This document shows positions 1-49,227 of a stretch of 49,227 nt of DNA, piece after piece. The translations under genes were made by a program, and so were the position numbers. Location: contig JAKSBV010000223.1 in assembly GCA_022360955.1 (NCBI GenBank), positions 1 through 49,227 of the forward strand, given 5' to 3'. Source of the DNA: Bacillota bacterium (GTDB lineage Bacteria; Bacillota; Clostridia; SK-Y3). Every line of letters starts with the position of its first letter. Within the stretch, counting starts at the first letter, position 1. The notes below the pieces were generated by a model. That model saw only the letters and a list, made by a program, of their open reading frames with translations, made no database searches and had not been told where the DNA came from.

Positions 1-3153
<3,153 letters not shown>

Positions 3154-3191
3154 CTATTTTAGGTTGGCAATTAAATTATAGATTTATTAAT

Positions 3192-3220
3192 ATTATACAA
3201 TCTGAAAAACGGTAAAACAA
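3192..3220 (-). promoter_or_regulatory. Probable sigma-A promoter of the beta-galactosidase gene
   Basis: On the minus strand a TTGTTT -35 (3220-3215) and a perfect TATAAT -10 (3197-3192) are separated by 17 bp, about 65 bp upstream of the lacZ start. The flanking DNA is AT-rich. No convincing cre site or LacI operator is seen beside it. Confidence 0.55.
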
Positions 3221-3410
3221 TAAAAAGATTTTAATGCAAATATAAAAATATTAAGATAAAAATAGGCCCTTATCGATTCCGGTCGGATTTTATCATGTGA
3301 AATGGCCTGCCCCAAATGATGTTTCAAAAAAAGGTGCATTTGAACCGGTATAGCAAGTATGTATCAAGTGTGGTATGATTGACATATGGCAAGAATTTGT
3401 GGAGGGGAAG

Positions 3411-5234
3411 ATGATGAATGTCTTTGTCCGGCTGAAAGGATGGTTTAGAGATCAGACCATACGTCATAAAATTGTAATAATATATATGTCACTTATTATC
3501 ATACCGTTGTTTATATTGGGATATGTATCGAATCGTATTTTTACACAAGCGATTATAACGAAAACAGTTAAAAATGTGTCGGATAATTCACGGCTGATTA
3601 TTGAAAGAATTGGCGGAATCCGCACAAATGCGGAGAGCTGTGCCGATATGCTCACAATCAACCTGAACAGGGTGATTGTTGAGGGCCAGGGTACACCACA
3701 AAATACAATGAGAGATTTTCAAGTCGATAAGCAAATCCGCAACCAATTAAGCTTTGCACTGTTAGTCTTTACCGATGTAGAGGCTGCGGCATTCATTGAT
3801 ACCGACCATAAAATATACAGTACGGATATTAGCATGGAGGAAGGTCTGGAAAAAGCGTTAAATAGCCCTTTGTTCAAAAATATTCATCAAACAAGCGGTC
3901 ATAACATATGGTTTCCTATGCAAATCCGCGATTACCTTACGACAGATAAAAGCATGCCGATTTTGACAATTGGTAAAAAAATATTTAATATTGAGACAGG
4001 TCAAGCACTGGGGATTATTGTTCTCAATATCAAAGAAAATGATATTTCCTCAATCTACCGAAAAATCGGTTCCGCAAAGGTCGGCAAGTATTTTATAACG
4101 GATACGCACGGAAGGATTATTTCCTCCCAAGATGCGGCCGAAGTACTACGGCCGCTAAAGGACAGTGCCTTAAAACAGTGGATTCTGAAAAGCGATAAAC
4201 ACTTTGAAATACAAAAGGTGAAGGGAGAAAAAATGTTAATGATGCGAAGTCCTTTCCCCTATTTGGACTGGCATCTGATTAATCAAGTTTCTCTGGACGA
4301 ATTGACTGCTGAAAATCGGAAAGTATCTGCCGTTCTCATTATAATCGGTTTTTTGTGTCTGGTATTTGCAATGTTTGGTGCGGGGATATTGTCCAAATTA
4401 ATTGCAAATCCGATCAATCAGCTTGTAAATGATATGCTGAAAGTCAAGGACGGACATCTTGATATTGATTGCAAGGTGCATTCAACCGATGAAGTCGGAT
4501 TACTGGCAGAGGGATTTAATACGATGATTGGCAGGATAAAAACGCTTCTGAATAAAATTCGCTATGAACAGAAAAAGAAGAGAGAATATGAGTTGGCCTT
4601 GATCCAGGCCCAGATTAAGCCCCATTTTCTTTATAATACGTTGGAAGTCATTTACGTATCGGCCGAGATGGGACGTGTGAAAGATGTGAAAAAGACGACA
4701 AAAGCGCTGGCGGATTTTTATAGGGTTGCTTTAAGTGGAGGGCGAGAGGACATTACAATTAGAGAGGAAATCAAAAATGTAAGTAATTATCTTCATATTC
4801 AGCACATTAGATATCATGATGTGTTTGACTTTGAGATAGAAATTCAAGATGAAATCATGGATAATGATATTTTGAAATTAACCGTTCAGCCCCTAGTCGA
4901 AAATGCGATTTATCACGGTTTAAAAACAAAGGGGAGTCCGGGGAAAATTTTAATTAAAGGGTATAAACAGGCGTCTAAGATTATCGTTAAGGTCATAGAC
5001 GACGGTATAGGTATTTCCAAGCGGAGATTGAGCACTATATTGGTTGCCGGCAGTCAGGAAGGGAAAAATCAATCCTTTGGTCTTACCAACGTAGATGACA
5101 GAATAAAGCTTTTTTTTGGAGAAGCCTATGGGCTTAGCATATACAGTGAGGAAGGAAAAGGAACGGAAGTTACCGTTGTACTGCCTGAACAGAGGAAAGG
5201 AGTCGGGGAGCATGCTGAAAATGATGGTGGTTGA
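3411..5234 (+). CDS. YesM-type sensor histidine kinase of sugar locus 1
   Basis: Membrane sensor kinase that probably detects an extracellular carbohydrate or the loaded binding protein. About 607 aa: a first membrane segment (residues 20-45, VIIYMSLIIIPLFILGYV), a roughly 270-residue extracellular sensor region, a second membrane segment (about 312-335), a HAMP linker (ANPINQLVNDM, then DEVGLLAEGFN), a His_kinase block with the phosphoacceptor near His405 (QIKPHFLYNTLE), and an HATPase domain (PLVENAIYHG, DDGIGIS, FGLTNVDDRIKL). ATG codons at 3411 and 3414 both follow GGAGG at 3401; an upstream ATG at 3375 lacks a site. It overlaps the response regulator by 23 bp, so the two are translationally coupled. 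The family is sure; the ligand is unknown. Confidence 0.93.
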   Translation: MMNVFVRLKGWFRDQTIRHKIVIIYMSLIIIPLFILGYVSNRIFTQAIITKTVKNVSDNSRLIIERIGGIRTNAESCADMLTINLNRVIVEGQGTPQNTMRDFQVDKQIRNQLSFALLVFTDVEAAAFIDTDHKIYSTDISMEEGLEKALNSPLFKNIHQTSGHNIWFPMQIRDYLTTDKSMPILTIGKKIFNIETGQALGIIVLNIKENDISSIYRKIGSAKVGKYFITDTHGRIISSQDAAEVLRPLKDSALKQWILKSDKHFEIQKVKGEKMLMMRSPFPYLDWHLINQVSLDELTAENRKVSAVLIIIGFLCLVFAMFGAGILSKLIANPINQLVNDMLKVKDGHLDIDCKVHSTDEVGLLAEGFNTMIGRIKTLLNKIRYEQKKKREYELALIQAQIKPHFLYNTLEVIYVSAEMGRVKDVKKTTKALADFYRVALSGGREDITIREEIKNVSNYLHIQHIRYHDVFDFEIEIQDEIMDNDILKLTVQPLVENAIYHGLKTKGSPGKILIKGYKQASKIIVKVIDDGIGISKRRLSTILVAGSQEGKNQSFGLTNVDDRIKLFFGEAYGLSIYSEEGKGTEVTVVLPEQRKGVGEHAENDGG

Positions 5235-6801
5235 TGACGAAACGATGTTCAGAGAATATCTTTGCACCACGATTAACTGGGGAGCCTATGGCTTTGAAAT
5301 ATGCGGCCAGGCCAAAAACGGTCATGAGGCCCTTGAACAAGCACAAAAAAACATGCCGGATATTGCATTGATTGATATCAACATGCCCTATATGGATGGC
5401 TTAACATTATCGGAAAAATTAAAAGAAAAGCAGCCGGAAATAGGTATTGTACTGATTACGGGGCATAGTGAATTTGAATATGCCAGAAAAGCTGTCAGAA
5501 TAGGGGTTGACGATTATATCCTAAAACCTTTTGAAAAAGAAGAACTGGTTCTGACGCTGTTAAAACTCAAAAAAAATATCCAAAAAGTTCAACAAGAAAA
5601 ATTTACTGCCCAAAACGATAGGATGATGATGCGAAAAAGGCTGCTCAATGAGTTAATCGGCAGCGAACGCTATTATAATGACCAAGAACTTAAAAATAAA
5701 TTTAAGGCATTTGAAGTGATGCTTTATTCATGCATATTTCAAGTCAGTTGTATTGAAATAGACCATATGGACCAAAAGTGGGAGGAGATCAGCGAAAGAG
5801 CATTGTGGAAGTATGCGGTATCCAATATATTGAATGAAATTGCAGAAGTCCAAGGTAATCATTTTGTGTTTAACGGTCCGGAGGGAAGGATTGTTTCCAT
5901 GATCGAATTCAAGGACCATCGAAGCCGAGATGAATTTTCGACAGAAGCCTATGAAAAGTTGTGCAATTTGATTCAAGACCATCTGGCGTTTACTATTACT
6001 GTCGGCGTCGGGAAAGCGCATCAAGGTTTTGACGGTATCCGCGATTCTTATATGGAGTCCCTGGCCGCTCTCCAAAATAAATTTATATTAGGCAATAACA
6101 AAGTCATAGAATATGCAAAATTAGGAAAGGAATGCAGCAATATAGGATTTTATCCTAATGTGATTAATGAAGATTTACTGATCAATTTAAGATTGAATGA
6201 TTGGCCTAAAATCGAGAGAACGCTGAACGAGGTTTTCGGCTATATCCGAGGACAGCGATTGTCCATTGAATATACCTATGTCATTTGTATGGGCCTTATT
6301 TCCCTATGTTTATCCTATGTGACCGAATCGGGCAACAGCATAGAAAACATATTTGGGGAAGATTTCCTCCCTTTCAGTGAGGTCAGAAATAAAGAGTCCA
6401 TTGACGCAGCCTATGATTGGATTGTGCAGCTATTTCGTAAAACCGTGGAGCCTTCCCGGCAAAAGAAGATGACACGCACAAGAAAGATTGCAGAGGCCGT
6501 GAAAGAATATATTGATACGCATTATCATGAGCAAGTGTTAAGCATTGAGCATATCGCTTTAAACATATACATGAATCCCGGTTATCTGAGAACGACTTTT
6601 AAAAAAGAAATGGGGCTGACAGTCGGCAAATACATTGCCAGCGTGCGAATGCAAAAAGCCCGGGAATTGCTGAATACGGGCAATATGAAGTTAGCTGAAA
6701 TAGCTGAAAAGGTGGGATTCAGTGATGCCGGCTACTTCAGCAAGTGTTTCAAAAAATATTTTGGTATTTCTCCCAGCGAATATGAAACCATACGGAAATA
6801 A
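5212..6801 (+). CDS. YesN-type response regulator (REC + AraC HTH) of sugar locus 1
   Basis: Transcription factor of 529 aa partnered with the overlapping kinase. The N-terminal receiver has the acidic pair in VVDDE, phosphoacceptor Asp55 in ALIDINMPYMDG, and the conserved Lys in YILKPFEKEE. A long middle region of about 280 residues is typical of YesN regulators. The last 100 residues form a double helix-turn-helix AraC domain (LSIEHIALNIYMNPGYLRTTF, then LAEIAEKVGFSDAGYFSKCF). The start was chosen at 5212 because AAAGGAG lies 9 bp upstream and the receiver begins at once (MLKMMVVDD). Longer in-frame starts at 5116 would add 32 residues unrelated to a receiver. It probably activates the binding-protein promoter just downstream. 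Confidence 0.92.
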   Translation: MLKMMVVDDETMFREYLCTTINWGAYGFEICGQAKNGHEALEQAQKNMPDIALIDINMPYMDGLTLSEKLKEKQPEIGIVLITGHSEFEYARKAVRIGVDDYILKPFEKEELVLTLLKLKKNIQKVQQEKFTAQNDRMMMRKRLLNELIGSERYYNDQELKNKFKAFEVMLYSCIFQVSCIEIDHMDQKWEEISERALWKYAVSNILNEIAEVQGNHFVFNGPEGRIVSMIEFKDHRSRDEFSTEAYEKLCNLIQDHLAFTITVGVGKAHQGFDGIRDSYMESLAALQNKFILGNNKVIEYAKLGKECSNIGFYPNVINEDLLINLRLNDWPKIERTLNEVFGYIRGQRLSIEYTYVICMGLISLCLSYVTESGNSIENIFGEDFLPFSEVRNKESIDAAYDWIVQLFRKTVEPSRQKKMTRTRKIAEAVKEYIDTHYHEQVLSIEHIALNIYMNPGYLRTTFKKEMGLTVGKYIASVRMQKARELLNTGNMKLAEIAEKVGFSDAGYFSKCFKKYFGISPSEYETIRK

Positions 6802-6861
6802 ATTCTACATATATTACAAATTTACAACGTTTTTTCTATTTAAACCTCCTTTAGATGTGAG

Positions 6862-6867
6862 TATAAT
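6862..6867 (+). promoter_or_regulatory. -10 element upstream of the locus 1 binding protein
   Basis: A perfect TATAAT lies 64 bp before the binding-protein start. The hexamer 17 bp further upstream does not resemble TTGACA. A good -10 without a -35 fits an activator-dependent promoter, consistent with the AraC-type regulator encoded just upstream. The activator role is inference. Confidence 0.5.
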
Positions 6868-6930
6868 TTAAATATATTAAGAAGGTAGGACGAAAGCCTT
6901 AAAGCCTACATAAAATTTCGAGGAGGTCGA

Positions 6931-8280
6931 ATGATGAAAAAGTATTTGAGCCTGCTGGCGATATTAATGTTAGGGGTAGTGGTGATTTTTACCGTGACGG
7001 CTTGTGGGGCCAATCAACAAGACGACAGCAGCGGGGCAACAGAAAAGACGGATGGAATTAACGGGCAAAGTGATAAAAAGCAGGAGGAACCTGTAAAGTT
7101 GAGAATTTATGCCCAGTATGCGGATGAAGACACAAAGGCACCTTATGATTATGCGGTAGAAGCATTAAAGAAGGAGATGCCCAATGTGGAGCTTGAACTG
7201 GATGTTCAGGCCCAGGATGACGGACAGAAGCTGAAAACCTATGCTGCAACGGGAAATCTGCCCGATATCTTTCAGAGCGGGCTTGATATTATCAATACGT
7301 TTAAAAAGTCCGACAATATTCTGGTACTTGATGAGTATGCTAAGAAAACCGGATTTATAGACAAAATGCACCCGAGTGCGATGAATACATTGTATGCGGA
7401 TGACGGACATATCTATGCATTTCCTTATGCCGGCAATGAATTGATTCTGCTATTTTATAATAAGGAAATATTCGAGCAAAACGATGTGAAGGTACCTACA
7501 ACCTATGATGAATTATTAACGGCCGTGAAGGATTTCAGATCAAAGGGCGTTACGCCGTTGTCCATATTTGCGAAAGAAAAATGGCCTTGTGTGGGATTGT
7601 ATGATATTTTTGCGACAAGATTAGAACCGGAAGGAATCAAGAAGTTGGATCAAGGAAAAGCAAAAGCTTCTGAAGAAGCCTATAAGCAGGGGGCCGAAAG
7701 AATCATTGAGCTTGTAAAAGCGGGTCTCCTTCCTAAAGGAGCAACAAATCTTAACTATGACCAAGCGGCAGCACTTTTTCATCAAGGAAAAGCCGCAATG
7801 TTTATTAACGGACAGTGGGAAATTGAAGCTTCAACAAAGGCTTTAGGCGATAAGGTGGATTGGATGTATTATCCTGCCCATGATGCGGCTTCTGTTGAAA
7901 AAACCAAGTATGCCTTCAGTGGCAGCGGGGGCCCCGGTGGCTATGCCGTATCACCTCATACGAAAGATAAAGAATTGGCGGTAGAAGTGGCGGCGTTTAT
8001 GTCCCTTAAATATGCCGAATGCAAATATACCAGGAGGAGCAACCCGATATTGGCAACAAGGGTGGATTTGCCGATTGAGCAGCCATATCCTGCAATGATG
8101 GAAAAATTATCGGTGGATATTCCCAAAATCACCAGCACTACAGCATTTGCCTGGGGATTGTCAAACCCTAAATTTAAGGCCGCGTTAGAGGATGCGACAC
8201 AGAGACTGTTAACCGGTTCCTATTCGGCGGATGATTTTGTGAAGGATTTAGATGACGTTATTGAGCGAATCAATAAATAA
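6931..8280 (+). CDS. Sugar ABC transporter solute-binding lipoprotein (locus 1)
   Basis: Extracellular family 1 solute-binding protein of 449 aa that captures a sugar and delivers it to the permeases at 8376 and 9345. The N-terminus is a lipoprotein signal: basic MMKKYL, hydrophobic core LLAILMLGVVVIF, and lipobox VTAC with the lipidated Cys near residue 25. A charged linker follows, then the two-lobe fold (VKLRIYAQYAD, LPDIFQSG, GKAAMFINGQWEIEA, ASEEAYKQGAE). An AGGAGGT site ends 3 bp before ATG 6931 and 6 bp before ATG 6934, so either could start. The gene sits between the two-component system and two permeases. Beta-linked gluco-oligosaccharide is a guess from the nearby cellobiose phosphorylase. 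Confidence 0.92.
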   Translation: MMKKYLSLLAILMLGVVVIFTVTACGANQQDDSSGATEKTDGINGQSDKKQEEPVKLRIYAQYADEDTKAPYDYAVEALKKEMPNVELELDVQAQDDGQKLKTYAATGNLPDIFQSGLDIINTFKKSDNILVLDEYAKKTGFIDKMHPSAMNTLYADDGHIYAFPYAGNELILLFYNKEIFEQNDVKVPTTYDELLTAVKDFRSKGVTPLSIFAKEKWPCVGLYDIFATRLEPEGIKKLDQGKAKASEEAYKQGAERIIELVKAGLLPKGATNLNYDQAAALFHQGKAAMFINGQWEIEASTKALGDKVDWMYYPAHDAASVEKTKYAFSGSGGPGGYAVSPHTKDKELAVEVAAFMSLKYAECKYTRRSNPILATRVDLPIEQPYPAMMEKLSVDIPKITSTTAFAWGLSNPKFKAALEDATQRLLTGSYSADDFVKDLDDVIERINK

Positions 8281-8319
8281 GATGCTTTCAGGATGATTTT
8301 CGACCAAAATGATCTTAAA

Positions 8320-8349
8320 CTCTCCCATTCGGTAAAACGAATGGGAGAG
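8320..8349 (+). promoter_or_regulatory. Perfect 12-bp hairpin between binding-protein and permease genes
   Basis: CTCTCCCATTCG (8320-8331) and its exact reverse complement (8338-8349) enclose a 6-nt loop. No T-run follows, so it is not a standard terminator. Placed between an abundant binding protein and its membrane subunits, it probably stabilises the upstream mRNA end or limits read-through, giving more binding protein than permease. Role inferred from the known behaviour of such operons. Confidence 0.7.
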
Positions 8350-8375
8350 CCTACAATACGGGATGTGATGAAATC

Positions 8376-9257
8376 ATGGAAAAATATTTAAGAGATAGAA
8401 CGGCTATTGCAGTTTTCATTTTACCGACATTACTATTGTTTACAATTGTTGTTTTTAATCCGATTCTACAGACATTTTACAGAAGCATGTTTGAATGGGA
8501 CGGTCTAAGCGAAGCGCAGTTTATCTTTTTTGACAACTTTACGAGGTTGTTTCAAGATAGGCTTTTTTATGACTCGATGTATAACGGCCTGCTCTTTGCC
8601 GCTGTTCTGGTAGTATTGCAGATAGGTATCGGAACCTTTCTGGTTTTGGCGGTGACCGATTCGGCTATTAAATATAGAAAATTTCTGAGAATCAGCTACT
8701 TTATTCCGGTAGTCTTATCGATTACTGTGGCATGCCAGTTGTGGCTGTCCGTATACAATGGGGAATACGGACTGTTGAACAAGTTTTTTGAAACCCTTGG
8801 CATTTCTTACAGACAGGATTGGTTAAACAGCGAGAAAGGAGCCATTTTTGCCATAGCGGTTGTAAATGCATGGCAGTATATGGGATATCACTTTGCAATT
8901 CTGCTGGCCGCTGTTAAATCTATTCCGGAGCAATATTTTGAGGCCGCAAGAATAGATGGTGCCGGAAAAGTGAGGGCCCATCTGTCTATTACACTACCTC
9001 TTTTGGTTGAGGCGTACAGGTTCTGTTTTGTGCTGGCTATCACCGGCGGATTGAATGCTTTTGCAAACATGTTTATTATGACCGGCGGCGGACCCGGAAC
9101 GGCAACCTATACATTAACCTATATGATGTACCGGTCGGCTTTCAGAGTCAATGAATTCGGATACGGATGTGCTTCTGCGACGATGCTGGTAGTACAATGC
9201 TTGATTGCAACCATCATCATTAACAAGTTATTCGGCAGAGAGAGTGTCACCTATTAA
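8376..9257 (+). CDS. Sugar ABC transporter permease, MsmF/LplB-like (locus 1)
   Basis: First membrane subunit of a CUT1-type carbohydrate importer, 293 aa. It has six predicted membrane segments, starting with FILPTLLLFTIVVFNPIL, and the cytoplasmic coupling loop EAARIDGAGKVRAHLSITLP, which is the EAA motif that contacts the ATPase. The segment ITGGLNAFANMFIMTGGGPG is typical of the MalF/MsmF group. The ATG at 8376 has only a weak ribosome site (GGATG), so expression may be lower than for the binding protein upstream. No ATPase gene is present in the locus, so a shared MsmX/UgpC-type ATPase must serve it. Confidence 0.93.
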   Translation: MEKYLRDRTAIAVFILPTLLLFTIVVFNPILQTFYRSMFEWDGLSEAQFIFFDNFTRLFQDRLFYDSMYNGLLFAAVLVVLQIGIGTFLVLAVTDSAIKYRKFLRISYFIPVVLSITVACQLWLSVYNGEYGLLNKFFETLGISYRQDWLNSEKGAIFAIAVVNAWQYMGYHFAILLAAVKSIPEQYFEAARIDGAGKVRAHLSITLPLLVEAYRFCFVLAITGGLNAFANMFIMTGGGPGTATYTLTYMMYRSAFRVNEFGYGCASATMLVVQCLIATIIINKLFGRESVTY

Positions 9258-9344
9258 TCTGCACTCCGTAATATTTCGGTTTTATACATTTGATTTTAAA
9301 GTTAATGATCCATATATTTTCATATAGATAAGAAGGTGGAAGGT

Positions 9345-10187
9345 TTGAGGGTTATACGAAAAAAGAAAAAACAACATATATTTTTGCAGTTTTTCCTTTG
9401 GGTGTATGCATTTATTTCTTTATATCCTCTTATTTGGATGGTGTTTTACTCCCTTAAGAACAATGATGAAATATTTGTTACAAATCCCTATGGATTTCCT
9501 GTTCATTTCAGAATTGAAAATTATATAACCGCATGGTCCCGGTATAATGTACCCGTTTATTTTTTTAACAGTTTATTGGTTGCCGTTGTGACGGTGATAG
9601 GCACCATTACGCTGGCAGTAATGTTTTCTTATGCGGTGGCCAGAATGAGGTGGAAATTGAAGGATACGGCGAGAATCTATGTGATGATCGGGATGTTTAT
9701 ACCTGTACAGGTCATTATGATTCCATTGGCAATTTTAGTAAGGGATTTTGGGCTTACCAATACGTATTTCGCGTTATTTATACCCTATATTGCATTTAAT
9801 TTGGCATTCTCCACAGCTATATTCTATGGATTTTTCCGAACCATTCCCTTTGAGTTGGAGGAATCCGGGTGTATTGACGGCGCCAGCATTTATAAAACGT
9901 TTTTCAGTATTATTCTTCCGATTGTAAAGCCTGCTATTGCAACGGTTGTCATCTTCATATTTTTATCTTCATGGAATGAATTTACCATGGCCTTGATTCT
10001 TATTTCAAAAGAGAGCTTAAAAACGCTTCCCCTAGGGCTGTTGTTTTTCCAGGGAGAGTTTACAACCGATTGGGGAGCAATGGGGGCTGCCATGACGATA
10101 GCAAGTGTACCTACCATTTTGATATACATGCTGTTCAGCGAACAGGTTGAAAATGCTTTAACCGTAGGAGCGTCAGTCAAGGGATAG
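9345..10187 (+). CDS. Sugar ABC transporter permease, MsmG/AraQ-like (locus 1)
   Basis: Second membrane subunit of the importer, about 280 aa with six membrane segments. The N-terminus is very basic (RVIRKKKKQH) before the first helix (FFLWVYAFISLYPLIWMVF), as in MalG/AraQ-type permeases. The EAA coupling loop is EESGCIDGASIYKTFFSIILP. The end ALTVGASVKG matches the usual MsmG ending. The chosen start is TTG at 9345, preceded by AAGGTGG at suitable spacing. An in-frame GTG at 9336 would add three residues but lies against the purine stretch and has no spacing. It pairs with the MsmF-like subunit at 8376. Confidence 0.92.
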   Translation: MRVIRKKKKQHIFLQFFLWVYAFISLYPLIWMVFYSLKNNDEIFVTNPYGFPVHFRIENYITAWSRYNVPVYFFNSLLVAVVTVIGTITLAVMFSYAVARMRWKLKDTARIYVMIGMFIPVQVIMIPLAILVRDFGLTNTYFALFIPYIAFNLAFSTAIFYGFFRTIPFELEESGCIDGASIYKTFFSIILPIVKPAIATVVIFIFLSSWNEFTMALILISKESLKTLPLGLLFFQGEFTTDWGAMGAAMTIASVPTILIYMLFSEQVENALTVGASVKG

Positions 10188-10289
10188 TGGGAGATGGCTG
10201 AAAAATAGTGAGTTGAAATATATTTATGAATATTTTATTTCCTTTGAAAATATGATTTAATAAGACTATTTTTGAAGGAAGTGTATGCA

Positions 10290-10796
10290 ATGTTTATTGT
10301 TTCTTTCAAACTGAACCGGAGAAAAATATTGGTGACCGTACTAATTGTGTTGCTGGGCATTTTATTAGCTGTCTCAATGTTTGTCAAAGCGAAGGATGTG
10401 AAAATTTTTAATACACTCCAGACAGAAGAATTTGCTTTTTATTTTACCGGGATCAAGACCAATACGGATAGAGTAGAATTTTTAAAGCAGTTCGGATGGG
10501 TTGTACAGGAAGACACGATTGAAATCATTGAGATTCAGATTCCGGAAGAATTTGACCAAGTGTACGCAAACTATAACGCGATTCAAAAGGAAATCGGACT
10601 GGATCTGACAAAATACAGAGGGAAAAGGGTAAAAAGGTATACGTACAAAGTGCTTAACTATCCTATAGAGGTACAGGGAGAAGTGAGGGCCAATTTGCTT
10701 GTGTATAAAAACAAGGTGATAGCGGGAGACATTATGACAACTTACATGCAGGGATTTATGCATTCGCTGCTATACAAAGTCAAGGATGGGGCATAA
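10290..10796 (+). CDS. Small membrane-anchored protein resembling DUF4830
   Basis: A 168-aa protein of unknown function. An N-terminal basic stretch and one hydrophobic helix (ILVTVLIVLLGILLAVSMFV) should anchor it, leaving about 130 residues outside. The pattern TNTDRVEFLKQFGW, then IPEEFDQVYANYNAIQKEIG, then YRGKRVKRYTYKV and VIAGDIMTT is what I recall of the clostridial DUF4830 family; a profile search would confirm it. ATG 10290 has AAGGAAG 7 bp upstream; a TTG at 10272 would add six residues. It is the last gene before a strong terminator and appears co-transcribed with the sugar importer. A role in transport or signalling is unproven. Confidence 0.75.
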   Translation: MFIVSFKLNRRKILVTVLIVLLGILLAVSMFVKAKDVKIFNTLQTEEFAFYFTGIKTNTDRVEFLKQFGWVVQEDTIEIIEIQIPEEFDQVYANYNAIQKEIGLDLTKYRGKRVKRYTYKVLNYPIEVQGEVRANLLVYKNKVIAGDIMTTYMQGFMHSLLYKVKDGA

Positions 10797-10816
10797 AAAA
10801 TAAATATAAAAAATGC

Positions 10817-10869
10817 AAGAAATAGTTTTTTATTCACAAGTGCGGTGAAACTGAAAACTATTTCTTTTT
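10817..10869 (+). terminator. Rho-independent terminator ending sugar locus 1
   Basis: AAGAAATAGTTTT (10817-10829) pairs exactly with AAAACTATTTCTT (10854-10866). Inside it TTCAC/GTGAA extends the stem, and T-rich sequence follows. It separates sugar locus 1 from the LacI gene. Confidence 0.8.
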
Positions 10870-10887
10870 CTTATCTGTCTTAAATAC

Positions 10888-10916
10888 TTGATTTATTACG
10901 GAACAGCAGGTATAAT
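10888..10916 (+). promoter_or_regulatory. Sigma-A promoter of the LacI regulator
   Basis: TTGATT (10888-10893) and a perfect TATAAT (10911-10916) are spaced by exactly 17 bp. The predicted start near 10923 falls at the edge of the palindromic operator at 10925, so the regulator should repress its own gene. Confidence 0.8.
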
Positions 10917-10924
10917 AAAATTAA

Positions 10925-10938
10925 TAAACGCGCGTTTA
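10925..10938. promoter_or_regulatory. LacI-family operator O1, perfect 14-bp palindrome
   Basis: TAAACGCGCGTTTA is a perfect palindrome with the central CG typical of LacI/GalR operators. It lies between the -10 box and the start codon of the LacI gene. A near-identical copy precedes the cellobiose phosphorylase gene at 12030. Confidence 0.85.
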
Positions 10939-10948
10939 CGGAGGAAAT

Positions 10949-12004
10949 ATGAAGAGTGAAAAGATCGCCAAATTAGCAGGAGTATCCAGGAGCACCGTTT
11001 CGAGGGTTATTAATAATTATCCCAATGTGCCCCAAGAGACCCGGGAAAAAGTGATGAAAGTGATAGAAAAATATCATTATGAACCGAATACTTGTGCAAG
11101 GGTATTGGCGGGAAAAGCAACCAACACAATCGGATTATTTGTTATAAGCATGACAGATCAAGAAAATCCCAATCGCATTTATCAGAACAACTATTTCGCA
11201 CCCTTTGTGGACGCAGTCGTAGACTGTGCCAATGTACTAGGGTATTATGTATTAATTCATACCGTATATAGAACAGAGGATTATCTGAAAGTCAAACAAG
11301 CCTTTTCACAAAAAAGGATTGATGCGGGTATTATGATCGGGACCGAGAAGGATCAGGAAATCCTGCATAGCATCGTAGAGATGGGATACCCTACGGCCAT
11401 CATTGATTATGATGCGGAGGAAATAACAGCGCAAGAAGAAAAATACGGCAATTTGGTTATCATCAATTCCACAGATTATGAAGGAACGACACAGGCAATC
11501 AACTATCTTATACAATTGGGACACCGGGACATCGGCATCATCAAGGGACGGCTCAATACATATTCCGGCAAAGTGCGTTTTGCCGCGTATGTAGATGCTT
11601 TAGAGAAAAAAGGTCTGCCCGTCAATGAGGACTTTATCATTGAAGGAGCGTTTTTGAAAAAGGCTGCCTATGAGGGGACAGAAAAAATGGTACACAGGGG
11701 CAAGCTCCCGACGGCCCTCTTCTCTTCCAATGATGACATGGCATTATCGGCTATGGAGGTATTTAAAGACAATGGTATTCGCGTACCGGAGGATATATCT
11801 GTCATTGGTTTCGATGACGTACCCGTTATCTCACAAATAACACCGGCATTGACTTCCGTAAAAGTGCCCGTATATGAAATGGCCAAGAAGGCAGTTGAAG
11901 CAGTTATTGAAATGCATGCACAAGAGCAATATAGACTTCAAAAATATGTTGTTAGAACAGAGCTTATGTTAAGAGAAACCTGTGCAAAAGCTAAGATGAT
12001 GTGA
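10949..12004 (+). CDS. LacI/GalR-family repressor of the cellobiose phosphorylase unit
   Basis: DNA-binding sugar-responsive regulator of 351 aa. The N-terminal helix-turn-helix is KIAKLAGVSRSTVSRVINN, followed by the hinge helix YEPNTCARVLAG that inserts into the operator minor groove. The rest is a periplasmic-binding-protein-like effector and dimerisation domain (NTIGLFVISM, GIMIGTEKD, LPTALFSSNDDMALSAMEVF, ISVIGFDDVPV). ATG 10949 follows GGAGGAA. Operators of one palindrome flank the gene at 10925 and 12030, so it probably represses itself and cellobiose phosphorylase. The inducer is likely cellobiose, a longer cellodextrin or a phosphorylated product; this is inferred from the neighbour. 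There is no terminator before the next gene. Confidence 0.93.
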   Translation: MKSEKIAKLAGVSRSTVSRVINNYPNVPQETREKVMKVIEKYHYEPNTCARVLAGKATNTIGLFVISMTDQENPNRIYQNNYFAPFVDAVVDCANVLGYYVLIHTVYRTEDYLKVKQAFSQKRIDAGIMIGTEKDQEILHSIVEMGYPTAIIDYDAEEITAQEEKYGNLVIINSTDYEGTTQAINYLIQLGHRDIGIIKGRLNTYSGKVRFAAYVDALEKKGLPVNEDFIIEGAFLKKAAYEGTEKMVHRGKLPTALFSSNDDMALSAMEVFKDNGIRVPEDISVIGFDDVPVISQITPALTSVKVPVYEMAKKAVEAVIEMHAQEQYRLQKYVVRTELMLRETCAKAKMM

Positions 12005-12029
12005 ACCGAGATGCTTTTCAGGCCAAATA

Positions 12030-12043
12030 TAAACGCGCGTTCA
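12030..12043. promoter_or_regulatory. LacI-family operator O2 before cellobiose phosphorylase
   Basis: TAAACGCGCGTTCA matches O1 at 13 of 14 positions. It overlaps a TATAAA at 12028-12033 that could be a -10 box, although no clear -35 is seen. It lies 68 bp before the phosphorylase start. O1 and O2 are about 1.1 kb apart, which would allow looping. Confidence 0.8.
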
Positions 12044-12110
12044 TAAAAAATTAAATGGTTTGGAAGGCTATGTAAATAGTACAAGGATTTAAATAAAGGA
12101 GGTTATCATT

Positions 12111-14546
12111 ATGAAGTTTGGTTATTTTGATGATGCAAAGCGGGAGTATGTGATCAATACGCCGAAGACGCCCTATCCCTGGATTAATTATTTGGGCAGT
12201 GAGGATTTTTTTGGTTTGATTTCCAACACATCGGGAGGATATTGTTTTTATAAAGATGCCCGATTGAGGAGAATCACGAGATATCGGTATAACAATGTGC
12301 CCGTAGACAACGGCGGAAGGTATTTTTACGTATATGATGACGGGGATTATTGGGCACCCGGTTGGATGCCGGTTAAAAAAGAACTTGACCGGTACGAATG
12401 CAGACATGGGATGGGTTATACCAAAATCACCGGTGAGAGAAATGGTGTTGAGGTATCTCAAATTTCTTTCGTGCCGCTTCACTATGCCGGTGAGGTGCAT
12501 AAGGTGACCGTAAAAAATAATAGTTCTAAAACAAAGAACATTTCTCTCTTTTCCTTCGTAGAATTCTGTCTTTGGGATGCCCAGGATGATATGACAAATT
12601 TCCAAAGAAACTTCAATACGGGAGAAGTAGAAATAAAAGGTTCTGCCATTTATCATAAAACAGAATACAGGGAAAGACGAAATCATTATGCTTTTTATTG
12701 GGTCAATCATGCATTGGAAGGATATGATACCTGCAGAGATGCTTTCTTAGGCATGTATAACGGATTTGACGCACCGGATGTTGTTGCGCAGGGAAAATCG
12801 AACAATTCCGCAGCAAGCGGGTGGGCGCCTGCCGCATCCCATCATGTCAAAGCTTCATTGGCTCCGGGAGAAGAAAAAACCTATGTATTTGTGTTGGGCT
12901 ATGTAGAAAATGACCCGGAAGACAAATGGGAAATTCCGGGTATTATCAATAAAACAAAGGCAGAAGAAATGCAGCAAAGGTTTGCGACCGCTGAAAATGC
13001 AGACAAGGCATTGAAAGCGCTTAATGCGTACTGGGAAGAGCTGCTCTCGAAATATACCTTGAAAAGCGGTGATGATCGATTAAATAGAATGGTTAACATT
13101 TGGAATCCATACCAGTGCATGGTGACTTTCAATATGTCCAGAAGTGCGTCTTATTTTGAATCAGGGGTAGGAAGGGGCATGGGCTTCAGAGATTCCAACC
13201 AAGATTTGCTGGGCTTTGTACATCAGGTGCCCGACAGAGCGAGAGAAAGGATACTGGACATTGCTGCTACACAATTTGAAGACGGCGGAGCCTATCACCA
13301 GTATCAACCTTTAACGAAGAAAGGCAATCATGATGTCGGCGGGGGATTTAACGATGATCCCTTATGGCTCATCCTTGGTGTAGCGGCCTATATCAAAGAA
13401 ACCGGCGATTTTGCGATTTTGGATGAACAAGTTCCTTTTGACTCCGATCCTGACAAGGCGGATACGCTTTTTGAACATTTAAAACGGTCTTTTTATCATG
13501 TGGTAAATAATTTGGGTCCCCACGGGTTACCTTTAATCGGCAGAGCCGATTGGAATGACTGTTTAAATCTCAATTGTTTTTCCGACCAGCCGGGCGAGTC
13601 GTTCCAAACCTGTCAAAATATGCAGGGCAGGATTGCCGAATCCGTATTTATTGCGGGCATGTTTGTGCTGATCGGCCCTGAATTTGTGACGTTGTGCGAA
13701 AGACGCGGACTTGACGACGAAGCGGCGGAAGCCCAAAAACATATTGAAACTATGACTGAAAATACCATGAAATACGGTTATGACGGAGAATGGTTCTTGA
13801 GGGCCTACGACCATTACGGCCAGAAAGTAGGAAGCAAAGAATGTGAAGAAGGCCAAATCTTTATTGAGCCTCAAGGATTTTGTGTAATGGGCGGTCTGGG
13901 TGTAAAAGAAGGCCTCGCGGAAAAAGCGCTGGACGCTGTTAAGGAAAGACTTGATACAAAACACGGTATTGTCCTCCATAACCCTCCGTTTTCAAAATAC
14001 TATATCAACCTGGGAGAGATTTCGTCCTATCCGGAAGGGTATAAAGAAAATGCAGGTATTTTCTGTCACAACAATCCGTGGATCGCATGTGCGGAAACAG
14101 TCATAGGCCGAGGGGATAGAGCCTTTGAAGTATATTCCAAAATAGCGCCGGCATACCTTGAAGAAATCAGCGAGCTTCACAAAACGGAGCCCTATGTATA
14201 TGCCCAGATGATTGCAGGAAAAGATGCAGTCCGCCACGGAGAAGCGAAGAACTCATGGCTTACGGGCACCGCTGCATGGAATTTTGTAACGATTACCCAG
14301 TGGATACTGGGCATCAAGCCGGATTATGACGGATTAAAGATTGATCCTTGTATTCCTGCCGCGTGGGACGGATATGAAATAAAACGTACCTATAGAGGGG
14401 CCAGATACAATATTAAAATCACCAACCCTCAGCATAGATGTACAGGGGTTAGAAGTGTAACGGTAGATGGCAGCAAAATAGAGGGAAATGTATTACCCGT
14501 ATTTAATGACGGTAAAGAACATGAGGTATTGGTTGAGATGGGCTAG
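12111..14546 (+). CDS. cbp: Cellobiose phosphorylase (GH94)
   Basis: Cytoplasmic enzyme that splits cellobiose with inorganic phosphate into alpha-glucose 1-phosphate and glucose, saving ATP compared with hydrolysis. The 811-aa length equals the clostridial enzymes, and the N-terminus ([15 protein letters not shown], then [10 protein letters not shown]) closely resembles what I recall of the Clostridium thermocellum cellobiose phosphorylase. The substrate-site blocks [25 protein letters not shown] and [15 protein letters not shown] are present. The last carries the catalytic acid, Asp480 or Asp483 by family alignment. [11 protein letters not shown] and [15 protein letters not shown] complete the (alpha/alpha)6 barrel. 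The start has AAAGGAGG 6-7 bp upstream. It is controlled by the LacI operator at 12030 and ends at the terminator at 14612. Confidence 0.97.
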
Positions 14547-14611
14547 GGTTTATGCACAAGCCTATTGTGTATAGTCCAAGGTTACAAATTCATCATATTA
14601 TTCAAAAGAAT

Positions 14612-14649
14612 CCAATATACCCCCTAATGGGGGAGTGTTGGGTTTTTTT
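14612..14649 (+). terminator. Rho-independent terminator after cellobiose phosphorylase
   Basis: A stem of CCAA plus CCCCC with GU pairs (14612-14624) closes on GGGGG plus TTGG (14629-14641) around a TAAT loop. TTTTTTT follows at 14643-14649. Confidence 0.9.
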
Positions 14650-14669
14650 GATGGGCACGCTGAAATAGT

Positions 14670-14698
14670 ATGTTAAAACACACTCCTTATGGTATAAT
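14670..14698 (+). promoter_or_regulatory. Promoter of the 492-aa protein gene
   Basis: A perfect TATAAT at 14693-14698 has a poor -35 (ATGTTA, 14670-14675) 17 bp upstream. It leaves a leader of about 100 nt before the start codon, which holds the structured element at 14717-14788. Confidence 0.6.
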
Positions 14699-14716
14699 AC
14701 TAACAAGCACGGTAAG

Positions 14717-14788
14717 CTTGGGATTAATCGCCCAGGAACAGGCCATAAATGATTTGGGGAACCGAATCATTTAGACTTTTGGTTCTTT
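14717..14788 (+). promoter_or_regulatory. Structured leader RNA: hairpin plus predicted H-type pseudoknot
   Basis: CTTGGG (14717-14722) pairs with CCCAGG (14731-14736). Next, TAAATGATT (14746-14754) pairs exactly with AATCATTTA (14765-14773). The loop bases GGGGAACC (14756-14763) can then pair with GGTTCTTT (14781-14788), five Watson-Crick and three GU pairs, giving an H-type pseudoknot with connectors of 1, 1 and 7 nt. It ends 6 nt before the ribosome site GAGGAG (14795-14800), a good position to control translation. It does not match any riboswitch consensus I know. The folding is read by eye. Confidence 0.5.
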
Positions 14789-14807
14789 ATACATGAGGAG
14801 TGAAGAT

Positions 14808-16286
14808 ATGAAAACGACGAATATCAGCGAAATAAACAGAAAGCTGAAAAAACACCTAATGGAAATCAATGAATTAGAGGAGACTTTTGAATACCTCTTA
14901 GCGGAACAACAGTCCAACTATGCAATCAAAGGGCTTGTGAGCATGATTATGGAATATATCACATTGTTGGAATTGAGAGAGGAAAAAGACAGTGAAGTCA
15001 TATTGAGGCAGGATGAAGCATTCGATCATGTGCTGCGCTACATCGATCAATTGTTGAGTGAGCCTCAGGCGTGGTTGAGTGCTGCCGGGCAGCAGAAAGA
15101 CGCATATTTAAATGAATTGCAGAGGCTGCGGGAGCTAGTGACGGAACGTGTCAAGGTACTGACGGCCTATGAAGATGCTTTGGAAATATATGTTTTTCTG
15201 GCCGATAGGGCCGAACAAAAATATGTCATGCAGGCCCAAAAGGCTAAAGCGTTGAATAATGAAGATTTTGCCGGGGAAGTCTTAGAATTTATCTTTAAGC
15301 AAAAGGATAATATGATTGTCAATGAAAAGCTCAAAAATGTATTGCGCTATTTGCCGGTGCGTATCACAAAACAAAGATTTTATGATTATATCACGAAAAG
15401 TATAGGCAAATATTATGGGGCATATATGGTGGACTTGGAAGCGTTTATACATATGGCAATGGATACCTTTTATCCGAAAAGGGTAGAAAGGTATGACGAG
15501 CTTTACCCGTCTGTTGCGCAGGCATTAAAAGCATTGGAAAAAACAGATTTTTCAGATATGAATAAAGAAGGGCTCAATCACTTATTGGCGCAGCTTGACA
15601 CCATAACGGCCCAATTGCAGCATGCGCTTAACCTGTGCAACTTTGCAATCGGTATTATCAATAAAGTGATGGCAAGTGTTAAGAGCTCCGATGTTGTGCC
15701 CGGTGCGTTGTTAGAAAAAGAGCCTGCGCTGGAGGCGGTACTGAAAATATTGGACATCACCCAAGGAATGTTAAAGGAGAATACCGGTACGTTTGAGCTC
15801 TCCGAGGAAATTATTGCGCAGCTTACGGTATTGGAAGGCAAACAGGAGAAGTGGGCCGAACGCATTGCACGCTATGCCGGTACCATCGAGTATATTGCGG
15901 AAGAATACGGTGAAGTGATTAGCGATTTAGGAATGACCGAAGCTTTTGAAAATATCAAACGCATTGAATTGTTAAATTCGGACAATCTTTTCATTGTATT
16001 AGATCAATATTTAGACTGTTACGATAAAGAACAGAGAGTTGACCATAGGGGTGTCAACGAAAAGGCCCGTCAATTGGTCCGATTTATGGAGGAACATATA
16101 CAAGAAATGCCCAGAGAAATATATAGGGCAAAAATGGGCCGATTGATGTCGATGGTCCCGCCGGCTTTCGACAATCCGGATCAGGTACGGCAATATCTTT
16201 TGGATACAATGAATTTGTGCGGAGATCAACATGAAAAATTAGCCGCTGCAGATGCAGTTGCACAAATTGTGACCCAATACGGTTAA
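14808..16286 (+). CDS. Unrecognised 492-aa helical protein
   Basis: I do not recognise this family. The protein looks soluble and almost wholly alpha-helical, rich in Glu, Lys, Leu and Ala, with heptad-like stretches (ISEINRKLKKHLMEINELEE; LNHLLAQLDTITAQLQHALN) and no signal peptide, membrane helix or Cys-rich motif. A possible globular patch lies around YLPVRITKQRFYDYITKSIG, near residues 180-200. The start is ATG 14808 with GAGGAG 7 bp upstream; an in-frame ATG at 14793 has no ribosome site. It has its own promoter and a structured leader, and is followed 127 bp later by the CapA-like gene. A scaffold or regulatory role is possible, but nothing in the sequence proves one. Confidence 0.8.
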   Translation: MKTTNISEINRKLKKHLMEINELEETFEYLLAEQQSNYAIKGLVSMIMEYITLLELREEKDSEVILRQDEAFDHVLRYIDQLLSEPQAWLSAAGQQKDAYLNELQRLRELVTERVKVLTAYEDALEIYVFLADRAEQKYVMQAQKAKALNNEDFAGEVLEFIFKQKDNMIVNEKLKNVLRYLPVRITKQRFYDYITKSIGKYYGAYMVDLEAFIHMAMDTFYPKRVERYDELYPSVAQALKALEKTDFSDMNKEGLNHLLAQLDTITAQLQHALNLCNFAIGIINKVMASVKSSDVVPGALLEKEPALEAVLKILDITQGMLKENTGTFELSEEIIAQLTVLEGKQEKWAERIARYAGTIEYIAEEYGEVISDLGMTEAFENIKRIELLNSDNLFIVLDQYLDCYDKEQRVDHRGVNEKARQLVRFMEEHIQEMPREIYRAKMGRLMSMVPPAFDNPDQVRQYLLDTMNLCGDQHEKLAAADAVAQIVTQYG

Positions 16287-16347
16287 ACTTTACGGTTCAC
16301 CGGTGGTGTCGAAAAGGCATAGCAACGGAGGGACACACCTTTTGTTC

Positions 16348-16377
16348 TTGCATGCGACTGTAAGTTTATGGTAAAAT
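16348..16377 (+). promoter_or_regulatory. Probable promoter of the CapA-like gene
   Basis: TTGCAT (16348-16353) and TAAAAT (16372-16377) are separated by 18 bp, 36 bp before the start codon. Confidence 0.5.
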
Positions 16378-16413
16378 AACCCTAAACCACAGAGGACAAT
16401 AGGAGGATATGAG

Positions 16414-17682
16414 ATGGGGAAGCATACGGAGATAAGCTTATTACGAAAGGGACAGCACATTTCTTTCCCAAGGCCGCACACCAAACTCCGAGGGATGTGG
16501 ATACTCGTGACGGTGTTATGCTTTATGATGTTGACGGCGTGCGGTGACAACAAAGGAGCGGATGTAGCAACGGATACGGAAGCGGGACTGCAAAATAAGC
16601 AGGATGTGCTGCAGTCTTCAACGGAAGACGTATATGGTCCGAGTCGAGAAATTGCGCTGCAAGAATCCCTGCTGGCGGCAAAGGTAGAGGTTGCGGAAAG
16701 CAAAAAAGTCAACATCAGGGCCGTTGGCGATATCATGCTGGGAAGAGGTGTCGGGGGACGTATTCAAGGAGACTATATATATCCCTTTAAAAAAGTGGGC
16801 GATTTCTTGAAAGATGCCGATATTACGTTTGCTAATCTTGAAATGTCCATTTCAAACCGGGGCCAGAAGCTTATTGGGAAAGGCGTATGGCTGCAAGCCG
16901 ACCCGAAGTCGGTAGAAGGCTTAAAATATATCGGTCTGGATGTTGCCAATATTGCCAATAATCATATTCTGGATTTCAATGATATTGCCATGTTTGATAC
17001 AATCGATATTCTGGATGAAAATAACATACTGCATATAGGTGCCGGTGCAAGGCTCAAGGAAGCACGGCAGCCTGCCGTTGTCACCATAGAGGGTGTGCGG
17101 GTCGGCTTTTTAGGGTATACGGATTTATATCAATACGGTTATGGCGTGCCGGGACAGGAAGCGCTCCGCTATTTGGAAGCCAAAGAGGATGCGGCCGGTG
17201 TAGCGCCGTTAAAATATGACCTCATCAAGGAAGATGTGGAAGCACTAAGAGAAGATGTGGATATTCTGGTCGTTTCGCTGCATTGGGGGACGGAAGAATC
17301 CTTCGTTGTTTCGCCGGAACAGAGGACGTTAGCCCATAAGATTCTGGATGACGGTGCGGATCTGATCCTGGGACATCATCCTCACCAGCTGCAAGGGATC
17401 GAAATATATAACCAAAAGCCCATCGTTTACAGTATGGGGAATTTTATATTCGACCAAAATGACAAAGAAAACAATGAGACCGTGATTGTCGACGTGGATT
17501 TTACAGACGGTAAGCTGTCCCGATTTGAAGTGGTGCCGTGCAAAATAGTGGGGAAAAAACAGACGGTATTTGCAGGAGAAGAAGATGGGACACATATCCT
17601 GGGATATCTGAAGGCGTTTTCCGAGGAATTGGATACGGCGTTGGTTATAGAGGATGGCAAGTTGATTTATAAAGCAGAATAG
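16414..17682 (+). CDS. capA: CapA-family (poly-gamma-glutamate synthesis type) lipoprotein
   Basis: Surface-anchored member of the CapA/PGA_cap family, which has a calcineurin-like metallophosphoesterase fold. The 422-aa protein has an unusually long 27-residue N-region, then a signal helix (MWILVTVLCFMM) and lipobox LTAC. The catalytic-type motifs follow in order: GDIMLGR near residue 105, FANLE, ANNHILDF, VVSLHWG, LILGHHPHQLQGIE and YSMGNFIFDQ. These supply the expected metal ligands. ATG 16414 has AGGAGG 8 bp upstream; a later ATG before WILV would give a normal signal peptide. No CapB or CapC gene is nearby, so polyglutamate synthesis is not established; such stand-alone proteins are common in clostridia. 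Confidence 0.9.
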   Translation: MGKHTEISLLRKGQHISFPRPHTKLRGMWILVTVLCFMMLTACGDNKGADVATDTEAGLQNKQDVLQSSTEDVYGPSREIALQESLLAAKVEVAESKKVNIRAVGDIMLGRGVGGRIQGDYIYPFKKVGDFLKDADITFANLEMSISNRGQKLIGKGVWLQADPKSVEGLKYIGLDVANIANNHILDFNDIAMFDTIDILDENNILHIGAGARLKEARQPAVVTIEGVRVGFLGYTDLYQYGYGVPGQEALRYLEAKEDAAGVAPLKYDLIKEDVEALREDVDILVVSLHWGTEESFVVSPEQRTLAHKILDDGADLILGHHPHQLQGIEIYNQKPIVYSMGNFIFDQNDKENNETVIVDVDFTDGKLSRFEVVPCKIVGKKQTVFAGEEDGTHILGYLKAFSEELDTALVIEDGKLIYKAE

Positions 17683-17688
17683 AAAGGG

Positions 17689-17737
17689 GAGTAATAATTA
17701 ACAATGAATAATGAATAATAAATAATGAATAATTAGA
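17689..17737. repeat. Degenerate heptanucleotide array
   Basis: Seven consecutive 7-bp units keep strict phase, with aatgaat as the main unit and variants aataaat, aattaac and aattaga. It starts just after the capA stop codon and precedes the bidirectional terminator. Confidence 0.75.
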
Positions 17738-17757
17738 ATTTTATAAATATAGAAGAC

Positions 17758-17779
17758 AAAAGGGCTCCAGGGCCCTTTT
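17758..17779. terminator. Bidirectional terminator between capA and sugar locus 2
   Basis: AAAAGGGC (17758-17765) pairs with GCCCTTTT (17772-17779) around a 6-nt loop. It has A and T tails on both sides and lies between convergent genes, 4 bp after the stop of the minus-strand permease. Confidence 0.75.
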
Positions 17780-17783
17780 GCAG

Positions 17784-18602
17784 TTATTCCTTTACTGCTC
17801 CGGCAATGATGCCGGCAAAAATAAACTTTTGGAATATGAGATAGAGTATAATGGTTGGCAGCATAACCAATATGATGGCCGCGCTCAAATTTTCCCAGGT
17901 GCCGAACCTGGAACTGCTGAAATCCATTAAAGTTGTAGTCAAAGTTCGCAGCTTGGCGGAAGGCATATAGAGAAAGGGTATATACATATCGTTAATAACC
18001 TCTACTGCCTTAATAATTGCCAGTGTGGCAGTAGCCGGAAGCAGCAGCGGAAAGACGATTTTCCAGAAGATTCCGAAGTAGGTACAGCCATCGATCATGG
18101 CGCTTTCATCCAGTGTGCCGGGAATCTTTTCAACAAATTGGGTATAGATGAAAATCTGCATCAAATCGGCAGCCGCATATATCACAATGGGAGCACCTAT
18201 TGTGTTGTACAGTCCCAGATTTTTAATGACACCAAATCTTGCGATTTCAGTAACATATGTCGGCAGAATCATTCCAAGCATGAAGAGAACAAATATAATT
18301 TTTTTGAATCGGAAGTTAAATCTGCTTAGGCAATAGGCCGTCATGGAGCCTAGCAGTGCATTGATGCTGATACTTAATATTACCAGGATAATTGAATTTC
18401 TAAAACCTAACAATAACTTCCCGTTTTCCATTACCAGTTTAAAATTTTTCAGATAAAATGCGGTAGGGGGTTTTAAAGGGAATTCTTCACCTAATTGTAA
18501 GGCCGTTTTAAATGATGCGAATAAAGTGATGAATATGGGGATAAATACAATGACAGTGATGAGTATTAAGAAGATGTAGCTTATTATATTTTTGCGGTTC
18601 AT
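17784..18602 (-). CDS. Sugar ABC transporter permease, MsmG/AraQ-like (locus 2)
   Basis: Second membrane subunit of the locus 2 importer, about 272 aa with six membrane segments (first IISYIFLILITVIVFIPIFI). The coupling loop is DESAMIDGCTYFGIFWKIVFP. The ending FIFAGIIAGAVKE is typical of MsmG-type subunits. ATG 18602 is preferred because GGAAAGGGTG lies 7 bp upstream; an in-frame ATG at 18626 would overlap the preceding gene and add eight residues. It is the last gene of the minus-strand operon and runs into the terminator at 17758. Confidence 0.91.
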   Translation of the reverse strand: MNRKNIISYIFLILITVIVFIPIFITLFASFKTALQLGEEFPLKPPTAFYLKNFKLVMENGKLLLGFRNSIILVILSISINALLGSMTAYCLSRFNFRFKKIIFVLFMLGMILPTYVTEIARFGVIKNLGLYNTIGAPIVIYAAADLMQIFIYTQFVEKIPGTLDESAMIDGCTYFGIFWKIVFPLLLPATATLAIIKAVEVINDMYIPFLYMPSAKLRTLTTTLMDFSSSRFGTWENLSAAIILVMLPTIILYLIFQKFIFAGIIAGAVKE

Positions 18603-18607
18603 AGTTT

Positions 18608-19492
18608 TCACCCTTTCCAACCCCATTTAAATAATTTATCCTGTATCCAACTCATTAGAATAATGATGAATAAAAGTGTGATGGCCATTGTGGAAGCCAT
18701 ACCGAAATCGTTATATTGAAATGCGGTTTCCATCGTCAATAATGTAAAGGTGCTACTGGCATTCATGGGTCCTCCGCGTGTGACGACAAAAGGGATATCA
18801 AACACCTGCAGGGCCCCTCTTACGTTCAAGAAAAGAATAATCTGAACAACTCTGGTAATAGAGGGAATAATGATTTTTAAGTACCGCTGTAGGGCATTGG
18901 CCCCATCTACAACGGAAGCTTCAATCAGTTCTTTAGGGATAGATTGCAAGCCTGCCAGAAACAATACTATATGCAGGCCACAAAATCTCCAAAGAGAGAT
19001 AGCGGTTAAAGAGTAATTGACAATATTTTTGTTGCTCAGCCAATTCTGTATGATCCAGTCCAATCCCAATGCATTCAATATACCGTTTAGACCGCCGTTA
19101 ATCGGGCTATAGAAGAATGCAAAAGCATAAGATACGGCGACACCGTTCATAATATACGGCATAAATATGACTGTTTTGAAAAATTTACTGCCTTTCATTT
19201 TATTATGCAACATTATTGCAACCATCAGTTCCAGCGGAATAAATAGTGCGTGCACATAGAAGTAAATCCAGTTATTTTTCAAGACGCTCCATACGTCCGA
19301 TGAGTTAAAAAACATTCTCATATAATTATCAAAGCCGATATAGCTTCTTGCGCTGCTCATTCCGTTCCAGTCGGTAAAGCTAATATGAAAAAGCTCTATA
19401 GCAGGATACACGACAAATGTTAACAGCAGTAGGACAGGAATAAATAAAAAACATATTAAAAATATTTTCCTTTGAAGCTTTAGCGTATTCAT
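18608..19492 (-). CDS. Sugar ABC transporter permease, MsmF/LplB-like (locus 2)
   Basis: First membrane subunit of the locus 2 importer, 294 aa with six membrane segments (first IFLICFLFIPVLLLLTFVVY). The EAA loop reads IEASVVDGANALQRYLKIIIP. The segment VFDIPFVVTRGGPMNASSTF matches the MalF/UgpA group. The ribosome site GGGAG is about 12 bp before ATG 19492, a little far, so initiation may be weak. The gene follows the binding-protein gene after a 222-bp spacer that holds a nested-hairpin element (19562-19659). It pairs with the subunit at 17784, 5 bp downstream. Confidence 0.91.
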   Translation of the reverse strand: MNTLKLQRKIFLICFLFIPVLLLLTFVVYPAIELFHISFTDWNGMSSARSYIGFDNYMRMFFNSSDVWSVLKNNWIYFYVHALFIPLELMVAIMLHNKMKGSKFFKTVIFMPYIMNGVAVSYAFAFFYSPINGGLNGILNALGLDWIIQNWLSNKNIVNYSLTAISLWRFCGLHIVLFLAGLQSIPKELIEASVVDGANALQRYLKIIIPSITRVVQIILFLNVRGALQVFDIPFVVTRGGPMNASSTFTLLTMETAFQYNDFGMASTMAITLLFIIILMSWIQDKLFKWGWKG

Positions 19493-19561
19493 TCTGACAA
19501 TCGTCTCCCAATTAAATTTTTATATATTAGAGAGACCGTTAATGATTAACAGTCGCTCTAA

Positions 19562-19659
19562 GGATAGCCAACTTTAAACCTAAAAATACTATTTGCGCAA
19601 ACAACGACGGTTTTGCGTTGTTTGCGTAAATATAAATTTGATTTTAAAGTTGGATATCT
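19562..19659 (+). repeat. Nested-hairpin element, copy A
   Basis: About 98 bp with terminal inverted repeats GATAGCCAACTTTAAA (19563-19578) and TTTAAAGTTGGATATC (19643-19658). A second inner stem, TTTGCGCAAACAACG against CGTTGTTTGCGTAAA, matches at 14 of 15 positions. It lies inside the locus 2 operon, between the binding-protein and permease genes. Related copies are at 30628, 30697, 36058 and 44925. Confidence 0.85.
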
Positions 19660-19714
19660 ATAATATACGTTTATGTTTAAAAGAGTGGCATATGGATCAC
19701 TATAAAGTTTTATG

Positions 19715-21052
19715 CTATTTTAATGCGGCACGGGCATCTTTCCATTTCCGATTCAATTCTTCCATCATCTTATCCAATTCATTTCCTGTCATCATCTGTT
19801 GTCCTAATTTTTTAACATTAAATTTAACCGCGGATTCAATTTTCTTATAATCCGCATTTCCGCCATCATAAAGCACGTAGTTTACATCTATATTTTCAAA
19901 GGCTTCTGCAAGGACAGGGGGAATTTCGGTTTTTAGCCCTTTAACCGTGGAAGTAAGTCCTCTTTCATTCATGTAGGGCAGATACCAATCTTCACTGAAT
20001 AGGAAGTTAATGAAGTCCTTGGCCTCTTCAAGATTTTTGCCGTCCTTTGGAGTGGCAAAGAATGAGTCGACCATTGCAATGGTGTTCAGTTTATCATCTG
20101 CATTGTCTCTTACCGGCAGCAGGAAAGTGCCTACATCACTAAAATCTCCATCCAACTGTCGCTGTATATCCTTTGAGAACCATTGTCCTGCACAAATCAT
20201 AGCACCTTTTTTAGGTCCGAACATTACTTTGACTTGGTCAAAACCTACGCCTAATGGGTCAGGGCCCATCACCCCGGCATCATAAAGCTGTTGAATTTTT
20301 GCATAAGCTTTGTAAAACGGCTGATCTTTTGTGAACGGCTCATCCTGTGTAGCCATTGTATTCCATAGCTTGCCGTCATTGGCTTCCAAACTGGGCATAA
20401 ATTCATTAAACGGATAAGTAGGCCATGCATCTTTGCCACCCATTAGAATAGGAATATATTTTCCGCCTTCCTTGATGGTTATGGCTGCTGCGACAAATTC
20501 ATCCCAAGTTTTCGGAATTGATAAATTGTATTCTTTGAAGATGCTCTTCCGGTACCACACGAATTCATTAAAGGAAGATCCGGGAACCCCTAGAATGTTT
20601 CCGTCAATGGCAAAGGATTGTGCAAACATATTCTTCTGGGCCGCTTCAATATCGTTTAAAGGTGCAAGGACATCTTGATAGTTTGCCAGCATATAAGGTT
20701 TTAGCGGCATGATATCGGGCAATTCATTAGCAGTTTTTCTGATTTTCAGCATTTGCTCAAAGTCGCCGCTATCCTTTACCTTTTCGATTTCTATTGTTAC
20801 ATGTGGTTTGATTTTTTTGTATGTGCCGCTAATATCCATTTTTGTGTAGGCTGCTTGCTGTTCTTGGGAGAAGATAGTGAATTTTAAAGTGACCGGCTTT
20901 TCTTCAGATTTTGATATATTGTTGGTTTTTTCTTCGGCTTCAGGGGTCTGGGTAGCCGGTTCTTTGCTGCCACAGCCTACAAAAATTGTGCCTGCCAGCA
21001 TTGCAAGCGCCAATAAAAGACTAAATATTTTCATGATTTTTGATTTGTTCAT
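19715..21052 (-). CDS. Sugar ABC transporter solute-binding lipoprotein (locus 2)
   Basis: Family 1 extracellular solute-binding protein of 445 aa. The signal peptide (IMKIFSLLLALAMLAGTIFVGC) ends in a lipobox with Cys near residue 28, followed by a disordered Thr/Glu/Pro linker. The mature part has the usual elements: VTLKFTIFSQEQQAAY, ELPDIMPLKPYM, IPKTWDEFVAAA, KGAMICAGQWFSKDI and EEAKDFINFLFSEDWY. The ATG at 21052 follows AGGAGGG by about 9 bp; an in-frame TTG one codon upstream is possible. It belongs to the minus-strand unit with the kinase and regulator upstream and two permeases downstream. The substrate cannot be assigned, as no glycosidase accompanies this locus. Confidence 0.92.
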   Translation of the reverse strand: MNKSKIMKIFSLLLALAMLAGTIFVGCGSKEPATQTPEAEEKTNNISKSEEKPVTLKFTIFSQEQQAAYTKMDISGTYKKIKPHVTIEIEKVKDSGDFEQMLKIRKTANELPDIMPLKPYMLANYQDVLAPLNDIEAAQKNMFAQSFAIDGNILGVPGSSFNEFVWYRKSIFKEYNLSIPKTWDEFVAAAITIKEGGKYIPILMGGKDAWPTYPFNEFMPSLEANDGKLWNTMATQDEPFTKDQPFYKAYAKIQQLYDAGVMGPDPLGVGFDQVKVMFGPKKGAMICAGQWFSKDIQRQLDGDFSDVGTFLLPVRDNADDKLNTIAMVDSFFATPKDGKNLEEAKDFINFLFSEDWYLPYMNERGLTSTVKGLKTEIPPVLAEAFENIDVNYVLYDGGNADYKKIESAVKFNVKKLGQQMMTGNELDKMMEELNRKWKDARAALK

Positions 21053-21085
21053 CAATCGTTCCCTCCTGTTATATTTTTTTATATG

Positions 21086-21124
21086 AACCCGGGTTTTATA
21101 GAGTTTTTAAAACTCAATACTATA
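21086..21124 (-). promoter_or_regulatory. Palindromes and -10 box upstream of the locus 2 binding protein
   Basis: Three features are packed before the start: a perfect AACCCGGGTT palindrome (21086-21095), a perfect GAGTTTT/AAAACTC inverted repeat with one central base (21101-21115), and a minus-strand TATAGT (21124-21119) without a recognisable -35. The layout suggests an activator-dependent promoter with a structured 5' end. No protein is assigned to the palindromes. Confidence 0.4.
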
Positions 21125-21188
21125 GTAAGGTTTTTCACATAGGATTTGAATGATGTATTTTTGGATTTCTTGATATTTTCTCTGAATA

Positions 21189-22799
21189 TCAGCATTTCTT
21201 ATATTGGTTAGGGCTAAAGCCGGTTGCTTTTTTAAATACCCTGCTGAAATGTTCAACATTGGCATAACCCACCTTCACGGATATTTCATAGATTTTCATA
21301 TTGGTTGTGGTCAGCAGTTTCTTTGCTCTTTCAATTCGGATATATGTCAAGTATTGTGTAAACGTTTGGCATGTCTTCTTGGTGAAAATGCAGCTGAAAT
21401 GACTTTCGGACAGTCCTACATAATCTCTTACCATTTTTAACGTTATATCATAGGGGTAATGCTTCTTGATAAATTCCTGGGCCCGTGCGACGACACGGCT
21501 TGTTTTGGTATTTCTTTTTTCTTGCAGATATTTTATGACCCACGCGGTGATATTTTTAAGCCATATATGAATTTCCTTATGTGTCTCAAATTGTGCAATT
21601 TTTTCGTAGAAATTAATTTCTTTGCCGAAGACTTCCGGCGTATCTTCACCAATGTCATTTAGAAATTTGATGATAATAAAAATAAGTTCCATATAGCAGG
21701 TATAGATTTTTTCCATTGTATCAAGATTGAAGTTTACAGCAGTATCGAGGAGTTTTTCCAGTTCGTTCAGTGCGGCGGTCTCGTCAGCCTTTTCCAACGC
21801 TGTAATAAAAGCATTTTCCTTACCGATAATGCGCTCATGATTGTTTTGGTCGATTAATTTTACGTCCTCGGGGAAAATAATTCTTCCTTTGCCAAAAATA
21901 AATCTCAGCTTCGTATTCCGTTCCGATTGTTTGAACAATTTTCTTAGATGCTTAAATCCGCTCATTATATTGCTTACGCCCATAGATACATTAATATTTA
22001 CATAGTGTAAAAGCGAATGCTTAATGTTGCCAAGGATTCCGACAATCTTTTTGCGGGCTTGCAGCATACTTGCTTGTTGGAATGACAAAAATATAATATA
22101 CTCTTTTGGAGAAAGAGAGATGGCTTCACCGCTGTCCTCAACAGACAAGACTTGATATATGGCGTTGTTGACAGACGTCGTAAAGTCTTTTAAGCTGTGG
22201 TTGTCATATCTTTGTGCCACAAGCTGATAATCATCTACCCACAAAAAGCAAACTGCTAAGTTTTTAGCGGTAAGTCGAATGCCCAATGTTTGTATTTGCT
22301 TTTTTATATCCCTCATGTTATCGTATGCGATCAATTTTTTTAAAAAGGCATTTTTGGAAGAAGTTGAAATCCTGTTGTTTTGATTGTTGTTCGAGGCGAC
22401 AGCAATATGTTTATTTTCTTTTCTTTGGTTAACAAGGTTATTTAAAAGTTTTAAAATACTTTGAGGTTCCATTTCAGATTTGAGTATATAGTCATTCGCA
22501 CCAAGCTTAAAAGCTTGCCTGACAAGATTATAGTCGTCATAGGCACTGAGGACAATAATATCGTTAGGGGAGTTTCCCAGCTTTATCGCTTCTGCAATGA
22601 AATCCAATCCATTCATCACAGGCATATTGATATCGGTAATAATGATGTCCACATCCGTATGGTCCTTGAGCATATGAAGGGCCTGTTTGCCATTTGAGGC
22701 TTCCAGCTCGAAATGATATCCATAAGCTTTCCAATCAATGAGGGATTTTAATGCCAGTCTGACGATTGGCTCGTCATCTACCACCATGACTTTATACAT
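21189..22799 (-). CDS. YesN-type response regulator (REC + AraC HTH) of sugar locus 2
   Basis: Response regulator of 536 aa. The receiver starts immediately (MYKVMVVDDEP), with phosphoacceptor Asp56 in IIITDINMPVMNG and Lys in DYILKSEME. The last 100 residues form an AraC-type double HTH (ITLKMVRDYVGLSESHFSCIF; IYEISVKVGYANVEHFSRVF). Three in-frame ATG codons occur (22808, 22805, 22799). AGGAGG directly abuts the first and is 9 bp from the third, so 22799 is preferred. The start overlaps the kinase gene by 8 bp. It probably activates the binding-protein promoter next to it, paralleling locus 1. Confidence 0.92.
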   Translation of the reverse strand: MYKVMVVDDEPIVRLALKSLIDWKAYGYHFELEASNGKQALHMLKDHTDVDIIITDINMPVMNGLDFIAEAIKLGNSPNDIIVLSAYDDYNLVRQAFKLGANDYILKSEMEPQSILKLLNNLVNQRKENKHIAVASNNNQNNRISTSSKNAFLKKLIAYDNMRDIKKQIQTLGIRLTAKNLAVCFLWVDDYQLVAQRYDNHSLKDFTTSVNNAIYQVLSVEDSGEAISLSPKEYIIFLSFQQASMLQARKKIVGILGNIKHSLLHYVNINVSMGVSNIMSGFKHLRKLFKQSERNTKLRFIFGKGRIIFPEDVKLIDQNNHERIIGKENAFITALEKADETAALNELEKLLDTAVNFNLDTMEKIYTCYMELIFIIIKFLNDIGEDTPEVFGKEINFYEKIAQFETHKEIHIWLKNITAWVIKYLQEKRNTKTSRVVARAQEFIKKHYPYDITLKMVRDYVGLSESHFSCIFTKKTCQTFTQYLTYIRIERAKKLLTTTNMKIYEISVKVGYANVEHFSRVFKKATGFSPNQYKKC

Positions 22800-24573
22800 T
22801 TTCATCATCCTCCTCGGAAATAATAGGAAGTACGATTTTTACCTTTGTAAATTTTCCGCGGACGCTTTCGATGCCTATTCCGTATTGTTGTCCATGATTT
22901 AACTTTATGCGCATATCCACATTTTTAATGCCGATACGATTAAAACTTTTTTCATGCATATCATCGGACGATAAAAGCCTGTTAATTTGTTCTTGTGTCA
23001 TTCCTACGCCATTATCAGTGATTTCAAATACAACCCTGTCATGAACGAGGCGACCTTTTACATTGATGATGCCTTTTTCCTCCATTTCTTGCATGCCGTG
23101 GAGGATTGCATTTTCTACGAGGGGCTGCAAAATCAGCTTCAACATATGCAATGTTTTTATTTCTTCTTTCACTTGGAATATGACGTCAAATTGATCCCCA
23201 TACCGGACTTTCATCAAGTAAATGTAGTTTTTGAGATTATCCAATTCCTGTTCAATGGTCGTTAAAGAATTACTTTTGCTGAGCGAATCAGAGAGAAGCT
23301 TCATAAATGCTTCCGTCATATTTTTGATACTATCCACCTTGGCAATCATGGCCATTAAGCGGATGGAATTTAATGTATTGTTTATAAAATGGGGATTGAT
23401 CTGAAACTGCAATGCTTCAATTTCTGCTTTGCTTCTTTCTCGCTCCTTTAAATTTTTTTCTTTGATTAAATTCTTTATTTTGCGTACCATGTTGTTGAAA
23501 GAGTTTCCCAATTCATAGATTTCATCGTGACTTTTCATTTCAACATATGTGTCAAAATTTCCTTTTTCAACGACTTTCATTTTATTGATTAGATATTTAA
23601 TGGGTAAAATGATGTCTTTAAAAAACACAGTAGAAAATATAAAAAATAAAATAGTAATTAATAAAAAGAATGCGATTGCCTTTTTCATCACGTTTTCCGC
23701 ATCTCGGGTCAAATCCGTATAGTCTATTAAATTGATTAATTTCCATCCTGTGTTCGGTATGGTATATGACGTAATAAATACTTTATGATTATCGATGTTC
23801 TCGATAAAGGAATGATAATCACTTTGAGATAATTTTTTTTCATAAGAAAATTCTTCAATACTTTTGCCTAATAATGTTGCATTGTTTGCCCCCATTATTC
23901 GGCCTTGGGTATCTAAAATCATTATTTCTCCTATACGATTGAGCCTTAATCCGGAATAAAGCTTTGTAAAGATGTTTGTGCGGAAGGCGAAATAGATCAT
24001 TTCCACATCATTTCTATATTCAGAGATGCCGGGGCTGATGGCCACAGAAAGGGTATAGGTATATTGTGAGTTGTATGTAAAGCTTTTTAGAGAACCGAGG
24101 ATATTCGTTTTCCCCTTATTACGAATCGCTTTACGATACCATTCCATCTTTCTCATTTTATGGTCGGTGATATTAGGGGCATTTTTATAGTCAAAAAAGC
24201 CTTCATCTTTGAAAAAAAATATAACCGATTCTACAGTATTGAGGTGATTAAATAAATAATTCAATTTTGCGTTGACTGTCTTTGAGATGTCGAGCTTTAG
24301 ACTATGATCTTGCGTACGGTTCAACTGTGTTAACAATTCAAGAAGTTCATCGTCGTTTGAAACAGTAGCTGCGCTCAGGGAGATTCTTTTTCCCTCATTT
24401 TCGATGCCTATTGCGATTTGCTCCAAGGCCTGCAATATTCTATCGGAAGCATTCTTGAGAATGATGTCGCGATAAATGGCATTCAAGAGGATATTGATAC
24501 TGAATATGGGGAGTACGATAATAAAAATAAATGCTGTAAGGTATTTGTGAACAATGCTCTTCTGACCAAACAT
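22792..24573 (-). CDS. YesM-type sensor histidine kinase of sugar locus 2
   Basis: Membrane sensor kinase of about 593 aa. First membrane helix YLTAFIFIIVLPIFSINILL, an extracellular sensor domain of about 250 residues (ending TSYTIPNTGWKLINLIDYTD, a Cache-like signature), second helix AIAFFLLITILFFIFSTVFF, HAMP (ILPIKYLINKM, HDEIYELGNSFN), a kinase block with phosphoacceptor near His395 (QFQINPHFINNTLNSI), and an ATPase domain (LVENAILHG, DNGVGMT, IGIKNVDMRIKL). ATG 24573 has GGGGGA 6 bp upstream; an in-frame ATG at 24711 would add 46 residues overlapping the tex promoter and is rejected. A sigma-A promoter lies at 24604-24632. Confidence 0.93.
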   Translation of the reverse strand: MFGQKSIVHKYLTAFIFIIVLPIFSINILLNAIYRDIILKNASDRILQALEQIAIGIENEGKRISLSAATVSNDDELLELLTQLNRTQDHSLKLDISKTVNAKLNYLFNHLNTVESVIFFFKDEGFFDYKNAPNITDHKMRKMEWYRKAIRNKGKTNILGSLKSFTYNSQYTYTLSVAISPGISEYRNDVEMIYFAFRTNIFTKLYSGLRLNRIGEIMILDTQGRIMGANNATLLGKSIEEFSYEKKLSQSDYHSFIENIDNHKVFITSYTIPNTGWKLINLIDYTDLTRDAENVMKKAIAFFLLITILFFIFSTVFFKDIILPIKYLINKMKVVEKGNFDTYVEMKSHDEIYELGNSFNNMVRKIKNLIKEKNLKERERSKAEIEALQFQINPHFINNTLNSIRLMAMIAKVDSIKNMTEAFMKLLSDSLSKSNSLTTIEQELDNLKNYIYLMKVRYGDQFDVIFQVKEEIKTLHMLKLILQPLVENAILHGMQEMEEKGIINVKGRLVHDRVVFEITDNGVGMTQEQINRLLSSDDMHEKSFNRIGIKNVDMRIKLNHGQQYGIGIESVRGKFTKVKIVLPIISEEDDENV

Positions 24574-24603
24574 AATGATTCCCCCACTTGTATATATATT
24601 CTT

Positions 24604-24632
24604 ATTATAATATATACTGCGGCAGATAGCAA
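24604..24632 (-). promoter_or_regulatory. Sigma-A promoter of sugar locus 2
   Basis: On the minus strand TTGCTA (24632-24627) and a perfect TATAAT (24609-24604) are spaced by 17 bp. It drives the kinase/regulator pair, back to back with the tex promoter. Confidence 0.75.
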
Positions 24633-24644
24633 AAGGAGTTATTC

Positions 24645-24674
24645 TTGCAATTTTTGTCTTTCTATTAGTATAAT
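24645..24674 (+). promoter_or_regulatory. Sigma-A promoter of tex
   Basis: TTGCAA (24645-24650) and a perfect TATAAT (24669-24674) are spaced by 18 bp, 35 bp before the tex start. Confidence 0.7.
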
Positions 24675-24709
24675 AGAGACAGTACAAACGAAACGGAGGC
24701 ATGACATAC

Positions 24710-26860
24710 ATGGATGCTATTTTACAAAAACTGCAGAGAGAATTTGATCTAAAAACCTTTCAGGTGGAAAATACGGTGAAATTAATTGATGCAGGCAATA
24801 CTATTCCTTTTATTGCTAGGTATCGGAAGGAAATGACCGGGGAATTGGATGACCAGGTTTTAAGAGCATTTTATGATCGGCTGACATACTTAAGGAATGT
24901 TGCAGCACGAAAGGAAGAGGTGCGGAGATTAATCGACGAACAGGACAAGCTTACCGCTGAGATTGCAGAGAGTATTGTAAAGGCCGAGACCTTGCAGGAG
25001 ATTGAAGACATTTACAGACCGTTTCGACCTAAGAGACGAACGAGAGCCACCGTGGCAAAGGAAAAAGGCTTGGAGCCTCTTGCGGAGATTTTGCTGGCAC
25101 AGGCGTTGTATGAAGGGGACATTAACGCTATTGCACAGCCCTATGTTGACGAAGAGAAAGAAGTCAATTCCATTGAAGACGCACTTAATGGCGCAATGGA
25201 TATTATTGCGGAAGTGATTTCCGATACGGCAGCGTACCGTAAGGCGATCAGAGACATGACATTTAAATACGGTATACTGGTATCGAAGGCAGCGAAAGAG
25301 GAACAATCGGTTTATGATATGTACTATGATTTTAAAGAGCCTGTTGCTAAGATTGCCAAGCACCGCTTACTGGCGATAAATCGCGGAGAAAAAGAAGAAT
25401 TCCTGAAAGTTTCGATAGAGGCTGCCGAGGAAAAAATGATAGACTATTTATTCAAACAAATGTTACCGGAGCCAAAAAGCATCACGACGGAATATGTGGC
25501 AAGAGCAGCGGAAGATGCCTATAAACGCTTGATACAACCATCCATCGAAAGAGAGATCAGAAATGAACTGACAGAGGGCGCCGAAGAGCAGGCGATCAAA
25601 GTTTTTGCCGCGAATCTCAAAAATTTACTGATGCAGCCTCCTGTAAAAGGAAAAGTTGTTTTAGGGTTAGACCCTGCTTACAGAACAGGTTGTAAAATAG
25701 CGGTTGTAGACGAAACGGGAAAAGTACTGGAGACAACTGTTGTTTATCCTACGCCGCCGCAGAAAAAGGTTGAAGAAGCAAAAGAAAAATTGAAAGATTT
25801 GATTCGGCGATATGAGGTGGATATGATTGCCATCGGCAACGGAACGGCTTCAAAAGAATCGGAGATATTTACCGCAGATTTGATTAAGGAATTGGGACGG
25901 GAAGTGTACTATATGGTTGTCAGTGAGGCAGGTGCCTCGGTATATTCGGCTTCCAAGCTGGGGGCGGAGGAGTTTCCCGATTTCGACGTTGCGCTCCGGA
26001 GTGCGGTTTCGATTGCGAGAAGGCTGCAAGACCCGTTGGCGGAACTGGTGAAGATTGATCCGAAGGCGATCGGGGTAGGGCAATACCAGCATGATATGAA
26101 CCAAAAACGATTGGGAGAATCACTGGGAGGAGTTGTAGAAGATGGCGTAAACAGCGTAGGCGTGGATTTAAACACGGCTTCCCCGTCCTTATTGCAGTAT
26201 GTGGCAGGGGTGAGCGGGACGGTGGCCAAAAATATTGTTGCGTACAGGGAAGAAAACGGTAAATTTGAGAATCGAAAACAACTCCTGAAAGTGAAAAAAC
26301 TGGGCCCGAAAGCCTTTGAACAGTGCGCCGGTTTCTTGAGAATTCCTGAAGGGGAAAATCTGCTGGACAATACGTCGGTGCATCCCGAATCCTATCAAGC
26401 AGCGGAGAAGCTGTTGGAAATGACGGAGTATACGCTGTCGGACGTAAGAACCCACAACTTGCATGCATTAAAGGATAGGGTGGCGGGAGCGGATCAAAAG
26501 CAGCTGACCGATGCACTGGGGATCGGGCTGCCTACATTGCGGGATATCGTCAATGAGCTGTTGAAGCCGGGACGTGATCCCAGGGATGAACTTCCGAAAC
26601 CCATACTGCAGAGTGAGGTGATGCACCTGGAGGATTTAAAGCCGGATATGGTCTTAACCGGTACAATAAGAAACGTGATTGATTTTGGTGCATTTGTGGA
26701 TATCGGTGTCCACCAGGACGGGTTGGTACATATTTCACAGCTCAGTGATCGGTATGTGAAGCATCCCATGGATGTCGTATCCCTGGGGGATATCGTGAAA
26801 GTAAAGGTATTGGATGTGGATGTGAAGAGAAAGAGAATATCGCTGACGATGAAGTTTTGA
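24710..26860 (+). CDS. tex: Tex-like RNA-binding transcription accessory protein
   Basis: Cytoplasmic nucleic-acid-binding protein of 716 aa, near the usual Tex length. Order: helical Tex N-domain (VKLIDAGNTIPFIARYRKEMTG; LQEIEDIYRPFRPKRRTRA), YqgF/RNase H-like core (VVLGLDPAYRTGCKIAVVD; IAIGNGTASKESE; VYSASKLGAEEFPD), helix-hairpin-helix repeats (VGVDLNTASPSLLQYVAGVS; KKLGPKAFEQCAGF), and a C-terminal S1 domain (GTIRNVIDFGAFVDIGVHQDG, VHISQLSDRYV). ATG 24710 is preferred because GGAGG is 10 bp upstream and the protein then begins MDAILQKLQREF, as in homologues; ATG 24701 lies almost against the site. It is monocistronic, with its own promoter, and is followed by repeats. Confidence 0.96.
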   Translation: MDAILQKLQREFDLKTFQVENTVKLIDAGNTIPFIARYRKEMTGELDDQVLRAFYDRLTYLRNVAARKEEVRRLIDEQDKLTAEIAESIVKAETLQEIEDIYRPFRPKRRTRATVAKEKGLEPLAEILLAQALYEGDINAIAQPYVDEEKEVNSIEDALNGAMDIIAEVISDTAAYRKAIRDMTFKYGILVSKAAKEEQSVYDMYYDFKEPVAKIAKHRLLAINRGEKEEFLKVSIEAAEEKMIDYLFKQMLPEPKSITTEYVARAAEDAYKRLIQPSIEREIRNELTEGAEEQAIKVFAANLKNLLMQPPVKGKVVLGLDPAYRTGCKIAVVDETGKVLETTVVYPTPPQKKVEEAKEKLKDLIRRYEVDMIAIGNGTASKESEIFTADLIKELGREVYYMVVSEAGASVYSASKLGAEEFPDFDVALRSAVSIARRLQDPLAELVKIDPKAIGVGQYQHDMNQKRLGESLGGVVEDGVNSVGVDLNTASPSLLQYVAGVSGTVAKNIVAYREENGKFENRKQLLKVKKLGPKAFEQCAGFLRIPEGENLLDNTSVHPESYQAAEKLLEMTEYTLSDVRTHNLHALKDRVAGADQKQLTDALGIGLPTLRDIVNELLKPGRDPRDELPKPILQSEVMHLEDLKPDMVLTGTIRNVIDFGAFVDIGVHQDGLVHISQLSDRYVKHPMDVVSLGDIVKVKVLDVDVKRKRISLTMKF

Positions 26861-26909
26861 TTAATGAAGAATGATTAATGAAGAATTAAGAATTAAGAAT
26901 GAATAGTGA
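26861..26909. repeat. Degenerate heptanucleotide array
   Basis: Seven in-phase 7-bp units built from ttaatga, agaatga and agaatta begin at the first base after the tex stop codon. Confidence 0.75.
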
Positions 26910-26929
26910 CGTTAATTAAGGCGACTTGT

Positions 26930-26978
26930 GGACGGTTGCTCTGTCCCGTGTGCTTTTTATGGGACGGAGGGACCGTCC
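26930..26978. repeat. GGACGGT-type inverted repeat
   Basis: GGACGGTTGCTCTGTCCC (26930-26947) and GGGACGGAGGGACCGTCC (26961-26978) are reverse complements at 15 of 18 positions around a 13-nt spacer. It lies between the convergent tex and spoVB genes. I recall similar GGGACGGT-CCGTCCC repeats scattered in other clostridial genomes. There is no T-run, so it is not a standard terminator. Confidence 0.7.
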
Positions 26979-27032
26979 CCGTGTATCGTTCCTGAATGGG
27001 TATCTAAAATGTTTATCGTGAACGGTAAGTAA

Positions 27033-27067
27033 TACGTTCTCAACGCTCAGCCCTCAACCCTGAACGT
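27033..27067. repeat. Degenerate heptanucleotide array
   Basis: Five in-phase 7-bp units around tcaaccc and tcagccc lie just downstream of spoVB. Their complement resembles the units at 35423-35450. Confidence 0.65.
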
Positions 27068-27080
27068 TGTGTCTTCCTAT

Positions 27081-28634
27081 TTACCTGCCGGATAGTTTTT
27101 TCCGTACTTCTTTGATGAGCCAGAAGGGGATGCTGCCCAGTGCGAGCAGTGTAAAGGCCAATACGGTGAAGCCGACCGGGAGGGCAATCGCCAGAGAGAG
27201 GGTGTAGGAGAAGCCTAGTCGCATAAGCAAAATGAAGAGAAGGCGTATCGCTAGTGCCATTAAACAAGAGGCGGAGGCGGGCTTTACAATCCATTTGTTC
27301 CATTGAAAAGGAAGCTTGGCGATTCGGATTACCGCGGTCAAATTAAGGGAGGCTACAAGGATACCGCTTAGGATAAATCCGATGATAAATCCATAGATGC
27401 CGAAAGCAGGATCGGCTACTAAAAAATAGGTACAGCCCAGTTGGACCAAACCGCCGATAATAAAGTGCACGGCGGCCCGGTTCTGTTTGCCCAGCCCATT
27501 CAAAATGCTGCTCAAATTATGCTGGAGACAGATAAAAATAATGGACCATGCCAAGGGTATAAGGTAGTTGCCTACGGCAGGCTGCCTATAGAGGGCAAGC
27601 CCAATAGGAGCGCCTAGAGAAATGAAAAGTCCCATGCAAGGCAATGCAGTGAGACAGGTAATAAAAATGCTCTTTGAGATCTTATCCCGGATCATGGTCC
27701 AGTTTTTGAGCATCACATTTTCCGAAAGGTTCGGGATGATGATGACCGATAAAGCGCTGATTAAGGTGAAGGGCAGGAATAATAAAGGCATCACCATACC
27801 GCTAATAATGCCGAATGTTCCGATCGCTTCATGCTGGGGCATCCCGCCGACCATGAGCCGTTGAGGGATGAGAATGGAGTTAGCGGACATCATCAAAGCG
27901 GAAATAAGCCGTGTGAGCGTAACGGGAACCGCAATGAGAAAAATTTGTTTGGATAGCATCATATTAGAAGGCGTTGCCGCAGAGGCATATTTTTTTGCTA
28001 TATGTTTATGATAGCGGGTGTGCAAATATAATAAACTGCACAATTCTCCAATTACCATACAGAGTACGACGACAGTGGCCGAAGCCTCGGTGCCCAGTGA
28101 CGGAAAGCTCAGTAAAATACCGGTTACAAGCATGATGCGTATGATTTGCTCTATAATTTCACTGAAAGCCGAAGGATGAATGTTTTTTAACCCGTAAAAA
28201 TATCCTTTGAAAATAGCACTGCATCCTGCAATAAAAATACTAGGAAAAAAAACCATAAGCGGGATGCGGGTTCTGGCATCGTGTAAAACATTGGCCGCAA
28301 TTGTGTCTGCGTTTAATAGAATCAACCCGGATAGAAAAAATGCTATGAACGTTACAAGTAAAAGGGCGATCCGAACTACTCGTCTAACGCCTTGTTCGTC
28401 GTTGATGGCTTTTCGTTGTGCAACAATACGAGAGACTGCAATGGGAATACCCGATGCAGTTAATGTTACCGTAATCATATAAACAGGGAAGATTAATTGT
28501 ATTAGCCCCATACCCTGCGGGCCGATCATTCTGCTTAAAAAAATGCGGTATATAAATCCTAGGAAACGGACAATAAAGTTTGCAGCCGTTAAAATAAGCG
28601 TACCGTATAATAGCGATTTAGTATTGAATTTCAT
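27081..28634 (-). CDS. spoVB: SpoVB/MurJ-like polysaccharide flippase
   Basis: Integral membrane protein of 517 aa from the MOP/MATE-like flippase superfamily, with about 14 membrane helices. SpoVB proteins help build the spore cortex, probably by moving lipid-linked precursors across the forespore membrane. The N-terminus (GTLILTAANFIVRFLGFIYRIFLSR, then GLIQLIFPVY) and the block FKGYFYGLKNIHPSAFSEIIEQ are characteristic of SpoVB. ATG 28634 follows a G-rich stretch (GGGGGATGGGTC). It is convergent with tex and divergent from the chemoreceptor. The C-terminus ends in basic residues (KKLSGR). A vegetative lipid II flippase is the alternative; the sporulation assignment is by similarity. Confidence 0.88.
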   Translation of the reverse strand: MKFNTKSLLYGTLILTAANFIVRFLGFIYRIFLSRMIGPQGMGLIQLIFPVYMITVTLTASGIPIAVSRIVAQRKAINDEQGVRRVVRIALLLVTFIAFFLSGLILLNADTIAANVLHDARTRIPLMVFFPSIFIAGCSAIFKGYFYGLKNIHPSAFSEIIEQIIRIMLVTGILLSFPSLGTEASATVVVLCMVIGELCSLLYLHTRYHKHIAKKYASAATPSNMMLSKQIFLIAVPVTLTRLISALMMSANSILIPQRLMVGGMPQHEAIGTFGIISGMVMPLLFLPFTLISALSVIIIPNLSENVMLKNWTMIRDKISKSIFITCLTALPCMGLFISLGAPIGLALYRQPAVGNYLIPLAWSIIFICLQHNLSSILNGLGKQNRAAVHFIIGGLVQLGCTYFLVADPAFGIYGFIIGFILSGILVASLNLTAVIRIAKLPFQWNKWIVKPASASCLMALAIRLLFILLMRLGFSYTLSLAIALPVGFTVLAFTLLALGSIPFWLIKEVRKKLSGR

Positions 28635-28806
28635 GACCCATCCCCCGATGCTAAAGGTTATTGTTAAATCTTATTCATGCAATTGGGATAGTAGAAGTAG
28701 AGATAGCGCACTTTGTGATTTACAAGAAGTTAACAAATCCTTTGTTTGTATGATAATGCCCATGGGTATATAACAAATAGATTATATTATAGGGTGGGGG
28801 GGTATT

Positions 28807-30276
28807 ATGTTTAAATCAATATTCAGTGAAGCGGCAGTTCCCAAGGAACTTATTACTAAAATCATCGCAGGTCAGCCGATAGATGCCGGCAAATATATGC
28901 GGAAGTATGGGTCCAATGCCCACGTAAAACCTTTGTTGGACGCCTTTCAAACGGACAGGCAGGCCCATGAGCAGGTTAAGGATTTGATCAGGAACAATCT
29001 TCAGCTTGCTACGGAAATAAGTAGTTTTGATTTGCAGCTCTTTTATTATAGTGGGCAGGTGGATGATATTACAGGGCGGCTGAAGCACATATCTTCCGGG
29101 GCGTTCCAGGTTTTTGAAGAAACGAGTGCCGCTATGCAGCAGGTCTCCCAGGTGATGACCGAGCATACGGAGGCCCTTCAGGATATAGCCCGCAGAGTAA
29201 GTGATATTAGCGATAATACGAATCAAAGCAATAACATCACCGAAGAGGCAACGGGGATTGCCAAACAATTAAAAGAAAATTCCGTCCATATGCGTCGTGA
29301 CATAGATGGCTTATTTGATGCACTGGCCAAGATGCAAGACACCGTGGAAGGAATCAGTCAGATTGCCGGTCAAACAAACCTTTTGGCCCTTAATGCTTCA
29401 ATAGAAGCAGCGCGGGCCGGAGAAAGCGGTAAAGGATTTGCCGTGGTTGCAGAAGAAGTCAGAAAGCTTTCGGAAGCGACAAAGGAACTTTTAGGCTCCA
29501 TGAAAGAACTGGTCAATGAAATTAAGATATCTTCCGAGAAAACCTCTGTCAGCGTTGATGAAACCGTTCAAGGGGTAAAGCGAGTTGATGTGATGATTGC
29601 GTCAATTGATAAGATTACAAAAGAAAATGCCGGCGCAGTGAGCAGCATAGATGAAAATTTAAAAGAGGTAGCTGCGTATTCGGAAGAAATTAATGCTTCT
29701 TCGGAACAGGTAGCCAGTGCCATGGAAGATACGGCTTCCGATGTGGAAAATGTTGCACAACTAACGGAAAGCATGAGTATGGTGTCACAAAAACTGGTTG
29801 AAACAGGAAAATCAATGGAAAGTATTGAAGAAAAGCTTGACAGCGTCAATCATACCAGCGGACAATTGGCAAGCAACAAATTGTACAAGCTTACCAACGA
29901 GGATTTTATAACCAATATAAACATGGCAATCGAAGCACATAAAAAGTGGGTACGATCTTTGCAAAGCATGGCGGCAGATATGGACGTTCGGCCCATACAG
30001 ACGAATGATCATAAATGCAGGTTCGGGCATTTTTATTATGCCTTGTCACCATCGGAACCTGGAGTCTTGAACATATGGCGTCATGTAGAAGAGTATCATT
30101 CCGATTTACATAGAACGGCAGAGGTTGTCATAGACTTCATCAAACAGGGCAATCGAGAGGAAGCAGCGAAACATGTGGCCAAAGCAGAGCAGCTCTCGGT
30201 GAAAATGATCGGTATGTTTACCGCAATGATTGAAAAGGTAAATCAATTGTCACTTGACGGCACGTTGGTTTTTTGA
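28807..30276 (+). CDS. Soluble methyl-accepting chemoreceptor with C-terminal CZB domain
   Basis: Cytoplasmic chemoreceptor of 489 aa with no membrane helix. Residues 1-80 are a short helical region of unknown type. A long coiled coil (about 95-360) carries the signalling hairpin tip [20 protein letters not shown], then [19 protein letters not shown], which binds CheA/CheW. The C-terminal 110 residues fit a CZB zinc-binding domain: AHKKWVRSL, then [11 protein letters not shown], then [10 protein letters not shown], supplying the expected three His and one Cys. CZB receptors are known to sense zinc-dependent signals such as hypochlorous acid in other bacteria; the ligand here is not known. No other chemotaxis gene is in the window. 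The start follows GGGTGGGGGGG. Confidence 0.9.
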
Positions 30277-30440
30277 CAGATGATCCGCAAGCGGCGGAGA
30301 ATAGAGGAACAGAGGGAGAAGCACATTTGGTAATCATTTCATATTTACATAAGGGCTGCTATATGTTAGGATATAAGCTATAATTACTACGGTAGTTAGA
30401 CAGCTTTTAAACGACTTGATTGTGTCTTGACAATAGCTAG

Positions 30441-30491
30441 AGACAGAACAATATTTTGTACATAAATACATATATTGATCTGTCTTTTTTT
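30441..30491 (+). terminator. Rho-independent terminator downstream of the chemoreceptor
   Basis: AGACAGAACAATAT (30441-30454) pairs with ATATTGATCTGTCT (30472-30485) at 13 of 14 positions and is followed by a run of seven T. It lies 165 bp after the chemoreceptor stop, so it could also end a short RNA from the intergenic region. Confidence 0.8.
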
Positions 30492-30533
30492 GCACATTTA
30501 CAAGCTTTATGTAAACTCAGTCTATTGTGCAAG

Positions 30534-30605
30534 TTGAATGGTATGGAAAGAATATTGTGGAAAGGGTCTTAGCCTTGGCACTTCAATTCTTGGAATACCA
30601 TTTAA
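30534..30605. repeat. Long imperfect intergenic hairpin
   Basis: The 19-nt arms at 30534-30552 and 30587-30605 are reverse complements at 15 positions, including AATGGTAT/ATACCATT. They enclose a 34-nt loop. Function unknown. Confidence 0.5.
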
Positions 30606-30627
30606 CGATCACAACACGTAAATTTAT

Positions 30628-30685
30628 AGATATCATACTTTAAAATCGAATATATTTGGACAAAAAACGCAGAACCATCGTTGTT
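30628..30685 (-). repeat. Nested-hairpin element, copy B1 (truncated)
   Basis: Begins AGATATCATACTTTAAAATC and continues with CGCAGAACCATCGTTGTT, matching the first two-thirds of copy C. Similarity is lost about 12 bp before copy B2 starts, so its other end is missing. Confidence 0.75.
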
Positions 30686-30696
30686 CTGGGTATTAT

Positions 30697-30792
30697 GGAT
30701 ATCGCACTTTAAGATTGAATTGATATTTAAACAAAAAACGAAAGACCCTCGTTGTTTGTTTAAATGTATGTAGATGTAAATTGCGCTATCTT
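30697..30792 (-). repeat. Nested-hairpin element, copy B2 (diverged)
   Basis: A full-length but diverged copy in the same orientation as B1. It has left end GGATATC-ACTTTAAGATT, centre CTCGTTGTTTGTTTAAAT, and right end TTGCGCTATCTTT. It forms a head-to-tail pair with B1. Confidence 0.7.
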
Positions 30793-30897
30793 TATCCAAT
30801 CCATAGCCGTTCAAAAGACGTTTTAAAAAAATAGAATGTATTGGTCATTGGACATTCGTAAAAAATGAGTAATGTATTTTTTAAAACGCCCTTATCC

Positions 30898-30926
30898 GAA
30901 TGTATTTTTAGGTTTAAAGTGTACTA
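30898..30926 (+). promoter_or_regulatory. Candidate sigma-G type promoter of the germination operon
   Basis: GAATG (30898-30902) fits the forespore -35 pattern GHATR. TGTACTA (30920-30926), 17 bp downstream, matches five of seven positions of CATACTA. It lies 32 bp before the first gene. Germinant receptor operons are normally forespore-expressed, which is why this site was sought, so the call is weak. Confidence 0.35.
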
Positions 30927-30957
30927 TCTTTACCGTTACCGGGGAGGAGTGAATACT

Positions 30958-32685
30958 TTGTCAAACTTTAAAAACTTTATCAAAAATGCACTCTTTTTCA
31001 ATGAACCGCAAAAAACCGAACACTTTATTTTAACCGAAAGTCAGGATGCTTCGCCATCAGAGGAACAAAATGCCGGAGATACCGCAAACACAAAACCAGA
31101 CGCCAAGAAAAGATCCCGGCGTTTACCTCGAAAAACGCAGGCACAACCACCGTTAACACAAAATGAAAATGCACCGTTAACGATTAGCAAAAGGCTTTCA
31201 GAAAACCTGGACTATATGAAAACGAAATATTCTCTTCCCGTCAATGGAGATATTGTACTGAGGGAGTTCGACATTATTGTTAAACATAAAGTAATCAGTG
31301 CATTTATTATGTTCCACGATGGCATGGTTGAGCGGAAGATTATTAACCAGACGATTCTTCAACCTCTAATGCTGCTGTCTAATTTAGATATAAAAAGTAC
31401 CGAAGAAGATATCGTTTCATATATCAGTAAACACATTCTGCCTCAAAACCAGCTCATTATCACGCAAGAATATACTGAAGTCATTAATATGGTAAATTTC
31501 GGGGGATGCGTCATTTTTTTGGACGGTATCAACACCGCCTTTGTGGCCGATGTGAAAGGCTGGGAACACCGCAACGTCCAAAGGCCCAACACGGAACTTG
31601 TGATTCGAGGACCGCAAGAAGGCTTTACGGAAATATTAAGGGTGAATACGGCACTTATCAGGAAAATTCTAAGAGATGAAAATTTGATTGCAGAAAATAT
31701 TTCCATAGGGCGCAGAAGCCATACGCCTTGCGCCATGCTATATATTAAAGATATTACCAATAATGCGCTGGTACAAGAGGTCAGGAAAAGACTTGAAAGT
31801 ATTCGTATAGATTACATAACCGATTCCGGGGAGCTAGAGCAGCTGATCGAAGATAATGTCTTTCTCCCCGCACCCCAGATACTTGCTACCGAGAGACCGG
31901 ATCGGGTGGCTGCAATGCTGGCGGAGGGTAAGGTAGCGGTCATTATGAGCGGCAGCCCTTTTGCTTTGGTGATGCCTGTCACCTTTTTTGCCCTTATTCA
32001 CTCCCCGGAAGATTCCTACGTTAGGTTTACCTATGCCAATTTACTGCGCTTTATAAGAATACTGGCCATTTTATTTTCGCTGCTGCTGCCGGGGCTCTAT
32101 GTTGCCATTACAAATTTCCATCATGAGCTGATACCGACGGATCTTCTGCTGGCCATCGCGGCTTCAAGGGAAAAAGTACCCTTTCCGTCCATTGTTGAAA
32201 TTCTGATTATGGAAATATCCTTTGAGCTTATTCGGGAAGCCGGGATAAGAATCCCAGGACCCATCGGTCCTACATTAGGTATTATCGGGGCCTTAATCCT
32301 CGGTCAAGCGGCAGTGGCCGCAAATATTGTCAGCCCTATTTTAATTGTTATTGTCGCCGTTACAGGAATAGGGTCCTTTGCAATTCCAAATTTTTCTATG
32401 GGATTTGCTTTTAGAATCCTGAGGTTCGTTTACATTGGACTGGGCGGAATGGTAGGCTTTTTGGGAATTGCGGTAGGATTGTTCATTCACGGCTTGGTGC
32501 TTACCGGTGCAAAATCCTTCGGCGTTCCTTTTTTGGCCCCCTTTGGCCCCAAAACTTCCGGCGGGCTGACAGATGAAATCACCCGAGCTCCCATATGGAA
32601 ACAAGAGAAACGTCCCGATTTTTTGAATCCGAAGGATAAAAAAGAACAGCCTACTATAAGCAAAGGATGGATGAACAAAAAATAG
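30958..32685 (+). CDS. gerKA: GerA-family spore germinant receptor, subunit A
   Basis: Inner-spore-membrane receptor subunit that helps detect germinants. About 575 aa: a hydrophilic N-terminal domain with a low-complexity charged linker (about residues 20-80), then the GerA core (LSENLDYMKTKYSLPVNGDIVLREF; VVIFLDG-type NFGGCVIFLDGINTAFVADV; RRSHTPCAMLYIKDI), and a membrane half with VPFPSIVEILIMEISFELIREAGIRIPGPIGPT, cited here only by its parts, ending in basic residues. TTG 30958 is preferred as start because GGGGAGGAG ends 8 bp upstream; an in-frame GTG at 30949 overlaps the site and ATG 30865 has none. The symbol reflects the family; the exact receptor subtype is unresolved. Confidence 0.93.
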   Translation: MSNFKNFIKNALFFNEPQKTEHFILTESQDASPSEEQNAGDTANTKPDAKKRSRRLPRKTQAQPPLTQNENAPLTISKRLSENLDYMKTKYSLPVNGDIVLREFDIIVKHKVISAFIMFHDGMVERKIINQTILQPLMLLSNLDIKSTEEDIVSYISKHILPQNQLIITQEYTEVINMVNFGGCVIFLDGINTAFVADVKGWEHRNVQRPNTELVIRGPQEGFTEILRVNTALIRKILRDENLIAENISIGRRSHTPCAMLYIKDITNNALVQEVRKRLESIRIDYITDSGELEQLIEDNVFLPAPQILATERPDRVAAMLAEGKVAVIMSGSPFALVMPVTFFALIHSPEDSYVRFTYANLLRFIRILAILFSLLLPGLYVAITNFHHELIPTDLLLAIAASREKVPFPSIVEILIMEISFELIREAGIRIPGPIGPTLGIIGALILGQAAVAANIVSPILIVIVAVTGIGSFAIPNFSMGFAFRILRFVYIGLGGMVGFLGIAVGLFIHGLVLTGAKSFGVPFLAPFGPKTSGGLTDEITRAPIWKQEKRPDFLNPKDKKEQPTISKGWMNKK

Positions 32686-32800
32686 AGCCGGGTAAGATGC
32701 AAACGGCTAAAAAAGCCTGCTTTAGATTTCTCAGTCGCTTTGAACGAACAAGGATCACGCTCGGTGATAAAGGGTAAACTGATTTTAAAGGAGTACAACA

Positions 32801-33910
32801 ATGGAAAACAAAATGGTATTTGGAAAATGGGAAGCAATCACTTTGCTGATGAATATGATCTCCACAAAAATCGTTCTGAATTTTCAGCGCAAAGTCGCTG
32901 AGGATGCGGGGACGGCAGGGTGGATTTTAACAATCTATATTTCTGTTCTGGCGCTGTTAGGCTTCATGGTGATCGAAAAGCTTTATGCGGAATTTGAAGG
33001 AAAGGATCTGCTGGATATAGGCGAATATATAGGTGGAACAGTGGGAAGAGTCATGATAGGCTCCGTCATTTTCATATTTCTCGTCTATATTGTAACCGTT
33101 GTGCTGCGTGAATTCTCGGAAAATTTAAAAATTGTAACCCTTACCGTTTCCCCTATCAGCTTTGTCAGCTTATTCTTTCTAGCCGGTATGATTGTGGGGG
33201 CTTATTTGGGTTTGGAAGCACTGGTCAGGCTGCACGCTATTGCGATTCCTGTTTTAACCGTCACCTTTTTGTTTATAAGCTTTGCCATCAGTCAATACTT
33301 TAATATATCAAGAATCATGCCCATTTTCGGAACCGGATTAAGGAATATATTCGTCGGTGGTTTTACCAAGGTCTCCATATTTGCGGAACTGCTTATTTTA
33401 TTTTTGATCGTTCCTTACATACGGACACATAAAAACTTTAAAACCGTCGGCTATACCTCATTGTTCATAGCAGGCTTTTCTTTGACAATGTCTTCCTTAA
33501 TTTTTTTACTGGTGTTTCCCTATCCTGCAGCAATCGAAGGATTTCTTCCTATGTATCAGCTTTCACGATTGATTAATTACGGCAGGTTCTTTCAAAGAGT
33601 AGAGTCTGTTTTTGTCTTTACCTGGGGCATTGTGGCGCTCCTGTATCTGAGTGCGGGATTTTACTTTATTGTGTTTACATTTAAAAAAACCTTTAACCTT
33701 ACGTACTATCAACCGCTCATCATACCCTTCGCCATCTTGATTTACACCATGAGCTTCCTGCCTCCCAACCTTGATTCAACCGTGATACTGGAAACCAAAT
33801 ATTTTCGTAATACGGCCTGGCTGGTTACCTTTGTGATGCCCATAGTGATATTATTGATCGCCAAAACCATTAAAAAGCGCAAGAAGGAGGTGAAGCACTC
33901 GAATGGTTAG
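32801..33910 (+). CDS. gerKB: GerA-family spore germinant receptor, subunit B (permease-like)
   Basis: Integral membrane subunit of the receptor, 369 aa with about ten membrane helices. It belongs to the amino-acid/polyamine transporter superfamily and is thought to bind the germinant. It begins FGKWEAITLLMNMISTKIVL and contains DLLDIGEYIGGTVGRVMIG, then a segment rich in aromatic residues (FLPMYQLSRLINYGRFFQRV) usual in GerB proteins. ATG 32801 follows AAAGGAG. A 115-bp spacer separates it from subunit A; the coding end overlaps subunit C by 8 bp. Confidence 0.92.
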   Translation: MENKMVFGKWEAITLLMNMISTKIVLNFQRKVAEDAGTAGWILTIYISVLALLGFMVIEKLYAEFEGKDLLDIGEYIGGTVGRVMIGSVIFIFLVYIVTVVLREFSENLKIVTLTVSPISFVSLFFLAGMIVGAYLGLEALVRLHAIAIPVLTVTFLFISFAISQYFNISRIMPIFGTGLRNIFVGGFTKVSIFAELLILFLIVPYIRTHKNFKTVGYTSLFIAGFSLTMSSLIFLLVFPYPAAIEGFLPMYQLSRLINYGRFFQRVESVFVFTWGIVALLYLSAGFYFIVFTFKKTFNLTYYQPLIIPFAILIYTMSFLPPNLDSTVILETKYFRNTAWLVTFVMPIVILLIAKTIKKRKKEVKHSNG

Positions 33911-35210
33911 AAAAAAAGTGCTTCGGAAAGTGAGTACAATTGTAATCCTATGTATGTTGTCCGGGCTATCGGCAGGCTGCTATGACAGGAGAGAAATCGA
34001 CGATTTGGCCTATGTGATCGCCATAGGTTTAGATAAGGGAAAAAGCAATGTTCTTAAAATGACCCTTCAATTTGCTGTGCCTACGGCCATCGGCAACGGA
34101 CAAGAAGGGGGCGGCAGTAACGGCGAAAAATCTTCCATTGTTACGACCGTCGAAACACCTACGATCTACTCAGGACTCAATATGGTCAATAACTATATCA
34201 GCAAGCAGGTTGATCTTTCCCATGCAAAAGTCATTATCTTTTCTAAGGAATTGGCACAGGAAGGGATACACCAATATATCCATGCCATTATGCGCGGAAG
34301 AGAATTCAGGCCGAATATGTTTATACTGGTGGCCAGAGACTCGGCAGAAGAATATATTAAGAATGTTAAACCTTCCCTTGAAATAAATCCTGCAAAATAT
34401 TACGAAATGAATCTAGAAGCCTTCAAATATACCGGATTTACAGGCAATACACAGCTTATCAATTTTTATCTGCAGCAAGAATGTACATGCAGTCAAGCTG
34501 TTGCAACATTAGCTGCGGTTAATCGATATAAAACTACCGGGGATTTTACCGTTAAACATTCTACTGCCGGGAACAAATCCAGATCCTATCCGCTGGAAGG
34601 CGATTTTAAAGCAGGTCATATTCCAAGGGTGGGAGAGGTGCATTCGGAAATCATGGGGCTTGCCGTTTTCGACGGGGGCACAATGGTAGGCGAATTGGAT
34701 GGGGAAGAAACAACCTATTATCTCATGCAGACCGGTCAATATCATTATTCATATATCACCCTCCCCGACCCTATAGTCAAAGACAAATTTGTAGTATTAA
34801 ACGTAACCCAAAATAGAAAACCGGCTCATCGCGTTCGAATGGAAGACGGCTCCCCAAAAATTCATGCAAACATCAGGCTCGATGCGGATATTCTTTCCAT
34901 ACAAAGTGGTAAAAATTATGAATATGCCGGAAATGTGCACATCCTTGAAAAAGCGGCTGAAGATTTTATCGAAAAAGGCATGCTGCAATTTTTAGAGCGC
35001 ACCACAACGGAATTGAATGCCGATGTATGTGCTTTCGGAAAGGATATGAAGGGTCAATTTCTCACATGGAAAGAATGGCAGGAGTTCAAATGGCTGGAAA
35101 GGTACAAAGATGCAACTTTTGAGATCGACGTGGATTTGAAAATACGAAGGCCGGGATTGATCATACGCAGTAAACCCGCTTATTCTACCAAAGGGGAGGA
35201 AATGTATTAA
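33903..35210 (+). CDS. gerKC: GerA-family spore germinant receptor, subunit C (lipoprotein)
   Basis: Ger(x)C family lipoprotein of 435 aa on the outer face of the inner spore membrane. The signal peptide (VSTIVILCMLSGLSAGC) ends with a lipobox at Cys near 28, followed by the family hallmark YDRREIDDLAYVIAIGLDKG. Domain 1 contains HAKVIIFSKELAQEGI and domain 3 ends with LQFLERTTTELNADVCAFGK and WLERYKDATFEIDVDLKIRRPG. It overlaps subunit B, and its stop codon overlaps the next small gene, showing a translationally coupled four-gene operon. Confidence 0.93.
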   Translation: MVRKKVLRKVSTIVILCMLSGLSAGCYDRREIDDLAYVIAIGLDKGKSNVLKMTLQFAVPTAIGNGQEGGGSNGEKSSIVTTVETPTIYSGLNMVNNYISKQVDLSHAKVIIFSKELAQEGIHQYIHAIMRGREFRPNMFILVARDSAEEYIKNVKPSLEINPAKYYEMNLEAFKYTGFTGNTQLINFYLQQECTCSQAVATLAAVNRYKTTGDFTVKHSTAGNKSRSYPLEGDFKAGHIPRVGEVHSEIMGLAVFDGGTMVGELDGEETTYYLMQTGQYHYSYITLPDPIVKDKFVVLNVTQNRKPAHRVRMEDGSPKIHANIRLDADILSIQSGKNYEYAGNVHILEKAAEDFIEKGMLQFLERTTTELNADVCAFGKDMKGQFLTWKEWQEFKWLERYKDATFEIDVDLKIRRPGLIIRSKPAYSTKGEEMY

Positions 35211-35386
35211 TGATAACATTTGATCAAGTCACGGTATTTGTCATTTTAATATGGACTTTTTTATACACCGTAAGCTACGGAAAATGGACATGGCAACAAA
35301 AAAACAAGCTGGGTGCAGCAATGATATGGATAGTAGCTTTCTCCGCACTAATCCTCCCCCTATACGCCATCTATTTCAGACAGTAA
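35210..35386 (+). CDS. Small two-helix membrane protein, probable receptor D subunit
   Basis: A 58-aa frame whose ATG shares one base with the gerKC stop (TAATG) and has GGGGAGG 10 bp upstream. The product has two hydrophobic helices (VTVFVILIWTFLYTVSYG and AAMIWIVAFSALILPLYAIYF) joined by a basic turn with Trp residues (KWTWQQKNK). Small two-helix D proteins are known from several Bacillus germinant receptor operons and tune receptor function. Size, topology and position fit that role, but sequence identity is not established by reading. Confidence 0.75.
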   Translation: MITFDQVTVFVILIWTFLYTVSYGKWTWQQKNKLGAAMIWIVAFSALILPLYAIYFRQ

Positions 35387-35408
35387 CAGACCGCTACTGC
35401 ATAAGGGG

Positions 35409-35457
35409 GCTGAAAGCTAGTTGAGGGCCGAGGGTTGAAGGTTGAGAACCCCACACC
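35409..35457. repeat. Degenerate heptanucleotide array
   Basis: Seven in-phase 7-bp units, with gagggcc, gagggtt, gaaggtt and gagaacc in the centre, lie just downstream of the germination operon. Confidence 0.65.
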
Positions 35458-35526
35458 AACAGCCCTCTCTAAAACACCCAATAACTTATTCCCTATTCTC
35501 CACCCATTCATAAATCCCCAAACTCC

Positions 35527-35596
35527 AATTCTTAATTCTTCACTCTTAATTCTTAATTAACATCCCTACCCACTACCCACCACCAACTACCCACTA
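35527..35596. repeat. Degenerate heptanucleotide array, ten units in phase
   Basis: Ten consecutive 7-bp units keep one phase while changing composition: first aattctt-like units, then cccacta-like units. It ends 3 bp before the hemerythrin stop codon. This is the clearest array in the window. Confidence 0.8.
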
Positions 35597-35598
35597 TC

Positions 35599-36012
35599 TT
35601 AAAATACCCCTTTTAAATTTAAATATATCTTATACTTTTGATCCGTATGTAATATGTGTTTTTCAATCCAGTCGGCAATAAAAATAACCAGGTCCATTTT
35701 TACTTCACGCTGGTCCTCATCAATATCTTTATTTAATACCGCGGTAATTTTATCAATAAATGCTTTATGCTCTTTTTTATGCTCTTCTACATCTTCATAG
35801 CTATACTTTTCCAACAGCTCTTCCTCGTATCCGAAATGATAAATGGTATATTCTTTTAATTCATCCAAAATGTCTACGATTTCATCGTAGTGATCAAAAT
35901 CGTCTTGCTGCGAAACAAGGTCATTGAGTTTCGCACCGAGCTCAAACAATTTTTTATGCTGGTCGTCAATTGCTTTAATATTGCAGCTAAAGCTGTCTCT
36001 CCACTTAAACAT
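35599..36012 (-). CDS. Bacteriohemerythrin
   Basis: Soluble di-iron oxygen-binding protein of 137 aa, one four-helix bundle. The ligand pattern is complete: DDQHKKLFEL (His19), YHFGYEEELLEKY (His and Glu), EEHKKEHKAF (His), and WIEKHILHTDQKY (His, His and Asp). In anaerobes such proteins are thought to bind or scavenge oxygen, or deliver it to sensors. ATG 36012 follows GGGGG by 8 bp; an in-frame GTG one codon upstream is possible. It is monocistronic, convergent with the germination operon, and has a nested-hairpin element 46 bp upstream. Confidence 0.94.
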   Translation of the reverse strand: MFKWRDSFSCNIKAIDDQHKKLFELGAKLNDLVSQQDDFDHYDEIVDILDELKEYTIYHFGYEEELLEKYSYEDVEEHKKEHKAFIDKITAVLNKDIDEDQREVKMDLVIFIADWIEKHILHTDQKYKIYLNLKGVF

Positions 36013-36057
36013 CACATGATCCCCCTTTATTGATTTTTTCCGCTGTTCTTGTATAAT

Positions 36058-36154
36058 AGATATCCAACTTTAAAATCAAATTTATATTTACACAAAAGAC
36101 GCAGAGCCATCGTTGTTTGTGTAAATCATTTTTTTAAGTTGCAGTTGGCTATCT
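36058..36154 (-). repeat. Nested-hairpin element, copy C
   Basis: 97 bp from AGATATCCAACTTTAAA to GTTGGCTATCT, with inner arms TTTACACAAAAGACG and CGTTGTTTGTGTAAA. Read on the minus strand, its apical loop matches copy D closely. Reading out toward hemerythrin it carries TTGATT, followed by TATTAT at the border, a possible outward promoter with short 15-bp spacing. Confidence 0.85.
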
Positions 36155-36244
36155 TAAGTATATCATATTTCCCTCTTATCCGATAAGCCTTTTCTCTATT
36201 CTTTCCATCATTCAAACATCTTTTTGGCACATCAAAAACAACTC

Positions 36245-36282
36245 ATAGGCGTCAGTCCTATAGACTTAACGGCTTTACCCGT
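36245..36282. other. Compact double-hairpin segment
   Basis: ATAGG/CCTAT (36245-36249, 36257-36261) and ACGG/CCGT (36269-36272, 36279-36282) form adjacent short stems with loops of 7 and 6 nt. Near-repeats of CAACTCAT flank the pair. No known RNA family recognised. Confidence 0.35.
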
Positions 36283-36317
36283 CAACTGCCAACTCATTTT
36301 TGGGTACATCAATGCTT

Positions 36318-36398
36318 GCTGAAAAATAGCTGAGGGCTGAACATAAAATGCTAACAACCTCCAAAAACCTAATTCTTAATTCTTCATTATTAATTAAC
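36318..36398. repeat. Heptanucleotide-like array reaching the ABC exporter stop codon
   Basis: Imperfect 7-bp units such as gagggct and gaacata give way to four clean units, aattctt, aattctt, cattatt and aattaac (36371-36398). The last unit contains the stop codon of the exporter gene. Confidence 0.6.
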
Positions 36399-38187
36399 TC
36401 TCTTCCCCCTGCAGCCTGTACAAATCATAGTACATTCCTTTTTTACTTAACAGCTGCTGATGCGTACCCATTTCTTTGATCCTGCCGTGATGCAATACAA
36501 TGATATGATCTGCATGCTGTATGGTAGATAAGCGATGGGCAATGACAAGGGTCGTGCGGTCCTTCGTCAGCTTTTTCAATGCATCTTGTATCAACAGCTC
36601 CGTTTCGGTATCTATGCTGGCCGTAGCTTCATCCAACACCAATATGGGCGGGTCGAAGGCCAACGCTCTTGCAAATGCAAGCAATTGACGCTGTCCTGCC
36701 GAGAAGGTCGCCCCTCGCTCCTTTACCTCATGCAAATATTTCCCGGGTAATTTTTCGATAAATTTTGCAGCATTTACATATTCGGCTATCTTTTTGATGC
36801 GCTGCTCCGAAATCTTTTTGTTATTGAGCCTGATATTGGACGCTATATCCCCTGAAAACAAAAAAACATCCTGCAATACGATCCCTATCTTTTGCCGCAG
36901 CTCCTCTTTATCCATGCTTTTTATATCCGTACCGTCTATCGTAATACAACCTTTTTGGATCTCGTAAAAACGACCGAGCAAATTAATAACAGATGTCTTC
37001 CCCGCTCCCGTATGTCCTACGAAAGCAACGGTTTGTCCCGGACAAACCGTAAAGCTTACATCTTTTAATACCCATTCTTCACGGTTATATGCAAACCACA
37101 CGTTTTTAAATTCAATATTTCCTGCTACCTCTTTTAACTTCTTGGCGCTTTGTATGCCTTGGTGCTCATCCTGCTGGTCCAGTATTTGAAAAATCCTCTC
37201 GGAAGACGCCATTGCCGATTGAAGAATGTTATATTTTTCAGCTAAGTCATTGATAGGTTGAAACATTTGAAGCAAATAATTAATAACTGCGTAAAGCACA
37301 CCAAATTCCAGCGTACCCTCTATAACATTATTACCGCCATACCAAAGAAGCAATGCGATACCCAGTGCCGAAATAAGTTCCAAAGCAGGTCTGAAAATGC
37401 CAAATACCGTAACTTCTCGCATGCCTGCATCATAGTATTCACGATTAATACTTTTAAACTCTTGATACTTTTCCTTTTGCCGGTTGAAAATATGGACGAT
37501 TTTCATACCCGAAATATTTTCCGATAAAATGGCATTCACCTTTGCCAGTTTTACTCTGACCTGACGATAAGCCGCTCTGGCTTTTATCCTAAACAGCACC
37601 GTAACCCCCAGGACCAATGGTAATATAACCAATATAACCAATCCCAATTTCGCACTGTAGATAAACATGGCTATTATGGAACCTGCTATGAGCAGCACGT
37701 CTTTGACAAGGTTGACCAGCACAGCGGTATACATCTCATTCAGTGTTTCCGTATCGTTGGTTACCCTCGTCACCAACCTGCCGACAGGGTTCTTGTCTAA
37801 ATAAGAAAGCGGGAGTCTCGCTATATGAGAAAATATTTGCTGCCGGATATTGAATACGATCTTCTGCCCTGTTTGTGTAAGGATATAAATCTGCAGGTAA
37901 TGAAAAGCAAAACCTGCTGTCATCACTGCCAGGAATATTACACCTATACGAATAACACCCTGAATCTTTTGACTGTCTGTCAATTGATGATTCATTATAA
38001 AATCATCGATTGACACCTGTAACAAGTACGGCCGCAACAACTCTACACCCGTTACAATAAACACTAATATCAAGGATATTAGCAGCATGCCAAAGTAAGG
38101 CCTTGCATAATGCAGCAGCCTTTTCATCAATTTGGAATCGTAAGCCTTTCCCAATGCTTCTTCTTCATGATATCCCATATTCGCCAT
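36394..38187 (-). CDS. ABC exporter half-transporter, BmrD/YheH-like
   Basis: Type IV ABC half-exporter of 597 aa: six membrane helices (about 30-320), then an ATPase domain. Walker A is GHTGAGKTS, Q-loop QDVFLFSG, signature FSAGQRQLL, Walker B ILVLDEATAS with catalytic Glu, and switch His in LVIAHRLS. The signature departs from LSGGQ (Ala for the second residue of the GG core), as in one subunit of heterodimeric exporters such as BmrCD and LmrCD. ATG 38187 has GAGGCG upstream. It starts 9 bp after the partner gene. It is probably a multidrug or lipid-like substrate exporter; the substrate is not predictable. Confidence 0.92.
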   Translation of the reverse strand: MANMGYHEEEALGKAYDSKLMKRLLHYARPYFGMLLISLILVFIVTGVELLRPYLLQVSIDDFIMNHQLTDSQKIQGVIRIGVIFLAVMTAGFAFHYLQIYILTQTGQKIVFNIRQQIFSHIARLPLSYLDKNPVGRLVTRVTNDTETLNEMYTAVLVNLVKDVLLIAGSIIAMFIYSAKLGLVILVILPLVLGVTVLFRIKARAAYRQVRVKLAKVNAILSENISGMKIVHIFNRQKEKYQEFKSINREYYDAGMREVTVFGIFRPALELISALGIALLLWYGGNNVIEGTLEFGVLYAVINYLLQMFQPINDLAEKYNILQSAMASSERIFQILDQQDEHQGIQSAKKLKEVAGNIEFKNVWFAYNREEWVLKDVSFTVCPGQTVAFVGHTGAGKTSVINLLGRFYEIQKGCITIDGTDIKSMDKEELRQKIGIVLQDVFLFSGDIASNIRLNNKKISEQRIKKIAEYVNAAKFIEKLPGKYLHEVKERGATFSAGQRQLLAFARALAFDPPILVLDEATASIDTETELLIQDALKKLTKDRTTLVIAHRLSTIQHADHIIVLHHGRIKEMGTHQQLLSKKGMYYDLYRLQGEES

Positions 38188-38196
38188 ATTTTCGCC

Positions 38197-39960
38197 TCAT
38201 TCTTCGTGCTCTATTTTTTCTTCCAGCAATTGCTTCTGATACATGTCATAATACAAGCCTTGCGCCGCTAACAGCTGTTCATGCGTTCCCTGCTCAACGA
38301 TTTCCCCTTCATCGAGAACGACAATCTCATCGGCATTTTTAACGGTAGAGATTCTATGGGCCACAATAATATTGGTCCGCCCTTGCATAAAAGTATGCAA
38401 TGCCTTTAAAATCTGCTCTTCCGTATTGGTATCCACCGCCGATAAACTGTCATCCAAAATCAATATGTCAGGGTCGCGTATTAATGCCCTTGCAATGGAG
38501 ACTCTTTGCTTTTGTCCGCCGGACAGACTGACCCCTCTTTCCCCTAAAACAGTCTCAAATTGCTGTGGAAAGCCTTTGATATCATCATATACCCGGGCAA
38601 TTTTAGCGGCATTTTCTATTTTTGGCTGCGACGCTTCCAAAAAGAAATCGATATTTTCCTTAATCGTAGTCGAAAACAAAAAATTATCCTGCGGCACACA
38701 ACCGATACGATTTCTTATGTCCCCTCTGGAAATATCGTTCACGTCATTGCCATCTATCAAAAGCTGCCCGCGTTCTACGTCGAAGGCCCTTAAAATAAGG
38801 TTGACCAACGTCGTCTTTCCACTGCCCGTACGCCCTACTATCGCAAAGGTTTTGCCTCGCGGAATGTGAAGGGAAATGTTTTTTAGCGCAGGTCTGTCTT
38901 CATCCGGATAGGTAAAGGTAAGCTTCCGAAATCGTATATCCCCCTTTATAGAAAAACGGGGCGTACGGCGTGGGGAGTTGCGGGTGGAGACAGTATCGAA
39001 TTGCGGTGCTTCGTCAAATAATACGTTCAGCCTCTTCATAGACGCTATGCCCCTTTGGGCTATTCCGATCACCCAGCCTAGTGCCATCATAGGCCATATC
39101 AATAATCCCAAGTAAGCGTTGAACGCTACAAAATCTCCCAGCACTATTTCACCATCAATCACCAGGATGCCTCCGTAAATGATGGTAATAATAAAACTGA
39201 GAGATGCAATATACATCACCAGGGGAAAAGCGATACTCCACATTCTTGCAAGCTTAATATTCTTATCCATATTATGCTGATTGACTTTTGTGAACTTCTT
39301 CAGTTCCTGTCTTTCCTGCACAAAAGACTTAATAACCCTGATGCCTGAAAAATTTTCCTGTACACAGTCCGTGAGTAAGGCAAACGCCTCTTGGGAATCT
39401 TTAAATCTTTGCTGAATCACTTTTACAAATTTCAATAATATAAGCACCAATATCAATAAGGGTGATAACGCTGCCAAAGTCAATTTTAAATGGATGGTGG
39501 AAATCATCATATAAACGGCAGCGGAGGTGAGAAACACAAAGTCTACCATTGCTATTACACCCATGCTAAACATGACGCGTACGGACAAGATATCGTTAGT
39601 GGCATGGGCCATCAGATCGCCTGTTTTATGGTTATTAAAAAAATGTAACGGAAGAGACTGCAAATGACCAAAAAGGCTGTTGCGCAAATAGTTCTCTAAC
39701 AGCCTTCCCGTTCCCACAATATAGATTCTCCAAAAATATCGCAACACGGCTATTACCAGTGCGATTCCCAATAGGATTGCAATATAGGACACTATTTCAT
39801 CCATGGTAGTTTCGCCGGTTTTCAGTAACTCGGTAATATGTCCTAAAATCTTGGGATTGACCATTTGCAAAGCATCTACCGCTAAGATACACAGCACACC
39901 TATCAGATATTTATACCAATATTTTTTGAAAAAAGGCTTTAGTTGCTTGAATCTGCCCAA
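38197..39960 (-). CDS. ABC exporter half-transporter, BmrC/YheI-like
   Basis: Partner half-exporter of 587 aa with six membrane helices and an ATPase domain. Walker A is GRTGSGKTTL, signature LSGGQKQR is canonical, and Walker B reads ILILDDSLSAVD, with Asp replacing the catalytic Glu; switch His in IIVAHRIS. This is complementary to the defect in the neighbour: together they give one normal and one degenerate ATP site, the known design of heterodimeric exporters. The start is TTG 39960, with GAGGG about 6 bp upstream; no in-frame ATG is available at the right place. It is the first gene of a two-gene operon. Confidence 0.92.
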   Translation of the reverse strand: MGRFKQLKPFFKKYWYKYLIGVLCILAVDALQMVNPKILGHITELLKTGETTMDEIVSYIAILLGIALVIAVLRYFWRIYIVGTGRLLENYLRNSLFGHLQSLPLHFFNNHKTGDLMAHATNDILSVRVMFSMGVIAMVDFVFLTSAAVYMMISTIHLKLTLAALSPLLILVLILLKFVKVIQQRFKDSQEAFALLTDCVQENFSGIRVIKSFVQERQELKKFTKVNQHNMDKNIKLARMWSIAFPLVMYIASLSFIITIIYGGILVIDGEIVLGDFVAFNAYLGLLIWPMMALGWVIGIAQRGIASMKRLNVLFDEAPQFDTVSTRNSPRRTPRFSIKGDIRFRKLTFTYPDEDRPALKNISLHIPRGKTFAIVGRTGSGKTTLVNLILRAFDVERGQLLIDGNDVNDISRGDIRNRIGCVPQDNFLFSTTIKENIDFFLEASQPKIENAAKIARVYDDIKGFPQQFETVLGERGVSLSGGQKQRVSIARALIRDPDILILDDSLSAVDTNTEEQILKALHTFMQGRTNIIVAHRISTVKNADEIVVLDEGEIVEQGTHEQLLAAQGLYYDMYQKQLLEEKIEHEE

Positions 39961-39978
39961 ATTTGACCCTCATTTCAA

Positions 39979-40068
39979 TAGTTAGTTAGGAGTGAGACGT
40001 GGGGGCTGGGGAGGAATATATCTAAGTTTTTACTCCCCACTGCCCACTATCCACTCCTCACTATTCTT
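39979..40068. repeat. Paired heptanucleotide arrays forming an inverted repeat
   Basis: A G-rich array (39979-40013, units like tggggag) and a C-rich array (40034-40068, units like tccccac and tgcccac) are roughly complementary and can fold into a long imperfect hairpin. It lies between the RND pump stop codon and the ABC exporter start and reaches the former. Confidence 0.7.
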
Positions 40069-43000
40069 ACTGTCCTGCTACTACTGATGTCTTCTTTTTT
40101 ATTTTGAATATTCTTCTAAATGCATTCCCGAAATCGTCAAACAATGTATAAAGAACCGGAATAAACACAAGCGTCAACAGCGTAGAGAAACTCAATCCTC
40201 CGATAACGGTAATGGCCATGGGGGCTTGTTGCTCCGCGCCTTCGCCGATCCCCACTGCAAGCGGAACCAGTCCCAGCACTGTTGTAAGGGTGGTCATCAG
40301 AATAGGTCTGAGACGCACAGGCCCGGCCTTAAAGATCGCTTCATTTCTTTCCAGCCCTTTACCCCTTAAGGTGTTAATATAATCCACCAATACGATGGCG
40401 TTGTTCACAACAATACCAGCCAGCATAATGACACCGGTAAATGCCGGAACACTGAACGGTTTGCCGGCAAGAGACATCGCAAAGGATATACCGATAAACG
40501 CCAGCGGCACCGAAAACATAATCGTAAACGGATGCAGCAGAGATTCAAACTGAGATGCCATAATCATATATACCAGCAGTATCGCCAGAATCAATGCGGC
40601 ACCAAATGCTATTGCCGCTTCAATCATATCCTCATTTTCTCCGCCCAGCTTAATTTCATACCCTTGCGGAATCTGCATCCCATCAATTTTCTTTTGAATA
40701 TCTACAAAAACAGCCCGCGCATCTCTGCCGCTGATATCTCCCATCACGCTGACCTGTCTGATCTGATCGCTTCTTTGGATACTGGCAGGCGCTTTTTGAA
40801 ACTCAATATCTGCTAATTCATACAACGGTACTTGCTGTCCCATCGGGGATGAAATAATAATATTCTCAAGGTCTTCTACACTTTCCCTCGCATCGGACTG
40901 CAGCCGTACTCTGACATCTATTTCTTCTCCGCCTACTTTATAGCGGGTAACGGTCTGACCCATAATCGCTGTCTGTACGGTATTTGCAAGGGTATAGGCC
41001 GATATGCCGTATTGAGAAGCCTTTTTTCTATTTACTCTCACCTGGGCTTCCGGAACCGTCTGTGCAACAGATGAACTTACTTCCCTTGTCCCCGGTATAG
41101 TCTTTATCTCTTCTACTACATGATCCGCAAGATTTTTAAGTACTTCCAAGTCGTCCCCTTTGATATTGAGTGTAATGGGCTTGCCTCCCCCGCCCATTCC
41201 CATCATTTGCAACTTATCAACACTGATTTTAGCACCTGCAATCCCTGTAAGCTTATCGCGAACCTCGTCCAAAAGTTCATCGATGCCTTTGTCCCTGGCA
41301 GTTTTCAATCCGAAAGACCCGTAAATAACCGCTGTACTGGGATCGCCGTTATCGCCTTCTACGATAAAAATATATTCAAGTTCATCAAAGGTTTCAATTC
41401 TTTTACCCACAACCTCGGATAATTCTCCTGTTTCTTCCAAAGACATGCCTTTAGGCAGCTCCACCTTGACCGTAAACAACCCTTCATCGGTTTTCGGAAA
41501 GAATTCTGCTCCGACAAACATGGCCGCCGAGACAACACTAAGTGCCAAAAGTGCAATTGTAACAAAAATGACTGTCTTTCGATGTCCTACCGACCATCTA
41601 AGCAGCCTTTCGTAGACAGCTTCCGTCCCTTTCAGTATCCTTTCAAAGCCGCGTTCAATGAAACTAAAAGGCGTATGCTTCTTTTTTAAATCCTCCATAC
41701 GTTCTATCTTCAGTATTTTAGAAGCCAGCATAGGCACCAAGGTCAAGGACACAACCAGCGAAGCCAGTAAAGAAAAGGTTACTGTCAACGCCATTTCTCT
41801 AAACATTTCAATGGCCATGTTATCCCGGATGAATGCAATGGGCAAAAATACCGCCACCGTCGTTAACGTAGAGGCCGTAACAGCCATCGCTACTTCATTA
41901 CTGCCTTCTCTCGCAGCGTCTTTACGACTGTATCCTTCTTCTCGATATCTGTAAATACTTTCAAGCACCACGATAGCACTGTCGACCAACATCCCGACCC
42001 CTAATGCCAATCCGCCCAATGACATCATATTCAGGGTAATGCCGCTAAAATAAATAAGGATGAAGGTTGCAATAATTGAAATAGGGATTGCCGTTCCTAT
42101 AATAAAGGTAGTTCTCAGATTTTTTAAGAATATGAAAAGAATCAAAACCGCCAGCAATCCGCCAATTAAGGCATTATTCGTAACGCTGCCCAGGGATTGT
42201 TTAACAAAATCCGCTTGGTCGAATATCGTCTCAAATTCCACATCGGAAAGTTCCTGCTTGATTTCTTGCAATTCTTCATTGATTTTGTCCGATACCTTTA
42301 CCGTATTAAAACCCGATTGCTTTCTCACTTGAAGCATTACACACGGGTTTCCGTTCATAAATACATTGGTTGCAACATCCTTATAACTTTGCTTAACCTC
42401 TGCAATATCATTTAAATAAATTGTTCCTTTCGGCGTAGAAATAGGAAGATTCTGAATTTCTTCGATGCTTTCAAATTCTCCTGTGGTTCTTACCGTAAAT
42501 TCATATTTCCCCTTCTTAAGCTGTCCGCCCGGAAGATTCATGTTCTCCCCTCTTAGGATCTGGCTGATTTGGGACAAAGACACGCCATATCCCTGCATTT
42601 TCTGGGGTATGATATTGATCTTTACCTCTTCTTCCACACCGCCGTAAATATCAACTGCGGCGACACCTTTGATACGCTCCAGACGGTCTTTGACCTTATC
42701 TTCCGCCAAAATCTTCAAGGATGCAAGATCGTCCCCATAGGACATTCCTAGCTGGAGAATGGGAATCATGCTCATATCGTATTGAAAGATCATGGGGTCG
42801 GCCACATCCCTGGACCACATCCCTTTCACCATGTCCACTTTTTCCCTCATTTGCAGTGCCGCATAGTCCATATTGGTGCCTTGTGTAAACTCTACGATTA
42901 CCATTGACTGACCGTTTGAAGACGTGGAGGACACCTTTTTAAAGTTATCCACAGTCCCCATCGCCTCTTCCAACGGCTTTGAAATCATGGTTTCGATTTC

Positions 43001-43171
43001 TTTCGGACCTACACCGTCATAATTGGTAATAACAACGGCTGTAGGCATTGCGATATCCGGAAAGAGATCCAGGTTAAGCCCTGTCAGCGACACTGCCCCC
43101 AACACAAGAATCATCATGACCATCATTAAAACGGTAACAGGTCTGTTGATGGCAATTTGCGAGATCTTCAT
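40067..43171 (-). CDS. RND-superfamily efflux pump (AcrB/SwrC-like)
   Basis: Proton-driven inner-membrane exporter of 1034 aa, full length for the HAE/AcrB family with 12 membrane helices. It begins MKISQIAINRPVTVLMMVMM. The first large extracellular loop starts LNLDLFPDIAMP, a family hallmark. Helix 4 carries GVGMLVDSAIVVLESIYR with one of the two relay acids (the second is Ser). Helices 10-11 contain GIVVNNAIVLVDYINTLRGKG and RPILMTTLTTVLGLVPLA. ATG 43171 follows AGGAGGTG and shares a base with the adaptor stop (TAATG). Firmicutes have no outer membrane, so it likely exports amphiphiles such as lipopeptides, bile-like detergents or fatty acids, as SwrC does. Confidence 0.94.
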   Translation of the reverse strand: MKISQIAINRPVTVLMMVMMILVLGAVSLTGLNLDLFPDIAMPTAVVITNYDGVGPKEIETMISKPLEEAMGTVDNFKKVSSTSSNGQSMVIVEFTQGTNMDYAALQMREKVDMVKGMWSRDVADPMIFQYDMSMIPILQLGMSYGDDLASLKILAEDKVKDRLERIKGVAAVDIYGGVEEEVKINIIPQKMQGYGVSLSQISQILRGENMNLPGGQLKKGKYEFTVRTTGEFESIEEIQNLPISTPKGTIYLNDIAEVKQSYKDVATNVFMNGNPCVMLQVRKQSGFNTVKVSDKINEELQEIKQELSDVEFETIFDQADFVKQSLGSVTNNALIGGLLAVLILFIFLKNLRTTFIIGTAIPISIIATFILIYFSGITLNMMSLGGLALGVGMLVDSAIVVLESIYRYREEGYSRKDAAREGSNEVAMAVTASTLTTVAVFLPIAFIRDNMAIEMFREMALTVTFSLLASLVVSLTLVPMLASKILKIERMEDLKKKHTPFSFIERGFERILKGTEAVYERLLRWSVGHRKTVIFVTIALLALSVVSAAMFVGAEFFPKTDEGLFTVKVELPKGMSLEETGELSEVVGKRIETFDELEYIFIVEGDNGDPSTAVIYGSFGLKTARDKGIDELLDEVRDKLTGIAGAKISVDKLQMMGMGGGGKPITLNIKGDDLEVLKNLADHVVEEIKTIPGTREVSSSVAQTVPEAQVRVNRKKASQYGISAYTLANTVQTAIMGQTVTRYKVGGEEIDVRVRLQSDARESVEDLENIIISSPMGQQVPLYELADIEFQKAPASIQRSDQIRQVSVMGDISGRDARAVFVDIQKKIDGMQIPQGYEIKLGGENEDMIEAAIAFGAALILAILLVYMIMASQFESLLHPFTIMFSVPLAFIGISFAMSLAGKPFSVPAFTGVIMLAGIVVNNAIVLVDYINTLRGKGLERNEAIFKAGPVRLRPILMTTLTTVLGLVPLAVGIGEGAEQQAPMAITVIGGLSFSTLLTLVFIPVLYTLFDDFGNAFRRIFKIKKKTSVVAGQ

Positions 43172-44397
43172 TATTGCACACCTCCTACGAGCTGTACCTG
43201 TTCTCCATCCACAACAAATTGCTGACCTTTGACGACAACCCGGTCACCTGCATTAAGCCCGCTGACAATTTCATAATTTTTTTCATCCTTAAAACCTGTT
43301 TTTACAACACGTTTTTTTATAATGTCTTCTTCCAACACATACACATAGCTGTCATCGGTATTTGTCATAACTGCCTCTAGAGGCACTAAGAATACATCAT
43401 CTTTTTTATCTGTAATAAACTGTATTTCTGCAAACATACCCGGTTTCAATTCGTGCCCCATGTTATCTATGACAATTTTAACGGGGTAACCTACCTTTTG
43501 CCCTGTTACCGCCGGGCTCAATGCATCTATAATACCTTTGAACTGCTTGTCACCCAATGCTTTAACCGTTACAACAACCTCTTGGCCTTTTACAATTTTA
43601 TTAATCATTCTTTCGGTAACATCGGTTTCTACAATCACGCTATTGATGTCTACAAGGGTGTAGGCCGGCATTTGCTGCGAAACCATCTGTCCTGTTTCAA
43701 GGTTTTTATAGGCAACAAAGCCCGAAATAGGCGCCTTTACTTCCGAATCTTGGATGCTTTGTAATACCGCATCTTTCTGTGTTTCAATAACCGATTTTAC
43801 CGCTTCTGTTTGTACCGCTTCACCCTGGTTTGTGCTGCCTTCTGCCAATTTTACCGCAACTTTATTCTGTAGCAGCAAGTAATTGTCACGGGCACTGGCA
43901 TATTGAACTTCGGCAAGTTCAAGCCCCTGCTCATATCCATCCAGAATTTGCTTTGAGATCGCATCGCTCTCAAACAACGCTTTGTTTTTTTCATAGTCTG
44001 TTTTCGCATTACTGTATTGTAATTCGGCCCGTTTAAATGCCGCTTCCGATTGTATGAGCTGCTGCCTAAGCTGCGCGTCCAATTGCTCAATCTTCTGGTA
44101 CAAATCCGTTTTTTCAAGGGTAAATAATACTTCCCCTTTATTGACCGTATCTCCTAACTCCTTTAAAACCGATTCTACTTTTCCCGGTATCTTAGGGGTA
44201 ACGGCTACCTCTTTCAACGGCTTGATCTGTCCTGCTGCGGAATAGGACAGTTGAATGCTGCCTTTTGCCACGTTATACGCTTCTACGGGTGTTAACTGAG
44301 CCGTTATTTCCTCCTGTGGTTCTTTAGCGCATCCTGAAAACAACGCCAATGTAAATAATACGACTAGAATGATGCTTGGCACTTTTCGATTTTTCAT
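43171..44397 (-). CDS. RND pump adaptor (membrane fusion) lipoprotein
   Basis: Adaptor subunit of 408 aa for the pump encoded next. The signal peptide (IILVVLFTLALFSGC) ends with a lipobox, Cys near 23. Order: lipoyl first half (VTPKIPGKVESVLKELGDTV), a long alpha-hairpin coiled coil (about residues 100-215, IEQLDAQLRQQLIQSEAAF), lipoyl second half (VKAPISGFVAYKNLETGQMV), beta-barrel (VETDVTERMINKIVKGQ) and membrane-proximal domain (FLVPLEAVMTNTDDSYVYV). ATG 44397 has GGAGGT upstream. The stop codon overlaps the pump start. No outer-membrane channel gene is present, as expected in a Gram-positive. Confidence 0.94.
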   Translation of the reverse strand: MKNRKVPSIILVVLFTLALFSGCAKEPQEEITAQLTPVEAYNVAKGSIQLSYSAAGQIKPLKEVAVTPKIPGKVESVLKELGDTVNKGEVLFTLEKTDLYQKIEQLDAQLRQQLIQSEAAFKRAELQYSNAKTDYEKNKALFESDAISKQILDGYEQGLELAEVQYASARDNYLLLQNKVAVKLAEGSTNQGEAVQTEAVKSVIETQKDAVLQSIQDSEVKAPISGFVAYKNLETGQMVSQQMPAYTLVDINSVIVETDVTERMINKIVKGQEVVVTVKALGDKQFKGIIDALSPAVTGQKVGYPVKIVIDNMGHELKPGMFAEIQFITDKKDDVFLVPLEAVMTNTDDSYVYVLEEDIIKKRVVKTGFKDEKNYEIVSGLNAGDRVVVKGQQFVVDGEQVQLVGGVQ

Positions 44398-45043
44398 TCA
44401 CAACTACCTCCAATAACACTTTTCTTTCATTATACACCTTTTTATACGTTCGAAAACAAAAAATGTCTGCCAAAAGTTTAAAACTTTACCTCACTCTTTT
44501 TAGAAAAATTGTCGAAAAAACAGACTTATAGGTACCGAACGTTACAATTGGATTGATACATCCATAAAAACCCAGCTCTCTGACATGCTGTCAGCACATT
44601 ATAAACCATCATCACAACCCTGGTGGTAAACTGGAGACCTCAGCATTGGATTGGGCTGCTTGTGAACAAGTTTGCTAATGATTACTATATTTTTCTTGTG
44701 ATTCTGATTGACGCCAAAAAATAGTAAAAGTCAAACATTTTACTATTTGACATACGCCAATATGTAACATAATATATAATCAATAGCAATATTTAAAAAA
44801 TATAAATGTAAAGCTGCATTTCATCAAAAATGAAAACATCACATTAATTCAAAAATATGGTATATTAAGCGGTAATATTGTATATTTTTTAATAAAATTT
44901 AATTTTAAATAAAAAATTTATTAAAGATAACCAACTTTAAACCCAAAAATATTATTTACACAAACAACGATGACTCTGCGTTTTTTGTGTAAATATAAAT
45001 GCCATTTTAGAGTTGGGTATCTACAAAAGGAGGAAATTAGTTT
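44398..45043. other. 646-bp AT-rich divergent gene-free region
   Basis: Contains a minus-strand TATAAT (44434-44429) likely serving the adaptor gene, a perfect CTGACA/TGTCAG palindrome with a 3-nt centre (44580-44594), and nested-hairpin copy D (44925-45022). Between about 44540 and 44730 short frames look faintly protein-like but lack starts and change frame, so this could be decayed coding DNA. Confidence 0.6.
44925..45022 (+). repeat. Nested-hairpin element, copy D
   Basis: 98 bp from AGATAACCAACTTTAAA to GAGTTGGGTATCT, with inner arms TTTACACAAACAACG and CGTTTTTTGTGTAAA matching at 14 of 15. It ends 3 bp before the AAAGGAGG ribosome site of the symporter, so it is almost certainly part of that mRNA leader. 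Confidence 0.88.
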
Positions 45044-46237
45044 ATGAAAAAATTAGGTTTGCTTTCAAGGCTCATCATTGCTATTGTTCTGGGAATCCTG
45101 ATAGGCAATGTGGCACCGGAGGGGTTTATCAAAATATTTGTTACGTTTAACAATATTTTTGGCAGCTTCTTAGGCTTTGTGATCCCCCTTATTATTATAG
45201 GGTTCATTGCCCCCGGTATAGGCGAGCTGGGAAAAGGCGCCGGGAAACTTCTTGCCTTAACTGCGGGAATTGCCTATTTATCCACAATTGTATCCGGTAC
45301 TCTGGCCTATGTGACAAGTTCAATCGCATTGCCCAAGATGCTGAATTTAAGCAATTTAGCGGTAGATGCCAGTAATCCGAACGAGGCCCTTTTAAAGCCA
45401 TTTTTTGAAATACGTATACCACCTATGATGGAGGTTATGACCGCCCTTACCATCGCTTTTATCCTGGGGCTTGGCATAGCGATAACAAAAGGGGACGTTA
45501 TCAAGAAATTTATGTCTGAATTCCAAGCAATTATCGAAAAAGTGATATCAAACATTGTTATACCGCTGCTGCCGCTTCATATATTAGGTATATTTGCCAA
45601 TATGGCCTATGCAGGTGAAGTTGCTACGATCATCTCCGTATTTGCTAAGGTTTTTGTGATGATTGTTCTTCTTCATATTACCATTATTATTATCCAATAT
45701 CTTATCGCAGGAAGCATAACCGCTTCTAATCCTTTTAAATTGATCAGAACAATGATTCCGGCATATTTTACCGCCATTGGAACCCAATCTTCCGCCGCCA
45801 CTATCCCTGTTACATTACGGCAAGCAAAATTAAACGGCGTAGATGAGGGTATTGCAGAGTTCGCTGTTCCCCTTTGTGCAACCATCCATTTATCCGGAAG
45901 CACAATTACGCTTACAAGCTGTGCTATCACCGTCATGATGTTAAACGGCATGGCCACTCCCTTTAGCAGCCTATTCCCCTTTATATTAATGCTGGGTGTT
46001 ACAATGGTTGCCGCTCCGGGTATACCGGGAGGTGCTATTATGGCGGCTTTAGGTCTTTTAGAAAGCATGCTTCATTTTCCGCCCACACTCACCTCTTTAA
46101 TGATTGCTTTATATCTTGCCCAAGATAGCTTTGGCACCGCGTGTAATGTGACCGGAGACGGTGCTATAGCTGTTATAATGAACAAAATATCCGGCAAAAA
46201 GTTAAAAGCAAAAGGAACCCTTGCAGGATCAGCTTGA
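45044..46237 (+). CDS. Dicarboxylate/amino acid:cation symporter (DAACS family)
   Basis: Membrane carrier of 397 aa in the glutamate-transporter-homologue family, using sodium or protons to import dicarboxylates or amino acids. The hallmark motifs are present: TQSSAATIPVT (hairpin 1), LSGSTITLTSCAI, APGIPGGAIMAALG (hairpin 2) and AQDSFGTACNVTGDGAIAVI (helix 8, substrate and cation binding). It begins with a typical first helix LSRLIIAIVLGILIGNVAPE. ATG 45044 has AAAGGAGG upstream, directly after hairpin element D. The Arg that marks acidic-substrate carriers in helix 8 is not evident (CNVTGDG), so a neutral substrate such as serine or threonine is possible. A terminator follows at 46282. Confidence 0.93.
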   Translation: MKKLGLLSRLIIAIVLGILIGNVAPEGFIKIFVTFNNIFGSFLGFVIPLIIIGFIAPGIGELGKGAGKLLALTAGIAYLSTIVSGTLAYVTSSIALPKMLNLSNLAVDASNPNEALLKPFFEIRIPPMMEVMTALTIAFILGLGIAITKGDVIKKFMSEFQAIIEKVISNIVIPLLPLHILGIFANMAYAGEVATIISVFAKVFVMIVLLHITIIIIQYLIAGSITASNPFKLIRTMIPAYFTAIGTQSSAATIPVTLRQAKLNGVDEGIAEFAVPLCATIHLSGSTITLTSCAITVMMLNGMATPFSSLFPFILMLGVTMVAAPGIPGGAIMAALGLLESMLHFPPTLTSLMIALYLAQDSFGTACNVTGDGAIAVIMNKISGKKLKAKGTLAGSA

Positions 46238-46281
46238 GGTGTTTTGTAGATTACAATAAAACGTAAAAGCGTTCAGATTGC

Positions 46282-46312
46282 AAAAACCCACGATTTTTCA
46301 TCGTGGGTTTTT
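46282..46312 (+). terminator. Rho-independent terminator after the symporter
   Basis: AAAAACCCACGAT (46282-46294) and ATCGTGGGTTTTT (46300-46312) are exact reverse complements around a 5-nt loop, with T residues at the end of the stem. Confidence 0.9.
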
Positions 46313-46499
46313 GTCTAGGTATTATTTTAGCCATTGCAGCTATAGGAGCATTCATTATTTCATTAATTGAAGATAAGAGGCTATGTAATCTATGGTGTAT
46401 ATTTCTATTCTCAAAGAAACATAGCAGAAAATATCATGTAGTTTTGCTGCCGATTAAATAACATAGAAATGAATTAACTTAGGGAAAGAGGAAAACTAT

Positions 46500-47609
46500 A
46501 TGGAAAAAGCAAGTGTAAATATTTTTGAATTAGTCGGCACCAATTACGAAATTGGCTATCATCTAGGAAAAATCGCCATAAAACACCCACAATTTGCTCA
46601 AATGCAAAAATGTGCGTCAGGCACTTTCACAGAAAAGCGGGCAAAAGAAATGACCGAGATGTTTGAACGGTATTGTCCCGGACTGAACGAAGAACTGCAA
46701 GGTTTTGCAGAAGCTATCGGGGCAACACGGTTACAGACGGTCTATTATGCCATGACCTATTTAACTCCAGGCTGCTCTTTACTTGCGGTGCTTCCAAAGC
46801 TGACGGCAAATGGTCATGTGATGGTGGCTCGTAATTATGAGTTTTCTCACAAGATGGATGACTTCTGTTTCTGCAAAACAAAGGTTACAGGAAAGTATGC
46901 ACATATGGGTGGAAATGTCATGCAGTTTGGTCGAAGTGAGGGGATAAATGAGCACGGGCTGATGGTCGGTCAGACTTCCTGTGGTATGCCGGTGGGTAAC
47001 ATGGAATTCTTGCGCAAGCCGGCTATCACAGGTTTGCAGTTTTGGGCGGTGATACGCTCTTTGTTGGAAAATTGCAAAGATGTCAGCGAAGCATTACAAG
47101 CTTTGAAGGATATGCCGATTGCATATAATATCAATCTGATTCTTGCGGATAAGTTTGGCAGAGCCGCCTTGTTTGAAACCCTTGATGGTAAAAAAGCGGT
47201 GCAGGAAATTGACGGAACTACTACAAAGCAATATCTGCACTCAACAAACCATGCCCATCTACCGGAGATAATGGAAATTGAGCCACTTGCTATGGAACAT
47301 TCGGCCTGCCGCTATAATTTTATCAAGAACTACATGGATCAGGCAAAGCAATTAACGAATGAAGATCTGAAAGAGCTTCTTCTTGCGAAATATCCTACGG
47401 GACTATGCTGCCATTGGTATGAAGAGTTTTTCGGGACAATCAAAAGCATGGTTTTTGATGTTACACTCGGAAAAGTTGATATTTGTTGGGGTGGTCGTGC
47501 TGCAAACGGCTGGAAAACATATGCGTTGGATGCGGACATACAAGCAGAAAATTTCATGATTGATATTGAGGTTGAACACCCTACTTTCGACTTCACTAGG
47601 TTAGTCTGA
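46500..47609 (+). CDS. C45-family Ntn hydrolase (acyltransferase/amidase-like)
   Basis: Probable cytoplasmic N-terminal-nucleophile hydrolase of 369 aa, related to the C45 peptidase/acyl-CoA:6-aminopenicillanic acid acyltransferase group. In this family, self-cleavage exposes a catalytic Cys; here it would be Cys92 in TPGCSLLA. The family-typical ARNYEFS follows about 20 residues later, and INEHGLMVGQTS and LHSTNHAHLPEIM fit the fold. There is no signal peptide. Natural substrates of bacterial members are mostly unknown; amide bonds of bile-salt-like or acyl-amino compounds are possible. It is 17 bp upstream of an AraC-type regulator, with which it probably forms an operon. Confidence 0.87.
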   Translation: MEKASVNIFELVGTNYEIGYHLGKIAIKHPQFAQMQKCASGTFTEKRAKEMTEMFERYCPGLNEELQGFAEAIGATRLQTVYYAMTYLTPGCSLLAVLPKLTANGHVMVARNYEFSHKMDDFCFCKTKVTGKYAHMGGNVMQFGRSEGINEHGLMVGQTSCGMPVGNMEFLRKPAITGLQFWAVIRSLLENCKDVSEALQALKDMPIAYNINLILADKFGRAALFETLDGKKAVQEIDGTTTKQYLHSTNHAHLPEIMEIEPLAMEHSACRYNFIKNYMDQAKQLTNEDLKELLLAKYPTGLCCHWYEEFFGTIKSMVFDVTLGKVDICWGGRAANGWKTYALDADIQAENFMIDIEVEHPTFDFTRLV

Positions 47610-47626
47610 GCAAAAAGGAGGATAGT

Positions 47627-48490
47627 ATGGAATATCTAAACACATTTGAACGGGCAATTATTTATATCGAAAATCATCTTGGGGAGGATATTAACGTGAG
47701 TGATGTAGCAAAGGAAGTGGGATATTCCTACTATCACTTTACTCGTATCTTCCAATCTCTTTTGGGGGAGAATATCGGAAATTATATTCAAAAACGGCGT
47801 CTTTCTAATGGGGCAAAGCAGCTGCTATACAGTGATAAGAAAATTATAGACATCGCATTAGAAAACGGGTTTGACTCGCCGGAAGCGTTCAGCAGGGCAT
47901 TTAAAGCTGTATATCGGGTAAGCCCGAAAGAATACCGAAATAACCGATTGGAGGTTTTTATCGGCAACAAGAAAGAACTCAGTATGGATTTGCTGAAACA
48001 CATTACCACAAACATTACCGTTCAGCCCGAAATCAAATATATTGACGATATTTATGTGGCAGGTATTCATGGAGTAGCTTCACTAAATGATATTTATTCT
48101 CTATGGCAGAGATTTGGAGACATAGCAGATACAATACCTAACAAGCATCATTCAGAACGAGCATTTGGGATATGTGAGCAGTTGCAGGAAACACATGCAT
48201 TAAATTACGATATGGATCTTTCAGAAGTGATTGGTTTGGAAGTTACCTGCTATGATAATCTCCCCGATGGTATTGTAGCTAAAACAATCCCGGCTGGAAA
48301 ATATGCGGTATTTACGCATAGGGGTCTGATTGATGAAATTCTTAAAACCTATGAATATATATGGGGAACTTGGGTTTTGCTTACAAAAGAAGTCCTTGAT
48401 GAAAGAGATGGCTTTGAACTGTATGATAAACGATTTTTGGGACGGGATAATGAACAATCCGAGATGGATATTTACGTTCCGATTAAATAG
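47627..48490 (+). CDS. AraC-family regulator with GyrI-like effector-binding domain
   Basis: Transcription activator of 287 aa. Residues 1-110 form the Rob/MarA-type DNA-binding domain at the N-terminus (INVSDVAKEVGYSYYHFTRIF; IIDIALENGFDSPEAFSRAF; RVSPKEYRNN). Residues 125-287 resemble a GyrI-like ligand-binding domain (IYVAGIHGVASLNDIYSLWQ; GLEVTCYDNLPDGIVAKTIP; AGKYAVFTHRG; WGTWV; ending MDIYVPIK). Such proteins bind hydrophobic drugs or small molecules. ATG 47627 has AAAGGAGG upstream. Its pairing with the Ntn hydrolase suggests that it controls this enzyme in response to a small amphiphile; this is inference. Confidence 0.92.
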   Translation: MEYLNTFERAIIYIENHLGEDINVSDVAKEVGYSYYHFTRIFQSLLGENIGNYIQKRRLSNGAKQLLYSDKKIIDIALENGFDSPEAFSRAFKAVYRVSPKEYRNNRLEVFIGNKKELSMDLLKHITTNITVQPEIKYIDDIYVAGIHGVASLNDIYSLWQRFGDIADTIPNKHHSERAFGICEQLQETHALNYDMDLSEVIGLEVTCYDNLPDGIVAKTIPAGKYAVFTHRGLIDEILKTYEYIWGTWVLLTKEVLDERDGFELYDKRFLGRDNEQSEMDIYVPIK

Positions 48491-48650
48491 AGGCTAGCAC
48501 CGATTTCCTCCAACTTATAAAGCTCTAATATATCCGTCAGCCTGTGTCCCGTTTCGTCTTCCGTCAAGTGTCATTTGCATCACTCTTTCATCCTGCCCCC
48601 CCCCATCAACATTTACACACTCCTACGCTATGGCCCATTAAACAAAGGAA

Positions 48651-49196
48651 TTATTCAAGGTCTGACCCCGCATTATTTTCTCCTGTATAATGCTCAATGA
48701 ATTCCTTCACTTCTTTATTTTCAGTAAAGTCACAGGGATTTAAATGATATACATAATGGATGATTAATTTGTCAATCTCTGAGGATGAAAGCGCCTCATC
48801 CTCTTTCGCTTGTTCATCTTCATATGCTTTCATCAGATTTATGGTAAAAACTGCGGTCCTTTTATCCGCAAGAAATGTCTTCGTGTCCCTATCAAAAAAT
48901 TCAGGCTCAAAGTCCTGTTTTTGCATGAAAGGTTCAATGATTGATCTAACTTCCTTTAAATGCAGCATAGATTGCTGTTCTTTTTCTCTTTCCAAAGCTA
49001 ATATTTGTTGTTCTATTTTTTCAGCGTCTTTTGATTCGCTTTCTTTACTCCCGGCATCCAATGCTTCAGTTTTCCTACGTATCTCTTCAGCCTTTTTTAT
49101 TTCATATTCGCTTTGCTGACTTGAATAAGCGATACCTATTGCTAATATAGCACATATAGCTACTCCTAAAATCACAACATACTTCTTTTTAAACAT
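48651..49196 (-). CDS. Membrane-anchored coiled-coil protein, unknown function
   Basis: A 181-aa protein I do not recognise. A basic N-terminus and one hydrophobic helix (YVVILGVAICAILAIGIAYS) act as an anchor or uncleaved signal. A highly charged coiled coil follows (about residues 30-85, EKIEQQILALEREKEQQSML), then a C-terminal region of about 95 residues with HLKEVRSIIEPFMQKQDFEP and EIDKLIIHYVYHLN. ATG 49196 follows GGGAGGG. The last codons (GSDLE and stop) are encoded by GGGTCAGACCTTGAATAA, a motif that looks like a dispersed repeat, so the original C-terminus may have been replaced. The upstream context lies outside the window. Confidence 0.78.
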   Translation of the reverse strand: MFKKKYVVILGVAICAILAIGIAYSSQQSEYEIKKAEEIRRKTEALDAGSKESESKDAEKIEQQILALEREKEQQSMLHLKEVRSIIEPFMQKQDFEPEFFDRDTKTFLADKRTAVFTINLMKAYEDEQAKEDEALSSSEIDKLIIHYVYHLNPCDFTENKEVKEFIEHYTGENNAGSDLE

Positions 49197-49227
49197 TTGG
49201 TCAGCCCTCCCAGCAAATATTCAAACA

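Follow-up and report, generated by a model that had tools for sequence, protein, structure and literature searches.

A high-copy 100-bp palindromic repeat family in a Clostridia genome is very probably an IS630-type MITE

The palindromic repeats found in the window (i.e. the whole stretch of 49,227 nucleotides analysed here) very probably constitute a family of non-autonomous MITEs of the IS630/Tc1-mariner type, whose hairpin shape is better accounted for by movement and copying than by an RNA function; judged from the sequences, an IS630 element would, with similarly high confidence, be what moves them in trans. The first-pass annotation had proposed a MITE moved in trans, and this is upheld by the terminal repeats, the TA duplication, a nested insertion for which uninterrupted paralogues exist, intergenic copies in the hundreds, and ends that match those of an IS630 partly in the same genome and exactly in MITEs of the relative SKW182. 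The family is a new one of a known kind, a RUP-like IS630 MITE for which the exact mobiliser of the subfamily is not yet seen. This IS630-type MITE family is undescribed and restricted to its lineage, and comes with a likely mobiliser and with a sister genome in which cognate ends match exactly; its novelty beyond this lies in an orientation bias and a record of template switching.

Results

Copies in the window

Copies A and D lie on the forward strand and copies B2 and C on the opposite strand. Copy A (19561-19660), a 100-bp element of subfamily I, is flanked by TA at 19559-19560 and 19661-19662; its inner arm is restored (pair C44-G62) and its G39-C67 pair is compensated. Copy C (36057-36155) has a degenerate target, with AA on either side. 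Copy D (44924-45023) is preceded by TA at 44922-44923 and followed by a degenerate right TA (CA), with a ribosome-binding site and ATG (45044) directly downstream of its right end. Its left terminal inverted repeat, AGATAACCAACTTTAAACCC, spans 44925-44944 on the forward strand, its right terminal inverted repeat spans 45006-45022 on the reverse strand (reverse complement AGATACCCAACTCTAAA), and the inner hairpin between them (44954-44994, forward strand) comprises arms ATTTACACAAACAACG / CGTTTTTTGTGTAAAT and loop ATGACTCTG. The positions originally given for A, B2, C and D were right to 1-3 bp, and the element, described as about 97 bp long, is real, although the unit measures 100 bp between TA dinucleotides. 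The common terminal repeat GATAxCCAACTTTAAA likewise denotes a genuine repeat family, but not all of it, as the B2 ends carry CGCAC, not CCAAC, and belong to an older subfamily.

Copy B2 (30696-30792, subfamily II ends GATATCGCAC) is nested in B1 and flanked by a target duplication, TA at 30694-30695 and 30793-30794. B1 (30625-30932, reverse strand) is a long form of the family element, 203 bp in length, interrupted by B2, so that its own sequence consists of 30625-30695 and 30795-30932. When joined, these two flanks align over their whole length with paralogues free of an insertion at other loci (L035, L220, L033 and L046), indicating that B2 inserted at a TA and duplicated it; excision of B2 with one TA gives back the uninterrupted sequence known from those loci. 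B1 had been called truncated, which does not hold, since its flanks rejoin into an uninterrupted 203-bp variant. A separate palindrome, AATGGTATGGAAAGAATA...TTCTTGGAATACCATT, lies at 30537-30606, just upstream of B1, and resembles the interior of a second, 215-262-bp MITE family of this genome.

The full copies fold end to end, as had been suggested, with z = -7.9, -5.0, -4.8 and -7.3 relative to dinucleotide shuffles. Rfam covariance models gave 0 matches above the gathering score over the window, and around copy D no promoter or terminator site scored above shuffles and no terminator-like site was called.

Architecture, subfamilies and abundance

The family unit is 100 bp long, below the limit of about 300 bp that applies to MITEs, with terminal inverted repeats of 16-17 bp enclosing an inner hairpin with 15-bp arms, and its target is TA. 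The consensus reads A-AGATAACCAACTTTAAACCTAAAAATACTATTTACACAAACAACGATGATTCTGCGTTTTTTGTGTAAATATAAATTCAATTTTAAAGTTGGGTATCT-A between the two TA dinucleotides, has 24% G+C and is non-coding (stops in 5 of 6 frames, no gene-like ORF), in agreement with the earlier remark that a coding frame is lacking. Intact TA flanks both ends in 116 of 173 full copies, and within the terminal repeats it is the outermost 5 bp that change least on the tree. Successive subfamilies occur in the genome, the CGCAC-ended one (including B2) being the older. Eleven consensus columns separate the two main subfamilies: eight form four compensated or wobble pairs, two make up the mismatched pair 9/96, which turns from A.G into G.A, and one belongs to the loop. 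Across 161 copies, the 9/96 mismatch within the terminal repeats is A.G or G.A in 73 and 30, and C-G paired in 18. Nine copies with common non-TA flanks (C192:31471, C108:14131, C435:21036, C240:11110, C335:160, C452:31449, C351:28415, and one each on C465 and C103) seem to be carried inside a larger repeat.

The 4.64 Mb assembly (522 contigs) contains 499 matches to the terminal-repeat pattern, as against 6 for a reversed control. A covariance model built from 51 copies returned 149 matches among the 150 candidates scored, one of them a 39-bp fragment, whilst an HMM search of 1.15 Mb located 215 places, of which 173 hold full-length copies. Sixty contigs picked regardless of hits carry 62 copies per Mb and seven long contigs about 118, from which the genome total is probably 290-550 copies, at least 148 of them full or near-full; many copies per genome had been predicted, and the covariance-model search confirms this. 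The statistics cover about one third of the genome, in a sample enriched for good copies. Copies in tandem, divergent and convergent gaps number 95:23:11, against 136.5:35.9:17.5 kb available, i.e. in proportion to bases. Most copies are several substitutions apart, and 14 pairs differ by no more than two.

A candidate mobiliser and relatives in other genomes

One IS630-family transposase was seen in the genome, on contig C400, flanked by two MITE copies. It carries DDE_3 and IS630-type helix-turn-helix domains (PF13358, PF13592, PF13565), and NF033545 matches it in three pieces that span positions 4-291 of 299, each below the whole-protein cut-off. The element is decayed, with an in-frame TAA plus a frameshift. 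Its relative in SKW182 changes frame at the identical position, so that programmed frameshifting is probably the origin of the frame change, whereas the TAA would represent decay. The frame change falls in the same A-rich stretch (ESFKKNGYP / KKMAIL) at L032 2316-3489 and L114 3898-5121, the copies being about 70% identical.

A search for a transposase with matching terminal repeats had been proposed, and the match is partial: the ends of this IS630 (TAAAGATAACCAAAACC / TATAGATAACCAAAATGG) and those of the MITE (TAAAGATAACCAACTTTAAA / TATAGATACCCAACTTTAAA) agree over the outer 13-14 bp only, including an A/T difference after TA, and in this genome the exact IS630 ends are found only on MITEs of about 215-262 bp. 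No autonomous element with exact GATAACCAACTTTAAACCT ends was present in the 1.46 Mb of genome read; because the assembly is in 522 contigs, IS copies may have been collapsed or lost. The 215-262-bp MITEs (L094 942-1160, L095 1044-1305, L096 892-1110, with pieces in L271, C435, C217 and C487) combine one interior with two end types, the exact IS630 end AGATAACCAAAACC and AGATAACGCACTGTAAAGTT, which suggests that interiors may swap ends as transposases turn over.

A scan for close relatives in a species-genome collection identified IS630 elements in Clostridia bacterium SKW182 (69% amino acid identity) and UBA4821. The SKW182 IS630 has unequal ends, TATAGATAACGAAGTGTAAA / TATAGATAACGAACTGTAAA (left GAAGTGTAAA, right GAACTGTAAA); precisely these two ends recur on some 20 hairpin MITEs in that genome, each about 100 bp long. 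These MITEs resemble the window's family in length, end-to-end hairpin, TA target and ends of the same IS630 subgroup; they differ in having GAAGTGTAAA/GAACTGTAAA in place of CCAACTTTAAA, an unrelated interior and an exact cognate IS630. A further SKW182 element (L116, 1501-1605) has the ends of the window's family and a different interior, and two elements in G260, a Clostridia genome from a different family, have the older GCGCAC/CACAC-type ends, again around a different interior, indicating that ends are kept whilst interiors are replaced. In such elements of other Clostridia genomes (L116, L272 and L273, each at 1501-1605), about 25 bp of both asymmetric family ends are retained around an unrelated interior.

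Close IS630 relatives were absent outside the own genome from the order (7 genomes) and from 391 genomes of the class, and a plasmid search yielded only distant Deinococcus IS630 with about 33% identity. In viral contigs the end pattern matched twice on its own; neither match has a right end paired with it inside 130 bases, and both were judged to be chance. Palindromes of about 57 bp in two genomes of the same family (G002 and G003; L082-L092), of form AATTAACCAACTTTAAAACTAAATATTTAGTTTTAAAGTTGGTTAATT with a conserved right flank TTTCATCGATAACTACATTAATTTA, have AACCAACTTTAAA in common with the window's family and seem to be a different repeat.

Covariation of the arms and the loop

Double changes that keep pairing and fall on the same branch number 22 in the inner arms, against 4.2 expected and a maximum of 11 in 500 permutations, and 3 in the outer arms, against 2.4 expected. 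The corresponding pair-state counts are 30 (inner) and 5 (outer), compared with 1-7, counted over all pairs, for pairings slid by 1-3 columns. Many of the inner-arm double changes fall on branches with just 2-4 changes overall, and in copy C148 two places became paired on one branch (A39C/T67G and G57T), as though one arm had served as the template for its partner. The tree, built from 104 columns, is poorly resolved, and intermediates may be hidden in some of these single-step double changes. Template switching during replication gives such a pattern of arm copying (PMC8794818), and since the double changes come about in one step along short branches we consider, with moderate confidence, that it would explain the inner-arm coupling better than selection on RNA. 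No convincing case of loop inversion, the strongest footprint of template switching, was found among the copies. Compensatory changes in the arms had been named as the test of RNA selection: they are indeed present in the inner arms, but their occurrence in single steps favours a mechanism at the level of DNA.

The loop, by contrast with its earlier description as conserved and hence indicative of an RNA-level function, is the least conserved part of the interior, with 12.9 terminal-branch substitutions per site, the highest among regions of more than two sites (outermost terminal repeat, 4.8), and accordingly offers no support for an RNA role. The loops look alike because the copies are young, in keeping with recent spread, the other source of likeness that had been put forward. 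In the inner arm, changes to wobble pairs outnumber those to A-C (86:58, nominal p = 0.024), as against 67:63 in the outer arm, and the excess is not significant when limited to terminal branches; this signal is weak and ambiguous, and a transcription-linked C-to-T bias could yield it too. Covariation in high-copy palindromes is no proof of RNA function, and with hundreds of copies per genome these MITEs would serve as a natural archive of template switching between arms in bacteria.

Orientation bias

Copies between co-directional genes point with the genes in a ratio of 87:40 (p = 4e-5), or 61:30 (p = 0.0015) once duplicated flanks and repeated gaps are removed, in counts that rest on crudely called ORFs and on a sample enriched for good copies; the bias is robust to ORF cut-offs of 80, 100 and 150 aa. 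An unbiased extra sample gave 4:3 and is too small. The strand in the favoured orientation folds worse than its complement (-27.3 vs -28.9 kcal/mol, p = 1e-4), a result that would point to removal of reverse insertions by selection more than to a beneficial RNA. On the reverse strand of the consensus, a T-rich stretch, AGTATTTTTA, lies 3' of the inner hairpin. Copies surviving in the opposite orientation lie no further from the gene downstream (median 67 vs 116 bp).

Discussion

In the mechanism that we propose, an IS630-family transposase acting in trans would bind both terminal repeats (TA-W-RGATANCNNACTTTAAA), excise the element and join it into a TA, which would be duplicated. The outer arms would be alike because one transposase has to recognise both ends, and insertions would persist chiefly between genes, in random intergenic space. 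The inner hairpin would be replicated as a DNA palindrome in which template switching repeatedly copies one arm onto the other, generating compensatory-looking double changes and repairing mismatches without selection on RNA.

Several other accounts of the family were weighed against this one. That the copies act as structured RNA (in mRNA stability, as an RNase III site or in attenuation), with pairing kept by selection on the RNA, would be in line with the covarying inner arms, the favoured orientation between co-directional genes (61:30 after de-duplication) and the inner-arm wobble excess; we nonetheless regard it as quite improbable, given that the loop is the fastest-changing multi-site region, that the favoured strand is the poorer folder, that the wobble excess is absent from the outer arm and not significant on terminal branches, that double changes arise in single steps, that Rfam has no match, and that other genomes keep the ends whilst swapping the interior for unrelated sequence. 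Domestication by the host, as regulatory or chromosome-organising repeats now immobile, would accommodate the decay of the sole IS630 seen and the distance of several substitutions between most copies, but is very unlikely in view of the pairs only 1-2 substitutions apart, the insertions that track available intergenic bases and the presence of successive subfamilies. REP/BIME-type palindromes, spread by a RAYT (IS200/IS605-like) transposase, share with the family their high copy number and intergenic position; the chance that this applies here is negligible, as a 100-bp element with terminal inverted repeats, a TA target duplication, ends matching IS630 and a consensus that has neither a GTAG nor a CGTC head is not of that type, and the target duplication and IS630 ends already refute it.

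The IS630-type MITE reading, with its transposition and template switching, does not account for the 2:1 orientation bias. This may be supplemented by purging of reverse insertions between co-transcribed genes, where the more stable hairpin would disturb transcripts, a tentative but plausible addition: it fits the de-duplicated ratio, the better folding of the reverse strand and the T-rich stretch after its inner hairpin, and is opposed by the lack of a called terminator-like site around copy D, by survivors in the opposite orientation that lie no further from the downstream gene and by an unbiased extra sample that is too small. It is unlikely that the copies exert an orientation-dependent transcript effect on their neighbours and that the inner hairpin is kept jointly by template switching and selection. 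If true, hundreds of operons would contain a mobile element whose RNA hairpin acts directionally and in cis, one orientation being retained in about two thirds of the copies between co-directional genes. The bias itself constitutes a testable lead on the effects of small repeats in operons.

A literature string search for the terminal repeat gave 8 hits, of which not one dealt with bacterial repeats. Among the nearest known systems, compared by description, is RUP of Streptococcus pneumoniae, an AT-rich element of 107 bp with about 110 copies per genome that is linked to IS630-Spn1, follows the strand bias of coding sequences, with 60.9% lying on the leading strand, clusters with and inserts into other small repeats and is over-represented between convergent genes (PMC3049150). 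RUP and the window's family are alike in being about 100 bp long and AT-rich, with an extensive predicted transcript fold and with terminal repeats that resemble, here over the outer 13-14 bp, those of an IS630 in the same genome; they differ in host and in the convergent-gap excess, which the window's family does not have. Nezha of cyanobacteria and Correia of Neisseria, also compared by description, are bacterial MITEs too, and Correia occurs in high copy near genes, with its terminal repeats cleaved by RNase III in transcripts (PMC10969869); both differ in host and sequence. REP/BIME palindromes with RAYT are likewise intergenic and of high copy number, but measure 20-40 bp and are mostly GTAG- or CGTC-tagged (PMC3733652, PMC2817692) and make no target duplication, whereas the window's family is 100 bp long, duplicates TA, has IS630 ends and bears no such tag.
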